This document shows, one piece after another, positions 1 through 64,000 of a DNA stretch of 64,000 nt. The first letter of the stretch is position 1. Each line of letters starts with the position of its first letter. Below the pieces are notes generated by a model that worked only from the letters and a program-made list of their open reading frames with translations, had not been told where the DNA came from and did not search any database. The translations under genes and the position numbers were made by a program. Source of the DNA: Nocardioides glacieisoli (GTDB taxonomy: Bacteria > Actinomycetota > Actinomycetes > Propionibacteriales > Nocardioidaceae); contig NZ_SDWS01000006.1 in the NCBI RefSeq assembly GCF_004137245.1, forward strand, positions 1-64,000, written 5' to 3'.

Positions 1-208
1 ACATCCCCCGACAAAAAACGAAACTGACATGTTGTCAGAATCATTGTCAAAGAAACCATCAACACCAACCGCAACCCAAAGGCCACAAACCAGTGTCGAC
101 AGGGCATTACAAACTAATTCGTCGACTAATCAAACACACTGTTGAGTTCTCAAAAATCAGACGCACCCACATCGCGATCCGGTGAGGATCTCGGTTGCGT
201 GAGGCAAC
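1..208 (-). promoter_or_regulatory. Leader of an rRNA operon (16S gene lies off the left edge)
   Basis: This stretch is clearly more AT-rich than the rest of the window and has no credible gene. Read on the minus strand it contains TTTTTGAGAACTCAACAG (140-157), a signature found in actinobacterial 16S rRNA leaders between the promoters and the mature 16S 5' end. The leader runs to position 1 without reaching the 16S start, so the rRNA gene should begin just left of the window. The assignment rests on this recalled signature and the upstream promoters, not on rRNA sequence itself. Confidence 0.75.
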
Positions 209-214
209 TGGTGA

Positions 215-244
215 AACTTAGCGAGCGACTTTCTGTCGTGGCAA
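215..244 (-). promoter_or_regulatory. Putative rRNA promoter P2
   Basis: On the minus strand TTGCCA (239-244) is followed after 18 nt by TAAGTT (215-220), a plausible -35/-10 pair directed toward the rRNA leader. Transcription would begin near 208. Confidence 0.5.
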
Positions 245-372
245 ATCCTCGACTGTTTCGCTCTGACCCGGTGGTGTCACCGTGACCGATGACCGCTTCG
301 GGTTGTCCTGCCCGGGGCCGGGAACCCGACCTGACCGGTCTTGTTCCCCGCCGCTCCCTGGCGACGAAGAGA

Positions 373-401
373 ACAGTATGCGTACTCAGGACAGCGCGCA
401 A
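373..401 (-). promoter_or_regulatory. Putative rRNA promoter P1
   Basis: On the minus strand TTGCGC (396-401) and TACTGT (373-378) are separated by exactly 17 nt, matching the primary sigma-factor promoter layout. It lies about 160 nt upstream of P2 and downstream of the tyrS terminator. Tandem promoters are usual for actinobacterial rRNA operons. Confidence 0.55.
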
Positions 402-470
402 ATCGAGATGGTGTGACCGCGGGCACACTGACGTTTTCGCAGGTCAGAGGCGGGTTGTGACAGGTGGGGC

Positions 471-503
471 GCGTGGCGGGGCGTGTCGCGGCCCCCACCA
501 CGC
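471..503 (-). terminator. Hairpin terminator of tyrS
   Basis: GCGTGG-c-GGGGC pairs with GCCCC-ca-CCACGC around an 8-nt loop, 19 nt past the tyrS stop codon. There is no clear T-tract, as is common in high-GC actinobacteria. It separates tyrS from the rRNA promoters on the same strand. Confidence 0.5.
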
Positions 504-521
504 ACCCACCGCATGCCGCGG

Positions 522-1787
522 TCAGCCGACCTGGATGCCGGCGAAGTTCTTCTTCCCGCGGCGCAGCACGAGCCACGAGCCCGCCACCAGGTCGGCCTCG
601 GTCGGGCGGAGCTCGGGGTCCTCGACGCGCACGTTGTTGAGGTAGGCCCCACCCTCCGCGACCGTCCGTCGGGCGTCGCCCTTGCTCTTCACCAGGCCAG
701 CGGCGACGAGCAGGTCGACGATCCCGGGCAGCTCGCCGGCGGGAAGCGTCGTACCCCCGGCCTCCCTCAGGGCGGCAGCGAGCGTGTCGGGCTTGATCGA
801 CGACAGGTCTCCCCCGCCGAACAGGGCCGCCGCGGCCGCCTTGGCCTGCTCCACCTCGTGCTCGCCGTGCACCAGGGCGGTGACCTCGTCGGCGAGACGC
901 TTCTGGCCGGCGCGCAGGAACGGCTTCTCGGCCGTCTGCTGCTCGAGCTCCTCGATCTCCTCGCGGGAGAGGAATGTGAAGATCCGCAGCAGCTCGCCGA
1001 CCTTCTCGTCCTCGACGTTGAGCCAGAACTGGTGGAAGGCGTAGGGCGACATCATCTCGGCGTCCAGCCACAGGGCTCCGCCCTCGGTCTTGCCGTACTT
1101 CGTTCCGTCGGCCTTGGTGATCAGCGGAGTCGCGAAGGCGTACGCGTGGGCGCCCTCGACCCGGCGCACCAGCTCGGCACCGCCGGTGATGTTGCCCCAC
1201 TGGTCGGACCCGCCGTACTGGAGCACCACGCCGTGCTCGCGGAAGAGGTTGAGGAAGTCCATCGACTGGAGCAGCACGTAGGAGAACTCCGTGTAGCTGA
1301 TCCCCGACTCGAGCCGGCGCTTGACCGTCTCGCGCGCGAGCATCCGGTTGACCGGGAAGTGCTTGCCGATGTCGCGCAGGAAGTCGATCACCGACAGCGA
1401 GGCGGTCCAGTCGTAGTTGTTGACCGTCGTCGCGGCGTTGTCCCCGTCGAAGGAGACGAACCGCGAGACCTGCTGCCGGACCCGCTCGGTCCACTCCTTG
1501 ACGGTGTCGAGCGAGTTGAGGACGCGCTCGCCGGAGTCCCGCGGGTCACCGATCATGCCGGTGGCGCCACCGACGAGGATGTACGGCGTGTGGCCGGCGT
1601 CCTGCAGCCGCCGGGCCGTCACCAGCTGGACGAGGTTGCCCATGTGCAGGCTCGGCGCCGTCGGGTCGAAGCCCACATAGAACTTGACGCTCCCCTCGCC
1701 CAGCGCCGCGCGGAGCGCGTCGCGGTCGGTGGAGTGCGCGATGAGGCCGCGCCACTCCAGCTCGTCGAGGACATTCGGGGTCGTCAC
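522..1787 (-). CDS. tyrS: Tyrosyl-tRNA synthetase
   Basis: This cytoplasmic class I synthetase charges tRNA-Tyr with tyrosine. The 421-residue length is normal for the bacterial TyrS family. Visible signatures are the HIGH-type motif in PSLHMGN near residue 48, the GSDQWGN tyrosine-site segment near residue 193, the KMSKS-type loop KYGKTEGG near 230, and a C-terminal S4-like RNA-binding domain ending in GKKNFAGIQVG. The start is GTG with AAGGA about 8 nt upstream. It is monocistronic: a hairpin follows it and the next gene upstream is divergent. Confidence 0.97.
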   Translation of the reverse strand: MTTPNVLDELEWRGLIAHSTDRDALRAALGEGSVKFYVGFDPTAPSLHMGNLVQLVTARRLQDAGHTPYILVGGATGMIGDPRDSGERVLNSLDTVKEWTERVRQQVSRFVSFDGDNAATTVNNYDWTASLSVIDFLRDIGKHFPVNRMLARETVKRRLESGISYTEFSYVLLQSMDFLNLFREHGVVLQYGGSDQWGNITGGAELVRRVEGAHAYAFATPLITKADGTKYGKTEGGALWLDAEMMSPYAFHQFWLNVEDEKVGELLRIFTFLSREEIEELEQQTAEKPFLRAGQKRLADEVTALVHGEHEVEQAKAAAAALFGGGDLSSIKPDTLAAALREAGGTTLPAGELPGIVDLLVAAGLVKSKGDARRTVAEGGAYLNNVRVEDPELRPTEADLVAGSWLVLRRGKKNFAGIQVG

Positions 1788-1860
1788 GTGGATTCCTTCG
1801 GGTGGGGTCGGGCTGGTGGTCGGTGACTAGCCTAGGGCGAGCAGGCAGGAAGGACGGCAC

Positions 1861-3246
1861 GTGATCGCAGGCAGGTACAGGCTCGAGCGAGAGATCGGTC
1901 GAGGGGGCTCCGGCACGGTGCACCTCGCACGCGACGAGGTCCTCGGACGGCAGGTGGCGATCAAGCGCATCGGCATGCTCACCGGCTCCGACGACGTCGA
2001 GCGCGAGCGCGCGGAGCGGGAAGCCCGCCTGGCCGCCGCGTTGAACCACCCCCACGTCGTGTCGGTGTTCGACCTCGTCGACGAGGAGGACGTCCGCTGG
2101 CTGGTGATGGAGTACGTCGACGGCGAGACGCTGAACGAGAAGGTGCGGCGTACGGGACCGCTCGCGGCCGACGACGCAGCCAGGCTGCTCGGCCAGACGG
2201 CAGACGCCCTGGTCGAGGCCCACGCCAACGGGATCGTCCACCGCGACGTGAAGCCCAGCAACATCCTCATCGCCGACGGCGGCGCCAAGCTCAACGACTT
2301 CGGGATCGCCCGCTCCGAGAACGACGCCTCGCTCACGCAGACGGGCCTGGTCACCGGTTCCCCGGCCTACCTCGCACCGGAGGTCGCCAGCGGCTCGTCG
2401 GCCTCGCCTGCGAGCGACGTGTGGTCGCTGGGTGCCACGCTCTTCCATGCGGTCACCGGCAAGCCGCCCTACGACGTCGGCGACAACCTGATCGGTGCGC
2501 TCTACAAGATCGTGCACGAGGACCCGCCGCGACTGGACCCGGAGCACCGGGTGGCCGGGCTGCTGACGGTGATGATGACGCACGACCCGGACCAGCGGTG
2601 GTCGATGCAGCAGGTGCGCGACGACCTGGTCCGGATCTCGCGCGGGGAGCCGTCCCGGGCGAGCGCCGCCGCCACACCGGCCGCACCGGTCCCGGACCGC
2701 GAGCGGACCGGAACGATCCCCGCGGTGCGCCCGGCTCCCCTGCCGCGGGCCGCGCGACCGCGCCGTCGGCACTGGGGCTGGATCGCGGTCGCTGGGGTGG
2801 CGGCCGTCGCAGCGATCATGACGGCGTACGTCCTGGCCGGGCGAGGCACGCCCGAGGCCGCGCCCGACGACTCGACGAACTCCTCGCAGACGAGCGCCAG
2901 CGAGACGCCGGACGACAGTGCCACCGAGCCGACGGCCGACGAGCTGCGTCAGCAGATGGACGACTTCATCGCGTCCTACCTCGACACCGTCACCACGGAC
3001 CCCGAGGCGGCCTTCCAGCAGCTGACCCCCGCCTTCCAGGAGGCGAGCGGTGACTACGAGGGCTACATCGGGTGGTGGAGCAAGGTCCGGTCGGCCGAGC
3101 TGGAGAGTGTCGAGAGCAACCCCGCGGACCAGACGGTCGCCTACACGGTGACCTACCAGATGAAGTCGGGCGCTCAGAGCACCCAGCGGATCCGGCTCCA
3201 GCTGCAGCGTGACGGCGACGACTACCTGATCGCCAACGAGGTCTGA
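1861..3246 (+). CDS. Transmembrane Ser/Thr protein kinase (first of a paralogous pair)
   Basis: A Hanks-type kinase that phosphorylates Ser/Thr on cytoplasmic targets. The kinase domain spans about residues 1-265, with the glycine loop GRGGSG, lysine 35 (VAIK), catalytic HRDVKPSN near 130 and DFGIA near 147. A proline/arginine-rich linker leads to one membrane segment (GWIAVAGVAAVAAIM). A Ser/Thr/Asp-rich stretch then precedes an extracellular domain of about 95 residues resembling an NTF2-like fold, so PASTA repeats are absent. The GTG start has GGAAGGA upstream. It is highly similar in every part, including its first 18 bases, to the kinase at 5751. The ligand and substrates are unknown. 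Confidence 0.93.
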   Translation: MIAGRYRLEREIGRGGSGTVHLARDEVLGRQVAIKRIGMLTGSDDVERERAEREARLAAALNHPHVVSVFDLVDEEDVRWLVMEYVDGETLNEKVRRTGPLAADDAARLLGQTADALVEAHANGIVHRDVKPSNILIADGGAKLNDFGIARSENDASLTQTGLVTGSPAYLAPEVASGSSASPASDVWSLGATLFHAVTGKPPYDVGDNLIGALYKIVHEDPPRLDPEHRVAGLLTVMMTHDPDQRWSMQQVRDDLVRISRGEPSRASAAATPAAPVPDRERTGTIPAVRPAPLPRAARPRRRHWGWIAVAGVAAVAAIMTAYVLAGRGTPEAAPDDSTNSSQTSASETPDDSATEPTADELRQQMDDFIASYLDTVTTDPEAAFQQLTPAFQEASGDYEGYIGWWSKVRSAELESVESNPADQTVAYTVTYQMKSGAQSTQRIRLQLQRDGDDYLIANEV

Positions 3247-3251
3247 GACAC

Positions 3252-3908
3252 CTACGCGTGGTCGAGCCCGTGGCGCTCGACCCACAACGCGGCCTGCGTG
3301 CGGTCGGCGACGCCGATCCGCTGGTAGGCGGACGTCAGGTGCGCCTTCACCGTGCGCTCGGTGATGCCCAGCCGACCGGCGATCTGCTTGTTGAGCAGCC
3401 CCTCGACCACCAGCCGCAGCACCTCGACCTCGCGCGGTGACAGGCCGGACGACGCCCACGAGGGCGCCTGCTGCTCCCCCGCGCCGGTGGCCCTCGACAG
3501 CAATCGGCGCGCGGCCCGCGGGTCGAGCGGCGACTCACCCCGTGCCACCGCGCGGATGCCGTCGAGGAGCGTGTCGGGCTCGGCGTCCTTGAGCAGGTAG
3601 CCGACGGCGCCTGCCTCGATGGCAGCGTCGATGCGGGCATGGTCGGAGAACGACGTCAGCACCAGCACCTCGGTGCCCGTCTGCGCCTCCACGATCGCGC
3701 GGGTCGCCTCGACGCCGTCGAGCACCGGCATCTGGAGGTCCATCACCGCCACGTCCGGGCGGTGCTCGAGGACCAGCGCGACCGCTTCACTGCCGTCCTT
3801 GGCGACGCCGACGACCTCGAGGTCGTCGGTCGACTCGAGGAGCCCGGCGAGGCCACGGCGTACGACGGCGTGGTCGTCGGCCAGCACCACGCGGATCATC
3901 CGGGTCAT
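3252..3908 (-). CDS. NarL/LuxR-family response regulator
   Basis: The DNA-binding output protein of the adjacent two-component system. Residues 1-120 form the receiver: acidic pair DD at 11-12, phospho-acceptor Asp in AVMDLQMP near 56, and Lys in LLKDAE near 106. Residues about 150-215 form a LuxR-type helix-turn-helix (LSPREVEVLRLV... TVKAHL). Its ATG overlaps the kinase stop codon (ATGA), indicating translational coupling. Targets are unknown; the neighbouring secreted protein and kinases are obvious candidates. Confidence 0.95.
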   Translation of the reverse strand: MTRMIRVVLADDHAVVRRGLAGLLESTDDLEVVGVAKDGSEAVALVLEHRPDVAVMDLQMPVLDGVEATRAIVEAQTGTEVLVLTSFSDHARIDAAIEAGAVGYLLKDAEPDTLLDGIRAVARGESPLDPRAARRLLSRATGAGEQQAPSWASSGLSPREVEVLRLVVEGLLNKQIAGRLGITERTVKAHLTSAYQRIGVADRTQAALWVERHGLDHA

Positions 3909-5182
3909 CCGAGCGGCACCTCCACCCGGACGATCGTGCCCGAGCCGGGGGCCGACTCCACCTCCATGGTGCCGCGGTGCTCGCGCACCAGGCTCTCCGC
4001 AGCGCGCAACCCGAAGTGCGCGTCGGCCGGCGTGGCACCGGGGTCGAAGCCGATCCCGTCGTCGACGACCTCGAGCACCAGGTGGTCGTCCTCGCGTCGC
4101 ACGGTCAGCGACATCCGGGTCGCGCGGGCGTGGCGCGCCACGTTGCGCACCGACTCCTGCGCCAGCCGCCAGACGAGGGCGACCGCGGCACCGGACGCGT
4201 CCTCGTCGCCGCTGACGTCCACGTCGACGCGTACTCCTGCGCCGACCAGCGGGGCGACGAGGTCCTGCACGGCTGCGGCCAGGCCGGCGGTGTGCAGGTC
4301 GGGCGGGTAGATCTCGACGAGCAGGGAGCGCAGCGAGCGCATGCTCACCCGCAGCGAGCGACCGACCTCCTCGAGGTCGGTCGACATCTCCGCGTCGCTC
4401 CGGGCGGCGAGCGTGGACAGTGCCAGCGAGGAGCCGGCCAGGTCTTGGACGACGCCGTCGTGCAGGTCACGGGCGATGCGCAGGCGCTCCGCGTCGGAGG
4501 CGCGGACGGCCGACTCGAGCAGCCGCTCGCGCTCGCGCGCCGCCCGGGAGAGCCGACGCGTCAGCAGCAGCATGAGCGGCGTCGTCAGCAGCACCAGCGC
4601 GGCGAGGGCACCGATGGTGATCGGGAGGAAGCGGTCGAGGACGGCTGCGCGTTGCTCACCCAGCTCGTCGGCGGTGAAGTAGGCCTCGAAGAGGAGCGGC
4701 TCCCGCTCCGGCGACCAGACGCGCGTGTAGACCTCGAGGAGGTCGCCACCGAGAGCGCGTTCGTAGCGGTTCTCGGGGCGGGTGAGGTCGGAGATCTCGG
4801 CGTCGGTGCCGCCGTCCTCGATCACCTCGAGCTCGTCGTCGCCGAGGGGGTAGGCGGCACCGATCAGCTCGGTGCGGTCGCTGTAGAGGATGGTGCCGTC
4901 GGCCGCCCAGATCTTGATCCGGCGTACGTCGCCCACGAGCAGGCGGTCCAGGACCGTGCGGTCGAGCCGGTCGATGGCCGCCGCGTCGCCGTCGACCAGG
5001 CCCTCGGGGATCGCCGGCTGGGCGACGGAGCGGCCGAGCACCTGGGTGAGGGCCCGCGCGTCGGCGACGGCCTCCTCGTCGGCGGCGTCGCGGCTCAGCG
5101 CGCCGGTGACGAGGACGACGACCAGGAGCGTGACGAATCCCGTGGCCAGGAACTGCGCCACGGGATTCGTCAGCCAACGCAT
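3905..5182 (-). CDS. NarL-type sensor histidine kinase
   Basis: A membrane sensor of 425 residues. It has a transmembrane helix at about 10-30, an extracytoplasmic sensing region to about 190, a second helix near 197-220 (TIGALAALVLLTTPLMLL), then a HisKA_3 dimerisation/phospho-acceptor motif (ARDLHDGVVQDL) and a HATPase_c domain with GIGFDPG and GLRAAES. I start it at MRWLTNP, because the longer open frame would read through the secreted-protein gene upstream. It is transcribed after that gene with a 22-nt gap and before the response regulator with a 4-nt overlap. Confidence 0.93.
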   Translation of the reverse strand: MRWLTNPVAQFLATGFVTLLVVVLVTGALSRDAADEEAVADARALTQVLGRSVAQPAIPEGLVDGDAAAIDRLDRTVLDRLLVGDVRRIKIWAADGTILYSDRTELIGAAYPLGDDELEVIEDGGTDAEISDLTRPENRYERALGGDLLEVYTRVWSPEREPLLFEAYFTADELGEQRAAVLDRFLPITIGALAALVLLTTPLMLLLTRRLSRAARERERLLESAVRASDAERLRIARDLHDGVVQDLAGSSLALSTLAARSDAEMSTDLEEVGRSLRVSMRSLRSLLVEIYPPDLHTAGLAAAVQDLVAPLVGAGVRVDVDVSGDEDASGAAVALVWRLAQESVRNVARHARATRMSLTVRREDDHLVLEVVDDGIGFDPGATPADAHFGLRAAESLVREHRGTMEVESAPGSGTIVRVEVPLG

Positions 5183-5204
5183 GGGGTGTGCTCCTCCGAT
5201 GAGG

Positions 5205-5597
5205 TCAGTAGTTGACCACACCTCGGCACACCTGGCCGTCGCGCACGGCCCTGAAGGCGACCGCGTCGGTGCCGGCGAGGTCGACGATCTTGCGCTCGAC
5301 CTCGAACGAGCCGCTGCGGGCCGTCGTGGTGGCCGTGCCGCGGTCGCTGACCGAGCCGTTGTGGCGGATGGTCCAGCGCCACTGCTGGCCGGCGACGTTG
5401 CTGTCGATCTCCCCCTCGACCTCGAGGCGGCCGTCGTCGGTCTTGACCTTGAGCTTCCAGTCGGCGCCGGCGCTGCAGCTGCCGGTGCGGATGACGCGGT
5501 CGTCGTCGCCACCTCCGGCAGAGGCGGGGGTCGCGCCGATGGTGGCCGCGAGGGACGCGAGCGCGAGGGTGGCGGTGATGGTCGTGATGCGGTTCAT
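5205..5597 (-). CDS. Small secreted protein co-transcribed with the two-component system
   Basis: A 130-residue protein with a classical signal peptide (MNRITTITATLALASLAA, cleavage near ASA-GG). The mature part of about 100 residues has two cysteines that could form one disulphide, and alternating charged/hydrophobic segments suggesting a beta fold. No family recognised. It is the first gene of an apparent operon with the histidine kinase and response regulator. It may be a signal modifier for the sensor or an output of the system; the sequence does not decide. Confidence 0.75.
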   Translation of the reverse strand: MNRITTITATLALASLAATIGATPASAGGGDDDRVIRTGSCSAGADWKLKVKTDDGRLEVEGEIDSNVAGQQWRWTIRHNGSVSDRGTATTTARSGSFEVERKIVDLAGTDAVAFRAVRDGQVCRGVVNY

Positions 5598-5750
5598 GGG
5601 TCCTCCTCAGTAGGTGGTCCCAGCCTTCCCGGACACGGCCGGTGCCGCGAGATGTCCGATGGTGCTAGTACCCACCTCAGGTCCCAACGGGTGTGAGCAG
5701 CGCCCGGACCCCCGGCTAGCGTGGAGCGCGGTCCAGCGAAAGGGGCTCGC

Positions 5751-7217
5751 GTGATCGCAGGCAGGTACACCCTCGACCGGGAGATCGGCAGGGGCGGCGC
5801 CGGCATCGTGCACCTCGCCCACGACGAGGTGCTCGGGCGGACGGTCGCCATCAAGCGGATCGGTCTCCTGCCCGGCACCACGGACCGGGACATCGAGCGC
5901 GCCCAGCGGGAGGCCCGGATCGCCGCGGGCATCACCCACCCGCACGTGGTGTCGATCCTCGACCTCGTCAAGGACGTCGACTGCTACTGGCTGGTGATGG
6001 AGCACGTCCGGGGCCGCACGCTGGCGGAGGTCGTCCGGGCCGATGGCGCCCTCGGCGCCGAGCGGGCTGCCGGGATCCTCGCCCAGGCCGCCGACGCGCT
6101 CGTGCAGGCCAACCGGGCCGGCATCGTCCACCGCGACGTCAAGCCCAGCAACATCATGGTCGGCGACGACGACCACGCGAAGCTCGGGGACTTCGGCATC
6201 GCCCGCAGCGCCAGCGACTCGGCCCTGACGGTGACCGGCGAGGTCACGGGATCGCCCGCCTACCTCGCACCCGAGGTCGCGTCCGGCTCCCCCGCGACGC
6301 CGGCGAGCGACGTGTGGTCGCTCGGGGCCACGCTCTACCACGCCGTCAAGGGGCGAGCGCCGTACGACGTCGGCGGCAACGTCATGGGCGGGCTCTACCG
6401 GATCGTCCACGACGAGCCGCCGCGCCTGCCGACCGACCACCCCCTCGCCGGGGTGCTGGCCCACACGATGGTCAAGGACCCCGACGAGCGGTGGTCCGCG
6501 GAGCAGGTCCGCGACGAGCTGCGTCGCATCGTCCGGGGACCGCAGGTCGCGGACGACACGACGCGGATGGAGACCGTGCCCGTGGAACCGGTGCCGGCAG
6601 CGACTCCCCCGGCGGCCACTCCCCCGGCCGCCGTTCCTCCGGCCGCCGTTCCCCCGGTCGGACGATCCGACGAGCGTGAGCCCCGTCGCGCACCGCTCGG
6701 CTGGATCGCGGCCGCCGCGGTCCTCGTGCTGCTGGCGGCCCTCGGGACGTGGCTGCTCTGGCCGGGCGACGGACAGCAGCCCGAGTCGTCCGACACCAGC
6801 ACCCAGCAGTCGGAGGAGCCGTCTGAGCAGCCGTCGGAGGAGCCGTCGTCCACCGAGCCGTCGGAGACCGCCTCGGAGGAGCCGACCACCGACCCCAGCC
6901 CGTCCCCGAGCGGCACGCGTGCGGAGGTGCAGGCCTTCCTGCAGGACTACTTCTCGCTCGTGACCTCCGACCCCGAGTCGTCGTACGCCATGCTCACGCC
7001 GGAGTTCCAGGAGGCGAGCGGCGGCTACGAGGGCTACTCGGGGTTCTGGAGCACGATCCGCTCGGCGAGCCCGTCCGGCATCAGCGTGGACCCGGAGTCG
7101 CTGACGGTGTCGTACACGATCGACTACGTCACCACCTCGGGCCGTACGACGACCTCCCAGGGGCGGCTGCAGCTCGCCCGGCAAGGCGAGGGCTACCTGA
7201 TCGCCGGTGAGGGCTGA
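5751..7217 (+). CDS. Transmembrane Ser/Thr protein kinase (second of the pair)
   Basis: A 488-residue Hanks-type kinase, paralogous to the one at 1861. It has the glycine loop GRGGAG, AIKRIG lysine, HRDVKPSN and DFGIA, a linker with repeated (A/V)PPAA units near 280-305, one membrane helix (GWIAAAAVLVLLAALG), a Ser/Glu/Pro-rich stalk and an extracellular domain of about 95 residues sharing FQEASG-YEGY with its paralogue. I chose the GTG at 5751 over the ATG at 5721, because it matches the paralogue start base for base and has AAAGGGG upstream. It is followed directly by tRNA-Met. Confidence 0.93.
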   Translation: MIAGRYTLDREIGRGGAGIVHLAHDEVLGRTVAIKRIGLLPGTTDRDIERAQREARIAAGITHPHVVSILDLVKDVDCYWLVMEHVRGRTLAEVVRADGALGAERAAGILAQAADALVQANRAGIVHRDVKPSNIMVGDDDHAKLGDFGIARSASDSALTVTGEVTGSPAYLAPEVASGSPATPASDVWSLGATLYHAVKGRAPYDVGGNVMGGLYRIVHDEPPRLPTDHPLAGVLAHTMVKDPDERWSAEQVRDELRRIVRGPQVADDTTRMETVPVEPVPAATPPAATPPAAVPPAAVPPVGRSDEREPRRAPLGWIAAAAVLVLLAALGTWLLWPGDGQQPESSDTSTQQSEEPSEQPSEEPSSTEPSETASEEPTTDPSPSPSGTRAEVQAFLQDYFSLVTSDPESSYAMLTPEFQEASGGYEGYSGFWSTIRSASPSGISVDPESLTVSYTIDYVTTSGRTTTSQGRLQLARQGEGYLIAGEG

Positions 7218-7250
7218 CGGGTCGGCGGTGCCCGATAGGGTGCGCCGCGA

Positions 7251-7324
7251 GGGGCGGTAGCTCAGTCGGTCAGAGCAGAGGACTCATAATCCTTGGGTCG
7301 TGGGTTCGAGCCCCACCCGCCCCA
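7251..7324 (+). tRNA. tRNA-Met (CAT), integration target
   Basis: A full cloverleaf can be drawn: acceptor GGGGCGG/CCGCCCC with discriminator A, anticodon stem GAGGA/TCCTT around loop CTCATAA, and T-stem GTGGG/CCCAC with TTCGAGC. Anticodon CAT with this loop fits elongator tRNA-Met; an Ile-CAU (lysidine) tRNA cannot be excluded by eye. CCA is not fully encoded. The 3' half from 7290 is the left attachment site of the element that follows. Confidence 0.93.
7290..7322 (+). repeat. attL, left attachment core
   Basis: The 33 bases covering the tRNA 3' half recur identically at 14998-15030 in the same orientation. After one mismatch both copies continue ACTC. This is the expected footprint of a tRNA-targeting tyrosine integrase. 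Confidence 0.93.
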
Positions 7325-7390
7325 CTCGGCAAGCGTGTGACGTGCGGAAACCCGATCCTGTCTCGACTCGCCCTCGGGCCGGGTGTCCTG

Positions 7391-7412
7391 ATTCCCCACT
7401 TATTCCCCACTT
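7391..7412 (+). repeat. Left arm-type integrase sites (tandem 11-mers)
   Basis: Two perfect tandem copies of ATTCCCCACTT lie 69 bp inside attL and span the integrase stop codon. The same tandem pair, with one change in each unit, occurs at 14871-14892 near attR in the same orientation. Paired short repeats near both ends are typical of arm-type binding sites for tyrosine integrases. Confidence 0.65.
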
Positions 7413-8641
7413 TCAGACGTTTCGAAGTCGGGAAGCACCATGATTGAGGCGGCTCGTGTCGGCGGGGTTGTGCGACCGAGGTAGTGCGCGGTGACGTTCA
7501 GGTCGCTGTGGCCGAGCTGAGCCCCGATCTCGGCGAGCGGTGCGCCGGCCTGGTCCATCCAGGTCGCCACCGTCCTTCGGAACGAGTGTGAGCCCGCCCA
7601 GCGGGCGTCGGCTTCCGTGAGCACCTTTCGGATCGCCCTGAGGACGTTCTGACGGTCGCGGGGCTTGCCGAGGATGTTGGCTCCCTTTCGGCTGATCGAG
7701 AACCTGGTCGTGCCGAACACTTGCCCCTCAGTGCCGAAGTGGCCAGCTCTGATCCGGAGTCGTTCGGTCAGGGCGTCGCTCAGCGCGAGTACGCGGTCGG
7801 CTTGTCGTGTCTTGGTGCCTCGGACCCGCACGCGCTGGGCGTCAAGGTCGACGTCAGCCCATGCGGTGTGTCGGAGCGCCTCCGAGATGCGGGCACCTGT
7901 CCCGAAGAGGAACGCGACGAGGTCGCCGATGTCAGCGCTGGAGGCGTCGGCGGCACACTGGACGCGTTTCATCTCCTCGATGGTGAACGCGCGTCGGGTG
8001 TCGAGGTGTCGACCTCCGCAGTTGCCGTCGCAGTCCTCGGGGTCCCGGCATGACCGATCGCCGGCGGTGCCTGGCGCCGCGACAGGCAGCTCGACCCGAC
8101 GCATCACGCTTGCCGGGATCGCATCGACGCGTTCGGCGAGCGTGAGGATGCCGCCTAAGACCTTGCGCGACTGCAGGGCGGCGACGTTGCCACGCGTGTT
8201 GGCGATCTCGGTGAGCCAATGCTCGATGACGGCAATCGAGTTTACCTGAGACACGGTCAGCGCCGCGATGGCGGAACCCTTGATGACCCGGCCGACGTAG
8301 CCCTCGTAGTCAGCGATCGTGACGGGCGCCAACGCACCCCCACCGCGCTTGCGCTGATTGCGCTTGCGGGTCAACCAGATCTCCGCGGCGGCATCGACCC
8401 GGGTCTCGTTGTTGAGCTCGGCGGTCCCTCCGGCGTGATCCCTCTCCGCGGCGGCGACCTTGGCACGGAGGGCCCGGGTCGCAGCGGCTCGCGAACTCCC
8501 AGCCGCGGTCGCCTCACGGCGGACGTTTCGCCGGTCCTTGTAGTAGCCGCGCGCTCGGAACTGCCCAGGACTGGTCGGGTGAGGACTGAGAGTGATGCGT
8601 CCCAGCTCGTACGGCGGGGTGGTCGGTCGCGGCACGGTCAT
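7400..8641 (-). CDS. Tyrosine-type integrase
   Basis: Catalyses site-specific recombination between the element and the tRNA-Met gene. The protein has about 413 residues: an N-terminal AP2-like arm-binding region, a SAM-like core-binding region near 75-180, and a C-terminal catalytic domain. Catalytic residues visible are Arg in GTGARISEALRH, His-x-x-Arg in HSFRRTVA and Tyr in LGHSDLNVTAHYLGR. A cysteine-rich insert before the catalytic domain (CRDPEDCDGNCGG) could bind metal. The ATG at 8641 has AGGAG six bases upstream; a longer TTG reading starts at 8659. It sits at the element edge next to attL, the usual place. Confidence 0.95.
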   Translation of the reverse strand: MTVPRPTTPPYELGRITLSPHPTSPGQFRARGYYKDRRNVRREATAAGSSRAAATRALRAKVAAAERDHAGGTAELNNETRVDAAAEIWLTRKRNQRKRGGGALAPVTIADYEGYVGRVIKGSAIAALTVSQVNSIAVIEHWLTEIANTRGNVAALQSRKVLGGILTLAERVDAIPASVMRRVELPVAAPGTAGDRSCRDPEDCDGNCGGRHLDTRRAFTIEEMKRVQCAADASSADIGDLVAFLFGTGARISEALRHTAWADVDLDAQRVRVRGTKTRQADRVLALSDALTERLRIRAGHFGTEGQVFGTTRFSISRKGANILGKPRDRQNVLRAIRKVLTEADARWAGSHSFRRTVATWMDQAGAPLAEIGAQLGHSDLNVTAHYLGRTTPPTRAASIMVLPDFETSESGE

Positions 8642-8711
8642 CGTCTCCTGAGTGGGCAACAGTTCAAGGGTGCGAGCCGGTGAGAGTGCGTCAACTTCGC
8701 CTCGATGAATC

Positions 8712-8747
8712 TGTGGACAAGCGGTGCCGCATCGCCGTTGTGGATAA
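8712..8747. promoter_or_regulatory. Two DnaA-box-like sequences
   Basis: TGTGGACAA (8712-8720) and TGTGGATAA (8739-8747) are reverse complements of TTGTCCACA and TTATCCACA, both perfect DnaA-box 9-mers, with starts 27 bp apart in the same orientation. They lie in the 108-bp gap between the excisionase and integrase genes. They may be part of an element replication origin or a DnaA control site for the integrase. Confidence 0.45.
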
Positions 8748-8749
8748 GT

Positions 8750-8959
8750 TCAGCCGACCTCGACGTAGTGGGTGTCCTCGTAAGCGATGACGTCCGCGTA
8801 GCGGTAGGCAACTCGGCTGCCAAGCTTGATGTAGCTGATGCCCTCGCCGTGGGCTCGCAGGTTGGCCAGATGTCCAGCGGTCACGGCCCACCGATCGGCG
8901 AGCTCGGCTGCCGTCAGGAGGTCTCGGTGCGGCTCTGCGTTGCGGTGGATGGGGTTCAC
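8750..8959 (-). CDS. Excisionase-like helix-turn-helix protein
   Basis: A 69-residue protein built around a MerR/HTH_17-type DNA-binding unit: LLTAAELADRWAVTAGHLANLR, then IKLGSRVAYRYADVIAYE. Such proteins act as recombination directionality factors that favour excision, or as small regulators of integrase. The start is GTG with AAGGA upstream. Its position immediately upstream of the integrase on the same strand matches known integrative elements. Confidence 0.85.
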   Translation of the reverse strand: MNPIHRNAEPHRDLLTAAELADRWAVTAGHLANLRAHGEGISYIKLGSRVAYRYADVIAYEDTHYVEVG

Positions 8960-9057
8960 GGTTTGGTCCTTGTCATCTCGAGCGCGAGACGCTCATCTCG
9001 GATCAGGACAAGCAACAGCGAGCGAGTGATTTCGGACCGTGCGTGATCATGTGTCGG

Positions 9058-11727
9058 TCACCTGCCGAGTCCTGGGAACGTGACCCTCGAACGCCCGGGC
9101 GCGTGGTCGGCACCAGCGGCGCGATCTCGGGCGGCGCGCAATACTGCGGCCTGCATTGCGACGGAATGCGAGCGCGCCTGGCTGCCGTAGCGGTCGATAT
9201 CGTCGGCTGCTCGCAGGGCAGCGTGCGCTGGTCCGAGGTCTGCGCGGTCGCGGCTGAAGATCTCGATCCATTCAGCGCGTGCGTCGTCGACGGTGTCGGC
9301 GACGAGGTGGGCAGTATTGGTGCTTCGGCCTCGGGTCATGCCGACGTAGGCCGAAGCGGCGCTGGTCGTCTCCCCTAGAAGCAGGTGAGCGGTCTCGACG
9401 GTTTCTCCTTGAGCGCCGTACGCGGTGGTGGCGTAGGCGAGCTCCACGTGCTGAGCGACGTACTCGTAGGGCAGGGTCCGTTCACCGGCCTGGCCCGTGA
9501 CGATCAGGCTCCGGTCGGGGTTGCTGGCGATCACGTCCCACCTCTCGCGGTTGGCGACCCCGAGGTCGCGGTCGTTACGGCGGGTGGTGATCCGGTCGCC
9601 GACACCAATGAGCTCACCATGCTGCGTCACGAGGTCTCCAAGTCGCTCACCAGTCGCTTGGTGAGCCCGCCGGCGCCTATCACGGATGGCTGCGTTGAGA
9701 GCGCCGACCTGGTCGTGGGTGTCCGCCACGATGAGCTGGTCGATGTCGGTTCCGATGCGGGCGAGCGCTGCGGTCCGCTCCACCTCGCTGGAGTGGACGA
9801 CTACCTGGCCGCAGTGCAACAGGGCGTCGAACACCTCGCCCGGTCGCTCTCCCGTGCGCATCAGCAGGCTGAGGTTGGCGTATGCGGGATCGGTGAACCG
9901 GTGCACAGCGTCGAGCTCGAAGCGTGCTCCTGGTGGTGCCCAACGAGCGGCGAGGTCGAGGACGCCTCCACGGCCCACGGCGGGGAGCTGGTGGCGATCC
10001 CCGAGCAGCGCGATGGACGCCCGTGCCTGGGCAGCGATTGCGAACACCGCGCGGGCGGTGTCCTGATCGAGCATGCCGGCCTCGTCGACCAGCAACACAT
10101 CCCCGCGGCGTAGCCGCGCAGCTCGGTCGGGGAAGGACTCGAGTTGGCTCCATCGGCCGTTCTCGTCCCATCGGTATCCGTGCTGGTGTGCGAGCCACGC
10201 GGCTGAGAACCCGTCCGCGCCGACCTGTTGCTGCGCGATCTGCGCGGCCTTGAGCGTCGGAGTGACGACGACGAGCCGCCGCCCATCCGCTGCAAGAGCG
10301 CGAGCGGCGGCGGAAAGGGTGGTCGTCTTCCCGCTGCCGGCGGCGCCCTCGATCAGCAGAAGCGTCTCCCCCTGACCCGCTAGCGCTGTCACCACCGCCA
10401 GCTGTGCATCGTCGAGACCCTCGAGCCACGGTCCCGAGCGGGCACCGGGTGGAGTTCGTTGGGAGCGGGCGGTGATGCACTCGACGAGATCGGCCTCGAC
10501 GTCTATCACTTTCTGTGAGGTGAGCTGCCGGATGTGGGCTGGAACGTCATCGCGGTCGAGCAGCGGCACGCACCGCGCAAGGGCGCGACCGACGAGGTCG
10601 GCGACCAGCTCTCCACGCACGCCGGGCTCGGCGACTATCCCGGTCGAGGCAACGAGCCGTTCGACCTCTCCTCGCACGTCGGCGCTGTTCCATGCCGACC
10701 GGCGCGCGCCGAGACGAGACAGCGCTACCTCCGCTACTGCGTCGCGCCGGATCCGCCCGGGCTCGACACCACCAGCGGTCACGCCGTGCTGAGGTGGCTT
10801 GAAGCCGAGATCGAACAGCTCGTCGTTCCACCAATCGACCAATTCGCTGCCGTGGGCAGGGACGACCTTGTCCGGTCTGCCCTCGGCCCATGCGCGCCGG
10901 TCCCACCCTCGACGCAGCCTCGGGCCTGGTTCCTCTCCGGAATGGTCAGTTCGCCAGGCGGCTTCGTATCGCTCGATGTTGCGCTGGATCTGGGCGGCAC
11001 GATGGCTGAACGCCGGCGTAAACGGGCGAAGCTCGATGATCTCGCCGGCGTCGTCAAGGGTGTACCCGTTCCTTGCCAACGTCTCGCGAAACTCGGGATC
11101 ACACGTGATCGCAGCATGCCCGATGCCGTTGATTGCCTCGATGCTGTCCACGACTCCGACCGAGTGCAGTCCCCGCCACTCACCGCGAGCGAAGACGCGG
11201 GCATTGAATTGCAGGTGCAGATGTCGGTGCGGGTCGCCAGCGCGCGACGTGTAGTGCCGAACGACCGCCGCCTCGAGTAGTTCGACTGGGACCTGCACCT
11301 GCCGGTCACGCGGGCCGACGCGCGTGGTCGCAGTGGCTGTGACGTATCTGACGACCTCCGCTGCGGCACGGTCCATTGCCGCGTCGTACGCCGCCGCGAT
11401 CTCTCCGTCTAGCGCAGCGGCGATCGACCATGTCTTCGGCCCGTTGACCACGACCTCGACGAATCGCAACGCATTCGCGTTGTGGCGCAGCCGCCCCTTT
11501 GGTGTACCAGCGTCGACGTCGTACCCGGCCACCCACTGCTCGTACGCGTCACCGTCCAAGCTCCCCGCAAGGGTCAGGGCGGCGGGTGTAGCCGTGTAGC
11601 GCTTGGCCAAACCGGTCCCTTCGACGAGGTAGTAGTCGTCCGCGCGCGAATGGTCGGCTTCGATGTAGGCACGGGCGGCCGCGGCTGCGCCGCGGTAGAA
11701 CTTCACGCCTCCGTGCACCGACCCCAC
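9058..11727 (-). CDS. TrwC/TraA-type (MOBF-like) relaxase-helicase
   Basis: Would nick the element at its transfer origin and unwind the strand. An N-terminal TrwC relaxase domain contains DDYY near the start as the likely catalytic tyrosine region, and the three-histidine metal motif HRHLHLQ. The C-terminal half is a RecD/TraI-like superfamily 1 helicase with Walker A GAAGSGKT, Walker B VLLVDEAGM, GDRHQLPAVG and a late YVGMTRGRS motif. The frame is open to 11850, but no start has a clear Shine-Dalgarno. I chose the GTG at 11727, just before the conserved HGGVKFYRG; GTG at 11718 and ATG at 11805 are alternatives. No coupling-protein gene is adjacent. Confidence 0.88.
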   Translation of the reverse strand: MGSVHGGVKFYRGAAAAARAYIEADHSRADDYYLVEGTGLAKRYTATPAALTLAGSLDGDAYEQWVAGYDVDAGTPKGRLRHNANALRFVEVVVNGPKTWSIAAALDGEIAAAYDAAMDRAAAEVVRYVTATATTRVGPRDRQVQVPVELLEAAVVRHYTSRAGDPHRHLHLQFNARVFARGEWRGLHSVGVVDSIEAINGIGHAAITCDPEFRETLARNGYTLDDAGEIIELRPFTPAFSHRAAQIQRNIERYEAAWRTDHSGEEPGPRLRRGWDRRAWAEGRPDKVVPAHGSELVDWWNDELFDLGFKPPQHGVTAGGVEPGRIRRDAVAEVALSRLGARRSAWNSADVRGEVERLVASTGIVAEPGVRGELVADLVGRALARCVPLLDRDDVPAHIRQLTSQKVIDVEADLVECITARSQRTPPGARSGPWLEGLDDAQLAVVTALAGQGETLLLIEGAAGSGKTTTLSAAARALAADGRRLVVVTPTLKAAQIAQQQVGADGFSAAWLAHQHGYRWDENGRWSQLESFPDRAARLRRGDVLLVDEAGMLDQDTARAVFAIAAQARASIALLGDRHQLPAVGRGGVLDLAARWAPPGARFELDAVHRFTDPAYANLSLLMRTGERPGEVFDALLHCGQVVVHSSEVERTAALARIGTDIDQLIVADTHDQVGALNAAIRDRRRRAHQATGERLGDLVTQHGELIGVGDRITTRRNDRDLGVANRERWDVIASNPDRSLIVTGQAGERTLPYEYVAQHVELAYATTAYGAQGETVETAHLLLGETTSAASAYVGMTRGRSTNTAHLVADTVDDARAEWIEIFSRDRADLGPAHAALRAADDIDRYGSQARSHSVAMQAAVLRAARDRAAGADHAPGRSRVTFPGLGR

Positions 11728-12046
11728 CCGCTCGCCTCGTGTCGGCACGTAGATGAAGTTCGAACCGCCCACCGGGGACGGACCGACTACGGAACTCCGT
11801 AGCATGCGTGCCGTCTGTGAAAGCGTCGAAGTTGCGGGCAATTCGGGCACGCATAGACGAGCTCGACAGGTATTTCGTGATCCGGGGGTGCAAGGGGCCG
11901 GTCCTTCGGGGCTGTGTCCTGCGCAAGAGGTTCATCGCGTGATCGCTGGTAAAGAGACGAGCTGACCTCGAGCAACTGACCCCGCGGCGACCTCGTGGAG
12001 TCATCCCTGGACCACCCGAACGTCCGGACTGCCGATGTGCGGTCCT
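11728..12046. other. Gap upstream of the relaxase, possible oriT region
   Basis: About 320 bases without a gene I can support. They hold the uncertain relaxase 5' end and one copy of the element's dispersed repeat at 12018-12035. A transfer origin would be expected near here, but I see no convincing nic-site hairpin. Confidence 0.3.
12018..12035 (-). repeat. Dispersed element repeat, copy 0
   Basis: On the minus strand TCGGCAGTCCGGACGTTC is a variant of the 21-bp consensus CGGCAGATCCGGACGTTGCAC minus one T-containing step. It lies 11 bases beyond the stop codon of the lipoprotein gene and in that gene's orientation. Confidence 0.5.
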
Positions 12047-12496
12047 CTAGGTGCGCTTGGGCATCTTGACGTCTGCGCGCTCCATGTAGTCCGCCAGACC
12101 AGTGTCCGAGCCCTCCGTCGGCTTCACCGTGACGATGTAGGCGAAGCCGTCACCTGCGGCATTGGTGAGCACGATCGCCTGCGTGGGAGGGACGCCAGGG
12201 AACGCGAACACTTGTCGGTCAGTCGGTTTGACGCAGGCGGGGTCCTCGCCACGACACGGATCCATGCTGCCTGTGCCAACTTCCCTCCCAACCCGGACGG
12301 ACTCAACGACCTGCGTCGGTGCCATGAAGTACTTGCGGTCCTTGAAGTCGAACAGGCTTACGCAGTCGCCGCCTGACGCCGCGGTGCATTGACGCGTCGA
12401 GCAACCCGTCACCGAACTGACGAGGACGACACTCAGCACGGCGAACACCATGCGGATCAACGTCCCCCTCGCCGCCGCGACTCTCACAGCATTCAT
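12047..12496 (-). CDS. Element-encoded lipoprotein, function unknown
   Basis: A protein of about 149 residues with a basic N-terminus, a hydrophobic segment (MVFAVLSVVLVSSVTGC) and a lipobox ending in Cys, so it is probably exported and lipid-anchored. The mature part has several further cysteines (CTAASGGDC, CRGEDPAC) and no recognisable domain. I chose the ATG at 12496, giving Arg residues before the hydrophobic core; a later ATG at 12451 is possible. The open frame extends to 12610, but that part overlaps the repeat array. Confidence 0.65.
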   Translation of the reverse strand: MNAVRVAAARGTLIRMVFAVLSVVLVSSVTGCSTRQCTAASGGDCVSLFDFKDRKYFMAPTQVVESVRVGREVGTGSMDPCRGEDPACVKPTDRQVFAFPGVPPTQAIVLTNAAGDGFAYIVTVKPTEGSDTGLADYMERADVKMPKRT

Positions 12497-12537
12497 GATG
12501 ATGGACACCGGCCCGTTAGGGGTGCGATGTGATCGAA

Positions 12538-12629
12538 GTGCAACGTCCGGATCTGCTGCGTTGAGGGCGGCCACGCTCGCCCGGATCTGCCGCACTCCGA
12601 GCGAGCTCATCGCGGCAGAGGCGGACGTC
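12538..12629. repeat. Dispersed element repeat, locus A (three units)
   Basis: Two units on the minus strand (12538-12560 CAGATCCGGACGTTGCAC-type and 12578-12595 GGCAGATCCGGGCG) and one plus-strand unit (12611-12629, CGCGGCAGAGGCGGACGTC) lie between divergent genes. They match the units at 13983-14036 and 14491-14535. Confidence 0.6.
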
Positions 12630-12751
12630 TAGGAGCGCACAAATCGGATCGGCCACCTCGTCGATGGAGCTTTCTCGACTTTGCTCAGGACACTTTGCGC
12701 GGGACCGGACATGTACGGGATAGAACATGACGGCAAGCAATGGAGGACCCC

Positions 12752-13453
12752 GTGCGCTCTCTCGAAGACATACTGAACGAGTCAGCACCTGACACCGGCC
12801 GCGGCAGCGAACCGATGACCGCAGCGCTCGACGATCTCGTCGAGGCCACCCGTGACGCCGCCAGGAGCGGCTCTCGCACGCCTGTCGCTCGCAGGCGACC
12901 CCGGCGCGCCATCCTCGCCGCGTCCGCCGCCACTGTCGTTCTCTTCGGCGGAGGAGCCGCAGCCGCTGTCTCAGGCTCCATCTTCGGGAACTGGGACGCC
13001 CCTTGGGCGGACGACCCGGCAGGAACGTTGTCATTCACGCTTCCTAGCGGGGGTGTGTGTGAACAGCGCATCGGCGACCTCAAAGTCGCCAACCCCGAGG
13101 CCAACGAGATGGTGCACGACTGGCTGAACCACCACACCCTGAACGAGATCGCCGACATCAACGCCGCCATCGCCACCACCCGCGCGGAAGGGCCGCAAAC
13201 CTGGCAGTTCGACGGAGACACAGGGGTGCGCCCCGACGTCACCTTCGGCTATGGCACCGCCAACTACGACCCCGACTATGAATACGTCACCGCCATGCAA
13301 CAGGCCACCTACGATGCCGTGCACACCAAGTTGCTGGACGAGGGCTACACCGACTACGCGGACTACAACCTCTCGTGGGAAGGCGAACTGCGGTGCACCG
13401 GGGACAATCCCTACCCCAACATCCCGCAGTTCCTCCGGGAGTCCGAGAAGTGA
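12752..13453 (+). CDS. Membrane-anchored partner of the element sigma factor
   Basis: A 233-residue protein with a cytoplasmic N-terminus of about 55 residues (SLEDILNESAP...ALDDLVEATRDAA), a basic RRRPRRA stop, one transmembrane helix (ILAASAATVVLFGGGAAAAV) and an extracytoplasmic domain rich in acidic and aromatic residues with two cysteines. The topology and the 4-base overlap with the sigma gene suggest an anti-sigma or sensor role, but no zinc-type anti-sigma motif is visible. I use GTG 12752 because GGAGG sits 6 bases upstream; an ATG at 12740 has no such site. Confidence 0.7.
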   Translation: MRSLEDILNESAPDTGRGSEPMTAALDDLVEATRDAARSGSRTPVARRRPRRAILAASAATVVLFGGGAAAAVSGSIFGNWDAPWADDPAGTLSFTLPSGGVCEQRIGDLKVANPEANEMVHDWLNHHTLNEIADINAAIATTRAEGPQTWQFDGDTGVRPDVTFGYGTANYDPDYEYVTAMQQATYDAVHTKLLDEGYTDYADYNLSWEGELRCTGDNPYPNIPQFLRESEK

Positions 13454-13938
13454 CCGACCGCACAACAAAGGTCCTCACCGAGAACGCCGACGACCTACTG
13501 CGCTATTTCCGACGGCGAGTCGGCAGCGATGACGCACCTGACCTGCTTGCAGACACGCTTATGACCGCTTGGCGTCGAGCACCTGCGCTCCCACAGGACC
13601 CCGGTGAGGCCCGCGCCTGGCTGTTCGGCATCGCGCACAAGACGCTTCTGAACCACCGACGCGGCATCCAACGACGCACTCGCCTTGCGGACCGGGTCCG
13701 GACGCTCGTCGCCACCGCCGACGTTGCACCGGCAGCCGACGCGGGACTGGACGTGAGGGCCGCCATCAACGCGCTCGACCCCAAGCACGCAGAGATTGTG
13801 CGCCTCGTCCACTGGGAAGGCTTCACACTGGCGCATGTGGCCGACATCCTCAACCAGCCCGCATCAACCGTTCGGAATCACTATCAACAGGCCAAGCAAC
13901 AACTTCGCGAGGCGCTGCAAGCAGCCGCGACCTGCTAG
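13450..13938 (+). CDS. ECF-type RNA polymerase sigma factor, element-borne
   Basis: A 162-residue sigma-70 family protein. Region 2 is at about 12-75 (LLRYFRRRVG...DAPDLLADTLMTAWRR), followed by region 4 at about 105-155 (LDPKHAEIVRLVHWEGFTLAHVADIL, then STVRNHYQQAKQQL). It would direct RNA polymerase to specific promoters, probably including its own operon. The GTG start overlaps the stop of the membrane-protein gene (GTGA), so the two are translationally coupled. Having the presumed regulator first and the sigma factor second is less usual. Confidence 0.85.
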   Translation: MTDRTTKVLTENADDLLRYFRRRVGSDDAPDLLADTLMTAWRRAPALPQDPGEARAWLFGIAHKTLLNHRRGIQRRTRLADRVRTLVATADVAPAADAGLDVRAAINALDPKHAEIVRLVHWEGFTLAHVADILNQPASTVRNHYQQAKQQLREALQAAATC

Positions 13939-14098
13939 CCAGCAACGGCTCACATGCTCGTGCGCCCGACGCGGCCACATCCGGATCTCGGCAGATTCGA
14001 TCCGCGCACCGCCAGCGGCAGATCCGGGCGTTGTCCAAGGGGAGCGAACCGCATGTCGGGGGCGTCATAGCAACGTGGACTTGCGACAGACTGACCGG
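13939..14098. repeat. Intergenic repeat locus B
   Basis: Contains CGGCAGATTCGATCC (13989-14003) and CGGCAGATCCGGGCGTTG (14016-14033) on the plus strand. The inverted pair CCGGATCT/AGATCCGG could fold into a hairpin. No gene is visible. Confidence 0.55.
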
Positions 14099-14479
14099 AT
14101 GAGGTGTCTGCTGCTCAGTCTCGCACTGGTCGCTATGACGGCTTGCTCAGAAACCGGTCCTCAGTCATCGGCTGACTGCGCATCGCAGATCCGATTGGAC
14201 GGTGTCGTGTACACCTCGCAGGGCACATCGAGTCACGAGGCCGAACGCCACGTCGAAGCGGACGAGGCTGAGTGTGATGACACGGGAAGAGATGCCCGGG
14301 GTTCTGTGTTCGCCGACAGCCCGAGCCGGGTGCGCACATGGGTCTTCGCGGGGTACCCGCCCAAGGAAGTCCTCGGCGTCCAGTACGGCAAGAGCTCTTT
14401 CGGAGTCTTCGTTGCGGACACGGTCGCACCGGATGAGCAGGAACGCATCTACGCCGACCTGTCCGGCGACAAGCACTGA
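14099..14479 (+). CDS. Element-encoded small lipoprotein
   Basis: A protein of 126 residues with a short lipoprotein signal (MRCLLLSLALVAMTACS, lipobox ending at Cys 16). The mature part holds two further cysteines and many charged residues, without a recognisable domain. The longer open frame starting at 13796 overlaps the sigma gene in another frame, so I start at the ATG heading the signal peptide. It resembles the 12047 lipoprotein in type but not in obvious sequence. Confidence 0.65.
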   Translation: MRCLLLSLALVAMTACSETGPQSSADCASQIRLDGVVYTSQGTSSHEAERHVEADEAECDDTGRDARGSVFADSPSRVRTWVFAGYPPKEVLGVQYGKSSFGVFVADTVAPDEQERIYADLSGDKH

Positions 14480-14490
14480 AGCACTCATCT

Positions 14491-14535
14491 CGGCAGATCC
14501 GGACGAGCTGGTCGCGGCAGACCTGGACGTTGCAC
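14491..14535 (+). repeat. Dispersed element repeat, locus C (two units)
   Basis: CGGCAGATCCGGACG (14491-14505) and CGGCAGACCTGGACGTTGCAC (14515-14535) are tandem with a 24-bp period. The locus begins 12 bases after the lipoprotein stop codon, in the gene's orientation. A short CGTTGC/GCAACG inverted repeat follows the second unit. Confidence 0.6.
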
Positions 14536-14662
14536 GAGGCAACGCCCGAACTAGCAACGAATCGGCGCTGGGTGAACGAGTTGCGACGCATCGACCCCAA
14601 GGAGGAACCGGCCGCGGTGCTAGCGTCGCAGCGAGACTGCATCGCGGCGGGAGGACAAGGAG

Positions 14663-14809
14663 ATGACGACGGTGTTGGTGTTGCTCGCCTTCGTCACCGT
14701 GGTCGGTGTCCTCGCTGCGCTCAACAGCGGGCGCACACGCGGTCGCGGGTGTTGTGCGCCGGCCGATCCGGCATCAGACCTGCGGATGCGCGATCCGCAA
14801 GAGCGTTAG
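14663..14809 (+). CDS. Single-pass membrane microprotein
   Basis: A 48-codon open frame begins at an ATG preceded by GGGAGGAC about 8 bases upstream. The first 20 residues are a hydrophobic helix (TTVLVLLAFVTVVGVLAAL), followed by a basic stretch with a CC pair and a charged tail. Positive charge after the helix implies N-out/C-in. Function unknown. It is below usual gene-calling length, and support is only the ribosome site and the membrane segment. Confidence 0.45.
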   Translation: MTTVLVLLAFVTVVGVLAALNSGRTRGRGCCAPADPASDLRMRDPQER

Positions 14810-14870
14810 TTGCTTCTCGTCGAGGGACCGCTGCTGCGCGAGCCCTGCGGGTGAGAAGTGGGAGGGCTTC

Positions 14871-14892
14871 ACTCCCCACTTATTCCCCACTG
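14871..14892 (+). repeat. Right arm-type integrase sites (tandem 11-mers)
   Basis: ACTCCCCACTT followed by ATTCCCCACTG, sharing a 19-base identical stretch (14873-14891) with 7393-7411. They lie about 105 bp inside attR. Confidence 0.6.
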
Positions 14893-14997
14893 TGCGGTGA
14901 ACTGGGGGGTTCTGCGGTGACGTCGGCTCGAGCAGAATCACCCGTTCTGAGCGTGAAAGCGCCGATAGTGAGGCCGCGTGATCGGGCCCAGACCTCT

Positions 14998-15030
14998 TCC
15001 TTGGGTCGTGGGTTCGAGCCCCACCCGCCC
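14998..15030 (+). repeat. attR, right attachment core
   Basis: Identical over 33 bases to the tRNA-Met 3' half at 7290-7322. No tRNA 5' half precedes it, so this is not a functional tRNA. The base after it is T where the intact tRNA has C. Confidence 0.93.
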
Positions 15031-15051
15031 TACTCAGTGCGAATTCTCGAC

Positions 15052-16020
15052 TCAGATCGCCGCTTCCATCTCGTGCATGTGCTCGACCACGCGGAAGCCG
15101 AGGGCGGTGTTGGTGTGGTGCATCGCGGCGTTCGAGGGCGCGGTCCAGGTGTGGACGACACGGACGTCGCCAGTCAGGTCGGCGTAGTTGACGGTCTTGA
15201 GGGCCGCGCCGAGGCGGTGGCCGCGGTGGTCGGGCATCACGAGGGTGTCGTCCTGCCAGCCGTAGGCCTCTCCGTGCGGGACGAACAGCAGCGAGTAGCC
15301 GCCGAACTCACCGTCCGAGCGCCGTCGGGCGGCGGCCACGCGGACGTCGTAAGACCGCATCAACCGCTCCTCCGACGACGCGAGCCGGGCGTCGTCGAGG
15401 ACCACGGGCTCGAGGTCGAGCTCGCCGAGCGGCACGTCGGCGTTCATCTGGTTGCGCATCGCCAGGTAGGCGGGGCGGTGCTCGTCGGGGCAGCGACCGC
15501 GCCACGTGACCACGTCGTACGCCGGATCGGCGGGCGCCGCCGTGACCGGGAGGTCGAGCAGCAGGTGGTCCTCGCGGTGCTTCTCCACCGCTCCCACCGC
15601 ATCCGCGAACTCCAGGCCGGGTCCGCCGTCGACCGGGGCCACCGACACTTCTCCGCCGATCCGCGTGCGTCCGGCCGCGCGAGCCCGGTCGACCACCGCC
15701 TCCCACAGCAGCCGGCCGGTCCCCCGCCGACGGCGCTCCGGCAGCACGTTGACCTCGGCCCAGGCCACGTCGAGGTTCTCGGTCAGCGGGAGCTCGAGCT
15801 CGGCGACCCCGGCGAGGTCGTCGCCGTCGCGCGCCTCGAGGCGGACGCGGTGGGCGTGCTCGCCCGGCTCGGTGACGGAGACCTCGAACGCGGTGAAGCC
15901 CTCCAGCAGCGCGTGCGGGCGGTTCGCGCGCGCCGAGGTCTCCATCACCTCGAACCACGCACGTCGGGCGGCCGGGTCCTGGGCGTCGAGCTCGCGGATG
16001 TCCACGTCACCATCCGACAC
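15052..16020 (-). CDS. Double GNAT-domain acetyltransferase
   Basis: A protein of about 322 residues made of two GNAT folds. The first has VNVLPERRRRGTGRLLWEAVV as the acetyl-CoA loop near 95-115. The second has DTLVMPDHRGHRLGAALK near 260, then VHTWTAPSNAAMHHTNTALGF. It transfers an acetyl group from acetyl-CoA to an unknown amine. I use GTG 16020 with GGGACGG upstream; a TTG reading begins at 16041. It is the first chromosomal gene right of the integrated element, and its stop lies only 21 bp past attR. Confidence 0.88.
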   Translation of the reverse strand: MSDGDVDIRELDAQDPAARRAWFEVMETSARANRPHALLEGFTAFEVSVTEPGEHAHRVRLEARDGDDLAGVAELELPLTENLDVAWAEVNVLPERRRRGTGRLLWEAVVDRARAAGRTRIGGEVSVAPVDGGPGLEFADAVGAVEKHREDHLLLDLPVTAAPADPAYDVVTWRGRCPDEHRPAYLAMRNQMNADVPLGELDLEPVVLDDARLASSEERLMRSYDVRVAAARRRSDGEFGGYSLLFVPHGEAYGWQDDTLVMPDHRGHRLGAALKTVNYADLTGDVRVVHTWTAPSNAAMHHTNTALGFRVVEHMHEMEAAI

Positions 16021-16109
16021 GGGACGCCGTCCCACGGGCAACCCGCTAACGCTCCCGCACGCCGTCCAGACGTGTCACAGTGGTCCGCCTCGGGACTGGG
16101 AGGGCCGTC

Positions 16110-17564
16110 GTGGGCAGAGATCGCGAGAAGCAACCGTTGCTGACACCGTCGCAACGGCACCTCGTCACGCGCTTCGGCTACGGCATCGACGCCACGCTGG
16201 CGAACGACGTACGCCGTGCGGGTGGCGCGCAGGCGTGGTTCGAGAAGCAGCTCACCCGGCCGGGCGCGTTCCCGGACAGCGCCGCCGACGAGGTGCGCCG
16301 GTGGTGGCCCGACCTCGACCGCAAGCCGGCCGACCTGTGGCAGCGGCAGGTCCAGGAGGTCCGCGGCGGCTGGCAGGTGATGGAGGACTACGGCCGCTGG
16401 CTGCTGGTGCGCCGCATCCGTACCCGCCGCCCGGTGCTCGAGAAGATGACCGAGTTCTGGGAGGGCATGCTCCACGTGCCCGTCAGCGGCGACGCCCACT
16501 TCACCTGGCGCGCCGACTACGGCGCGACGATCCGCGAGCACGCGCTCGGCCGCTTCGACCAGATGCTCGTCGAGACCACGACCCACCCGGCGATGCTGAT
16601 CTTCCTGTCGGCGGCCACGTCGACGAAGCGGGCGCCCAACGAGAACCTCGGTCGCGAGCTGCTCGAGCTGCACACCCTCGGCGCGGGCAACTACAGCGAG
16701 GACGACGTCAAGGCCTCGGCCCGGATCCTCACCGGCTGGCACGTGGACCTCTGGGAGACGTGGGCCGCGTCCTACGTCAAGGAGGACCACTTCACCGGGA
16801 CGGTGAAGGTGAAGGGCTTCACGGACAAGAACCGCAAGGGCGACGGTCGCCAGCTGACCAAGGACTACCTGCGCTACCTCGCCCACCACCCGTCCACGGC
16901 GCACCACATCGCCGAACGGCTGGCCACCAAGTTCGTCCGCGACGACCCGCCGTCGTCGCTGGTCGACCGGCTGGCGAAGGTCTACCTGAAGAACGACACC
17001 GAGATCGTGCCGGTGCTCCGCGCGCTGGTCGCGAGCAAGGAGTTCCGCAAGTCCGCGGGCAGGAAGCTGCGCGACCCGAGCGAGGACGTGGTGGCGACCT
17101 ACCGCGCCCTCGGCGTCGAGGTCGGCCGGCCCAGCGGCAGCGACTCCGGTGCGATCGCCATGCTCTGGCAGGCGTCCGGGCTCGGGCTGTCCCCCCACGC
17201 GTGGCCGCGTCCCGACGGCACCCCGGTGCGCGACGACATCTGGGCCTCGCCCTCACGGGCGCTCGGCTCGATGAGCATGCACTGGTCGATGGCCGGCGGC
17301 TGGTGGCCGAGCGTCGACCTCCGCTACCGCAAGCCCGCGGCCTGGGTGCCGGCGAAGAAGCCGATCCGCTTCGCGGACCTCGTCGACGCGGTGAGCCGCG
17401 ACCTGCTGCACCGCCCCGCGTCGAAGCACCTCCTCGAGACCGCCCGCCTGGCCACCGGCTGCAAGGCCAGGGAGAAGATCGATCGCGAGCACGCCCTCTA
17501 CCAGTGGGGCTTCCCGCGGCTGCTGGCCGCTGTCCTCGACTCCCCCGACCACCTGGCGTGCTGA
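16110..17564 (+). CDS. DUF1800 family protein
   Basis: A 484-residue protein of the DUF1800 family, recognisable from HLVTRFGYG at the N-terminus, the central EKMTEFWEGMLHVP, PNENLGRELLELHTLG and YSEDDVKASARILTGW. The biochemical activity of the family is not established. I chose GTG 16110, which has GGGAGG upstream, over GTG 16080. No signal peptide is visible. The next gene starts 1 base after the stop and encodes a Tat-exported DUF1501 partner, a widespread pairing. Confidence 0.9.
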   Translation: MGRDREKQPLLTPSQRHLVTRFGYGIDATLANDVRRAGGAQAWFEKQLTRPGAFPDSAADEVRRWWPDLDRKPADLWQRQVQEVRGGWQVMEDYGRWLLVRRIRTRRPVLEKMTEFWEGMLHVPVSGDAHFTWRADYGATIREHALGRFDQMLVETTTHPAMLIFLSAATSTKRAPNENLGRELLELHTLGAGNYSEDDVKASARILTGWHVDLWETWAASYVKEDHFTGTVKVKGFTDKNRKGDGRQLTKDYLRYLAHHPSTAHHIAERLATKFVRDDPPSSLVDRLAKVYLKNDTEIVPVLRALVASKEFRKSAGRKLRDPSEDVVATYRALGVEVGRPSGSDSGAIAMLWQASGLGLSPHAWPRPDGTPVRDDIWASPSRALGSMSMHWSMAGGWWPSVDLRYRKPAAWVPAKKPIRFADLVDAVSRDLLHRPASKHLLETARLATGCKAREKIDREHALYQWGFPRLLAAVLDSPDHLAC

Positions 17565-17565
17565 C

Positions 17566-18858
17566 ATGACCGACACGACGTCCCGATCCCAGTCCCGCAC
17601 CTGCGGCTGCTCCGACTACGACGAGGCACGCCTCGCCCTCAGCCGCCGCGCCCTCCTCGGCACCGCGCTCGCGGGCGGCGCACTCGCCCTCGGCCCGGGC
17701 CTGACGCGCTCGGGTCCGCAGGCGTACGCCGTCACCGGCCGCACCGCGAACCGGCTGTCCTCCCCGCTGGGCTCGGTCCTGGTGCTGCTGTCGCTGCGCG
17801 GCGCGGCCGACGGACTGTCGCTCGTCGTGCCCCACGGCGACCCGGCCTACTACGCCGCGCGCCCGAGCATCTCCATCCCGCACGCCTCGCTCCTGGCGCC
17901 GGACGCGATGTTCGGCCTGCACCCGGCGCTCGCGCCGCTGGTGCCGATGTGGACCGCCGGGACCCTGGCCGCGGTGCACGCCACCGGCATGCCCACCCCC
18001 AACCGCTCCCACTTCGCGGCGATGGAGGCCATCGAGGACGCGGCCCCCGGCTCCACCGAGCGCAACGGCTGGCTCAACCGCCTGCTCGGTGACCTGCCCG
18101 GCGCCTCGCCGCTGCAGGGCACGGCGATGGGCAACCAGGTGCCGACCTCCCTCTTCGGGGTCAACCCGGCTTTCGTCGTGGACGACGTGGACCGGGCCGA
18201 GGTCGCCGGCACGGACGACGACGGCCGACGGCTGCTCGCGCTCCAGCACGCGTGGAAGGGCAGCGGCCGGATGAACCAGGCGGTCCGCGACGCGATCTCG
18301 GGAGCGCAGGGCTTCGGTGTGGCGCGCGACCTGCCGGCGAGCGAGTCCGCCGCGGCGGCGTACCCCGCCACCGATCTCGGCAAGGCCCTCTCCGACGTCT
18401 CGCGGATCGTGCGCTCGGGAGTCGGCGCCGAGGTCGTCACCGTCGACCAGGGCGACTGGGACATGCACACCGACCTCGGCACCGTCGAGTGGGGAGAGAT
18501 GCGGCGCAACGCCGGCGACCTCGCCGGGTCGATCGCTGCCTTCTTCGCCGACCTCGGCCCGTTCGCCGACCGGGTGACGCTCGTGACGCTCAGCGAGTTC
18601 GGCCGACGGGTCAAGGAGAACGACAACTACGGCACCGACCACGGCTTCGGCAACGTCATGTTCGTCGCCGGCGCCGGGGTGAGGGGCGGTCGCTACTACG
18701 GCTCCTGGCCCGGCCTGACGGACTCGCTGGACGCCGACCTGCTGGTCACCACCGACTACCGCAGCGTCCTGAGCGAGATCGTCACCCGCCGCTTCGGGGT
18801 CTCGACCGCCCAGGTCTTCCCGGGCTTCGCGCCGACGCCCGTCGGGGTCATGGCCTGA
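17566..18858 (+). CDS. DUF1501 family protein with Tat signal
   Basis: A 430-residue secreted protein. The N-terminus carries a twin-arginine signal (SRRALLGTALAGGALAL near 27-43). Sulfatase/alkaline-phosphatase-like features of DUF1501 follow: GAADGLSLVVPHGD near 85, a long helical middle, DQGDWDMHTDLG near 300 and LSEFGRRVKENDNYGTDHGFGN near 345. The metal-binding His/Asp residues of the last two motifs are present. It is translationally coupled to the DUF1800 gene. The substrate is unknown. Confidence 0.92.
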   Translation: MTDTTSRSQSRTCGCSDYDEARLALSRRALLGTALAGGALALGPGLTRSGPQAYAVTGRTANRLSSPLGSVLVLLSLRGAADGLSLVVPHGDPAYYAARPSISIPHASLLAPDAMFGLHPALAPLVPMWTAGTLAAVHATGMPTPNRSHFAAMEAIEDAAPGSTERNGWLNRLLGDLPGASPLQGTAMGNQVPTSLFGVNPAFVVDDVDRAEVAGTDDDGRRLLALQHAWKGSGRMNQAVRDAISGAQGFGVARDLPASESAAAAYPATDLGKALSDVSRIVRSGVGAEVVTVDQGDWDMHTDLGTVEWGEMRRNAGDLAGSIAAFFADLGPFADRVTLVTLSEFGRRVKENDNYGTDHGFGNVMFVAGAGVRGGRYYGSWPGLTDSLDADLLVTTDYRSVLSEIVTRRFGVSTAQVFPGFAPTPVGVMA

Positions 18859-18862
18859 GCCG

Positions 18863-20065
18863 TCACGCCACCTGCACCGGGTGGCGTACGACGGCGTCGA
18901 AGAAGTAGCCCTGGGTGTTGTACGCCGCCTCGAACGGCTGCGTCCGACCCTGGTCGTCCGTCGCCCGGGCGAGCAGCTCGTGCCGACCCGGTCGCGGGTT
19001 GCCCCACCGCACGGACCACTGCGTCCAGCCCTGGTCCTCGCGACCGCGCCGGTCGAGGACGGCGGGCCGCCACGACTCGCCACCGTCGAGGCTGACGGAG
19101 ACCTTGGAGATCTGGCCGGCACCGCTCCACGAGCGGCCGGTGAGGGTGACCGGTCGGGCCGGCAGCACCTGGTCCCTGGCGAGCTCCCACGCGGAGCGCA
19201 CCGGGTTGACGGTCAACGGCGGGGAGTCGGCGGGCCACTGCGATCCGGTCATCCGGTAGAAGGTCGTGTTCCACGGCGAGTAGAGCTGCGTCGTCGAGAC
19301 CTCGAGCGAGCCGAGCCACTTGATGCTGGCGATGCCGACCCAGCCCGGCAGGACGAGCCGCAGCGGGTAGCCGTGGTCGGGCAGCAGGTCCTCGCCGTTC
19401 ATCCCCCACGCCAGCAGTGCGTCGTCGAGCGCCTTCTCGACGGAGAACGGCCGCCGCACGCGGCCGTAGTCGGTCCCACCGGAGACGAAGGGGTCGTCGA
19501 GCCCGCTGGCCTGGATCGACACCGCGTCGGGGGAGATCCCCACCGCCGCCAGCACGTCGCGCAGGCGTACGCCGCTCCACCGCACCGTGCCGACCGCGCC
19601 GAGGGTCCACGCCGTGCCGGACACCGACTGCCCCTGCTGCGTCGTGAAGAGGCTGCGGCCGTTGCCGGTGCACTCCACGACCGCGGTCAGGTCGTGGTGC
19701 GGCAGGCGCTGCAGGTCGGCGAAGGACAGCGTGAGTGCCTCGGCCTCGGTGCGCGACGTGGAGAGACCGTCGCCGTACACCTTCAGTGCGTAGGTGGACC
19801 GGTCGTTCTTCGGCGTCTTCGAGTGGTTGCGCACGAAGAGCCGCGACTGCGGCGTGAGGTAGGCCTTCGGGTCGACCGAGCTCCACAGCATCTCGGCGTT
19901 GGTGCCGAAGTCCTTGTACAACGTCGTGGGCGTCGACTTGAGGATCGCCGGGTAGGCGCCGGCGGCAGGTGCGGCGCGCCAGAGCGAGGCCGGAGCGAGG
20001 GCGGCGCCACCGACGACGGCAGCGGAGGCGAGGAAGCCACGACGGGTGGGCGCATACGTTGTCAT
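18863..20065 (-). CDS. Tat-exported sulfite oxidase-family molybdoenzyme
   Basis: A 400-residue periplasmic/extracellular oxidoreductase. A Tat signal (PTRRGFLASAAVVGGAAL) is followed by the molybdopterin domain, with the likely molybdenum-ligand Cys in VVECTGNGRSLF near 130, and a C-terminal Mo-co dimerisation domain (ISKVSVSLDGGESWRPAV). No haem domain or adjacent cytochrome gene is present, so the electron acceptor is unknown. It converges on the DUF1501 gene with a 4-base gap. The family oxidises sulfite or related sulfur and S-oxide compounds; the substrate here is not shown. Confidence 0.9.
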   Translation of the reverse strand: MTTYAPTRRGFLASAAVVGGAALAPASLWRAAPAAGAYPAILKSTPTTLYKDFGTNAEMLWSSVDPKAYLTPQSRLFVRNHSKTPKNDRSTYALKVYGDGLSTSRTEAEALTLSFADLQRLPHHDLTAVVECTGNGRSLFTTQQGQSVSGTAWTLGAVGTVRWSGVRLRDVLAAVGISPDAVSIQASGLDDPFVSGGTDYGRVRRPFSVEKALDDALLAWGMNGEDLLPDHGYPLRLVLPGWVGIASIKWLGSLEVSTTQLYSPWNTTFYRMTGSQWPADSPPLTVNPVRSAWELARDQVLPARPVTLTGRSWSGAGQISKVSVSLDGGESWRPAVLDRRGREDQGWTQWSVRWGNPRPGRHELLARATDDQGRTQPFEAAYNTQGYFFDAVVRHPVQVA

Positions 20066-20131
20066 GCGACGACCTTATATGAGCAAGTCGACTGCTTCAC
20101 TACACAACGCGTCGGGTGCCATGCTCGATGC

Positions 20132-20884
20132 ATGACCGACGACCGTCCCGCTCCCCCGTCCTTCGAGCCCCTTCCCGAGGACTGGGAGACCGCGCTCTTC
20201 GTGGTCGCCCACCCCGACGACATCGAGTACGGCGGTGCCGCCGCCGTCGCCCGCTGGACCGGCCAGGGCAAGCGCATCGTCTACTGCATGGTGACGAGCG
20301 GCGAGGCAGGCATCGACGGCGTGCACCCCGCCGAGAGCGGCTCGCTGCGCGAGGGCGAGGAGATCGCGTCCGCCCGCGTGGTGGGGGTCGACGAGGTCGA
20401 GTTCCTGCGGCTCCCCGACGGCGTCCTGGAGTACGGCGTCGAGCTGCGGCGCGCGATCGCCGCGGTCGTGCGCAAGCACCGCCCGGACATCGCGATGACC
20501 ATCAACTTCCGCGAGACCTTCGGCGGCACCAACCTCAACCAGGCCGACCACATCGCCGTGGGTCGGGCGCTGCTGGACGCCGTACGCGACGCGGGCAACC
20601 GGTGGATCTTCCCCGAGCAGCTCACCGACGGCCTCGAGCCGTGGGGCGGCGTACGCGCCGTCTGGTCGGGCAGCTCGCCGCAGGCGACGCACGCCGTCGA
20701 CGTCACCGAGACGTTCCAGGCGGGCGTGGCCTCGCTGAAGGAGCACAAGGCCTACATCGACGGGCTCGGGTGGGAGGGCTGGGACCCCGAGGAGTTCCTC
20801 GACGGCATCCTCCGCGGCGGCGGCCAGGGGCTCGGCGTCACCCACGCGGCGACGTTCGAGATGTTCCCGCTCGGCTGGGGCTGA
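20132..20884 (+). CDS. PIG-L family deacetylase
   Basis: A 250-residue zinc-dependent de-N-acetylase of the LmbE/MshB type. The family motif AHPDDIEYGGAA is near residue 25 and a downstream zinc histidine lies in NQADHIAVG near 145. Members deacetylate N-acetylglucosamine conjugates such as mycothiol intermediates. No mycothiol genes surround it, so the substrate is not assigned. The start at MTDDRPA gives the normal length; the open reading frame extends far upstream through the antisense of the molybdoenzyme and is not real there. Confidence 0.88.
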   Translation: MTDDRPAPPSFEPLPEDWETALFVVAHPDDIEYGGAAAVARWTGQGKRIVYCMVTSGEAGIDGVHPAESGSLREGEEIASARVVGVDEVEFLRLPDGVLEYGVELRRAIAAVVRKHRPDIAMTINFRETFGGTNLNQADHIAVGRALLDAVRDAGNRWIFPEQLTDGLEPWGGVRAVWSGSSPQATHAVDVTETFQAGVASLKEHKAYIDGLGWEGWDPEEFLDGILRGGGQGLGVTHAATFEMFPLGWG

Positions 20885-20920
20885 GTCGGGGCGGCCGACT
20901 CAGCCCCGGGGCTGAGCAGG

Positions 20921-21730
20921 TCAGCGACCGCGGCGCAGCCGTCGCGGCTTCTTCTCGGTGGGCTCCACGTAGCGGAAGCGCGCCCCGACGAGCGGTGCGG
21001 GAGCCGGCGTCGCCGGTGGGGGCGGCGGTGCCTCCTCGACCGCCTCCGGCTCGTCGGGGTCGAACTCCGTCGCAACGGTGGAGAGGTCGTGGTCGGCGAG
21101 GATCGCCCGGATCTCGTCGATCATCGCGATGAGCTCGTCGTCCTCCGCCGATGAGACCGACGCGACCAGCGCGTGACGGCCGAGGGCGACCCCGACCAGT
21201 GCGCCCTCCTCGAACCGGAGTCGGACGAACCCGGTGGCGTGCTGGTCCTGGAGCGATCGCAGGATCGCCAGCATGCGGGTGCCGGCCTCGGCCAGGTGGT
21301 GGAGGTCCTGCCGCTCGCCCACCGCGCCGATGACCCGGGAGCTCGCGGTGATGATCGAGCACCACTCGACACCGTCGACGCGGGACAGCCGCGTCAGGCA
21401 GTGCGAGACGGCGGCGGACGTGTCGACCGCTCCCACGACGGTGAAGGTCGGCACCGTGCGCCCGACGAGCGGCATCACGACCGCCCGGAAGGTGCCCTCG
21501 CCGGCGGGGGTCCAGGTCACCGCGACGATGAGGTGCTCGGTGCCGAAGGCCTCCATGACCCGGAGGTCACCGGCGTCGACCAGCTCGCCCATACGCCGGG
21601 CCAGCCGGCCCGTGTAGGGCAGCGCCGCCGCCAGTGCGCCGGAGAGCCCGTCGTCGCCGACGACCGAGCCGTCGGGGCGGACCAGGAACTGGCCCGCGGC
21701 GGGTGTCTCGCTGGAGGGGTTGGCGGTCAT
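20921..21730 (-). CDS. Conserved hypothetical protein with Pro/Glu-rich C-terminus
   Basis: A protein of about 269 residues I do not recognise. The first 200 residues look globular, with two similar halves (ALVGRTVPTFTVVGAVD... and GALVGVALGRHALVASVSS) reminiscent of roadblock-like or SCP-type folds. The last 60 are low-complexity (EEAPPPPPATPAPAP) and end in a basic tail KKPRRLRRGR. No signal peptide or membrane helix. The ATG at 21730 is preferred over an upstream ATG giving 16 extra residues. It stands alone between convergent and tandem genes. Confidence 0.65.
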   Translation of the reverse strand: MTANPSSETPAAGQFLVRPDGSVVGDDGLSGALAAALPYTGRLARRMGELVDAGDLRVMEAFGTEHLIVAVTWTPAGEGTFRAVVMPLVGRTVPTFTVVGAVDTSAAVSHCLTRLSRVDGVEWCSIITASSRVIGAVGERQDLHHLAEAGTRMLAILRSLQDQHATGFVRLRFEEGALVGVALGRHALVASVSSAEDDELIAMIDEIRAILADHDLSTVATEFDPDEPEAVEEAPPPPPATPAPAPLVGARFRYVEPTEKKPRRLRRGR

Positions 21731-21824
21731 GCCGCCAGCCTGACGCAGCGCAGGCGCGCCCACGGCCGTGTAACCCACAGTTCACGTGGCGCGCGGAAGC
21801 GTTACGTCACCGCAATGACGCCCC

Positions 21825-22607
21825 TCACGGGACGAGGTGCTCGCTCTCGCGGATGTCGGTGATCGCCATGTGGCCCGGGGCATGGCCGATGGCCAGTGCC
21901 GGACGGGACTGCATGACCGCTGCCTGCGGGGTGACGCCGCAGGCCCAGAAGACCGGCACCTCTCCCGGCCGCACCTCCACCGGGTCCCCGAAGTCGGGGG
22001 TGTCGAGGTCGGTGATGCCGAGGTCGGCCGGTGAGCCGATGTGGACCGGCGCCCCGTGGACGGCGGGGTAGCGCGAGGTCACCCGGACCGCCGTGGCCAC
22101 CTGCGATGCGGGCATCGGACGCATCGACACGACCATCGGGCCCGACAGCGAGCCGGCCGGGCGACAGGCGATGGAGGTGCGGTACATCGGGACGTTGCCG
22201 CCCTGCTCCAGGTGGCGCACGGGCACTCCGGCCTCGAGCAGCGCGTCCTCGAACGTGAAGCTGCACCCGATGAGGAACGCCACCATGTCGTCTCGCCAGT
22301 GCCCCGTCACGTCGTCGACCTCGGCGACCAGCTCGCCGTGCTCGTAGATGCGGTAGGCAGGGAGGTCGGTGCGCAGGTCGCCCGCGAACCGCTGGCTGCT
22401 CACCTCGCCGGGCTCGGTCACGTCGAGGATCGGGCACGGCGCGGGGTTGCGCTGCGCGAACAGCAGGAAGTCGTACGCCAGGTCGCGCGGGACGGCCAGC
22501 AGGTTGGCCTGGGTCCAGCCTGCGCACCAGCCGGACGTCGGCACGCGCAGGCCGGCCCGGAACCTCTCGCGGGCCTCGGTGGGCGTGAGGGTGGCGACGT
22601 CATTCAT
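21825..22607 (-). CDS. DUF1445 putative hydro-lyase (YcsI-like)
   Basis: A 260-residue cytoplasmic protein of the UPF0317/DUF1445 family (related to D-glutamate cyclase), with [28 protein letters not shown] near 120, [18 protein letters not shown] and [13 protein letters not shown] with AGGAG upstream. It is the last gene of the pyroglutamate operon and overlaps pxpC by 8 bases. In Bacillus subtilis the homologue ycsI sits in the same operon, so a role linked to 5-oxoproline/glutamate conversion is inferred. Confidence 0.88.
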
Positions 22608-23508
22608 CGGGTGCTCCTGGGGTGGGGACGGGGTCGGGCGTAGGGGACGGGACGCGGCGGAAGAGGATGCGCTGACCCGGTCGGACCTGCGCGGCGAGGG
22701 GTACGTCGGCAGCGACGACCACCGCGATGACGGGGTATCCACCGGTGACCGGGTGGTCGGCGAGGAACAGGGTCGGCTGGCCAGACGGCGGCACCTGGAG
22801 GGCCCCGCAGACCATTCCCTCGCTCGGGAGCTCATCGTCGCGCGCCCGCTCGAGGGGCGGTCCGGACAGGCGCATCCCGACCCGGTTGCTGTCGGCGGTG
22901 ACCTCGTAGGCGTCGGAGAGCAGGGCCGCCCGCCCGGCGGGCGTGAACCAGTCGGCCCGGGGACCGTCGACGACGCGCAGGGTGACGTCGCCTCCCTCGG
23001 GCGGCTGCACGGGCACCACGTCGACGCACGGGTACGTCGTCGCGGCGCGGCCGACCGGCAGCCGGTCACCGGCGGCGAGTGGCTCGGGTCCGACCCCGGA
23101 CAGGACGTCCGTGGAGCGTGAGCCCAGCACGGGCGGGACCTCGATCCCCCCACGTGCCGCCAGGTAGCTGCGCAGCCCGGTGCTCGGCGGCCCCAGGCGC
23201 AGGGTCGCGCCGTCGGGCACCCACACCACGCCGTACGGGCCGTGGACACGACTGTCGACGGTGAGGGGGCAGGGCGCTCCGGTGAGCGTGACCGCCATGC
23301 CACCGTGCGCGACCACCTCGAGGCCGCCGAACGTCACCTCGATCGCGGCCGCGGACTCGGCGTTGCCGAGCAGGCGGTTGGCCAGTCGCAGGGCGGGCAC
23401 GTCCGCAGCCCCCGCATGGCCGACACCGAGGGCTCCGAGGCCGTGACGGCCCAGGTCCTGCACGGTGCTCAGCGGGCCGGGGGTCACCACCTCCAGTGCG
23501 GTGTCCAT
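22600..23508 (-). CDS. pxpC: 5-oxoprolinase subunit C (biotin-dependent carboxyltransferase family)
   Basis: A 302-residue AHS2/KipA-type subunit of the ATP-dependent 5-oxoprolinase PxpABC, which opens pyroglutamate to glutamate. Characteristic segments are [15 protein letters not shown] at residue 10, [17 protein letters not shown] near 50, [20 protein letters not shown] near 115, and [14 protein letters not shown], plus [16 protein letters not shown] in the C-terminal third. It overlaps pxpB by 1 base and the hydro-lyase gene by 8. Confidence 0.92.
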
Positions 23509-24116
23509 CAGGCCTCCACGAACTGGACCCGGAGGCCCGGCACGAGGAGGGCCGGCGGGTCGCGCTCGAGGTCCCAGGGCTGCACGGAGGTGTGGCCGAT
23601 CAGCTGCCACCCGCCGGGCGACTCGCGGGGATAGACCCCCGTGAACTCACCGGCCAGCGCGATGGACCGGGCGGGCACCCTGGTGCGCGGGTTGTCACGC
23701 CGGGGCACCGTCAACCGGTCGTCGGCCCCCACCAGGTAGCCGAAGCCGGGAGCGAAGCCGCAGAACGCCACCGTCCACTCCTGGGCGGTGTGGGCCTCGA
23801 CGACGCCCCGCTCCCCCAGCCCGGTCAGCCGCCCGACCTCGGCGAGGTCCTCGCCGTCGTAGGTCACCGGGACCTCGAGGCGACCGGCATCGGGACGGTG
23901 CCCCGACCGCGGCTCGACGGCGCGCACGGCCCGGGCGACCCGGGCCGCATCGGTCCGTGCGGGGTCGATCCGCAGGAGCAGTGTGCGCGCGGCCGGCACG
24001 AGGTCGACGACGCCGTCGGGCGGGTCGTCGACCAGCTCGGCATAGAGCGCCAGCACGGCGTCCAGGTCGTCGAGCTCCACCAGGAGTCCGGACCCGCCGC
24101 ACGGGAGCAGCCTCAC
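23508..24116 (-). CDS. pxpB: 5-oxoprolinase subunit B
   Basis: A 202-residue AHS1/KipI-type subunit forming the PxpBC complex. Recognised by [17 protein letters not shown] near 110, [13 protein letters not shown] near 140, [19 protein letters not shown], and GGWQLIGHT near 180. GTG start overlapping the pxpA stop by 4 bases (GTGA). In B. subtilis the KipI homologue also inhibits the sporulation kinase KinA; that is not implied here. Confidence 0.93.
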
Positions 24117-24892
24117 CCCGCCTCACCACCGACGAAGGGCAGCACCCGCACGCCCGCCTCCTCGAGCCCGCGGCGTACGGCCGTGGCCATCGCCACCGCC
24201 CCGGGACTGTCACCGTGCACGCACACGGAGGCGGCGCGCACCGCGACCAGGGAACCGTCGGCAGCGACCACCTCGTCACGGGTGGCGATCCGGACCGTGC
24301 GCCCTGCCACGTCGTCGGGGTCGTGCAGCACCGCGTCCGGCTCGCGCCGCAACACCAGGGTGCCCTCGGGCGTGTACGCGCGGTCGGCGAACGCCTCGGG
24401 CACGGGGGTCAGGCCGGCCCCCTCGGCCACCGCGAGCCACACGGAGCCGGGCAGGCCCAGGACCGGCAGCGTCGGGTCGTAGCGGCGTACGGCCTCGGCG
24501 ACCGCCTCGGCCTGCGCCTCGTGGTGGACGATCGCGTTGTAGAGCGCCCCGTGCGGCTTGACGTAGCGGACCTGCGTGCCCGCGACCCGGGCGAAGGCCT
24601 CCAGCGCGCCGAGCTGGTAGAGCACGTCGTTGGTCAGGTCGTGGGGCTCGACGTCGATGAAGCGGCGGCCGAAGCCCGCGAGGTCGCGGTAGCCCACCTG
24701 CGCGCCTATCACGACACCGCGCTCGGCGGCCCGGGCGCACGTCCGTCGCAGCACGGTCGGGTCGCCGGCGTGGAAGCCGCACGCCACGTTGGCGCTGGTG
24801 ATCACCTCGAGCAGGGCGTCGTCGTCACCGAGGGTCCAGCTGCCGAACGACTCCCCCAGGTCGGCGTTGAGGTCGATCCGCGGCCCCGTCAC
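24113..24892 (-). CDS. pxpA: 5-oxoprolinase subunit A (LamB/YcsF family)
   Basis: A 259-residue catalytic partner of the PxpABC oxoprolinase. Family hallmarks are [12 protein letters not shown] at the N-terminus, [14 protein letters not shown] near 35, [25 protein letters not shown] near 108 and [11 protein letters not shown] near 225. The GTG start overlaps the transporter stop (GTGA), giving the right YcsF length; an open frame extends upstream through the transporter but in another reading frame. Confidence 0.94.
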
Positions 24893-26187
24893 AGCAGGTC
24901 CGCGATGCCGCCGAGCGAGTTCCACCCGAGGTAGACCGTGAGGACCCACACGAGCGCTCCGACCGCGAGCAGCCACTTCGGGTAGTGGTAGCCGCGGAGC
25001 AGGTCGATCCGCCGGGCGGCCACCCAGAGGATGATCGCGAAGCCCACGGGGAGGATGAGCCCGTTGAGCGCGCCGGCGAGGACGAGCAGCGTGACGGGCG
25101 CCTTGCCCAGCGCGAGGTAGATCGCTCCCGAGATGACGATGAAGCCGACGGTCACCAGGTTGCGATGCGCCTCGAGCCGACGTGAGAAGCCCGCCAGGAA
25201 GGACACCGAGGTGTACGACGCCCCGATCACCGAGGTGATGCTCGCGGCCCAGAGGATGATGCCGAAGACCCGCACGCCGACGTCGCCGAGTGCCGCCTGG
25301 AAGGCCGAGGCCGGCGGGTTGTCGACGGCGAGGGTCACGCCACCGGCCACCACGCCGAGCACGGCGAGGAACAGCAGCGTGCGCATCACCCCGGTCACCA
25401 GGATGCCGGTCACCGAGCCGCGCGTGATGTCGCGGACGTGCTCGGGACCGGTGATGCCGGAGTCGACCAGCCGGTGGGCGCCGGCGTAGGTGATGTAGCC
25501 GCCGACGGTGCCACCGATCAGTGTCGTGATGATCAGGAAGTCGACGTCGTCGGGCAGCACGGTCTGGCGCAGCGCCTCGCCGACCGGCGGGCCGGAGACG
25601 ACGGCGGCGTAGAGCACCATCGCGATCATCACGACGCCGAGCACCACCACGATCCGGTCCATCGCGACGCCGGCCCGCTTGCTGAGGAAGATCGCGATCG
25701 CGATCAGCGCCGAGATCGCACCGCCGATCTTGACGTCGAGCCCGAACATCGCGTTGGTGCCCAGCGCGGTGCCGCCGATGTTGCCGATGTTGAACACGAG
25801 CCCGCCGAGGACGACGAGGGCTGCGAGGAAGTAGCCGGCGCCGGGCAGGACCGTGTTGGCCAGCTCCTGGGCCCGCATGCCCGAGACGCCGATGACGCGC
25901 CACACGTTGAGCTGGACGGCGATGTCGACGAGGATCGACACGAGGATCGCGAAGGCGAAGGCCGCGCCGAGCTCCGCGGTGAACACGGTGGTCTGGGTGA
26001 TGAAGCCGGGTCCGATGGCGCTGGTGGCCATCAGGAACATCGCGCCGAGCAACGCGCCCCGCGCTGCGCCCGCCTTCGCGATGACGTCGTGCTTCGCCGT
26101 CCCGGTGTCGGTCTGCCTGGTCTCGTCGGTCATGTCGCGCCCATCTGTGTCGGTCCCGAGTGGTCCGTCGGAAGTGGTCCCCGTCAC
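24889..26187 (-). CDS. NRAMP-family transporter of the pyroglutamate operon
   Basis: An integral membrane protein of about 432 residues with about 11 hydrophobic helices (for example [58 protein letters not shown]). It begins its family region with [19 protein letters not shown]. It belongs to the NRAMP superfamily but to the YcsG-like branch; the metal-binding DPGN of true NRAMP metal transporters is replaced by SAIGPG. Its fixed position before pxpABC suggests uptake of 5-oxoproline or a related acid rather than metal. The start is GTG 26187 or ATG 26133. Confidence 0.88.
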
Positions 26188-26198
26188 ACCACTCTGAA

Positions 26199-26215
26199 GG
26201 ATTGTTCAACAATCC
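26199..26215. promoter_or_regulatory. GntR operator between the divergent regulator and pxp operon
   Basis: GGATTGTT-C-AACAATCC is a perfect 17-base palindrome, AT-rich in a GC-rich setting. It lies 12 bases from the transporter start and 32 from the regulator start. Its size and symmetry fit FadR/GntR-family operators. It can control both promoters. Confidence 0.8.
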
Positions 26216-26246
26216 GTCAATACCCCCGACCCGATACCCTGCACGC

Positions 26247-26969
26247 GTGACGACCAGCGACTGGCTCGAGGAGCTCCAGGCCGAGCGCACCGGACTCGGT
26301 CGCGCCAGCACCGCCGGCCGGGTCGCCGACGTGCTCCGCACCCGCATCACCGAGGGCCACCTCCCCCCGGGCACCCGGTTGTCCGAGGAGGACATCGGCG
26401 CGGCGCTCGGGGTCTCGCGCAACACCCTGCGCGAGGCGTTCCGCCTGCTCGGCCACGAGCGCCTGCTGCTCCACGAGTTCAACCGGGGCGTCTTCGTGCG
26501 CAAGCTGACCGTCGACGACGTGCGAGACCTCTACCAGCTGCGCCGCATCCTCGAGTGCGGTGCGGTCCGGCGCGCGGCCGAGCGCCGACGGGCAGGCTTC
26601 TCCGCCGACCGGTGGGTCGAGCTCCTCGTCCCGGTCCGGGACGCCGTCGAGGAGGGCGAGGCAGCCGCGGCGCGCGACCGGTGGGTCGAGGTCGGCACGG
26701 CCAACATGCACTTCCACCAGGCGGTCGCAGCGCTGGCGCAGAGCCCCCGCGTCACCGAGGCGATGGGACACCTGCTGGCCGAGCTGCGCCTGGTCTTCCA
26801 CGTGATGGATGCCCCCCAGGCGTTCCACCAGGCCTACCTCCCCGAGAACCGCGCGATCCTCGAGCTGCTGGCAGCAGGTGAGCTCGACGCGGCCGAGTCG
26901 GCCATGGCGACCTACCTCGATGCCGCCGAGGCCCAGCTCATCGACGCCTACGCGGCGGGTCCGGCCTGA
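26247..26969 (+). CDS. GntR/FadR-family regulator of the pyroglutamate operon
   Basis: A 240-residue regulator with an N-terminal winged helix ([41 protein letters not shown], about residues 25-75) and an all-helical FCD ligand domain. The FCD metal/ligand residues are visible in [12 protein letters not shown] and [14 protein letters not shown] start chosen because it begins just after the operator and gives normal length. It is divergent from the pxp operon. In B. subtilis the analogous operon uses an IclR-type regulator, so a different family has been recruited here. Confidence 0.9.
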
Positions 26970-26987
26970 CCTTCGTCGCAGACGACA

Positions 26988-27026
26988 AGAGGCCCCGATC
27001 CGCGCCTGGCGCGGACCGGGGCCTCT
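26988..27026. terminator. Bidirectional hairpin terminator
   Basis: AGAGGCCCCG-a-TCCGCGC pairs with GCGCGGA-c-CGGGGCCTCT around a 3-base loop, a stem of 17 pairs with one internal mismatch. It lies between the convergent gntR gene and tRNA-Asn. Confidence 0.85.
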
Positions 27027-27031
27027 CACTG

Positions 27032-27104
27032 CTCCCCCACCTGGACTCGAACCAGGAACCCTCCGATTAACAGTCGAATGCTCTGCCAATTGAGCTATAG
27101 GGGA
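27032..27104 (-). tRNA. tRNA-Asn (GTT)
   Basis: The minus strand folds as a complete tRNA: acceptor TCCCCTA/TGGGGGA with discriminator G, D-arm TAGCTCAATTGGCAGAGC, anticodon loop CTGTTAA (GTT) and T-arm CCTGGTTCGAGTCCAGG. CCA is not encoded. Confidence 0.95.
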
Positions 27105-27156
27105 TCGCTTGAGCAGCGGGGCAGAACACTAGCAAGCAGCGTCGGCCCGGGTGAAA

Positions 27157-27675
27157 TCAGGGCAGGCCGACCTCGATGCGCATCGCCTCGAGGGTGCTGA
27201 GGGCGATCTCGCGCACGGCCGGGTCGTCGGGGTCGACACCCTCGTCGTACTCGTAGATCCACTGGACCCCGTCGGATCCCGACGGCGCGCGGCGGGCGAT
27301 GACACGCAGCCCGCGACGGCCGGCCACGACGACGTGGCGCTGGAGGACGATGCTGGCGGTGACGCGCTCGCGGACCAGCTCCAGCAGCCGGCCGGGGTCG
27401 GTGAGCACTGCGGTGTGGATCGGTCGCTGCTCGCCCCACCTGCCGACCTCGGAGAGCCGGAAGGTGTCGGTGTCGCGGTCCCAGTCGGCGGCCTCGACCT
27501 GCTCCCACGGCACCCGATGGACCTCCCCGCCGTCGGCGGCGACGTAGAACGCGTCCCGCGTCCCGGCGAGCACCCTGCCGTCCTCCGCGCGGGTCACGGC
27601 GAGCACCTTCTCCCCGCGCGGGACGTCGACGCGTGGAACGAGCGAGCTGCGTCGCCAGCTGACGGGACCGATCAT
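27157..27675 (-). CDS. Conserved hypothetical protein downstream of dnaG
   Basis: A 172-residue soluble protein with no recognised domain. Its first half looks like a short beta-propeller or PH-like fold (VLAVTRAEDGRVLAGTRDAFYVA... HRVPWEQVEAADWDRD). The second half contains LLELVRERVTASIVLQRHV and an acidic end. The start codon overlaps the dnaG stop by 4 bases, so it is translationally coupled to the primase. Comparable proteins follow dnaG in related actinobacteria (from memory). Confidence 0.7.
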   Translation of the reverse strand: MIGPVSWRRSSLVPRVDVPRGEKVLAVTRAEDGRVLAGTRDAFYVAADGGEVHRVPWEQVEAADWDRDTDTFRLSEVGRWGEQRPIHTAVLTDPGRLLELVRERVTASIVLQRHVVVAGRRGLRVIARRAPSGSDGVQWIYEYDEGVDPDDPAVREIALSTLEAMRIEVGLP

Positions 27676-30515
27676 GACTGTGCCCCTGTCTGGCCGACGG
27701 CGCCGTCGCGCAGCTTGCGGCGGTGCTGCTCGAGCATCACCAGCTCACCGAACATCCGGTTGTACTCGAGCGCGTTGTCGACCGGGTTGGTGCGCTGGAG
27801 ACGGGCCTTGACGTCGGCGATCCGGCGCGCCGTGGTGAGCTCCTGGAGCCGGTAGACGTAGGCGACCGCGAAGGTCGGGTTGGGGTCGGAGGTGCCGCGC
27901 ACCGGCTCCACCCCCAGCTCGGTGACCGCAGCGATCACCGCGGGATCGGTCGCTGCGCCACGCACCTTGTTGGACCAACCGGGATCCTCCGCGCCTGCGG
28001 CAGGGCCGCCAGCCGTCGTGACCGCTTCCCAGACGCCCTGGAAGGTCGGGTGGGTGAAGTCGCCGGTCGTCACGTGCGCCGTCGTGCGGCCCACGCCGGC
28101 CGGGTGCTGGATGACGAGCTTGAGCATCTCCCGCTCGATGAGGAAGCGGGGGTCGGACAGGCTCGGCAGCGCCGGCCTCGTGGGCACGGGCTGCTCCGGC
28201 GCCTCGCTGGCCCGGGTCGTACGCCTCTCGTCGGGCTGCTTGGCGGGTCGGTTGGCCGCGCGGCGCACCTCGCTGCGGACCTCGTCGACGTCGACGCCGA
28301 CCATGTGGGCGAGCTCGCGGGAGAACGCGTCGACCTTGGTCTTGTCGCGGATGCCGGCGACCAGGCCGGCGGCGTCGCGGAGCGCGTCGATGCGCCCGTC
28401 GGCGCGGTCGAGGTCGTGGCGGGACAGGATGTTGTCGAGGGCGAAGCGGTAGAGCGGCTGGCGCTTGGCGACGAGCTCGCGCACCGCCTCGTCGCCGTCC
28501 TTGAGCCGGAGGTCGCACGGGTCCATGCCCTCGGGCGCCACCGCGACATAGGTCTGCGAGGCGAACACCTGGTCGCTCTCGAGAATCTTCATCGCGGCCT
28601 TCTGCCCGGCCGAGTCACCGTCGAAGGTGAAGATGACCTCCCCGCTGGTGCTGTCGTGGTCGCCGAGGAAGCGACGCAGCACCCGCGCGTGGTCGGTGCC
28701 GAACGCGGTGCCGCACGACGCCACTGCAGTGCGTACGCCGGCGAGGTGGCAGGCCATCACGTCGGTGTAGCCCTCGACGACGACGGCCTGCTGCGCGTCC
28801 TTCATCGCGGTGCGGGCCAGGTCGATGCCGTAGAGGACATGGCTCTTCTTGTAGATCGCCGTCTCGGAGGTGTTGAGGTACTTCGCCTCGATGCGGTCGT
28901 CGTCGAAGATCCGGCGCGCCCCGAAGCCGATGGTGTCGCCGTTGGCCTCGCGGATGGGCCAGACGAGGCGGCCGCGGAAGCGGTCGTAGTGGGAGCGGCC
29001 GTGGGCCACGAGGCCGGCAGCGACCGACTCCTCGTCGGTGAACCGGCGCCCTCGCAGGTGACGGGTCAGCGCCTCGCCGTCGCGCGGGGCGAAGCCGACG
29101 CCGAACATCTGGGCGGCAGCCTGGTCGAACCCGCGCTGGTCGAGGAACTGGCGCGCGATGACGGCGTCGGCGGTGCCGAGCTGCTCGGCGTAGAACTCCT
29201 GGGCGACCTTGTGGGCCTCGATCAACCGGCCCCGCGCCGGCCCGCGCGGTCGTACGGGTTCGTCGTCGCCCTCCTCGCGGCGCAGCTGGACGCCGTACTT
29301 CTCGGCGAGGCGCTCGACGGTCTCGGTGAAGGTGAGGCCGTCGACCTTCATCACGAAGGCGATGGCGTCGCCGCCTTCTCCGCAGCCGAAGCAGTTTCCC
29401 GTGAGGATGTTGTCCTCGAGCGTGAAGGCGTGCGTGCCGGGGACCTCCGCGCAGAAGACTTCTTCGGCCCGATCCGTGGCTTGGACGGACTGGACGACCC
29501 ACCCACGTCGGGCGAACGCCTTTTCGGTCTCCAGGAAACGCTCGCGGTGTCGATCGATGAGGAAGAAGTCCTCGCGAAGGTCCTCGTTCACCAGGTGAAT
29601 GCGGAACAGATCGGACGGTTCACGCCCTTCGAACCCGACTCGCGACTGGCTGGTGATGCCGTAGGTGCCGATGCCGAGCCTGGTGCACAGGTCGCGGACG
29701 AATTCGAGATTGTCCTTGGTAGCCGAGTTGAGGATGACCGTGCCGTCCTCGGCCACGCAGCCGTCAGCTGCAAAGTAGCCCGCGAGCCAGCCGTAGAGGT
29801 AGGAGACCGACTCATGAAGCTCTGGCGTCGACTTGAAGAAAGCGGGCAGGTCCAGGACCAGGATGTTGTCGTCCTTGGCCGCCGTCTGGCTTTGCGGAAA
29901 CCATTTCAGCATGGCCATGTCCTTGGGCGGACAGAGCTGGGCGACGGACCCGCTGCCGGCACGCGTGCCGTCACCGAAGGTGAACCCGTGCGCGATGCCG
30001 AAAGGTGACGGACGCGTGCGGGCGGTGCGCGTGCGGGGGAACACAGTGACGAGCCTGTCCCCCTGCTTGAGGTCAGTGGTAAGTACCTCGCGGCGCGACT
30101 GACGCCTGGCCCCCGCCTTGACGAACCAGCGGTGACCATCCGTCGCGAACAGCTCCTTCACCTGACGGTTTCGGGTGAGGGTGATCCGCCACAGGGGCTG
30201 GACACCGTACGAGCTGAACGGCGCGTCCACCCAACGACCATCGCCGCCCAGCACCCGGTGCACGCCGCCCGACAGCTCCGAGATCGACCGTGCACCCTGG
30301 TCGGTCAGCACGCGCGTCTCGCCCGCCAGGCAGTGGAAGAACTGCCGCGCGGGGTTGACGTTGAACGAGGGCGTCTTCTCGTCGTGGAACGGGCACAGGC
30401 CCTTGAGCGAGCCGCCGCCGGCCCGCTTGAGGGTGACGTACTGCGACACGACGTCGTCGATCCGCGCCTTCTCACGCACCTCGGCGATGTCGTCGTCGCG
30501 AATCCGGCCTGCCAC
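27672..30515 (-). CDS. dnaG: DNA primase carrying an in-frame intein
   Basis: Makes RNA primers at the replication fork. The precursor has 947 residues: about 634 of primase plus a 313-residue intein at 62-374. Host domains are the CHC2 zinc finger (CPFHDEKTPSFNVNPARQFFH, then CFGCGEGG after splicing), the TOPRIM catalytic core (VVEGYTDVMA, FTFDGDSAGQKA, GMDPCD) and a DnaB-interacting C-terminus. I use GTG 30515 (GRIRDDDIAEVREKA), the usual actinobacterial start, rather than the longer frame to 30563. The intein separates zinc ligands His44 and Cys375, so the gene depends on splicing for a complete zinc site. Confidence 0.95.
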   Translation of the reverse strand: MAGRIRDDDIAEVREKARIDDVVSQYVTLKRAGGGSLKGLCPFHDEKTPSFNVNPARQFFHCLAGETRVLTDQGARSISELSGGVHRVLGGDGRWVDAPFSSYGVQPLWRITLTRNRQVKELFATDGHRWFVKAGARRQSRREVLTTDLKQGDRLVTVFPRTRTARTRPSPFGIAHGFTFGDGTRAGSGSVAQLCPPKDMAMLKWFPQSQTAAKDDNILVLDLPAFFKSTPELHESVSYLYGWLAGYFAADGCVAEDGTVILNSATKDNLEFVRDLCTRLGIGTYGITSQSRVGFEGREPSDLFRIHLVNEDLREDFFLIDRHRERFLETEKAFARRGWVVQSVQATDRAEEVFCAEVPGTHAFTLEDNILTGNCFGCGEGGDAIAFVMKVDGLTFTETVERLAEKYGVQLRREEGDDEPVRPRGPARGRLIEAHKVAQEFYAEQLGTADAVIARQFLDQRGFDQAAAQMFGVGFAPRDGEALTRHLRGRRFTDEESVAAGLVAHGRSHYDRFRGRLVWPIREANGDTIGFGARRIFDDDRIEAKYLNTSETAIYKKSHVLYGIDLARTAMKDAQQAVVVEGYTDVMACHLAGVRTAVASCGTAFGTDHARVLRRFLGDHDSTSGEVIFTFDGDSAGQKAAMKILESDQVFASQTYVAVAPEGMDPCDLRLKDGDEAVRELVAKRQPLYRFALDNILSRHDLDRADGRIDALRDAAGLVAGIRDKTKVDAFSRELAHMVGVDVDEVRSEVRRAANRPAKQPDERRTTRASEAPEQPVPTRPALPSLSDPRFLIEREMLKLVIQHPAGVGRTTAHVTTGDFTHPTFQGVWEAVTTAGGPAAGAEDPGWSNKVRGAATDPAVIAAVTELGVEPVRGTSDPNPTFAVAYVYRLQELTTARRIADVKARLQRTNPVDNALEYNRMFGELVMLEQHRRKLRDGAVGQTGAQS
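29394..30332 (-). other. DnaG intein with two-motif LAGLIDADG endonuclease
   Basis: A 313-residue intervening element. It begins with Cys1 in CLAGETRVLT (block A), has the block B motif ATDGHRWFV at 63-71 with His67, LAGLIDADG-like motifs GIAHGFTFGDG (112-122) and YGWLAGYFAADG (180-191), both keeping the acidic residue, then block F EVFCAEVPGTHAFTL and block G NILTGN, followed by +1 Cys. The penultimate residue is Gly instead of the usual His. Codon and base composition look less GC-rich than the flanking primase. It is inserted immediately before the third zinc-ligand cysteine of DnaG. Confidence 0.93.
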
Positions 30516-30631
30516 GCCGCGGAGTCTACGGGCGCGCACCCACCCCCGCGGACGGGTCTCCACAACAGCGGCGCACCCCTATGGGTTAGCACGGCTGGTG
30601 TCGACGGACCGGGTTTGGGAAGGTCGATGTC

Positions 30632-31039
30632 ATGACTGCTCAGCACGGAGCGCCAGAGGGTCAGACCCTCGGCGCACTTGTCCACCAGCTCTCCCAGCAG
30701 ATCCCGGAGCTCATCCGCTCCGAGATCCGGCTGGCCCAGGCGGAGGTCGCCCAGAAGGGCAAGCGCGCCGGCGTCGGGATCGGCATGTTCAGCGTCGCCG
30801 GACTGCTCGCGTTCTTCGCCGTGGCGACCTTCGTCACCACTGCCATCCTGGCTCTCGCGAACGTCGTCGACGCCTGGCTCGCCGCCCTCATCGTCGGCCT
30901 CGTGCTGCTCGCCGGCGCCGCCGTCGCCGGCCTGGCCGGCAAGAACAAGGTCGCCGAGGCCACCCCGGCAGCGCCCGAGCGCGCGATCCAGGGCATCAAG
31001 GACGACGTCGCCACCGTGAAGGGAGCCCACCATGACTGA
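30632..31039 (+). CDS. Phage holin family (DUF1469-type) membrane protein
   Basis: A 135-residue protein with an amphipathic N-terminal helix (LVHQLSQQIPELIRSEIRLAQAEV), two adjacent transmembrane helices (FSVAGLLAFFAVATFVTTAILALANVV and WLAALIVGLVLLAGAAVAGLAG) and a basic/charged tail. It matches the Actinobacteriophage holin superfamily III (Phage_holin_3_6), which is chromosomal and common in actinobacteria and does not indicate a prophage. First gene of a three-gene envelope cluster. Confidence 0.85.
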   Translation: MTAQHGAPEGQTLGALVHQLSQQIPELIRSEIRLAQAEVAQKGKRAGVGIGMFSVAGLLAFFAVATFVTTAILALANVVDAWLAALIVGLVLLAGAAVAGLAGKNKVAEATPAAPERAIQGIKDDVATVKGAHHD

Positions 31040-31292
31040 CCAGACCGGCGAGGCCCGCACCCCCGAGCAGATCGAGGCCGAGATCGAGGCCCAGCGCGCC
31101 CAGCTCGCCGGCACCGTCGACCAGCTCGCCGCGAAGCTGGACGTGAAGTCCCAGGCGAAGGAGAAGGTCGCCTCGATCAAGGACTCCGCCACGACCGACT
31201 CCGGGACCCCGAGGCCCGAGGTGCTCGCTGCCGCCGGGTCGCTCGTCGCGATGGGCGTCGTGCTGCTCCTCTGGCGCCGACGCTCGCACTGA
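31032..31292 (+). CDS. DUF3618 family membrane protein
   Basis: An 86-residue protein. The N-terminal part is a charged helix (TPEQIEAEIEAQRAQLAGTVDQLAAKLD) typical of DUF3618, followed by a spacer and a single C-terminal transmembrane helix (VLAAAGSLVAMGVVLLLW) ending in RRRSH. Its start overlaps the upstream gene by 8 bases. Function unknown; it is usually found next to the holin-like gene. Confidence 0.85.
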   Translation: MTDQTGEARTPEQIEAEIEAQRAQLAGTVDQLAAKLDVKSQAKEKVASIKDSATTDSGTPRPEVLAAAGSLVAMGVVLLLWRRRSH

Positions 31293-31329
31293 CCACACCC
31301 CACCACGAACCAACCCGAGGGAGACCACC

Positions 31330-31662
31330 ATGAAGAAGCTCACGCTGCTCATCGCCGGAGGTATCGGCTACGTGCTCGGCACCCGTGCCGGCCGCGAGCG
31401 CTACGAACAGATCAAGAAGGCCGCGACCCGGGTCAAGGACGACCCGCGCGTGCAGGAGAAGGCGACGCAGGCCGCCGACCTGGCCAAGGAGAAGGCGCCC
31501 GTCGTCAAGGACAAGGTCGCGGCGGCAGCAAGCACCGCGGCCGACAAGGTGACTCCCTCCGGCAGCGGCAACGGCGACCACCGCTCCGACCTCGAGGACC
31601 AGCTCAACCCCGAGAGCACCGCGCTCCAGGACAACCCCTACCCGCAGGGCAACCTGCCCTGA
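31330..31662 (+). CDS. YtxH-like membrane-anchored helical protein
   Basis: A 110-residue protein with an N-terminal hydrophobic segment (KKLTLLIAGGIGYVLGTRAGRERYEQI), a long Ala/Lys-rich amphipathic helix (about 35-75) likely to form a coiled coil, and a flexible polar tail. The GYVLGTRAGRERY segment is typical of this actinobacterial family, which resembles YtxH stress proteins. It is the last gene of the cluster; its stop abuts the convergent dgt stop with no gap. Confidence 0.8.
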   Translation: MKKLTLLIAGGIGYVLGTRAGRERYEQIKKAATRVKDDPRVQEKATQAADLAKEKAPVVKDKVAAAASTAADKVTPSGSGNGDHRSDLEDQLNPESTALQDNPYPQGNLP

Positions 31663-32934
31663 TCAACCGATCAGCGCGGCATGACGCGCGACGGCGCTCG
31701 CGTCGGTCAACGAGGCCACCTGGTCGATGACCACGCGGCGCCGTCCCGCGTCGTCCGCCGCGTCGTCCCAGTCGTGCACGAAGACCGGGTCGAGGGCGTC
31801 GGAGCCGCGGTCCCAGAGTGCCTCGACGAGCTCGGCGACCAATGAGCGCTGGCGCTCCATCAGGCTCACCCGGTCGTCGGCCTGCATGACGTAGTGGGCG
31901 GCGATGCCCTTGAGCACGCCGATCTCCACCTCGGTGTCGGCCGGGACGACCAGGTCGGCCCGGTGTCGCACGAGCGGCTCTCCGCCCGCCGCGGCGAAGG
32001 TCGACTCCTGCACGCTGCCGCAGAACCGCCCGATGAGGTCGCTCGTGAGGTTCTTGATCGCGGCCAGGCTCCGCCTGCTGCCGTCGTACGACGACCGCGG
32101 CCAGGACCCGATCGCACGCAGGTCGGCGAGCGCCCGGTCGAGCGCGACGTCGTCGATGCCCGGCAGGTACCAGGACCGCACGGTCGCCCACAAGGCGTCG
32201 CGGTCGAGGCGGGTGAGGTCGAGGCGACCGGCCACGATGCCGTCCTCGACGTCGTGCACCGAGTAGGCGACGTCGTCGGCGAGGTCCATCACCTGCGCCT
32301 CGAGGCACCGTCCGCGCCCCTCGACGCCGAGGCGCAACCAGTCGAAGACCGGGCGGTCGTCGTCGTAGACACCGAACTTCACCACCACGCGCGGGGTGCC
32401 GTCGGCGTGCACGCCGTGCGGGCCGTCGGCCGACGAGCGCGACCACGGGTACTTGGTGCAGGCGTCGAGGGTGGCCCGGGTGAGGTTCAGCCCGACCGAC
32501 CGGCCGTCGGCGTCGAACGTCTTCGACTCCAGCCGGGTCAGGATCCGCAGCGTCTGGGCGTTGCCCTCGAACCCGCCGCACCCGGCGCTGAGCTCGGCCA
32601 GCGCCCGCTCGCCGTTGTGCCCGAAGGGCGGGTGGCCGAGGTCATGCGCGAGCGCGGCCGTCTCGGCGATGTCGGGGTGCGTGCCGAGTGCCCGGGCGAG
32701 GTCGCGGGAGATCTGGGCGACCTCGAGGCTGTGCGTGAGCCGGTTGCGGACGAAGTCGTCGGTCTGCGGACCGACGACCTGCGTCTTCGCCGCGAGCCGC
32801 CGCGACGCGGCCGCGTGGACCACGCGCGCCCGGTCGCGCTCGAACGCCAGCCGCACAGGTGCGTCGACGCGCTTGGGCGGCTCGGCGACGACGCGCTCGC
32901 GCGCCGCGTCGTCGTACAGGTCCTCGATGCTCAT
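31663..32934 (-). CDS. dgt: dGTP triphosphohydrolase-like HD-domain protein
   Basis: Hydrolyses deoxynucleoside triphosphates, probably dGTP, to the nucleoside and tripolyphosphate. The 423-residue protein contains the HD metal site: His in RNRLTHSLEV near 67, HDLGHPPFGHNGE near 97-109, and Asp in MDLADDVAYSVHD near 220. The length and these motifs fit the deoxyguanosinetriphosphate triphosphohydrolase-like family encoded upstream of dnaG in actinobacteria. Here the holin-type cluster separates the two. Confidence 0.92.
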   Translation of the reverse strand: MSIEDLYDDAARERVVAEPPKRVDAPVRLAFERDRARVVHAAASRRLAAKTQVVGPQTDDFVRNRLTHSLEVAQISRDLARALGTHPDIAETAALAHDLGHPPFGHNGERALAELSAGCGGFEGNAQTLRILTRLESKTFDADGRSVGLNLTRATLDACTKYPWSRSSADGPHGVHADGTPRVVVKFGVYDDDRPVFDWLRLGVEGRGRCLEAQVMDLADDVAYSVHDVEDGIVAGRLDLTRLDRDALWATVRSWYLPGIDDVALDRALADLRAIGSWPRSSYDGSRRSLAAIKNLTSDLIGRFCGSVQESTFAAAGGEPLVRHRADLVVPADTEVEIGVLKGIAAHYVMQADDRVSLMERQRSLVAELVEALWDRGSDALDPVFVHDWDDAADDAGRRRVVIDQVASLTDASAVARHAALIG

Positions 32935-32962
32935 CGGCCGGTCAGCCTAGCGAGCGCCGACC

Positions 32963-33886
32963 TCAGTAGGTCGACACGTGCACGTGGTCGTAGTGGTTGG
33001 CGGTGACCGAGCCCCGATCGGCCATCGACCTCCACCCCTCGGCCGAGCGCTGGACGGACCAGATGTTCTGAGCGTGGATCACGTAGCTCACACCCAGTGC
33101 TGCCGCGTTGGCGCGCACGAACTCCGCCACTGCCCACCCGGTCGAGCCGCTGACCATGATGTCCACGGCGCGGCCGAGCGGGTGGTCACCGCCGCCGCCT
33201 CGCAGGGTGCCGTAGGTCGCGATGGAGGGCCAGTTGGCGCAGACGGCGGCATGGACCTTCTGGATGTTGACCCCGGCCCCGCCGGCGGTCGTGCCGTTGG
33301 TGCAGGAGCCACCGAGGGCGGGCACCGCCGGCTCCTCCGGCTCGGGCTCCGGCTTCTCCCGTGCGAGGTAGTCCGAGCTGACCCAGCGCGACTGGCCGTC
33401 GAGGACGACCTGGGTGCGCCCCATCTGCTCACGACCCGTCACGACGACCTGCTTCAGCGCGCCGATCTCGCCGAGCTTGTCGGACTTCTCCGACGGACCC
33501 GACCACAGGTTGAGCACCTCGGTGGTCCACACGGAGCGGTCGAGCTTCTTCGCGAGGCGGCGCGCCTGCTGGTCGACCTCGAGGTCCTGGCGCGCGGCCG
33601 ACTCGGCCTTCGCGGCGGTCCGGATGGTCGAGCGCGAGACGATGTCGCCGCGGCGGCTCAGCGTCGACGAGGCGGCGCCGGAGAGGGACTGGGTCCCGGA
33701 CGAGAGGGTCCCGGACGAAGCCAGGAGGTTGTCGTCGGACGTGGCCGGCTCGGCCGCGAGGACGCCCATGGTCACCGCGGACAGCGTCGCCACGACGGCG
33801 AGCGGTGCGGACACCAGGACGGAACGGGGGATTCGGGACGGGGAGGGGGTAGCAGGGGTTTCCCGCTTGTGGCGATGCTGAGCCAC
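32963..33886 (-). CDS. Secreted SH3 / M15-like cell-wall peptidase
   Basis: A protein of about 307 residues. It has a basic N-terminus and signal-anchor (SVLVSAPLAVVATLSAVTMGVLA), a Ser-rich and helical stalk, an SH3-like domain near 120-180 (TTEVLNLWSGPSEKSDKLGEIGALKQVVVTG), a Pro/Glu linker and a C-terminal zinc-hydrolase-like domain. The last has GGGDHPLGRAVDIM and YDHVHVS, the HxxxxxxD and HxH ligands of LAS/VanY-type peptidases. It probably trims peptidoglycan peptides. I prefer GTG 33886 (AAGGA upstream); another GTG lies at 33955. Confidence 0.82.
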   Translation of the reverse strand: MAQHRHKRETPATPSPSRIPRSVLVSAPLAVVATLSAVTMGVLAAEPATSDDNLLASSGTLSSGTQSLSGAASSTLSRRGDIVSRSTIRTAAKAESAARQDLEVDQQARRLAKKLDRSVWTTEVLNLWSGPSEKSDKLGEIGALKQVVVTGREQMGRTQVVLDGQSRWVSSDYLAREKPEPEPEEPAVPALGGSCTNGTTAGGAGVNIQKVHAAVCANWPSIATYGTLRGGGGDHPLGRAVDIMVSGSTGWAVAEFVRANAAALGVSYVIHAQNIWSVQRSAEGWRSMADRGSVTANHYDHVHVSTY

Positions 33887-34076
33887 AGCGCTGATCCTTT
33901 GCAGTTGCTGACGGGGGACGGATGCGCCGATCCACGAGGGGGAACTCGTGCCCACGTCGACGCGATCATCGAGTAGAGCACACGATTCCGGCCCTGTCCC
34001 AAATCTTCACAGCAAATTCATGCGTGTTCCGGGTCACCCGGCACGGATCGTTGCGTATGCCGACAGGGCAGGCCTG

Positions 34077-35216
34077 TCAGCCGCCCGTCGTCTCGTTCGC
34101 GTCCTCGCGCAGGTGCGATCCGCGGCCGTCGGTGTCGTCGAGCCACCCCTCGGGCAGCACCACCTTCTTGCGCGGTGCACCCTGCCGACCGCGGGGGGTG
34201 CCGAGCTCGCGCTCGGGGAACGCAGCGCGGTCGTCGAGCCCGTCCAGCAGCACGTCGAGGGCGGCGAGCGAGTCGACGAGGGCCAGCTGGTGGCGCAGCT
34301 CGCCGCCGGCCGGGAAGCCCTTGAGGTACCAGGCGATGTGCTTGCGGAACTCCTTGCAGCCGCGCTCCTCCCCCATGTGCTCCGACAGCAGCTCGGCGTG
34401 CCGGCGCATCATCACCTTCACCTCGCCGAGGCTCGGGAGGGTCGCGACGTCCTCGCCGTGGAAGGCGGCGGCCAGGTCGCGGAAGAGCCACGGTCGGCCC
34501 AGGCACCCGCGCCCGACGACGACGCCCGCGACGCCGGTCTGCTCGACCATCCGGATCGCGTCGGCCGCCTCCCAGATGTCTCCGTTGCCGAGCACGGGGA
34601 TGTCGACGTGGTCGACCAGCGCGGCGATGGCGTCCCAGTCGGCCTCGCCGGAGTAGGCCTGCTGCACGGTGCGACCGTGGAGGGCGATCGCCGCGACCCC
34701 GGTCTCCTGCGCGATGCGGCCCGCGTCGAGGTAGGTCAGGTGGTCGTCGTCGAGACCCTTGCGCGTCTTCATCGTCACCGGGACGTCGTACGACGACGCG
34801 GCGGAGACCGCGGACGTGAGGATCTCGCCGAGCAGGCCGCGCTTCCACGGCAGTGCTCCCCCGCCACCCTTGCGGGTCACCTTCGGGACCGGGCAGCCGA
34901 AGTTGAGGTCGACGTGCTTCACGCCGAAGTCGGCGCAGAGGATCTCGACGGCCTTGCCGATGTAGAGGGGGTCGGTGCCGTAGAGCTGCACCGAGCGGAT
35001 CGTCTCGAACTCGTCGAAGACCAGCATCTTGCGCGTGGTCTCGTCGCCCTCGACGAGCCCGCGGCTGGTGATCATCTCGCAGACGTAGAGCCCGGCACCC
35101 TGCTCGGCGCAGAGGCGTCGGTAGGCCGCGTTGGTGATGCCGGCCATCGGCGCCAGCACCACCGGCGTGTCGACGCGGACCGAGCCCAGCGTCAGCGAGG
35201 TGGGGAGGGCGGCCAT
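34077..35216 (-). CDS. dus: tRNA-dihydrouridine synthase
   Basis: A flavoenzyme reducing uridines in tRNA D-loops. The 379-residue protein starts LTLGSVRVDTPVVLAPMAGITNAAYRR (FMN-binding barrel). It carries the active-site cysteine motif DLNFGCPVPKVTRKGGGGAL near 105, then MKTRKGLDDD near 150, ALHGRTVQQAYSG near 175, GNGDIWEAADA and VVGRGCLGRPWLF near 235. The open frame extends upstream over the lipoprotein gene, but MAALPTSL gives the family length. A variable charged C-terminus follows. Confidence 0.94.
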   Translation of the reverse strand: MAALPTSLTLGSVRVDTPVVLAPMAGITNAAYRRLCAEQGAGLYVCEMITSRGLVEGDETTRKMLVFDEFETIRSVQLYGTDPLYIGKAVEILCADFGVKHVDLNFGCPVPKVTRKGGGGALPWKRGLLGEILTSAVSAASSYDVPVTMKTRKGLDDDHLTYLDAGRIAQETGVAAIALHGRTVQQAYSGEADWDAIAALVDHVDIPVLGNGDIWEAADAIRMVEQTGVAGVVVGRGCLGRPWLFRDLAAAFHGEDVATLPSLGEVKVMMRRHAELLSEHMGEERGCKEFRKHIAWYLKGFPAGGELRHQLALVDSLAALDVLLDGLDDRAAFPERELGTPRGRQGAPRKKVVLPEGWLDDTDGRGSHLREDANETTGG

Positions 35217-35253
35217 GCCCCCATTGTCGAACGCGCCGCGGTCGACCCCAAAA

Positions 35254-35856
35254 TCAACCGCGCTTGCCCGACTTCTCGCGCTCGGGCTTCTCCACCTGGC
35301 CCGACCAGGTGATCGGGTCGTAGCCCTCGGTGGGCTCGAAGACGAGGTCGCGGATGCGGGCGCCGTCGGGGACCAGGTAGACCAGGCACATGTCCGCCGC
35401 CGCACCGGCAGCGAACGGCGTGGGCAGGGGGCCGCTCTGGCACTCGGCGAAGTCGCCGCCGACGGTCCACGGGGCACCCAGCGCACCTGTGTCGTCGCGC
35501 AGGTAGAGCGGCACCTCCTGCGCGCCGAGGTCGGACTCGCCCGAGTTGGTGAGGGTCACCGTGACGAAGTAGGGGCGCGCGTCGGGCATCACCTCGCTGA
35601 CCCACCCGTCGAAGACCGACTCGTCCTGCTCGGCCACCGCGTCGACGCTCACGTCGAGCACGCCGACGACGTCGGACTCGGGCTGCCACACGACGGTCGC
35701 CTCCTCGCCGAAGCGGAGGTCGGTGCCGGGGTCCGTGCCGACGGCCGGGTCCACCGCAGCGGTGGGTGCCGGCGCGGGCGAGGACTCGGGGTCGTCCGGG
35801 GCGCACGCGGACGCCGAGAGCACCAGGGCCGTCAACCAGACCATCGCGCGCCGCAT
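35254..35856 (-). CDS. Lipoprotein, function unknown
   Basis: A 200-residue exported lipoprotein with signal MRRAMVWLTALVLSASAC (lipobox SASAC). A Pro/Ala/Asp-rich spacer is followed by a domain resembling an immunoglobulin-like DUF4352/telomeric-repeat-type beta fold (VTVTLTNSGESDLGAQEVPLYLRDD), with two cysteines (AECQSG, DMCLVY) suited to a disulphide. No catalytic motif seen. It lies between glyS and dus on the same strand. Confidence 0.75.
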   Translation of the reverse strand: MRRAMVWLTALVLSASACAPDDPESSPAPAPTAAVDPAVGTDPGTDLRFGEEATVVWQPESDVVGVLDVSVDAVAEQDESVFDGWVSEVMPDARPYFVTVTLTNSGESDLGAQEVPLYLRDDTGALGAPWTVGGDFAECQSGPLPTPFAAGAAADMCLVYLVPDGARIRDLVFEPTEGYDPITWSGQVEKPEREKSGKRG

Positions 35857-35900
35857 GGCGCCATCGTCACACGGCTCGGCCGCATTCCGCGGCCGCCGGG

Positions 35901-37301
35901 TCAGCAGCCGACGAGCTTCTCCGCGAACCAGCGGGTGATGCCGTCGAGGCTGACCCGCTCCTGGCTCATCGTGTCGCGCTCGCGGATGGTGACCGCGTCG
36001 TCGTCGAGCGTCTCGAAGTCGACCGTCACGCAGAACGGCGTACCGATCTCGTCCTGGCGGCGGTAGCGGCGCCCGATCGCGCCGGAGTCGTCGAACTCGA
36101 CGTTCCAGTTCTGGCGCAGCTCGGCGGCCAGCGCCTTCGCCTTGGGCGAGAGGTCGGCGTTGCGGCTCAGCGGCAGCACCGCGACCTTGACGGGCGCGAG
36201 GCGCGGGTCGAGCTTGAGCACGACGCGCTTGTCGACGCCGCCCTTGGTGTTGGGGGCCTCGTCCTCGGTGTAGGCGTCGATGAGGAACGCCATCAACGAG
36301 CGGGTGAGGCCCGCGGCGGGCTCGATGACGTAGGGCAGGTAGCGCTCGTCGGCGGCCTGGTCGTAGTAGGACAGGTCCTTGCCGGAGAACTCGCTGTGCT
36401 GCTTGAGGTCGAAGTCGGTGCGGTTGGCGATCCCCTCGAGCTCCTCGAAGTCACGACCCGAGAACCCGAAGCGGTACTCGATGTCGGTCGTGCCCTTGGA
36501 GTAGTGCGACAGCTTCTCCTGCGGGTGCTCGTAGTGGCGCAGGTTGTCGGGGTCGATGCCGAGGTCGACGTACCAGCGGGTGCGCTCCTCGATCCAGTAG
36601 CGGAACCACTCGTCGTCCTCGCCCGGCTTGACGAAGAACTCCATCTCCATCTGCTCGAACTCGCGGGTGCGGAAGATGAAGTTGCCGGGCGTGATCTCGT
36701 TGCGGAAGCTCTTGCCCATCTGGGCGATGCCGAAGGGCGGCTTCTGGCGGCTGGACGTCACGACGTTGGCGAAGTTGAGGAAGATGCCCTGCGCGGTCTC
36801 GGGCCGCAGGTAATGCAGGCCGGACTCGTCCTCGATCACGCCGAGGTAGGTCTTGAGCATCATGTTGAAGTTGCGCGGCTCGGTCCACGCGTTGCGGGTG
36901 CCGCAGTTGGGACAGGCGATCGACTCGTTGATGTCGACCGTGTCGGGGTCGTCGATCCCCTTCTTGGCCGCGTAGTCCTCCTGCATGTGGTCCGCGCGGA
37001 AGCGCTTGTGGCAGGACTGGCACTCGGTCAGCGGGTCGCTGAACGTGCTCAGATGACCACTGGCCTCCCAGGTGCGGGTCGGCAGGATGACGCTGGAGTC
37101 GAGGCCGACGACGTCGTCGCGGCGGGTGACCATGAAGCGCCACCACTGGCGCTTGATGTTCTCCTTGAGCTCGACACCCAGCGGGCCGTAGTCCCACGCG
37201 GACTTGGTGCCGCCGTAGATCTCACCGCAGGGGTAGACGAAACCTCGGCGCTTGGCGAGGGAGACGACGTTGTCCAGGGCGGTCGGGGCGGGCTTGGCCA
37301 C
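35901..37301 (-). CDS. glyS: Glycyl-tRNA synthetase (single-chain alpha2 type)
   Basis: A 466-residue class II synthetase of the eukaryotic/archaeal-like dimeric type used by actinobacteria. Seen are [20 protein letters not shown] at the start, [16 protein letters not shown] (motif 2 region) near 150, [28 protein letters not shown] near 185, and ITRSLMAF-type motif 3 ([14 protein letters not shown]) near 320. A CxxC...CxxC-like zinc pair appears ([16 protein letters not shown]). GTG start with AGGA upstream. Monocistronic. Confidence 0.96.
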
Positions 37302-37377
37302 GGTGGAGGTCCTTCGATATGACGTGTGTCCGGACCGGCTGGCTGCCGGTCCATGTTGGTTCAAGCGGGGCGAGCGG

Positions 37378-37719
37378 TCAGCCTAACGACCGGGGCTGGG
37401 ACTCGTTGAGGTCGGTCCCCTCCTCGACGAGCTCGTAGGCGCTCGGCTCGTCCACGGCGTGCACCATCAGCGGCTGGATGTGCATCTTGCCCTCGTACGA
37501 CCCCAGTGCCCGGCGGTAGGACCCGACGTTCTCCCAGCGGGTGGTCAGCACCCACAGGGTCGGGTCGTCGACGTTGCGGCCGACCTCTCCCCCGACGTGA
37601 CCGGGCTTGGCCGCGAGGATCGCGAGCGCGTGGAGGAGGCCGCGGCGCAGCTCGTCCTCCGCGGCCGGGTCTGTGCCACGGGGACTGGACGGCGTACGCA
37701 GGCGGGTGACGACGAGCAC
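37378..37719 (-). CDS. Antibiotic biosynthesis monooxygenase (ABM) domain protein
   Basis: A 113-residue single-domain protein of the dimeric ferredoxin-like ABM fold: VVTRLRTP at the start, [45 protein letters not shown] in the middle. Comparable small proteins lie upstream of glyS in related actinobacteria. Activity is unproven; the fold also includes haem-degrading and simple stress proteins. Confidence 0.8.
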
Positions 37720-37810
37720 GGGCTCACCCTACGGCCGGGGTAGTCCAGCGGGTTCCTGTTGCCGAAACGGCCTCGGGACAGCCATTCGTCACTGGACTAC
37801 CCGGACAAGT

Positions 37811-37847
37811 TGACAATGGTTCTCAAGGACGGTGAGAATCATTCTCA
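37811..37847 (+). promoter_or_regulatory. Tandem Zur boxes over the znu promoter
   Basis: TGACAATGGTTCTCA (37811-37825, imperfect) and TGAGAATCATTCTCA (37833-37847, a perfect palindrome) match the 15-bp actinobacterial Zur-box form, with starts 22 bp apart. The first overlaps a perfect -35 TTGACA (37810-37815) and the second the likely -10 GAGAAT (37834-37839). The second box ends on the A of the znuA ATG, so zinc-loaded Zur would block the promoter and the start site. Confidence 0.85.
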
Positions 37848-38782
37848 TGTTGGCCGTCGCTCGACCTGTTGCCCTCACCGCGGCCCTCGCCTCGGCCCTC
37901 CTCCTTGCGGGTTGCGGCGGGTCCGCCGACGGAGCCGGGAATGGTCGCTCGGCAGTCGCGGCGTTCTACCCGCTGGCCTGGGTGACGGGTCGGGTGGCAG
38001 GCGACGACTGGACCGTGGAGAACCTGACGCAGCCCGGCCAGGAGCCGCACGACCTCGCCCTGACCATCGCCCAGACCGCGGCGTTGGAGGACGCGGACGT
38101 CATCGTCCTCGAGGACGGGTTCCAGCCGGCCGTGGACGCGACCGTCGAGGAGGCCGACGCCCCCGTGCTGGACGCCGCCGCGGTCGTGGACCTGCTGCCC
38201 GCGAGCGAGGACGAGCACGAGGAGCACGAGGGCGAGACCGAGGAGGAGCATGCCGAGCACGGCGAGTTCGACCCGCACTTCTGGCTCGACCCGCTCCTGG
38301 TCGCCGACTTCGCCGACGCCGTGGCCGACGAGCTGGGCGAGATCGACCCTGACGCGGCCCAGACGTACGACGACAACGCAGCGGCGCTGCGCACCGAGCT
38401 CGAGTCGCTCGACGCCGACTACACCGCAGGGCTGGCCTCCTGCGAGCGGAGCACCACGGTGGTCAGCCACCAGGCCTTCGGCTACCTGACGCGCTACGGG
38501 CTGGACTTCGAGCCGATCGCCGGGCTGTCCCCCGACGCCGAGGCCACGGCTGCCGACCTGGCCCGCCTCCAGGAGCTCATCACCGAGGACGGCGTCACGA
38601 CCGTCTTCTCCGAGCGACTGGTGAGCCCGAAGATGGCCGAGACGCTGGCCGACGACCTCGGCGTGTCCACCGCGGTGCTCGACCCGATCGAGGGGTTGTC
38701 CGACGACACGGCCGACGAGGACTACCTTTCCCTCATGCGCGAGAACCTCACCGCCCTCCAGCAGGCCAACGGCTGCTCGTGA
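37847..38782 (+). CDS. znuA: Zinc ABC transporter substrate-binding lipoprotein
   Basis: The extracellular zinc receptor of the ZnuABC importer, 311 residues. It starts with lipoprotein signal MLAVARPVALTAALASALLLAGC. It has the family features FYPLAWVTGRVAG near 42, GQEPHDLALT, a His/Glu-rich loop (SEDEHEEHEGETEEEHAEHGEFDPHFWLDP, here near 118-147), VVSHQAFGYLTRYGL near 205, and FSERLVSPKMAETLA. The ATG at 37847 lies at the end of a Zur box with no room for a ribosome site, so the mRNA is probably leaderless. It heads the znuA-znuC-znuB-zur operon. Confidence 0.94.
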   Translation: MLAVARPVALTAALASALLLAGCGGSADGAGNGRSAVAAFYPLAWVTGRVAGDDWTVENLTQPGQEPHDLALTIAQTAALEDADVIVLEDGFQPAVDATVEEADAPVLDAAAVVDLLPASEDEHEEHEGETEEEHAEHGEFDPHFWLDPLLVADFADAVADELGEIDPDAAQTYDDNAAALRTELESLDADYTAGLASCERSTTVVSHQAFGYLTRYGLDFEPIAGLSPDAEATAADLARLQELITEDGVTTVFSERLVSPKMAETLADDLGVSTAVLDPIEGLSDDTADEDYLSLMRENLTALQQANGCS

Positions 38783-39582
38783 CCTCGCCCGACACCTCCG
38801 TTCCCGTCGTCCTCGACCGGGTCTCCGTCGCGATCGGGGGCCGACCGATCCTGCGCGACGTCGACCTGACCGTGCACGCCGGCGACATGGTGACGCTGCT
38901 CGGGCCCAACGGGTCGGGCAAGTCCACCCTCGTCCGCGCGCTCACCGGCCTCCTGCCGGTCGCTCGTGGCGAGGTGCGCCTCTTCGGGACCCCGCTCGAC
39001 GACTTCGGCGACTGGCAGCGGATCGGCTTCGTGCCTCAGCGCTCGACCGCGACCGGCGGCGTGCCTGCCACGGTCCGCGAGGTCGTCGCCTCCGGACGCG
39101 TCGGTCGACGCCGGCTCCTGCGGCCGACCAGCGCGGCCGACCGGTCGGCCGTCGAGTCGGCGCTCGAGGTCGTCGGGCTGTCGGACCGGGCATCGCACGG
39201 CGTCTCCCAGCTGTCCGGCGGCCAGCAGCAGCGGGTGCTCATCGCGCGGGCGCTCGCGGGTGAGCCGGACCTGCTCGTGCTCGACGAGCCGACGGCTGGG
39301 GTCGACCTGCCCAACCAGCAGGCACTCGCCGACGCGCTGCGCCAGCTCAAGGAGCGCGGCGCGACCATCGTGCTGGTGGCACACGAGATCGGCCCGATGA
39401 TGCCGCTGATCGACCGGACGGTCGTGATGCGCGACGGGTGGGTGGCCTACGACGGCCCTCCGCTCACGCAAGAGGTCGCCTCGCACACCCACCACCACCA
39501 CGACCACGACGTACCGGGAGGGCACGACCACGCACCCCACGTCTCCTCCCCCTTCGACTGGGAGCGGGGGAACCCAGGATGA
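38779..39582 (+). CDS. znuC: Zinc ABC transporter ATPase
   Basis: The ATP-binding subunit of the zinc importer, 267 residues. Walker A is LLGPNGSGKST near 37, Q-loop VPQRS, signature LSGGQQQRV near 146, Walker B LLVLDEPTAG near 165 and switch His in VAHEIGPM. The last 35 residues contain a histidine-rich tail (HTHHHHDHD, GGHDHAPH), an unusual addition to an ATPase that could sense or buffer cytoplasmic zinc. GTG start overlapping the znuA stop by 4 bases. Confidence 0.95.
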   Translation: MTSPDTSVPVVLDRVSVAIGGRPILRDVDLTVHAGDMVTLLGPNGSGKSTLVRALTGLLPVARGEVRLFGTPLDDFGDWQRIGFVPQRSTATGGVPATVREVVASGRVGRRRLLRPTSAADRSAVESALEVVGLSDRASHGVSQLSGGQQQRVLIARALAGEPDLLVLDEPTAGVDLPNQQALADALRQLKERGATIVLVAHEIGPMMPLIDRTVVMRDGWVAYDGPPLTQEVASHTHHHHDHDVPGGHDHAPHVSSPFDWERGNPG

Positions 39583-40583
39583 GCTTCATCGACCTCCTGT
39601 CGCTCGACTTCATGCAGCGTGCACTGGTCGCGGCCCTGCTCACCGGGCTCGCGGCGCCGGCGATCGGCACGTTCATCGTCCAGCGCCGGCTCGCCCTCCT
39701 GGGCGACGGCATCGGGCACGTCGCCGTGACCGGTGTGGCCCTCGGCCTGCTCACCGGCGCCTCCCCCACCTGGTCCGCGATCGTCGTCGCGGTGCTCGGG
39801 GCGGTGCTCATGGAGGTGATCCGCGAGCGTGGCCACACCAACGGCGACGTCGCGCTGGCGCTGCTCTTCTACGGCGGCCTCGCCGGAGGCGTGCTGATCA
39901 CCGGCATCGCCGGGCAGGGCGCCGCGACGCTGCAGGCCTACCTCTTCGGCTCGCTCAACAGCATCTCGTTCGCCGACGTCGTCTTCACCGCCATCCTCGC
40001 CGCGGTGGTGCTCGTCCTGACGCTCGGCCTGTCACCGCAGCTCTTCGCCGTGGCCAGCGACCAGGACTTCGCCCGCGTGGCCGGCCTGCGGGTCCGCGGC
40101 TACAACCTGCTGATCGCCGTGCTGGCCGCCGTCAGCATCACGGTGGCCATGCGCACGGTCGGCCTGCTGCTGGTCTCGGCGCTCATGGTGGTGCCGGTGG
40201 CGACCTCGCAGCAGCTCGCGCGATCCTTCCGGGCGACGTTCGTCGGGGCGATGCTCGTCGGCTGCGTGGCCTCCGTCGGTGGGCTGCTCCTGAGTGCGGC
40301 CCTGTCCTTCCGCGTGGACGTCGCGCCCGGACCGACCATCGTGCTGATGGCCCTGGCCATGTTCACCGCCACCTGGCCGATCGGGGTCTGGCTGCGACGC
40401 CGCAGCAGGCTGATGGCCCCCTTCCCCGAGGTCTCCGCAGCGCCGCACCGCTCCACCGACCAGCATCCCCACGAGCACGGCAAGGACTGTGGACACCCGG
40501 CCGTCCCCCACGCCGACCACGTCGACTACGTCCACGACGGCCACCGGCACGCCCCGCACGGAGAGCACTATGACGAGCACTGA
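39579..40583 (+). CDS. znuB: Zinc ABC transporter permease
   Basis: A 334-residue integral membrane protein of the ABC-3 family. About eight helices are visible, beginning SFIDLLSLDFMQRALVAALLTGLAAPAIGTFIVQRR, with LALLGDGIGHVAVTGVALGLL near 40 and the ATPase-contact region with RVAGLRVRGYN near 165. The C-terminus is cytoplasmic and His-rich (HRSTDQHPHEHGKDCGHP and further His pairs), again suggesting intracellular zinc binding. ATG overlaps the znuC stop (ATGA). Confidence 0.94.
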   Translation: MSFIDLLSLDFMQRALVAALLTGLAAPAIGTFIVQRRLALLGDGIGHVAVTGVALGLLTGASPTWSAIVVAVLGAVLMEVIRERGHTNGDVALALLFYGGLAGGVLITGIAGQGAATLQAYLFGSLNSISFADVVFTAILAAVVLVLTLGLSPQLFAVASDQDFARVAGLRVRGYNLLIAVLAAVSITVAMRTVGLLLVSALMVVPVATSQQLARSFRATFVGAMLVGCVASVGGLLLSAALSFRVDVAPGPTIVLMALAMFTATWPIGVWLRRRSRLMAPFPEVSAAPHRSTDQHPHEHGKDCGHPAVPHADHVDYVHDGHRHAPHGEHYDEH

Positions 40584-40968
40584 GCGGTCCCCCGTACGCC
40601 CCACGCGCCAGCGCCGCGCCGTCGCCACGGCCCTGGCCGGGTTCGACGACTTCCGCAGCGCGCAGGAGATCCACGACCTGATCTCCCGCCAGGGCGACTC
40701 GGTGGGCCTGGCGACGGTCTACCGCACGCTCTCCGCGCTCGCCGACGCCGGCGAGGTCGACATGCTGCGCAACGAGGACGGCGAGGCCATCTGGCGCAGC
40801 TGCTCCGACACGCACCACCACCACCTGGTGTGCCGCACGTGCGGTGCGACCGTCGAGGTCGAGGGACCGGCCGTCGAGCGCTGGACCGGGTCGATCGCCG
40901 CCGAGCACGGCTACGCCGACATCAGCCACACGCTGGAGATCTTCGGCACCTGCCCGGCCTGTCGCTAG
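40570..40968 (+). CDS. zur: Fur-family zinc uptake regulator
   Basis: A 132-residue Fur-family repressor. The N-terminal winged helix (RPTRQRRAVATALAGFDDFRSAQEIHDLI, then VGLATVYRTLSALAD) is followed by metal-binding HHHHLVCRTCGATVEVEGPAVE and C-terminal CPACR, so both CxxC pairs of the structural zinc site are present. It is the last gene of the znu operon, overlapping znuB by 14 bases, and so probably controls its own synthesis via the boxes at 37811-37847. Confidence 0.93.
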   Translation: MTSTERSPVRPTRQRRAVATALAGFDDFRSAQEIHDLISRQGDSVGLATVYRTLSALADAGEVDMLRNEDGEAIWRSCSDTHHHHLVCRTCGATVEVEGPAVERWTGSIAAEHGYADISHTLEIFGTCPACR

Positions 40969-40979
40969 TCCACGTCGGG

Positions 40980-41759
40980 TCAGGACTCGTTGGGCACCGC
41001 GCCGCCGTAGCGACGGTCCCTGCTGGCGTACGTCTCGATCGCCGCCCACAGGTCGCGCCGGTCGACGTCGGGCCAGAGCACGTTGGTGAAGACCATCTCG
41101 CTGTAGGCCGCCTGCCACAGCATGAAGTTGGACAGCCGCTGCTCCCCCGACGTGCGCCAGATCATGTCGGCGTCGGGGAGCTCGGGGACGTAGAGGTGGC
41201 GGGCGAAGGTCTTCTCGTCGATCTTGTCGGGGTTCAGTCGGCCCGCCGCGACCTCGCGGCCGATCGACCGGGCGGCGTCGGCGAGCTCGGCGCGGCCGCC
41301 GTAGTTGACGCACATCGTGAGGGTGAGGACGTCGTTGTCCTTCGTCATCTCCTCGGCGACCTGGAGCTCCTTGATCACCGACCTCCACAGCCGCGGCGCC
41401 CGGCCGGCCCAACGCACGCGGACTCCGAGCTCGTGCATCTCGTCGCGACGGCGGCGGATCACGTCGCGGTTGAAGCCCATCAGGAAACGCACCTCGTCGG
41501 GCGAGCGCGACCAGTTCTCGGTCGAGAAGGCGTAGGCGCTGATCGCCTTCACGCCGATCTCGATGCCCCCCTCGACGACGTCGAAGAGGGTGCTCTCCCC
41601 CTCCTCGTGGCCCTTGGTGCGAGGCAGCCCGCGCTGCTTGGCCCACCGCCCGTTGCCGTCCATCACGATCGCGACGTGCTCGGGGACCAGGTCGCGCGGG
41701 ACGGGTGGCGGGGTGGCGCCGCTCGGGTGCGGGGTCGGCGGTCTCACCTGGCGCTTCAC
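40980..41759 (-). CDS. uppS: Isoprenyl (undecaprenyl-type) diphosphate synthase
   Basis: A cis-prenyltransferase making the polyprenyl diphosphate carrier for cell-wall synthesis; 259 residues. Signatures are [27 protein letters not shown] near 32-58 (catalytic Asp in MDGNGRW), [15 protein letters not shown] near 85, [10 protein letters not shown] near 158, and [24 protein letters not shown] near 205. GTG start (VKRQVRPP) gives the normal length; the open frame extends further upstream in antisense sequence. It follows recO by 20 bases. Confidence 0.94.
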
Positions 41760-41779
41760 GGCCGCCAGCGTAGTAGCCG

Positions 41780-42508
41780 TCAGCGCTCGACGTACGCCAT
41801 GGAGCGCAGGCCGCGCTCGAGGTGCCAGGCGAGGTAGGCCGAGACCAGGTTGCTCGCCTCGCGGAGGTGGCGCGGGTCGGCGGCGTGCACGACCGGCCAG
41901 TCGCCGACGAGCAGCGCACCCAGCACGACCACCGTCTCCGAGGCCGGGGTCGCGGAGCCGGGCAGCCGGTCGGAGGCGCACAGCACGCCACCGGCCGACG
42001 GGTTGAAGAAGCGGTGCGGTCCCTCGATCCCGCACTGCACGCAGTGGTCGAAGGACGGCGCGTAGCCCGCGACCGACAGCGAGCGGAGCAGGTAGGAGTC
42101 GAGGACCTGCTTGGCCGGGTGCGCCTCGCTCGCCATCACGCGGAGTCCTCCGACCAGCAGGAGGAACTGCTGGACCGCGGGTTCGCCCTCCTCGGTGACC
42201 AGCCGGTCGGCGGTCTCGAGCATGACCGTGCCGGCGGTGTAGCGGTCGTAGTCGAGGCCGAGCCGCGCGTTGAACGGGTCGAGGGTCTCCGCCTGGGTGA
42301 TCACGTCGAGGCTGCGACCCTCCGCGAGCTGGAGGTCGACGTGGGTGAACGGCTCGAGGCGCGAGCCCCAGCGCGACGTCGTACGCCTCACGCCCTTGGC
42401 GACCGCGCGCACCTTGCCGCGCTGACGCGTCAGCAGGGTGATGATGCGGTCGGCCTCGCCCAGCTTGTGGGTGCGGAGCACGACCGCCTCGTCGCGGTAG
42501 AGGGGCAC
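41780..42508 (-). CDS. recO: DNA repair protein RecO
   Basis: A mediator of RecFOR recombinational repair, 242 residues. An OB-fold N-terminus ([40 protein letters not shown]) is followed by a helical domain and a zinc site CVQCG ... C (near 150-175). GTG 42508 has GGGGGAG upstream and gives the standard beginning; a GTG at 42526 lengthens it by 6. It is between a hydrolase gene and uppS on the same strand. Confidence 0.93.
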
Positions 42509-42551
42509 CGGACCATTCTCCCCCACGGGCGGTGCCAGGGCGGGCTAGACG

Positions 42552-43415
42552 TCAGCGTTTCCGGGCGCGCTTGGTGTCGGCAACGGGCGTGGCCCAGCAG
42601 TCGAGGGCGAAGTCCGTGGCGGCGGCGGTCAGCCGGTCCGGCCGGAACCGCCACTCCAGGATCGAGGTCGCCCGCTCCATGCGGACGTGCGCCAGCTCGG
42701 CCGCGAGCATGTCGGCGTCGACGAACGGGTGAATCGGGTCGATCGGGTGACCGACCACGAAGACCGGCGCCTGGATCTTGCGGCGCTGGCTCGACGAGGG
42801 GGCGAGCCGGCCGAAGATCACGCCGTGCAGCACCGAGGCGATCGAGTCGGCCCGGTGGTCGACGGTGTCGAGCCCGATGCCCGCCCAGAACGGCACCAGC
42901 CCGCGCGGCACGGAGCGCGCCGCCTTCTGCAGGGTGTTGGCGGTGAAGGGCAGGTAGCGCGCGGCCAGCATGATCGGCACGAAGGCGAGGATCCCGGCGA
43001 CGAGCGCGTGGTTGAGGACCGGCATCTCGACGATCAGGCCCTTGACCCGCTCCGGCGCGATGACCGCGACCTCGAGCGAGACGTTGGCGCCGAGCGAGGT
43101 GCCGCCGATGACCGCCTGCTCGGCACCGAGGTGGTCGAGCAGGGCCACGACCTGCTCGCCGAAGGACGTCATCGAGTAGACGAGCGGGTCGGCCGGCTGG
43201 TCGGAGCGGCCGTGGCCGAGCAGGTCGAGGGTCACGACGTGGAGGCCCTGCGCCGCCATCGCCCGCGCGAGCGGCTGCTGCATCCGGCGGGGCATGAGCA
43301 GGCCGTGCAGCAGCACGACCCACTGGTCACCCGAGCCGTACTCGGTGTACTCCAGCCGGTCGCGCCCACCGTCGGACTCGACGAAGAACTGACCGATCCG
43401 CTCGCTCACCAACAT
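42552..43415 (-). CDS. Alpha/beta-hydrolase
   Basis: A 287-residue serine hydrolase fold. HLG-type oxyanion segment VVLLHGLLMPRRM near 35, LDLLGHGRSDQP near 65, nucleophile elbow GGTSLGAN (Ser near 104), acid near HPIDPIHPFVDADM (Asp near 230), and a possible catalytic His in the C-terminal part. The substrate is unknown. It lies between leuA and recO, downstream of a large inverted repeat. Confidence 0.85.
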   Translation of the reverse strand: MLVSERIGQFFVESDGGRDRLEYTEYGSGDQWVVLLHGLLMPRRMQQPLARAMAAQGLHVVTLDLLGHGRSDQPADPLVYSMTSFGEQVVALLDHLGAEQAVIGGTSLGANVSLEVAVIAPERVKGLIVEMPVLNHALVAGILAFVPIMLAARYLPFTANTLQKAARSVPRGLVPFWAGIGLDTVDHRADSIASVLHGVIFGRLAPSSSQRRKIQAPVFVVGHPIDPIHPFVDADMLAAELAHVRMERATSILEWRFRPDRLTAAATDFALDCWATPVADTKRARKR

Positions 43416-43424
43416 GCAGTGAAT

Positions 43425-43485
43425 GTAGTCCGTATCAAATGGGCCGTGTCGGATGTCCGCAGACGACCCATTTGATGGGGACTAC
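43425..43485. repeat. Large inverted repeat between leuA and the hydrolase
   Basis: GTAGTCC-gt-ATCAAATGGG (43425-43443) pairs with CCCATTTGAT-gg-GGACTAC (43467-43485), 17 pairs and one 2-base bulge, around a 23-base loop. It is AT-rich relative to its surroundings and starts 5 bases beyond the leuA stop codon. It may be the leuA terminator, an operator, or a mobile palindrome. Confidence 0.7.
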
Positions 43486-43490
43486 CGAGG

Positions 43491-46194
<2,704 letters not shown>

Positions 46195-46207
46195 GCCTGC
46201 GGGCAGG

Positions 46208-46966
46208 TCAGGCCCGCCCGCGGGCGGCGTACGCCACGGCGGTGAGGTCGAACGGCCCGTCCCCGAGGTTGCGCCGCAGGGTCTCCACCAGCCGGGCGCG
46301 AGCGTCCTCGTCGAGTGCGGCGATGACCTCCCCCGCGGGACCGACGCCGTGGAGGTAGGGCTCCCACCACTCGTCAAACGTCGGGTGGGTGACGGTGACC
46401 TGCAGCTCCACCGACTCGACGTCGCGCAGTCCGGATCCGTCGAAGATGGACACCAGGCTCTCGCGCGATCCGCCCTGGAAGGCGCGCTCGCCCGGTTGCT
46501 CGGGCGCGACCTCGGCGACGGCCTCCCACAGCGGCGCCATGGGAGCGCGCGAGCCCGCCAGGTCCCAGACGGTGGCGCCGACCCAGCCGTCCCTCCGGGT
46601 CACCCGGGCCATCTCGGTGACGCCGCGGACGGGGTCGGCCATGAAGTGCACGACGAGGCACGCCGCCGCGACGTCGAAGGAGTCGTCGTCGAACGGCAGC
46701 GACTCGGCGCCGCCGTGCCGCACGTCGACGCCCGGGTTGCGCTCGCGGCAGGCGGCCACGAACGGCTCGCTCGGGTCGACCGCCGCCACGTGGTCCGCGC
46801 CCAGGCGCTCGGCCAGGACCGCGGTGAGCGCTCCCGGCCCGCATCCCACGTCGACCGCCCGTTGCCCCGGCTGGAGGTCCAGCCACTGCGCGAAGTCGGC
46901 GGCGAGCGGCTGGGAGTAGCGACCCATGAACCGGTCGTACGCCTCACCCGCCACCTCGAAGCTCAC
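46208..46966 (-). CDS. Class I SAM-dependent methyltransferase
   Basis: A 252-residue UbiE-like methyltransferase. The SAM-binding motif is AVDVGCGPGALTAVL near 38-52, with acidic motif II in VAAVDPSEPF and motif post-I ESLPFDDDSFDVAAACLVVHFM near 95. The later segment EMARVTRRDGWVGATVWDLAG completes the fold. Substrate unknown. GTG start; the neighbours are divergent and convergent, so it is monocistronic. Confidence 0.88.
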   Translation of the reverse strand: MSFEVAGEAYDRFMGRYSQPLAADFAQWLDLQPGQRAVDVGCGPGALTAVLAERLGADHVAAVDPSEPFVAACRERNPGVDVRHGGAESLPFDDDSFDVAAACLVVHFMADPVRGVTEMARVTRRDGWVGATVWDLAGSRAPMAPLWEAVAEVAPEQPGERAFQGGSRESLVSIFDGSGLRDVESVELQVTVTHPTFDEWWEPYLHGVGPAGEVIAALDEDARARLVETLRRNLGDGPFDLTAVAYAARGRA

Positions 46967-47001
46967 ACCGATCGACGCTACTCGCCTCGTAGGCTCACGT
47001 C

Positions 47002-47487
47002 ATGCCCCGGCTGCTGGTGGTCCACCACTCACCGACCCCGTCGGTCACCGCCCTCAGCGACGCGGTGGTCGCGGGTGCCTCGGACGACGCCATCGAGGGC
47101 GTGGAGGTGGTCGTGCGCGCGGCGCTCGAGGCCGACGCCGACGACGTGCTCGCGGCGGACGGCTACGTGCTCGGCACGCCGGCGAACTTCGGCTACATGA
47201 GCGGCGCCCTCAAGCACTTCTTCGACTCGATCTTCCTCCAGGCCGGTGGCGCGCTCGCCGACGACGGCGCAGCCGGGACGGTCGAGGGAGGACGCAAGCC
47301 CTACGGCCTCTACGTGCACGGCCGCTACGACACGACGGGCGCCGTGCGATCGGTGCAGTCGATCGTCGGTGCGCTCGGCTGGCGCCAGGCCGCCCCCGTC
47401 CTCGAGGTGCTGGGCGAGGTGGGCGAGGCGGACCGGGAGTCGGCGTACGAGCTGGGCGGGACGCTGGCCGCCCTGGTGATGGGATGA
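47002..47487 (+). CDS. Flavodoxin / NAD(P)H-dependent FMN reductase-like protein
   Basis: A 161-residue flavodoxin-fold protein with LLVVHHSPTPSVTALSDAVV (phosphate loop region), DGYVLGTPANFGYMSGALKHFFD near 52-75 (flavin contact) and PYGLYVHGRYDTTGAVRSVQSIV. It probably binds FMN and acts as a reductase or electron carrier. It overlaps the following lipoprotein gene by 4 bases. Confidence 0.85.
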   Translation: MPRLLVVHHSPTPSVTALSDAVVAGASDDAIEGVEVVVRAALEADADDVLAADGYVLGTPANFGYMSGALKHFFDSIFLQAGGALADDGAAGTVEGGRKPYGLYVHGRYDTTGAVRSVQSIVGALGWRQAAPVLEVLGEVGEADRESAYELGGTLAALVMG

Positions 47488-48305
47488 GGGCGGTCCTCGC
47501 GCTGGGTGCGCTCGTCCTCGCCGTCAGCGGGTGCTCGTCCTCGCCGACGGAGCCCGTCAGCGACTCGACGCCGTCGCCCTCGTCGTCCGCCACCGCGATC
47601 GAGACCACCGACCCGCCCGACCCCGGCCCTCGTCCGCGCGTCGGCGAGTGCCACCTGCTGTCCTTCGGCCAGGCCGTCAACGTCGTGGGCAGCACCGAGC
47701 CGGTGACGTGCAAGCGCAAGCACACGGCGCAGACGTACTTCGTCGGCCGGCTGGAGCTGGAGACCAAGGCCGGGCACGTCCGCCGCGTCGACTCGCGGGC
47801 CGCTCAGGAGCAGGCGCGCTCTACGTGCAGCGCCCGGCTGGCAAGGCACCTCGGTCGTACGCCGCGGGAGCTGAGGCTGACCATGGCGCGGTCGGTCTGG
47901 TTCACACCGCCGCCGAAGCGCGCGGAAGCGGGCGCCGACTGGTTCCGCTGCGACGTCGTCGTCGTCGCCGGACCCCGCCGGTTGCTGACCTTGCCGCGCG
48001 CCACGAAGGGTCTCGGTGACGCCCCGGCGGTCGCCATGTGCGCCACCGCGCCCCCCGGCACCCCGGCGTTCCGGCGGGTCGGCTGCGCCGCGAAGCATGC
48101 CTGGAAGGCGGTGTCGTCGGTCGACATCCCGGGGAAGAAGTTGCCGCCGAGGACGGCGGTGGCCGACCGGATGGACGGTCCGTGCGGCGACGCCGCCCGG
48201 GCCGACGCCGCCGACCCGCTCGACTTCACCTGGTCGCAGGAGAGCCCGACGCAGGAGCAGTGGGACGCCGGACAGCGCTACGGGATCTGCTGGGTCCCGG
48301 CATGA
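47484..48305 (+). CDS. Septum-formation-like lipoprotein
   Basis: A 273-residue lipoprotein: signal MRAVLALGALVLAVSGC, a Ser/Thr/Pro-rich linker, then a cysteine-containing domain with GECHLLSFGQAV, VTCKRKHTAQTYFVG, STCSARLARHLG and later MCATAPPG and CAAKHAWKAV. The repeated C...C-x-x-x-HxxxxF pattern resembles the actinobacterial Septum_form domain (DUF3105/Septum-like), probably present twice. The role is not established. ATG overlaps the upstream stop. Confidence 0.75.
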   Translation: MRAVLALGALVLAVSGCSSSPTEPVSDSTPSPSSSATAIETTDPPDPGPRPRVGECHLLSFGQAVNVVGSTEPVTCKRKHTAQTYFVGRLELETKAGHVRRVDSRAAQEQARSTCSARLARHLGRTPRELRLTMARSVWFTPPPKRAEAGADWFRCDVVVVAGPRRLLTLPRATKGLGDAPAVAMCATAPPGTPAFRRVGCAAKHAWKAVSSVDIPGKKLPPRTAVADRMDGPCGDAARADAADPLDFTWSQESPTQEQWDAGQRYGICWVPA

Positions 48306-48312
48306 TCTGTCC

Positions 48313-48990
48313 ATGAGTCCCCGCGACGCGCGCACCGACGTGCGCCGGCTGCCCGAGAAGCAGGTCCGCGACCTGGCGACCCTCCACGCGATCCTCGACG
48401 AGGCGATGCACGCTGCTGTCGGCTTCGAGGTGGACCGTCAGCCCTTCGTCCTGCCCATGGCCTGCGCCCGTGACGGCGACCACCTGCTCCTGCACGGCTC
48501 CACCGGGAGCCGGTTGATGCGCGCGCTCGCGGCCGGTGCACCCGTCTGCGTCAGCGTCACCCACCTCGACGGGCTGGTCTACGCGCGCTCGGCCTTTGAG
48601 TCGAGCATGCGCTACCGCAGCGCGACCGTGCTCGGCACCGCCACCGAGGTCGCTGCCGACGAGAAGCTGCACGCCCTCGAGGTGCTGACCGAGCACCTGC
48701 TGCCCGGTCGCTGGGCCGAGCTGCGCGCGCCGCGGGCCAAGGAGCTGGCCGCGACCTCGGTGCTGCGGGTCCCGCTCGACGAGTGGTCGGTGAAGGTCGG
48801 CGACGGCTTCCCCGACGACCCCGACGAGGACCTCGACGAGCCGGTGTGGGCGGGTGTCGTCCCGATGCGGGTGGCGTACGACGACCCGGTCGACGCACCC
48901 GACCTGCGTCCGGGCCGTCCCGTACCGCCGCACGTCAGTTCTCGAAGGCCGACTGCCGCGAGCGGACCGCACTTGCCAGGCTCTCGCTGA
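48313..48990 (+). CDS. Pyridoxamine 5'-phosphate oxidase-family FMN-binding protein
   Basis: A 225-residue split-barrel flavin-binding protein. Motifs include LHAILDEAMHAAVGFEVDRQPFVLPMACARDGDHLLLHGSTGSRLMRALAAGAPVCVSVTHLDG, broken here only by domain turns, and AWAGVVPMRVAY-like sequence near the end. The family holds flavin or F420 reductases rather than a true PNPOx. Start at ATG 48313, 7 bases after the preceding gene. Confidence 0.85.
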   Translation: MSPRDARTDVRRLPEKQVRDLATLHAILDEAMHAAVGFEVDRQPFVLPMACARDGDHLLLHGSTGSRLMRALAAGAPVCVSVTHLDGLVYARSAFESSMRYRSATVLGTATEVAADEKLHALEVLTEHLLPGRWAELRAPRAKELAATSVLRVPLDEWSVKVGDGFPDDPDEDLDEPVWAGVVPMRVAYDDPVDAPDLRPGRPVPPHVSSRRPTAASGPHLPGSR

Positions 48991-49020
48991 ACTTGTCGGC
49001 CCGTGCACGGCCTGACATGT

Positions 49021-49052
49021 TCAGTGATCCCCGGTCAGCCGGGAATCACTGA
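49021..49052. terminator. Hairpin terminator between convergent genes
   Basis: TCAGTGAT-c-CCCGG pairs with CCGGG-a-ATCACTGA around a TCAG loop, 13 pairs with one mismatch. It lies between the flavin-binding protein gene and era and may serve both. Confidence 0.8.
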
Positions 49053-49064
49053 CAGCGGGAAGGC

Positions 49065-50123
49065 CTAGAACCCGAGCTTGCGCAGCTGACGTGGGTCGCG
49101 CTGCCAGTCCTTGGCGATCTTCACCTGCAGGTCGAGGTAGACCGGGGTGCCGAGCAGCGCCTCGATCTGCTTGCGCGCGGCCGTGCCGACCGAGCGCAGG
49201 CGGGCACCCTTGTGGCCGATCATGATCCCCTTCTGGGAGTCGCGCTCGACGTAGAGGTTCGCCACGATCACCAGCAGCGGCTTGTCGGCGGGGCGGCCCT
49301 CGCGCAGGCCCATCTCCTCGACGACGACGGCGATCGAGTGCGGAAGCTCGTCGCGCACGCCCTCGAGGGCGGCCTCGCGGATCAGGTCGGCGGCGAGCGC
49401 CTCCTCCGGGGCGTCGGTGAGGTCGCCGTCGGGGTAGAGCGGCGGGCCCTCGGGCAGCTGCCCCACGAGGAGGTCGGCGAGCAGCTGGACCTGGTCTCCG
49501 GAGACCGCGGACACCGGGACGATCTCGGCCCACACGGTGGACGTCTCCTCGCCCAGCGCCTGGATGTCGAGCAGGTGCTGGCCGAGCTGCTCGGGGGTGA
49601 CGAGGTCGGTCTTGGTGGCGACGGCGATGCGGGTCGTACGCCGCACCTTCGACAGCTCGCCGACGAGGTAGCGGTCGCCGGGGCCGATCTTCTCGTTGGC
49701 CGGGAAGCAGACGGCCACGACGTCGACCTCGGCCCACGTGGTGCGGACGAGGTCGTTGAGCCGCTCGCCGAGCAGGGTGCGCGGGCGGTGCAGGCCGGGG
49801 GTGTCGACGAGGATCAGCTGCGCGTCGTCTCGGTTAACGATGCCGCGCACCACGTTGCGGGTCGTCTGCGGCTTGGAGGACGTGATGACGATCTTCTGGC
49901 CGACCAGCGCGTTGGTCAGCGTCGACTTCCCCGCATTGGGGCGGCCCACGAACGACGCGAAGCCGCTCCGGTAGCCCTCCGGCGCCTGGTAGAACGCGCC
50001 GGCCGGGGCGACCCCGGAGAGGTCGAAGTCGTCGTCGAGCTCGTCGTCCTCGTCGAGGTCGTCGTCAAGGTCGTCCAGCTCCTCGCCGACGTCCTCGGTG
50101 GTGTCGTCATGCTCGTCAGCCAT
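49065..50123 (-). CDS. era: GTPase Era with acidic N-terminal extension
   Basis: A GTPase that assists 16S rRNA maturation and 30S assembly; 352 residues. The GTPase motifs are GRPNAGKS (60-67), DTPGL near 108, and TKTD near 175, followed by a KH RNA-binding domain with IMIGHKGARLRSVGTAARKQIE near 295-316. Before the G domain is an unusual tail of about 50 residues, almost all Asp and Glu (EELDDLDDDLDEDDELDDD). The start at MADEHDD overlaps the upstream gene by 8 bases. Era is normally about 300 residues. Confidence 0.94.
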   Translation of the reverse strand: MADEHDDTTEDVGEELDDLDDDLDEDDELDDDFDLSGVAPAGAFYQAPEGYRSGFASFVGRPNAGKSTLTNALVGQKIVITSSKPQTTRNVVRGIVNRDDAQLILVDTPGLHRPRTLLGERLNDLVRTTWAEVDVVAVCFPANEKIGPGDRYLVGELSKVRRTTRIAVATKTDLVTPEQLGQHLLDIQALGEETSTVWAEIVPVSAVSGDQVQLLADLLVGQLPEGPPLYPDGDLTDAPEEALAADLIREAALEGVRDELPHSIAVVVEEMGLREGRPADKPLLVIVANLYVERDSQKGIMIGHKGARLRSVGTAARKQIEALLGTPVYLDLQVKIAKDWQRDPRQLRKLGF

Positions 50124-50892
50124 CGGTTGCCTCTCGCGCTGCGTCGTACTCCGCCCAGATCTGCTCGTCACTCTTCCCTGCCGCCTTGCCGGCGCGCCAG
50201 ATGGGGCCGGGATCGACTGCTCGGGGTTGGCGGCCGGCGGTCGCGCGCCAGTAGCCCATCACGTCGTAGTGGCTCGTCGGGAGGCCGACCTCGCGCATCA
50301 GGTGCTTGCGGATCGCGCGCATCTGCGCGGACTCCCCCGCCATCCAGAAGTAGCCGTCGCCCTCGGGCCAGTCGATGCCCTCGACCACCTGCGCGAGCGC
50401 ACTCTGCCCCGGCGCGGGCGGCTCGAGCCAGGTCACGTCGGCGTGGCCGGGCAGGTAGCCCGACAGGTCATCGGGCACCTCCGCCATGACGTACGTCGGC
50501 AGGTCGGGGTGGGCCTCGAGGATGCGGGCGGTCGCCGGCATCGCCGTCAGGTCGCCGACGAGCAGCAGCCAGGCGGCGTCAGCCGGGGGTGCGAAGGACG
50601 CCTTGGGCTCGGTGATCGTGACGGTGTCGCCGACGCAGTCGCGCATCGCCCACTCCGTCACCAGCCCGACGTCGTGGACCACGACGTCGAGGACCAGCTC
50701 ACGCCCGTCCCACGAGCGCACGGTGTAGTAGCGGCTCTGGAACTGACCGGGCACCACGAGCCCGACCCACTCGTCGGGGACGCCGGTGCTCGCGAAGCCG
50801 TCGAGCCCGTCGAGGACGAGCCGCACGAGGTGGTCCGTCAGCGGTTCACGGCTCACGACCCGTGCGCTGAACTGGGCTGCCCGCGTGCTCAC
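50116..50892 (-). CDS. Siderophore-interacting protein (ferric-chelate reductase family)
   Basis: A 258-residue flavoprotein: an FAD-binding barrel with RYYTVRSWDGRELVLDVVVH near 53-72 and a NAD(P)H-like SIP domain with WLLLVGDLTAMPATARIL near 108 and YFWMAGESAQMRAIRKHL near 185. It reduces iron from ferric siderophores in the cytoplasm. GTG start. It overlaps era by 8 bases and follows tmsB by 20, an uncommon setting without visible siderophore genes. Confidence 0.92.
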   Translation of the reverse strand: MSTRAAQFSARVVSREPLTDHLVRLVLDGLDGFASTGVPDEWVGLVVPGQFQSRYYTVRSWDGRELVLDVVVHDVGLVTEWAMRDCVGDTVTITEPKASFAPPADAAWLLLVGDLTAMPATARILEAHPDLPTYVMAEVPDDLSGYLPGHADVTWLEPPAPGQSALAQVVEGIDWPEGDGYFWMAGESAQMRAIRKHLMREVGLPTSHYDVMGYWRATAGRQPRAVDPGPIWRAGKAAGKSDEQIWAEYDAAREATDG

Positions 50893-50912
50893 CGGTCCAC
50901 GTTATCGACTGC

Positions 50913-52214
50913 TCACCAGTCGGGGCGCATCGGGAAGCCGGAGCTGCCGTCGACGTGGTTGCGCGTCGCGAGCACCTGGTGGAGCTCGACCTCGTCGCGC
51001 TCGAACCCGACCCGCGAGCCGGCGAGGTAGATGCCCCAGACGCGCGCCGTGCCCTCACCCACCTCGGCGACGCACTCGTCCCAGTGCTCGACGAGGTTGT
51101 GGTTCCAGTCGCGCAGCGTGGAGGCGTAGTGGAGGCGGAGGTTCTCGGAGTGCTGCACCTCGAGCCCCGCGTCCTGCGCCGCCGCGATGATCGTGCCCGA
51201 CCCGATCAGCTCGCCGTCGGGGAAGACGTAGCGGTCGATGAACGCGCCCGTCTCCTGGTGGCCGTTGTGGGGCCGGGTGATGCAGTGGTTGAGCAGCCGG
51301 CCGCCGGGCGCGAGCCGGGCCCGCAGGTGGCCGAAGTAGGCGGGGTAGTTGCGCACCCCGATGTGCTCGGTGAGCCCGATCGAGCTGACCGCGTCGAACC
51401 CGGTCTCGGTGACCGCGCGGTAGTCGAGGTGGCGCACCTCGGCGAGGTGGCCGAGCCCCTCGCGCTCGATGGCCGCCTGCGCCCACTGGGCCTGCTCGGC
51501 GGACAGCGTCACGCCCAGCGCTCGTACGCCGTGCTCGCGGGCGGCGTGGCGCACCATGGTCCCCCAGCCGCAGCCGACGTCGAGCAGGCGCTGGCCCGGC
51601 CCGAGTGCGAGCTTGCGGGCGACGAGGTCGAACTTCGCGGCCTGGGCCTCCTCGAGCGTCGCTGTCGGCGGGTCGTAGAGCGCGCAGGTGTAGGCCATCG
51701 ACGGGCCGAGCACCAGCTCGTAGAAGCGGTTGGACACGTCGTAGTGGTGCGAGATGACCTCCGCATCGCGCACCAGCGAGTGGCGCAGGCCCTCGACCGT
51801 GCGACGCCAGCGCGGGAGGTGCTCCTGCGGCGGCGGGGCCGGCGGACGCAGGTGGGACAGACCGAGGCTGCGGACGATGGAGACCGCCTCGGTGGGGGTC
51901 GGCACCCGGAACTTCGTGTGGTCCTTGAGCAGCACCAGGGCGTCGTAGGGGTCGCCCGGGTGCACGCCGGTGAGGTCGAGGTCGAGGCTCGTGTAGGCCC
52001 GCGCCAGCCCCAGGTCACCGGGGGCCGTCATCAGGTAGGCCAGGCCGCGCTCCGTGCGCAGGTGCATGCCCACCTCGGCGTCGGACGGGCCTGCGGTGCT
52101 GCCGTCGTAGGCCGTGAAGCGCAGCGGCAGCCCGCCGCGGACCAGGCGCCCGAACGCGTCGCCGATCGTCATCCGTCCGCGAGCCTCCGAGCCAGCGTCG
52201 AGCTTGAAGCTCAT
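50913..52214 (-). CDS. tmsB: SAM-dependent fatty-acyl methyltransferase (TmsB/CFA synthase type)
   Basis: A 433-residue enzyme of the cyclopropane-fatty-acid synthase family that methylenates unsaturated phospholipid acyl chains. The SAM motif LLDVGCGWGTMVRHAARE is near 190, with EVISHHYDVSNRFYELVLGPSMAYTCALYD near 155 and SIGLTEHIGVRNYPAYF near 260. Its pairing with an FAD-linked oxidoreductase (next gene, 4-base overlap) is the arrangement called TmsAB or BfaAB in mycobacteria and corynebacteria, which makes 10-methyl branched acids such as tuberculostearic acid. Assignment to that role rests on the pairing. Confidence 0.88.
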   Translation of the reverse strand: MSFKLDAGSEARGRMTIGDAFGRLVRGGLPLRFTAYDGSTAGPSDAEVGMHLRTERGLAYLMTAPGDLGLARAYTSLDLDLTGVHPGDPYDALVLLKDHTKFRVPTPTEAVSIVRSLGLSHLRPPAPPPQEHLPRWRRTVEGLRHSLVRDAEVISHHYDVSNRFYELVLGPSMAYTCALYDPPTATLEEAQAAKFDLVARKLALGPGQRLLDVGCGWGTMVRHAAREHGVRALGVTLSAEQAQWAQAAIEREGLGHLAEVRHLDYRAVTETGFDAVSSIGLTEHIGVRNYPAYFGHLRARLAPGGRLLNHCITRPHNGHQETGAFIDRYVFPDGELIGSGTIIAAAQDAGLEVQHSENLRLHYASTLRDWNHNLVEHWDECVAEVGEGTARVWGIYLAGSRVGFERDEVELHQVLATRNHVDGSSGFPMRPDW

Positions 52215-53563
52215 CGTTCGCGCACCACCTTGTCGTAGAGGGAGGTCAGCCGGTCGTCGGGGTCGTGGATGGCCTTGACCCGCGCCAGCTCGGCACCGCC
52301 GTAGAGGCGGTCGAACTCGTCCGGGGCGTAGAACGCCTCGGAGTAGAGGCTCTTGTGCCCGCCGAGCTCGGACACCTTCGCCTCGATCGCCCGGTTGAGG
52401 GGGGACTGCGGCGCGTCGGGACCGACGTTGACGACGCCCCAGAAGCCGACGTTGACGTAGGTCGTGTCGCGGGTGAGCGGGTAGCCGGGCCACTCGCGGT
52501 CGCGCAGCCGCAACGGGCACAGCCACACGGGACGCATGCCGACCTCGCGGTCGAACCACGCCAGGAACTCGGCGAGCCGCTCGACCGGGACCTCGACGTC
52601 CTGCACGACGCGCTCCCCCTGCGGCCGTCCGGCCCGCCGGTCCAGTCGGTCACCGATCCCGAACCGGCGGTCGAGCGCGACGAGCTTCCAGTAGACGTCG
52701 GAGCGACGCAGCCGCCGCGGCCACACCCGGCGTACGACCGGGTGCTGGGCGCCGAACGCCCGCGAGCACCAGAACCAGTCGGTGTCCCAGCGCCAGAGGT
52801 AGTCGAGCATCGTGAGCCGGTCGGTCGTGCGCTGCTGGAGCGAGCGGTAGAAGACCTGCTGCCCGGCGTAGTCACTGGTCGGACCGAGCTCGTCGGTCCA
52901 GCGGGCGAGGGTGAGGTGGAGCTCGCCGGGCGCGAAGGCCACCCCGTCGAGGCCGTCGACCCGCTCGCCCTCCCACTCGCGCGAGCGGACGATGAGCTCC
53001 ACGGCCTCGGCGAGCGCGTGGGCGTCCTCGAAGCGGACGTGGCGGAGCGCGACGTAGGGCTGGACCGGCTCGAGCTCGATCCGCAGCCGGGTGGCGTAGC
53101 CGAGCGAGCCGTAGGAGTTGGGGAAGGCGTCGAAGAGCTCGTCGCCCGGCTTGGTCGTCACCACCTCACCGCTGCCGGTGAGGACGTCCATCTCGAGCAC
53201 CGACTCGTGGGGCAGCCCGCTGCGGAAGCTGGTCGCCTCGATGCCGAGGCCGGTGACCGCACCGCCGAGCGTGATGGTCCGCAGCTGGGGCACGACCAGC
53301 GGGATACGGCCGTGGGCCAGGGTCGCCTCGACGAGGTGCTCGTAGGTGCACATCCCCTGCACCTCGGCGACGTCGCCGTCGACCTCGATCACGCCGCCGA
53401 GCCCGGAGACGTCGAGCCCCGTGGTCAGCTCCGCGCGACCCCGGAACAGGTTGCTGGTGCGCTTCGCCAGCCGGACCGGTGCCGTCGGGGGCAGGGCGGC
53501 GTAGGACGCCTCGAGCCGCGCCACTCCTGCAGCGTGCTCGTCCCAGCCGATCGGCGCTCGCAC
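52211..53563 (-). CDS. tmsA: FAD-linked oxidoreductase of 10-methyl fatty acid synthesis
   Basis: A 450-residue protein with a p-cresol methylhydroxylase-type FAD domain: TSNLFRGRAELTTGLDVSGLGGVIEVDGDVAEVQGMCTYEHLVEATLAHGRIPLVVPQLR... written in segments near 35-100, then ITLGGAVTGLGIEATSFRSGL near 100-120. It would reduce the 10-methylene intermediate made by TmsB to the 10-methyl product. The GTG start and the overlap with tmsB indicate one transcript. Confidence 0.86.
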   Translation of the reverse strand: MRAPIGWDEHAAGVARLEASYAALPPTAPVRLAKRTSNLFRGRAELTTGLDVSGLGGVIEVDGDVAEVQGMCTYEHLVEATLAHGRIPLVVPQLRTITLGGAVTGLGIEATSFRSGLPHESVLEMDVLTGSGEVVTTKPGDELFDAFPNSYGSLGYATRLRIELEPVQPYVALRHVRFEDAHALAEAVELIVRSREWEGERVDGLDGVAFAPGELHLTLARWTDELGPTSDYAGQQVFYRSLQQRTTDRLTMLDYLWRWDTDWFWCSRAFGAQHPVVRRVWPRRLRRSDVYWKLVALDRRFGIGDRLDRRAGRPQGERVVQDVEVPVERLAEFLAWFDREVGMRPVWLCPLRLRDREWPGYPLTRDTTYVNVGFWGVVNVGPDAPQSPLNRAIEAKVSELGGHKSLYSEAFYAPDEFDRLYGGAELARVKAIHDPDDRLTSLYDKVVRER

Positions 53564-53646
53564 CCCTCCACGCTAGCGACCGGGTCGGACACTCGCGAGC
53601 GACTATCTCCTACCTCACAGATGGTTGCGCTGGACAACCATGTGCG

Positions 53647-54009
53647 TCACACTCCGGGCGTCGCCAGCCGGGTGTGGACGGCGCCGCGCGGGTCGCCCAC
53701 GAGCACCGGCACGTCGGGTCCCGCGAAGTCGGTGACGGCGGCGAGGTCGGGGACGTCGCCGTCGGTCAGCACGACCGCGGCCTCCAGGCCGGTCGACCCC
53801 GACGACAACGCCATCGCGACGCAGACCTCGAGCGCCGAGAGGCTCAGGTGCTCGAGGCGGACGCTCGCGGCGGCGTACGTCCGGCCGTCGAGGTCGCGCA
53901 CCGCGGCGCCCTCGGTGGCGCGGGCGCGGGCGCGGGTGGCCCGGGCCAGGGTCACCAGCTTGGCGTCCTCGGCGCTGAGGTCCTCGGGGGCGGAGGGCTG
54001 CTCGCTCAT
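53647..54009 (-). CDS. Cytidine deaminase-like protein lacking catalytic motifs
   Basis: A 120-residue protein with the cytidine deaminase fold pattern (VTLARATRARARATEGAAVRDLDGRTYAAASVRLEHLSLSALEVCVAMALSSG). The catalytic HAE/CAE and PCxxC zinc motifs of active CDA enzymes are absent: the HLSALE segment occupies the usual zinc-His position and no second cysteine pair is visible. Such degenerate homologues occur near era/corC in actinobacteria. Role unknown; it is probably not a deaminase. Confidence 0.72.
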   Translation of the reverse strand: MSEQPSAPEDLSAEDAKLVTLARATRARARATEGAAVRDLDGRTYAAASVRLEHLSLSALEVCVAMALSSGSTGLEAAVVLTDGDVPDLAAVTDFAGPDVPVLVGDPRGAVHTRLATPGV

Positions 54010-54019
54010 GCGAGCAAGC

Positions 54020-54721
54020 CTAGTGAACGGGCTCGTGGGTCAGCGGGACCGGTCGCGGCACCGACGCGAACGGCGACAGCAGGAACCAGCCGGGCAGCGC
54101 ACTCACCACGTCGCCGGTCGCCAGCACCCGCAGCGACTCGTCGCCGACCGCGCTGGCCCAGGTGCGGTCACCGCGCCAGATCTCGGTGAGGGTGCGCAGC
54201 GAGGTCCGCACCAGCGCAGCCGGCTCGTCACCCGGGTCGTCGTCGCAGACGTCGACGTCGCCGGCGGTCATCACCAGCCACCAGCGGGCGACCCCCGGCG
54301 CGACGTCCATGAACTCGAACGCCACTACGGTCCGCCGCGGCGGCACCACGGCGTGGTCGACGTTGCGGTGCATGTCCCACAGCAGCAGCTTGGGGTCGAG
54401 GTCGGGGTCGGCCAGGTCGGGGATCCAGCGGGTGCCCCAGACGCCGAGCGCCTCGACGACCGGGCGCAGCTCCTCGCCCGCCGCGGTGAGCCGGTAGCGC
54501 ACCTCTCCCCCGGACTCCGCGCGCTCGACGATGCCCGCGCGCGCCAGCTGCTGCAGCCGGCGGGAGAGCAGCGACGGCGACATCCGCGGGAGCCCGCGGC
54601 GCAGCTGGTTGAAGTGGTCGCTGCCCAGCATCAGCTCGCGGACCACGAGCAGCGTCCAGCGCTCGTCGAGCAGCTCCATCGCCTTGCTCACCGGGCAGAA
54701 CTGCCGATAGCTGGCTCCCAT
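54020..54721 (-). CDS. HxlR-family transcriptional regulator
   Basis: A 233-residue regulator. A winged-helix HxlR domain fills residues 5-100 (FCPVSKAMELLDERWTLLVVRELMLGSDHFNQLRRGLPRMSPSLLSRRLQQLARAGIVER in order, with the N-terminal Cys typical of the family). A C-terminal SCP2-like domain (WWLVMTAGDVDVCDDDPGDEPAALVRTSL) may bind a small ligand. It is divergent from the methyltransferase gene at 54835 and may regulate it. Confidence 0.86.
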   Translation of the reverse strand: MGASYRQFCPVSKAMELLDERWTLLVVRELMLGSDHFNQLRRGLPRMSPSLLSRRLQQLARAGIVERAESGGEVRYRLTAAGEELRPVVEALGVWGTRWIPDLADPDLDPKLLLWDMHRNVDHAVVPPRRTVVAFEFMDVAPGVARWWLVMTAGDVDVCDDDPGDEPAALVRTSLRTLTEIWRGDRTWASAVGDESLRVLATGDVVSALPGWFLLSPFASVPRPVPLTHEPVH

Positions 54722-54834
54722 CTCGTGGACGCTACGCCCGTCCCCGGGGGGTGGTACAGATCCTGCACTCGTCGGTCTGGTCCGCCGCTCCTAGCGTCAT
54801 GCCCACATCCATCGAGGATCCGGGGAGGACCACC

Positions 54835-55659
54835 ATGACCACGCAGACCACCGACACCGACGCCGATGCCGCCCTCAAGCAGCGGCACCGCACGATGTGG
54901 GCGTCCGGCCACTACGACCGTGTCGCCCGCGAGATCATCCCGGTCCTCGGCGAACGGCTGGTCGCCTCGCTCGGGATCACCGCCGGCGAGCGCGTGCTCG
55001 ACATCGCCGCCGGCACCGGCAATGCGGCCGTCCCCGCTGCTCGTGCCGGGGCCTCCGTCGTCGCGTCCGACCTCACCCCCGAGCTCCTCGACATCGGCCG
55101 CGCCGAGCACCCGGACGCCGACATCGACTGGCAGGTGGCGGACGCCGAGGCACTGCCCTGGCCCGAGGCGTCGTACGACGTCGTGATGAGCACGGTCGGC
55201 GTGATGTTCGCGCCTCACCACCAGGCCGCAGCGGACGAGGTCGTGCGGGTGCTGCGCCCGGGCGGTCGGCTGGGCCTGGTGAGCTGGACGCCGGAGGGCT
55301 TCATCGGCCGGTTGTTCGCCACGATGCGCGACTTCGTCCCGCCCCCGCCCGCCGGGGTGCAGCCGCCTCCGCTGTGGGGCAGCGAGGCGCACGTGCGCGA
55401 GCTGTTCGGCGACCGGGTCGAGGACCTGGCCTTCGAGCGTGACCACGTCGACGTCGACCTGTTCCGCGGGCCGACGGACTTCCGGGACTACTTCCGCGAC
55501 AACTACGGCCCGACGCTGATGGCCTACCGCGGGCTGACCGACCAGCCCGAGCGGACCGCCGAGCTCGACGCGGCCCTCGACGCCCTCGCTGCCGGCGCCG
55601 ACGAGGGGTCGGGCCGGATGCGGTGGGAGTACGTCGTGGTCAGCGGCCGCCGGAGGTGA
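54835..55659 (+). CDS. Class I SAM-dependent methyltransferase
   Basis: A 274-residue UbiE-type methyltransferase with SAM motif RVLDIAAGTGNAAVPAARAGASVVASDLTPELLD near 52-86, DAEALPWPEASYDVVMSTVGVMFA near 102, and EVVRVLRPGGRLGLVSWTPEGFIG near 135. Substrate unknown. ATG 54835 with GGGGAGG upstream is preferred to a GTG at 54751. It converges on corC, overlapping it by 20 bases. Confidence 0.87.
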   Translation: MTTQTTDTDADAALKQRHRTMWASGHYDRVAREIIPVLGERLVASLGITAGERVLDIAAGTGNAAVPAARAGASVVASDLTPELLDIGRAEHPDADIDWQVADAEALPWPEASYDVVMSTVGVMFAPHHQAAADEVVRVLRPGGRLGLVSWTPEGFIGRLFATMRDFVPPPPAGVQPPPLWGSEAHVRELFGDRVEDLAFERDHVDVDLFRGPTDFRDYFRDNYGPTLMAYRGLTDQPERTAELDAALDALAAGADEGSGRMRWEYVVVSGRRR

Positions 55660-56956
55660 CGTGGGAGGCGTCGTCGGCGTGCTCGCCCTCCGCAGGTAGC
55701 AAGGAGACCAGCACGGTCTCGATCTTGTTGCGGCGACCCGTCGCTCGCTCCGCCTCGAGCCGCAGGCCGTGGCACTCCACGACGGACCCGGGGATCGGGA
55801 CCTTGCCGAGGTGCTTGGCCATCAGCCCGCCGACGCTGTCGACGTCGTCGTCCTCGACGTCGAAGCCGACGATCTCGTCGAGGTCGTCGACCGGGTAGCG
55901 CGAGGAGACCCGGATGGCGCCGCCCTCGAGGTGCTCGACCTCGACCTCGTCGACGTCGTACTCGTCGGTGATCTCGCCCACGATCTCCTCCAGCACGTCC
56001 TCGATGGTGATCAGCCCGGCGGTGCCGCCGTACTCGTCGATCACGACGGCGATGTGCTGGCGCCGGGCCTGGAGCTCGGTGAGCAGCGCGTCGACGGGCT
56101 TGGACTCCGGGACGTAGTGGACCGGGCGCATCACCTCGTCGACCCGCTGGGTGAACTCCACGTCGGGGGCCTCGAAGTCGCGGCGGACGAGGTCCTTGAG
56201 GTAGGCCATGCCGACGATGTCGTCGAGGTTCTCGTCGATCACCGGGATCCGGGAGTAGCCGCTGCGCAGGAAGAGCGAGAGCGTCTGGCGGATGTTCTTG
56301 TGGCGCTCGACGTAGACCACGTCGGGTCGCGGCACCATCACCTCGCGGGTCGTGGTGTCGCCGAGCTCGAAGACGGAGTGGATCATCCGGCGCTCGCCCG
56401 ACTCGATCACCGCGGACGCCTCGGCGAGGTCGACCAGCTCGCGCAGCTCGGTCTCGGTCGAGAACGGGCCCTCGCTGAAGCCGCGACCCGGGGTGATGGC
56501 GTTGCCCAGCAGGATCAGCAGCGCGGGGATCGGGCCGAGGATGGTCGTCACCAGCGAGAGCGGGCCGGCGGACAGGAGCGCGACGCGCGCGTCGTGCTGG
56601 CGGCCGAGGGTGCGCGGGGCGACGCCGATCACGACGAAGGACACGACCAGCATCACGCCGATCGTGGTGAGGACGCTGGGCACGAGGACGTCGCTGTAGG
56701 CGTCGCGCGACCAGATGCTGACGAGCACGATCGCGCTGATCTCGCAGAGCAGGCGCAGCAGGAGCGCGGTGTTGAGGTAGCGCGGCGGGTCGTCGAGGAT
56801 CTGGAGGAGCCGCTTGGCGCCGGGGCGCCCCTCGGCCCGCAGCTCCTCCGCGCGGGCGCGGGAGAACCCGTTGAGCGCGGCGTCGGCGGCGGAGAAGAGC
56901 CCGGCGAGGACGACCAGCAGCGCCGCGGAGCCGAGCTGCCAGATGTCGGCGGTCAC
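55640..56956 (-). CDS. HlyC/CorC-family transporter with CBS domains
   Basis: A 438-residue membrane protein of the CNNM/CorC type, probably exporting magnesium or another divalent ion. A DUF21 membrane region with four helices (LGSAALLVVLAGLFSAADAAL; LLLRLLCEISAIVLVSIW; VLTTIGVMLVVSFVVIG; LVTTILGPIPALLILLGN) precedes a CBS pair (TREVMVPRPDVVYV; IAVVIDEYGGTAGLITIEDVLEEIVGEI) and a CorC_HlyC C-terminal domain (DDLDEIVGF...GGLMAKHLGKVPIPG). GTG start 10 bases after ybeY. Confidence 0.93.
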   Translation of the reverse strand: MTADIWQLGSAALLVVLAGLFSAADAALNGFSRARAEELRAEGRPGAKRLLQILDDPPRYLNTALLLRLLCEISAIVLVSIWSRDAYSDVLVPSVLTTIGVMLVVSFVVIGVAPRTLGRQHDARVALLSAGPLSLVTTILGPIPALLILLGNAITPGRGFSEGPFSTETELRELVDLAEASAVIESGERRMIHSVFELGDTTTREVMVPRPDVVYVERHKNIRQTLSLFLRSGYSRIPVIDENLDDIVGMAYLKDLVRRDFEAPDVEFTQRVDEVMRPVHYVPESKPVDALLTELQARRQHIAVVIDEYGGTAGLITIEDVLEEIVGEITDEYDVDEVEVEHLEGGAIRVSSRYPVDDLDEIVGFDVEDDDVDSVGGLMAKHLGKVPIPGSVVECHGLRLEAERATGRRNKIETVLVSLLPAEGEHADDASHVTSGGR

Positions 56957-56966
56957 GTCTCCCACG

Positions 56967-57428
56967 TCAGTCGGCGTCTGGGGCGGCGCGCCACTTGTCG
57001 AGCAGCTCGCCCTGCAGGTCGAACATGACCGCATGCTCCTCCGGCTCGGCGTGGTCGTAGCCGAGGAGGTGCAGGATGCCGTGGACGGTCAGCAGGTCGA
57101 TCTCGGCCTCGCGGCCGTGGCCCGCCTCCTCGCCCTGCCGCTCGGCGATCGTCGGCGCGAGGACCAGGTCGCCGAGCACGCCCTCCTCGGGCTCCTCGTT
57201 GACCCGGCCCGGGCGCAGCTCGTCCATCGGGAAGGCCAGCACGTCGGTCGGGCCCTCCTTGTCCATCCACTGCTCGTTGAGCTCGGCGATGGTGTCCTCG
57301 TCGACGGCCTTGATGCAGAGCTCGGCCTGCGGGTGGACCCGCATCTGGTCGATCACGAAGCGGGCGAGCCGGGACAACCGGCGTACGTCGACGTCCTGGC
57401 CCGACTCGTTGAGGACCTCGATGCTCAT
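56967..57428 (-). CDS. ybeY: Endoribonuclease YbeY
   Basis: A 153-residue zinc-dependent RNase required for 16S rRNA 3' processing and ribosome quality control. The signature zinc site is HGILHLLGYDH near 116-126, preceded by DVLAFPMDE. ATG overlaps the phoH stop by 4 bases (ATGA). It is in the conserved phoH-ybeY-corC-era order. Confidence 0.96.
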   Translation of the reverse strand: MSIEVLNESGQDVDVRRLSRLARFVIDQMRVHPQAELCIKAVDEDTIAELNEQWMDKEGPTDVLAFPMDELRPGRVNEEPEEGVLGDLVLAPTIAERQGEEAGHGREAEIDLLTVHGILHLLGYDHAEPEEHAVMFDLQGELLDKWRAAPDAD

Positions 57429-58468
57429 CGCGGCCCCCGCTCGGCCTTCTTCGGGCCTGTGTGCGGGCGCTCGTCAGCGGCATCGAAGACCTCGTAGGCC
57501 TCGACGATGCGACCAACGAGGCGGTGGCGCACGACGTCGGTGCCGGTGAGCCGGCAGAAGGTGATGTCCTCCACGCCGTCGAGGATGCCCTCGACGACCC
57601 GCAGCCCGGACTTGGTGCCCGACGGCAGGTCGACCTGGCTGGTGTCACCGGTGACGACGATGCGCGAGCCGAAGCCGAGACGGGTGAGGAACATCTTCAT
57701 CTGCTCGGGCGTCGTGTTCTGCGCCTCGTCGAGGATGATGAAGGAGTCGTTGAGCGACCGACCGCGCAGGAACGCGAGCGGCGCCACCTCGATGGTGCCG
57801 GCGGCGAGGAGCTTGGGGATCGTCTCGGGGTCGACCATGTCGTGCAGCGCGTCGTAGAGCGGGCGCAGGTAGGGGTCGATCTTCTCGCTGAGCGTGCCGG
57901 GCAGGAAGCCGAGCCGCTCCCCCGCCTCCACCGCCGGGCGGCTGAGGATGATCCGGTTGACCTCCTTGTTCTGCAGCGCCTGCACGGCCTTCGCCATCGC
58001 GAGGTAGGTCTTGCCGGTGCCGGCGGGGCCGATGCCGAAGGTGATCGTGCTGGTGTCGATCGACTCGACGTAACGCTTCTGGTTGAGCGTCTTGGGACGG
58101 ATCGTGCGGCCGCGGTTGGAGAGGATGTTGAGGCTCAGCACGTCGGCCGGCCGCTCCTGCGTCTCCGTGCGCAGCATCTGGATGATCCGCTCGACGGTCT
58201 CGCCGGTCACGCCCTGCCCGGTGCGCACGAGCGTGACGACCTCGTCGAGCAGCCGCTCGGCCATCGCGACCTCGGCGGAGTCGCCGGTCAGCGTGATCCG
58301 GTTGCCGCGGACGTGGACCCCTGCCGCGAAGGTGCGCTCGATCAGCCGGAGGTGCTCGTCGCCCGGACCCAGGACGGAGACCATGTCGATGCTGTTGGGG
58401 ACCACGACGGTGTGCGTCGGCTTGTCCTGCTCGCTGGCGGAGCGCGGGCTGCGGGTGGTGTCAGACAT
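57425..58468 (-). CDS. phoH: PhoH-family ATPase
   Basis: A 347-residue cytoplasmic ATPase related to PhoH, with a KH-like N-terminal region ([22 protein letters not shown]) and a P-loop core: Walker [14 protein letters not shown] near 143 and Walker [11 protein letters not shown] near 240, plus [12 protein letters not shown]. Its partner YbeY and position point to RNA metabolism. The start at MSDTTRSP fits the family; the open frame extends upstream to 58543 without support. Confidence 0.95.
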
Positions 58469-58580
58469 GGATGCCCGTGACGGGCGGCCTTCCGGGTCGG
58501 TGGCAGAGCCCTTCCATGCTACCGAGCGAGCGGCGGCGGGCACACCTGAGTAAGGGTGGTGACCCTCCAGCGACGACGGC

Positions 58581-59819
58581 TCAGGGGCGGGTGACCTGCA
58601 GCATGCCGAGGCACATCTCGTCGGTGGTGCCCTCGCCCCACACGACGTAGCGGTCGGGCTGGCCCTCGAAGGCCGGGAGCTTGTCGCGCAGCCACTGGAC
58701 GTGGGTGCACGTGACCTTGACCTGCTCGAACGGCTGGAGCGTGATCGGCTCGATGGGGCGGCTGCCCTGGTCGTCGAAGTCCCAGACCGGGATGTCGAGG
58801 ACGGTCTGCGCCTGCGGCGTCCCCGGTCGGACCTCGATCTTGATCGAGCGGCCGAGCAGGTGCATGTGGCCCGCGACGCCGTGGATGGTGATCGGCTCCG
58901 ACAGGGTGCGGAGGCACGACTGCGTCTGGCCGGGCTCCGGCCTGCCGCCGCACAGGAGGTGGAGGAGGTCGGCGGTGTTGCCCTCGGCGCCGAAGCGCTC
59001 CTTGACGTCGGCCACGGCCGCGTCGCGGTCGCACAGTTCGCCGTCGTCGTGCTTCGGGCGGCACGGCAGCTCGACGGGCGCCGGCAGGAGCATGGTGCTG
59101 AGGGCCTCGTAGTTCCGGTTCGCGGGTGCGAGACGCAGCTGCGCGGCGGAGGTGTCGGGCTCCTGCCCGGCGAGCAGGTTGTAGTGGACCTGCATGACGA
59201 TCCGGCTGCCCGTGGCGAGACGGATGCCGAAGCCGGGCTTGGTCACCGACTCCTTGCCGCCCGGTGCCCAGGCGCCGATCCACGGCGACTGGTCGACGTT
59301 CTGGAAGCGGTCGAGGCCGGTGCCGCCGAAGCACGTCCAGCCCTCGCCGTCCTCGGCCTCGTCCTTGGCCTCCGCCGCCGCGACCTGCTCGGGCGGGACC
59401 TGGAAGAGGATGACGTGGTGCACGACCTCGGGATTGCCGGGCAGGATCTGGGTCCCCGTGAGCCAGGCCGGCTTGGCGAGCTCCGGGTCGAGCAGGAAGC
59501 ACCGGTAGTCGTCCGTGCCGGTGCCGTAGGGCGCGGACGGCGTGTAGCTGCCGGGCATCGCGATCGTCGTACGCGTCTCGCCCGCACGCAGCGGACGCGC
59601 CTTGGCCGGCTTCACCCGGTGGCCGTCATGACCCTGGGTGACCTGCTCGTCGGGGCTGGCCTCGGCGCTGCTGTCTGCGCTCTGCGAGGCGTCGGGAGGC
59701 TGGGTGGCGCTGTCGTCGTCGGAGCCGCCTCCGCCCGCGCACGCCGACAGGGTCAGCAGTCCGGTGGCGAGGAGCGCTGCGACGGTGCGGTGGATGGCGG
59801 TGCGACGGGTGCGGGACAT
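58581..59819 (-). CDS. Copper type II monooxygenase-like lipoprotein
   Basis: A 412-residue exported lipoprotein (signal ending LSAC at Cys27), an acidic spacer, then a domain resembling peptidylglycine alpha-hydroxylating / dopamine beta-monooxygenase. Candidate copper ligands are visible in NPEVVHHVILFQV near 133 (CuH site), MQVHYN near 210, HGVAGHMHLLG near 315 (CuM HxH) and TDEMCLGM near 400 (CuM Met). Six cysteines follow the pattern of this family. It would oxidise an extracellular substrate with copper and oxygen; the substrate is unknown. It overlaps the HIT gene by 1 base. Confidence 0.85.
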   Translation of the reverse strand: MSRTRRTAIHRTVAALLATGLLTLSACAGGGGSDDDSATQPPDASQSADSSAEASPDEQVTQGHDGHRVKPAKARPLRAGETRTTIAMPGSYTPSAPYGTGTDDYRCFLLDPELAKPAWLTGTQILPGNPEVVHHVILFQVPPEQVAAAEAKDEAEDGEGWTCFGGTGLDRFQNVDQSPWIGAWAPGGKESVTKPGFGIRLATGSRIVMQVHYNLLAGQEPDTSAAQLRLAPANRNYEALSTMLLPAPVELPCRPKHDDGELCDRDAAVADVKERFGAEGNTADLLHLLCGGRPEPGQTQSCLRTLSEPITIHGVAGHMHLLGRSIKIEVRPGTPQAQTVLDIPVWDFDDQGSRPIEPITLQPFEQVKVTCTHVQWLRDKLPAFEGQPDRYVVWGEGTTDEMCLGMLQVTRP

Positions 59820-60172
59820 CAGACCAGGGCCTCCGTCATGCCGGTCGACCCGGCGAGCACGTGGACATGGGTGTGGAACACCGTCTGGCCGGCACCCGCG
59901 CCGGTGTTGACGATCATCCGGTAGTCGGCGTTGCCGGCCTCCTGCGCGACCTCGTCGGCGAGCGCCACGACGTGGCCGAGGCTCGCCGGGTCGGCGGCGG
60001 CGGATGCCGCGGCGTTCTCGTGGTGGTCGAGCGGCGCCACGAGCACGTGGAAGGGCGCCTGCGGGTTGAGGTCGCGGAAGGCGATGGCCTCGGCGCTGCG
60101 ACCGAGCACCTCGGCCGGGATGTCGCCCGCGACGATCTTGCAGAAGACGCAGTCGGGCGCAACGGTGCTCAT
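59819..60172 (-). CDS. HIT-family nucleotide hydrolase
   Basis: A 117-residue histidine-triad protein with CVFCKIVAGDIPAEV at the start (zinc CxxC), FRDLNPQAPFHVLVAP and the catalytic HTHVHVLAG near 98-106. It hydrolyses phosphoramidates of adenosine or acts as an ADP-ribose/AMP-lysine hydrolase (Hint type). It is in the conserved dnaJ-rsmE-HIT-phoH order. Confidence 0.95.
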   Translation of the reverse strand: MSTVAPDCVFCKIVAGDIPAEVLGRSAEAIAFRDLNPQAPFHVLVAPLDHHENAAASAAADPASLGHVVALADEVAQEAGNADYRMIVNTGAGAGQTVFHTHVHVLAGSTGMTEALV

Positions 60173-60240
60173 CCTCTCAGCCTAGGGCGTGGGCGCGCGG
60201 CGTGTAACCGAATGACTGGCCCGCTCGTCCAACTACCGTG

Positions 60241-61188
60241 ATGAACATGACCTTCCCCGCTCGCCGCCCGTCCGTACGCCGACGGGCGGGCGCGTCCGCC
60301 GTCGTCGTCCTGCTCTGCACCCTCGCCCTCGCTGGGTGCGGCAACGACGACACGGTGCCGGCCTCGGGCGACACCAACGAGCCCGCCACCCAGGGCACGG
60401 ACAAGCCGAAGCCGTCGGCCGAGCCGAGCGAGACTCCCACGTCGTCGCCGACCGACGACGACGGCACCACTGTCCCGATCTACTGGGTCGGCGACGGTCC
60501 GGGCGGGGAGCCGCGGTTGTTCCGCGAGTTCCACCGGGTGCAGGGCAACCCGCTGACCGAGGCCGCCCGGCTCGTGATGGGCGACGGCCAGCCCGACGAC
60601 CCCGACTACCGCACCCTCTGGCCCCAGATGGAGGTCGCCGACGTCGGCGCGACCGACGGGATCCTGCTGGTGCAGGTCCCGGGCGACGGCTTCACCGAGC
60701 GCCCGGACGGGATGACGAAGCGCGACGCCGAGCTGGCGATGCAGCAGCTGGTCTACACGCTGCAGGGCGTGCAGCAGGAGCGCATCCCGATCCAGTTCCA
60801 GCGCGAGGGCTCGGACGTCCCGCTCCTCGGGCTGGCCTCCGACGTGCCCTACGAGCAGGCGAGCGCGCTCGAGACCCTCAACCTCGTCAACATCACCTCG
60901 CCCGAGGAGGGCGCCACCATCACCGACGGCACGTTGACCGTGACCGGGGTGGCCAACTCGTTCGAGGCCGCCGGGCCGTGCCGGCTGCTGGTCGACGGCG
61001 TCGAGATGGTGCTCCAGGGCTACCAGTCGGAGGGCTGGATGGAGGACCGGCTCTTCCCGTTCGAGGTGGACTTCCCGCTCGAGGGCATCAGCGGCGAGGT
61101 CGTCGTCCAGTGCGAGACCGACGACCCGTCCGGCGGCGCCGAGGGCAACGGACCGGCGATCGACACCAAGACGATCACCGTCGAGTAG
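60241..61188 (+). CDS. GerMN / Gmad2 lipoprotein
   Basis: A 315-residue exported lipoprotein: signal ending LALAGC near 33, a Thr/Pro/Asp-rich spacer, a GerMN domain near 75-205 (VPIYWVGDGPGGEPRLFREFHRV; EAARLVMGDG; LAMQQLVYTLQG) and a C-terminal Gmad2 beta domain (VNITSPEEGATITDGTLTVTGVANSFEA) with a cysteine pair. GerMN occurs in spore-germination and cell-envelope proteins, often with Gmad2; in non-sporulating actinobacteria the role is unclear. The same two domains return in the gene at 61797. Confidence 0.9.
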   Translation: MNMTFPARRPSVRRRAGASAVVVLLCTLALAGCGNDDTVPASGDTNEPATQGTDKPKPSAEPSETPTSSPTDDDGTTVPIYWVGDGPGGEPRLFREFHRVQGNPLTEAARLVMGDGQPDDPDYRTLWPQMEVADVGATDGILLVQVPGDGFTERPDGMTKRDAELAMQQLVYTLQGVQQERIPIQFQREGSDVPLLGLASDVPYEQASALETLNLVNITSPEEGATITDGTLTVTGVANSFEAAGPCRLLVDGVEMVLQGYQSEGWMEDRLFPFEVDFPLEGISGEVVVQCETDDPSGGAEGNGPAIDTKTITVE

Positions 61189-61224
61189 CCGTCAACCGGC
61201 GGGCTCCCTGGGGCGTCCCACTGC

Positions 61225-61800
61225 ATGACCATCCTGACCGGACGACGAGGGAGGCCCGTGGCCGAGTCCCCGCCAGCGATCGTCCGCCTCGTCGGGGCCG
61301 ACGCCGACACGGCGGTCGAGCAGCTGTACGCCGCCCACTGGCGCCAGCTCGTCCGCCTCTCCGTCCTGCTGGTGCACGACCAGGCGTCCGCCGAGGACGT
61401 CGTGCAGGACGCGTTCGTCGCGATGCACGGCAAGTGGTCGCGGCTGCGCGACCCCGACAAGGCACTCGCCTACCTCCGTCAGGCCGTGGTGAACCGCTCG
61501 CGCTCGGCGCTGCGGCACCGCGTCGTCGTGGAGCGGCACGCACGGAACACCGCGCACGCCGACGTCGTCGCCGACGGCCCGAGCCTCGTCGGCTCCCGCC
61601 GCGACGCGGTGCAGCAAGCGCTGCTCCAGCTCTCGGACCGGCAGCGCGAGGTGCTCGTGCTGCAGCACTACCTGGACTGGTCGGAGACGCAGATAGCCGA
61701 CGCGCTCGGCATCAGCCGCGGCGCGGTCAAGGCACACGCACACCGGGGACGCGCCGCGCTGCGCGACCTCCTCGGCGACTGGTGGGAGGACCCGTCATGA
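61225..61800 (+). CDS. ECF sigma factor (SigE-like family)
   Basis: A 191-residue ECF sigma factor. Region 2 contains EQLYAAHWRQLVRLSVLLVHDQASAEDVVQDAFVAMHGKW near 32-72 and region 4 LLQLSDRQREVLVLQHYLDWSETQIADALGISRGAVKAHAHRGRAALRDLL near 130-182. It is preceded by a GerMN lipoprotein and overlaps the membrane GerMN protein by 4 bases. An alternative GTG start lies at 61258 with GGGAGG upstream. Confidence 0.92.
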   Translation: MTILTGRRGRPVAESPPAIVRLVGADADTAVEQLYAAHWRQLVRLSVLLVHDQASAEDVVQDAFVAMHGKWSRLRDPDKALAYLRQAVVNRSRSALRHRVVVERHARNTAHADVVADGPSLVGSRRDAVQQALLQLSDRQREVLVLQHYLDWSETQIADALGISRGAVKAHAHRGRAALRDLLGDWWEDPS

Positions 61801-62807
61801 GCAGCCCCTCGAACTCGGCCACGATCAGGGACCTGCTCCACGAGGTCACCGATGGCGTCGAGCCCGAAGACCGGCTCGACACGATCCGCGCCGCGACCGC
61901 GGACAGCGGACGGCGTACTCACCGGGGGTGGTGGACCGCCGGCGGCGTCGGGCTCGTCGCCGCGTCGGTGGTGACGGCGCTGGCGCTGAGCACCGGAGGT
62001 GGACCCCGCGGTTCCGAGCCGGGCCCGGCGGATGAGTCGACGGCCACGTCCACACCGACCGAGCCGAACCCGGCCACGTCGCGTGCCGTGCCCGTCTACT
62101 TTGTCGGCGACACCCCGTCGGGGCCGCGGCTCTACCGCGAGTTCCAGCGGGGCACCGGCCCGATGTCGGCGGAGACCTTCGCCCTCGACGCGGCACTGAG
62201 CGGCACGTCGCAGGATCCCGACTATCGCTCCCTGTGGCCTGCGGGTGCCGTGTCCGGCGCGTACGAGATGCACGAGGAGCTCATCACCGTGACGCTCGAG
62301 GGAGACCTGCACGACCGGCCGGCGGGGATGACCGAGGCCGAGGCCTGGCTGGCGATCGAGCAGGTCGTCCGCACCGCGCAGGGCTCGTTCGGCCAGGGCC
62401 GGATCCCTGTCCAGCTGCTGCTCAACGACGCCCGCACCGACCAGGTCCTCGGCGTGCCGACCTCCGAGCCGCTGGCGGCAGGGTCAGACCTCGAGGTGCT
62501 GGCCCACGTCTCCCTGTCCGAGCCGTCGGAGGGGCGGACGATCCGCGTGGGGAGGGCTCTCACCATCGCCGGCGTCGGCCTCAGCGAGGACGATCGCATC
62601 TCGGTCCGGGTCAAGCTGCGGGAGGGCACCCCCGTGCTGCGCGACGTGAAGTTCGACCTCGACCCGGCCGACTCCACGCTCTCACCCTTCAACGTGGACC
62701 TCTACCTCGGCGACATCCAGCCGGGCGTCTACGACGTCGTCGTCTCCGTGACCAACCCCGACGGGACGTTCGACACCGACACCCGGCGGATCACGGTCGT
62801 CGACTGA
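61797..62807 (+). CDS. Membrane GerMN/Gmad2 protein, likely sensor of the ECF sigma factor
   Basis: A 336-residue protein in the slot of an anti-sigma gene. It has a cytoplasmic N-terminus of about 45 residues (TIRDLLHEVTDGVEPEDRLDTIRAAT), one transmembrane helix (GGVGLVAASVVTALAL), a Pro/Thr spacer, then GerMN (VPVYFVGDTPSGPRLYREFQ; LAIEQVVRTAQG) and Gmad2 (VSLSEPSEGRTIRVGRALTIAGVG). The extracellular half is a paralogue of the lipoprotein at 60241. No zinc-binding HxxxCxxC is present. ATG overlaps the sigma stop (ATGA). Confidence 0.85.
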   Translation: MSSPSNSATIRDLLHEVTDGVEPEDRLDTIRAATADSGRRTHRGWWTAGGVGLVAASVVTALALSTGGGPRGSEPGPADESTATSTPTEPNPATSRAVPVYFVGDTPSGPRLYREFQRGTGPMSAETFALDAALSGTSQDPDYRSLWPAGAVSGAYEMHEELITVTLEGDLHDRPAGMTEAEAWLAIEQVVRTAQGSFGQGRIPVQLLLNDARTDQVLGVPTSEPLAAGSDLEVLAHVSLSEPSEGRTIRVGRALTIAGVGLSEDDRISVRVKLREGTPVLRDVKFDLDPADSTLSPFNVDLYLGDIQPGVYDVVVSVTNPDGTFDTDTRRITVVD

Positions 62808-62819
62808 CCCGCTCCTCGG

Positions 62820-62906
62820 TGGTTGAGGTGCGAGCGCAGCGAGCCTCGAAACCACGGCCGGCACTGGTTTCGAGGCTCGTCGCTGGCGCTCCTCGCACCT
62901 CAACCA
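62820..62906. repeat. Long palindromic intergenic repeat (Nocardioides-type)
   Basis: Outer arms TGGTTGAGGTGCGAG (62820-62834) and CTCGCACCTCAACCA (62892-62906), and inner arms CGAGCCTCGAAACCA (62840-62854) and TGGTTTCGAGGCTCG (62865-62879), are each perfect 15-base inverted repeats. The whole could form one long hairpin. Sequences of this type recur between genes in Nocardioides genomes (from memory). Confidence 0.85.
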
Positions 62907-62915
62907 GCGAAGTAG

Positions 62916-63656
62916 TCAGCGCCAGCGGTCGGTGCGCGAGAGCAGCGCGGCGACGGCGACGACGCCTGCGGTCGACGTGCGCAGCACCTCGGCGCCCAGT
63001 CGTACGCTCCGCGCTCCCCCAGCCGTGAGGGCCTCGAGCTCCGCGGGCGAGATCCCGCCCTCGGGGCCGACGACCACGACGATCCGGCCGGAGGTCGGCA
63101 CGTCGACCGCGCTGAGCGGGTCGGTGGCGTCCTCGTGCAGCACGACCGCGAGGTCGGCCGCCTCGACGAGCGGTGCGAGGTCGGCGGTCGAGGCCAGGGT
63201 CGTGACGGTCGGCAGCCACGACCGGCGCGACTGCTTCGCCGCCTCGCGCGCGGTGGCCTGCCACTTCGCGTGCGACTTCGTGGCGCGCTCGCCCTTCCAG
63301 ACCGCCACCGAGCGCGACGCTGCCCACGGCACGATGCGGTCGACGCCGACCTCGGTCAGCACCTCGACCGCGAGCTCGCCGCGGTCGCCCTTGGGCAGGG
63401 CCTGGACGACGGTGATCGCCGGTGCGGGACGGTCGTCGTGCGTCACCGACTCGACGGTGACGGTGAAGACGCGCTTGCCGGTCGACGCGACCGAGCCGGT
63501 GACGGAGGTCCCGAGCCCGTCGGTCAGCACGACCTGCTCGCCCTCGCGCAGCCGGCGTACGGCGACCGCGTGGTGCGCCTCGTCGCCGGTGACCTCCACG
63601 ACCGAGCCGGGCGCGACGCCGGCCAGGGACTCGACGAGGTGGACCGGCAAGGACAT
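62916..63656 (-). CDS. rsmE: 16S rRNA m3U1498 methyltransferase
   Basis: A 246-residue SPOUT-class enzyme that methylates U1498 of 16S rRNA. The PUA-like N-terminus is VEVTGDEAHHAVAVRRLREGEQVVLTDG near 20-47. The SPOUT knot has VVQALPKGDRGELAVEVLTEVGVDRIVPWAASRS near 83 and IVVVVGPEGGISPAELEAL, then VRLGAEVLRTSTAGVVAVAAL near 220-240. Start at ATG 63656, directly after dnaJ. Confidence 0.95.
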   Translation of the reverse strand: MSLPVHLVESLAGVAPGSVVEVTGDEAHHAVAVRRLREGEQVVLTDGLGTSVTGSVASTGKRVFTVTVESVTHDDRPAPAITVVQALPKGDRGELAVEVLTEVGVDRIVPWAASRSVAVWKGERATKSHAKWQATAREAAKQSRRSWLPTVTTLASTADLAPLVEAADLAVVLHEDATDPLSAVDVPTSGRIVVVVGPEGGISPAELEALTAGGARSVRLGAEVLRTSTAGVVAVAALLSRTDRWR

Positions 63657-63659
63657 GGC

Positions 63660-64000
63660 TCAGCCCTGGAAGGCGTCGCGGAGCCGGCCGAACATCCCCC
63701 TGGTCGGTGCCTCGTTCTGGCCGTCCGGCGACTCCTCGCCGCGGATCGCGGCCAGCTCGCGGAGGAGCTCCTCCTGGCGCGGGTCGAGCCGCGTCGGGGT
63801 GTCGACCTTGATGCTGACCACGAGGTCGCCACGACCACCGCGGAGGCTCGGCACGCCGAAGCCGCGCTTCACCTGCTCGCTGCCCGACTGGGTGCCGGGA
63901 CGGACCTCGAGGTCGTACGTCGTCACCGGCTTCTCGCCGTCGGGGGTCTCTGCCGACGACGCCAGGTCGGCCTCGAGGAGCGGGAGCGTCAGCTGGGTGC
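63660..64000 (-). CDS. dnaJ: Molecular chaperone DnaJ, C-terminal part
   Basis: The reading frame continues to the right edge of the window, so this is the C-terminal part of a longer gene. Visible residues belong to the second substrate-binding barrel and the C-terminus: TQLTLPLLEADL at the edge, TYDLEVRPGTQSGSEQVKRGFGVPSLRGGRGDLVV, and a helical end (DPRQEELLRELAAIRGEESP). This matches the DnaJ2-type paralogue located upstream of rsmE in actinobacteria. It stops 3 bases before rsmE. Incomplete at 64000. Confidence 0.88.
   Translation of the reverse strand, partial: TQLTLPLLEADLASSAETPDGEKPVTTYDLEVRPGTQSGSEQVKRGFGVPSLRGGRGDLVVSIKVDTPTRLDPRQEELLRELAAIRGEESPDGQNEAPTRGMFGRLRDAFQG

Follow-up and report, generated by a model that had tools for sequence, protein, structure and literature searches.

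The DNA primase gene (dnaG) of Nocardioides glacieisoli, located in the 64,000-nucleotide stretch of DNA analysed here (the window), encodes a precursor whose zinc finger is broken between FFH and CFGC, directly ahead of zinc ligand 3, by a segment that is, with practical certainty, an intein. Its single active site bears the sequence marks of two splicing chemistries, the nucleophilic first residue (Cys1) of class 1 inteins and the Trp-Cys-Thr triplet of class 3 inteins, a combination that could serve to test the evolution of one from the other. The initial annotation, which had placed a 313-residue in-frame intein between zinc ligands 2 and 3, was exact: the segment comprises residues 78-390 of the precursor, and its flanks join as FFH/CFGC. 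The features of the locus are the following.

27672-30563, minus strand: dnaG, DNA primase precursor, 963 aa including the intein, GTG start as listed.
30333-30563, minus strand: N-extein, residues 1-77, with zinc ligands Cys57 (30393-30395) and His60 (30384-30386).
29394-30332, minus strand: intein, Cys1 to Asn313, 313 aa, identified by the empty site in relatives, same-site homologues and the Hint/LAGLIDADG fold.
30330-30332, minus strand: codon of Cys1, the class 1 nucleophile, which occupies the ligand 3 position of intein-free DnaG.
30126-30143, minus strand: block B TDGHRW with Thr B:7, His B:10 and Trp B:12, each in 74/74 homologues.
29961-30002, minus strand: first LAGLIDADG-type motif, FGIAHGFTFGDGTR, with Asp121 (Asp in 61/74 rows, mini-inteins included).
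29754-29801, minus strand: second LAGLIDADG-type motif, YLYGWLAGYFAADGCV, with Asp190 (Asp in 60/74 rows, 10 gaps); Pfam LAGLIDADG_3.
29394-29468, minus strand: blocks F and G, with Cys294 (F:4; 29451-29453), His301, Thr311 (G:5), Gly312 (G:6) and Asn313.
27672-29393, minus strand: C-extein; its +1 Cys (29391-29393) is zinc ligand 3 and its +4 Cys (29382-29384) is ligand 4.
31663-32934, minus strand: dgt, dGTP triphosphohydrolase (NF002829, 554.8 bits, cut-off 385).

The host protein is a bacterial DnaG: the family models TIGR01391 (356.6 bits, cut-off 283.6) and Zn_ribbon_DnaG (109.5 bits, cut-off 24.9) scored above their cut-offs, the CHC2 ligands are present, and Toprim_4 and DnaG_DnaB_bind domains were also matched. 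The genome carries a single true dnaG, and the next gene upstream on the same strand is dgt, a chromosomal setting. The intein has a lower GC content than the exteins (65.4% vs. 71.2%; GC3 83% vs. 94%), it starts with CLAGETRV and ends with ILTGN before the +1 Cys, and its block B His lies within ATDGHRW.

At the predicted junction the FFH-CFGC sequence was uninterrupted in 11/11 inspected relatives, whose identity in the 573-aa C-terminal part was 70-94% (57 of 59 matching genomes were listed, and 11 loci inspected). An insert at the same site was found in 93 DnaG loci of Actinomycetota and Alphaproteobacteria, representing 74 distinct sequences; this count omits L029 (cut by a contig end) and two loci that are not DnaG, L083 and L112, and it includes L055 with its end lengthened by two codons. 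Part of the matches of the pattern search for homologues rested on a Trp-bearing block B, and 31 of the counted loci came from profile or BLAST searches independent of that pattern. Among genome-contig loci 62 of 63 were DnaG interrupted at this site, seven of them alphaproteobacterial. Eleven loci are mini-inteins, which have lost the endonuclease and kept the splicing residues. The family offers similar inteins that either have or lack the endonuclease for comparison, in an essential replication enzyme of harmless soil bacteria. Relatives at an equivalent site were detected in phage primase-like proteins and in a plasmid relaxase. For the phage proteins the site equivalence is based on a CxxH...CxxC reading and Toprim matches, in L096 also on a profile break at position 59, as in DnaG; Pfam CHC2 scored 16.2 in L096, under the cut-off of 24.9, and was not reported for L098.

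The predicted structure points in the same direction. The AlphaFold2 model of the intein (pLDDT 83.6) matches intein-endonucleases, best of all PI-PfuI (1dq3; Z 22.2, 3.4 Å over 299 residues), and in the model of the precursor with both exteins (pLDDT 83.3) the structure matches fell on the intein part. Pfam LAGLIDADG_3 recognised the intein with 31.2 bits (cut-off 22.5), and both endonuclease motifs contain an acidic residue, Asp121 and Asp190. The models of the splicing domain scored under their cut-offs (Pfam Intein_splicing PF14890, 16.4 bits vs. 35.8; NCBIfam intein_Nterm, 12.7 vs. 24.5, and intein_Cterm, 14.0 vs. 15.6), and a PF14890 search of the whole genome at E ≤ 0.1 gave zero matches, the DnaG intein included. 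Likewise, no usable relative emerged when PDB sequences were searched with the intein by itself (best E 0.22) or with the A1 profile (best E 1.1). The low profile scores could be taken to mean that the segment belongs to the normal DnaG of this lineage, or that it is a dead intein. The empty sites in relatives, the intein fold, the single dnaG, and the open frames with invariant catalytic residues in 93 loci make this extremely improbable, and we dropped this explanation. We rather think that standard intein models can miss this intein, and since the curated models did so, further such inserts may hide in annotated primases. A table in PMC5874633 lists DnaG among intein hosts, in a passage that gives neither site nor sequence. 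DnaG is thus already known as an intein host; no description of this insertion site or of the Cys1-plus-triplet signature was found in the literature searched.

The claim that the +1 extein Cys is itself a zinc ligand held true. The ligands are spaced C57-x2-H60-x17-C-x2-C, in the phmmer alignment residues 19-78 of the precursor correspond to residues 3-61 of the primase zinc domain 1d0q, whose ligands we take to be residues 40, 43, 61 and 64, and the +1 and +4 Cys occur in 74/74 distinct homologues. The four ligands and Cys1 of the intein were invariant in 39/39 aligned precursors. One precursor would be made, from which the Hint domain would excise itself, ligating residue 77 to the +1 Cys and restoring the CHC2 zinc ribbon, so that splicing and assembly of the metal site would be one event. 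Without splicing, the cell would be left with no intact copy of the one replicative primase gene found. Judged from its sequence, the intein very probably splices in its host.

It could be imagined that this arrangement serves the host as a switch: the half-built site (Cys57 and His60 with Cys1 at ligand 3 spacing, or with the +1 and +4 Cys) would bind zinc, or the active-site thiols would oxidise, and the primase would mature conditionally. The position of Cys1 and the invariance of the ligands are compatible with such a role, and there is a precedent in the mycobacterial DnaBi1 intein, where, according to the parts of the reports consulted, zinc binds the F:4 Cys, blocks splicing and inhibits it in cells (PMC7360933), and oxidation of the same Cys also blocks splicing (PMC6195587). 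However, any Cys1 intein inserted ahead of a ligand Cys would have the same geometry, and the Tyr that shares the zinc in DnaBi1 is replaced by Phe303 if the sequences are aligned by block F, thus the exact DnaBi1 zinc site is not kept. The patchy presence, the empty sites in near relatives and the spread to phage and plasmid genes also look like a mobile element rather than a host switch. We consider a zinc or redox switch improbable.

Mobility, in turn, is indicated by the patchy presence, by inteins that in distant genomes are more similar than their exteins, and by purifying selection on the endonuclease. The intein occurs in 31/294 genomes of the bacterial family and in 3/26 genera (32 genomes matched, of which G246 had a weak partial match without insert; G166 was cut by a contig end). 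The identities of intein and C-extein to those in the window were 72% and 54% in Jiangella, 66% and 52% in Actinocatenispora, 50% and 32% in Novosphingobium, and 48% and 31% in Azospirillum. In L002, the nearest intein-bearing relative, the order was reversed, with 81% for the intein and 87.5% for the C-extein; this pair gives no sign of transfer. A quick extein tree of 57 rows needed 13 gains or losses of the intein, at least nine of them forced by starred branches, and the dN/dS ratio of the endonuclease was 0.05-0.13 in 6/6 pairs. These comparisons of sequences indicate that the intein is mobile and has moved between lineages, and the predicted endonuclease was probably active in the recent past. 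As a LAGLIDADG homing intein, it would have as its target the highly conserved DNA coding for zinc ligands 3 and 4, and would in this way pass from one primase gene to another. The motifs and the patchy, same-site distribution fit the homing-capable appearance noted in the initial annotation.

Cys1, Thr B:7, His B:10, Trp B:12, Cys F:4, Thr G:5, Gly G:6 and the terminal Asn are each present in 74/74 distinct homologues and the block F His (His301) in 73/74; the 74 rows agree fully in 32 of 137 splice-domain columns, and the codon of Cys1 is TGC in 81 and TGT in 12 of the 93 loci. Because 74/74 distinct homologues keep the splicing residues, we do not attribute this conservation to chance, and the description of the intein as intact, and as inserted where a replication protein is conserved, stands. 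The splicing motifs, the block B His and the two LAGLIDADG motifs listed in the initial annotation were all there; what it had overlooked was the class 3 triplet. It was right that the penultimate residue is Gly instead of His, yet this is no defect, since Gly is invariant in the 74 relatives. The part of PMC5050341 consulted describes a phage class 1 intein with a natural penultimate Gly, in which replacement of Gly by His slowed splicing.

The class 1 marks (N-terminal nucleophile, block B TxxH, C-terminal Asn, +1 nucleophile) and the class 3 triplet (Trp B:12, Cys F:4, Thr G:5) are equally invariant, so conservation is equally compatible with an initial attack by Cys(F:4). A class 1 start appears the most likely: Cys1, positioned by Thr(B:7) and His(B:10), would form a thioester, the +1 Cys would accept the N-extein, and Asn313 would cyclise with Gly, not His, preceding it. 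Trp(B:12)-Cys(F:4)-Thr(G:5) would be an inherited active-site scaffold with the class 3 layout already present. In the class 3 route Cys294 (F:4) would attack the N-junction and form a branched thioester before transfer to the +1 Cys, and Cys1, kept for another reason such as structure or protection, would be dispensable. That the scaffold can stand without Cys1 is shown by Pro1 inteins with Trp-Cys-Thr in the same family (5/5 distinct rows). The intein of Catera Gp206 is reportedly class 3 despite its Ser first residue. In the IcmO class 3 intein, as described in part of PMC5222942, splicing requires the F:4 Cys, and this residue has to react before a natural +1 Cys does. On the other side, Cys1 and Thr B:7 are found in 74/74 homologues, whereas the class 3 DnaB references have Ala1 and Asp B:7 in 18/18. 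An excerpt of the survey PMC7891396 defines class 3 by the lack of Cys at position 1, a rule that all 74 homologues break, and a section of PMC6195587 states that the TxxH Thr, which class 3 inteins generally lack, spring-loads residue 1 in class 1 inteins. Moreover, engineering Trp-Cys-Thr into a class 1 intein did not make it splice by class 3 chemistry (PMC7664689, in part). The class 3 route is possible, though rather unlikely. We favour, with moderate confidence, a homing intein that splices Cys1-first as the explanation of the sequence; that Cys1 makes the first attack seems somewhat more probable than its alternatives.

With a scaffold that is already class 3-like, the ribonucleotide-reductase branch of the family, which begins with Pro, could have lost Cys1 while still splicing. 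The presence of Pro1 members within a widespread family with Cys1 and the full triplet suggests that the triplet may have come first and Cys1 was lost later; the analysis behind this order omitted all DnaB and mini-intein rows (40 of 66). A tree of 57 of the 66 rows, from which nine class 3 DnaB rows were omitted, separates the DnaG family from the class 3 DnaB inteins. A topology joining the Pro1 and class 3 DnaB rows, i.e. a single origin of nucleophile loss, was not rejected (p-AU 0.228), and two origins are for this reason not claimed here. Because inteins of phage and plasmid primases branch within the DnaG inteins, a clade of DnaG inteins alone was disfavoured (p-AU 0.034). Some of the class 3 DnaB inteins were matched by the full-length DnaG profile (best score 23.1 bits, E 7.9e-8); with the splice-only profile the 18 class 3 DnaB rows scored at most 8.1 bits, which is noise level. 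Taken together, a triplet older than the loss of Cys1 might have allowed class 3 chemistry to evolve, perhaps repeatedly, with splicing retained at every step, and the three active-site thiols of the DnaG intein at an unfinished zinc ribbon could tie maturation to zinc; we regard this joint reading as speculative.

It is useful to compare the DnaG intein with known inteins. With class 1 LAGLIDADG inteins, such as the phage RDF intein of Bethlehem gp51 (PMC5050341, in the part consulted), it shares Cys1, TxxH, the C-terminal Asn, the +1 Cys, the penultimate Gly and the endonuclease, but the DnaG family always has Cys F:4, Trp B:12 and Thr G:5 (74 rows); at F:4 Asp is the most frequent residue among inteins generally, according to a passage in PMC4031507. 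The complete Trp-Cys-Thr triplet is common to it and to the class 3 inteins DnaBi1 of mycobacteria and MchDnaB1 (parts of PMC6195587 and PMC7664689), and the predicted fold is similar as well (model vs. 6bs8, Z 17.8, 2.1 Å over 123 residues). It differs from them in having Cys1, Thr B:7, a +1 Cys where they have Ser or Thr, and a penultimate Gly where they have His. The ribonucleotide-reductase inteins (Thermobifida phage P318, nrdD, class II nrdJ) were the nearest family by tblastn in the named phages, and many of them have Cys1 with Trp-Cys-Thr, as the DnaG intein does; they reside, however, in another host protein, the nrdA members carry Phe or Tyr in place of Trp B:12, and one class II branch has Pro1. 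Finally, gp41-1 resembles the DnaG intein in combining Cys1 with a class 3-like Thr at G:5, but its F:4 and B:12 residues are Asp and Phe, as the mutations D107C and F65W named in 6riz show.

The primase gene of the window, its insert and their neighbours are arranged as follows.

27031-27104, minus strand: tRNA-Asn, shortly downstream of dnaG
27672-30563, minus strand: dnaG (DNA primase; TIGR01391 356.6 bits, cut-off 283.6)
29394-30332, minus strand: intein insert of 313 residues (DnaG residues 78-390), splitting the zinc ribbon
30632-31662, plus strand: small genes in the dnaG-dgt interval, encoded opposite to both

The insert breaks the Pfam CHC2 zinc-ribbon match at profile position 59, and has lower GC (65.4% vs. 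71.2%) and GC3 (83% vs. 94%) than the exteins. For the two small genes tested in 30632-31662 no NCBIfam match was found at 1e-5. DnaG matches were obtained in 57 of the 59 genomes searched in the genus, and 11 loci were inspected at the junction, the comparison proposed in the initial annotation. The insert was absent from the eight most similar DnaGs (88-94% identity over 573 residues) and from three more, all 11 reading F(F/W/Y)HCFGC without a break, which argues against the segment being a normal part of DnaG in relatives. The genome search found a single true dnaG. Another match, which is weaker (L143, G000:C4:17242-18174; 145 bits), covers profile positions 104-395, beginning past the zinc finger, and comprises a DnaG-type catalytic core; it lies in a 2090-residue frame, possibly a conjugation protein, and several further genomes of the genus contain similar long frames.

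An AlphaFold2 model built from a 28-row alignment (pLDDT 83.6) predicts a Hint fold with an endonuclease insert. Its top structure matches were PI-PfuI (1dq3, Z 22.2) and VMA inteins, and LAGLIDADG_3 scored above the Pfam cut-off; with three curated intein models the insert remained below the cut-offs. Among 74 distinct DnaG inteins 32 of the 137 splice-domain columns were invariant, including Cys1, Thr B:7, His B:10, Trp B:12, Cys F:4, Thr G:5, Gly G:6 and Asn G:7; +1 Cys and +4 Cys were likewise present in all 74, and His F:13 in 73. The modelled fold and these invariant residues bear out the earlier claim of an intact intein, and judged from the sequences the DnaG insert is real, intact and mobile. 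The penultimate Gly, noted earlier as a departure from His, is not peculiar to the window intein, since all 74 have it; Gly is natural at this position, and in a phage RDF intein a Gly-to-His change is reported to have slowed splicing (PMC5050341). A table in one review names DnaG among intein hosts (PMC5874633) and among the inteins listed in the mycobacteriophage study is one in a Toprim primase (PMC5050341); we found no description of the DnaG site or signature in the literature covered, most subscription papers, supplementary tables and intein databases being outside its scope.

In the family of the host 32 of 294 genomes matched, and 31, in three of 26 genera, carry the DnaG intein, because G246 gave only a weak partial match without a DnaG-type insert. 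The 15 matches among 293 genomes of the order all belonged to the same family and were largely those already found. Matches in the phylum (3/396) were the window's own genome, L111 (DnaG) and L112. In L112 (1234-2643) a relative of the DnaG intein, with a Gly-Asn end and Val at G:5, interrupts a dCMP deaminase (junctions HDN/C ... VGN/C). A pattern scan of genome contigs returned 63 loci, one in a reductase-like gene and 62 in DnaG at the same site; hosts of the latter were Nocardioides and relatives, Jiangella, Actinocatenispora, Geodermatophilaceae, Frankiaceae and alphaproteobacteria (seven loci). The record of L060 is titled Bacillus sp. AZ43, its DnaG and intein are Blastococcus-like, and the label is probably wrong. 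The 15 viral loci comprised ten reductases, three primase-like genes (L096 and, with identical junctions, L098 and L100), one poly(A)-polymerase-like gene and one without assignment. The last two (L097 and L099) hold inteins of the same family, the former protein type having Ser+1 and the unassigned one a Gln-ended intein. Named phages gave 132 matching records at E <= 0.01, the annotated ones among the matches listed being mostly reductases. Only two of 72,556 plasmids matched, with a Nostoc reductase and a Skermanella MobF relaxase. The latter (L113, S. rosea plasmid pSR-4) has an AAA domain and a CHC2 finger (77.7 bits, cut-off 24.9) broken at profile position 60 by a DnaG-type intein, 47% identical.

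On a quick C-extein tree (57 rows) intein presence changed at least 13 times, nine changes being forced by starred branches; shuffled presence gave a mean of 19.2, and a value as low as observed in 1 of 500 shuffles, therefore presence is patchy though not random. The rows nearest to the window (C-exteins 95% identical) lack the intein. Identity to the window was higher for the intein than for the C-extein in Jiangella (72 vs. 54%), Actinocatenispora (66 vs. 52%), Novosphingobium (50 vs. 32%) and Azospirillum (48 vs. 31%), with the reverse order in the close intein-bearing relative L002 (81 vs. 87.5%). In the full-length intein tree the Jiangella and Actinocatenispora inteins were nested in a Nocardioides clade (100/98). 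Another clade (98/99) unites the alphaproteobacterial DnaG inteins with the intein of the plasmid and that of one phage primase. The dN/dS values of six pairs were 0.05-0.13 for the endonuclease and 0-0.10 for the splice domain (one pair nearly identical). In eleven loci the endonuclease is missing (nine inteins of 145-209 residues; 154 in L030) but no splicing residue has been lost: splicing persists where homing is gone.

Most likely Cys1 attacks first; transfer to +1 Cys, Asn cyclisation and an S-N shift would follow, bringing zinc ligands 3 and 4 beside ligands 1 and 2. Before splicing, Cys1 itself occupies the place of ligand 3. A mycobacterial DnaB intein is reported to be blocked by zinc via the F:4 Cys, adjoining backbone atoms and a Tyr (PMC7360933), whereas the DnaG intein appears to have Phe at the position of this Tyr; the suggested regulation of primase by zinc or redox state is unproven.

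Five distinct class II reductase inteins, from seven viral-contig loci (L103-L109) retrieved, like the other viral loci, with patterns containing F:4 Cys or block B Trp, start with Pro instead of Cys1, after GYN or GFN, and have Trp-Cys-Thr and +1 Cys. Their joined flanks align to intein-free phage reductases as one ungapped piece, and the same site also holds Cys1 relatives (L101, L102, L110). With the DnaG splice-domain profile the Pro1 inteins scored 83-97 bits, class 3 DnaB inteins at most 8.1 and class 1 DnaB inteins at most 2.7. The full-length tree groups the Pro1 inteins in one clade (99/95) inside a 35-row side (Trp 35/35, Cys 35/35, Thr 32/35) separated from five nrdA rows (100/100). 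The simplest reading, with the root of the tree not inferred, is that the triplet arose first and Cys1 was lost afterwards; a single group of Pro1 and class 3 DnaB rows was not rejected by the AU test (p 0.228), which, like the search patterns used for the viral loci, speaks against any firmer claim.

Class 1 features are given as Cys1 and TxxH (PMC6195587), and the class 3 signature as Trp-Cys-Thr (PMC5222942). Under the rule of one class 3 survey, which excludes Cys at position 1 (PMC7891396), the DnaG intein is not class 3, and for this reason we do not file it there. Structural matches of the model to class 1 NpuDnaE (Z 18.8) and class 3 DnaBi1 (6bs8, Z 17.8) were close to each other. Our references were DnaB inteins of one genus (g59), 18 at one site and four at another: the 18 class 3 inteins have Ala1, Asp B:7 and Trp-Cys-Thr, the four class 1 inteins Cys1, Thr B:7, Phe and Asp. 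Thus the DnaB references have one set or the other, whereas the DnaG inteins unite the class 1 set with the class 3 triplet.
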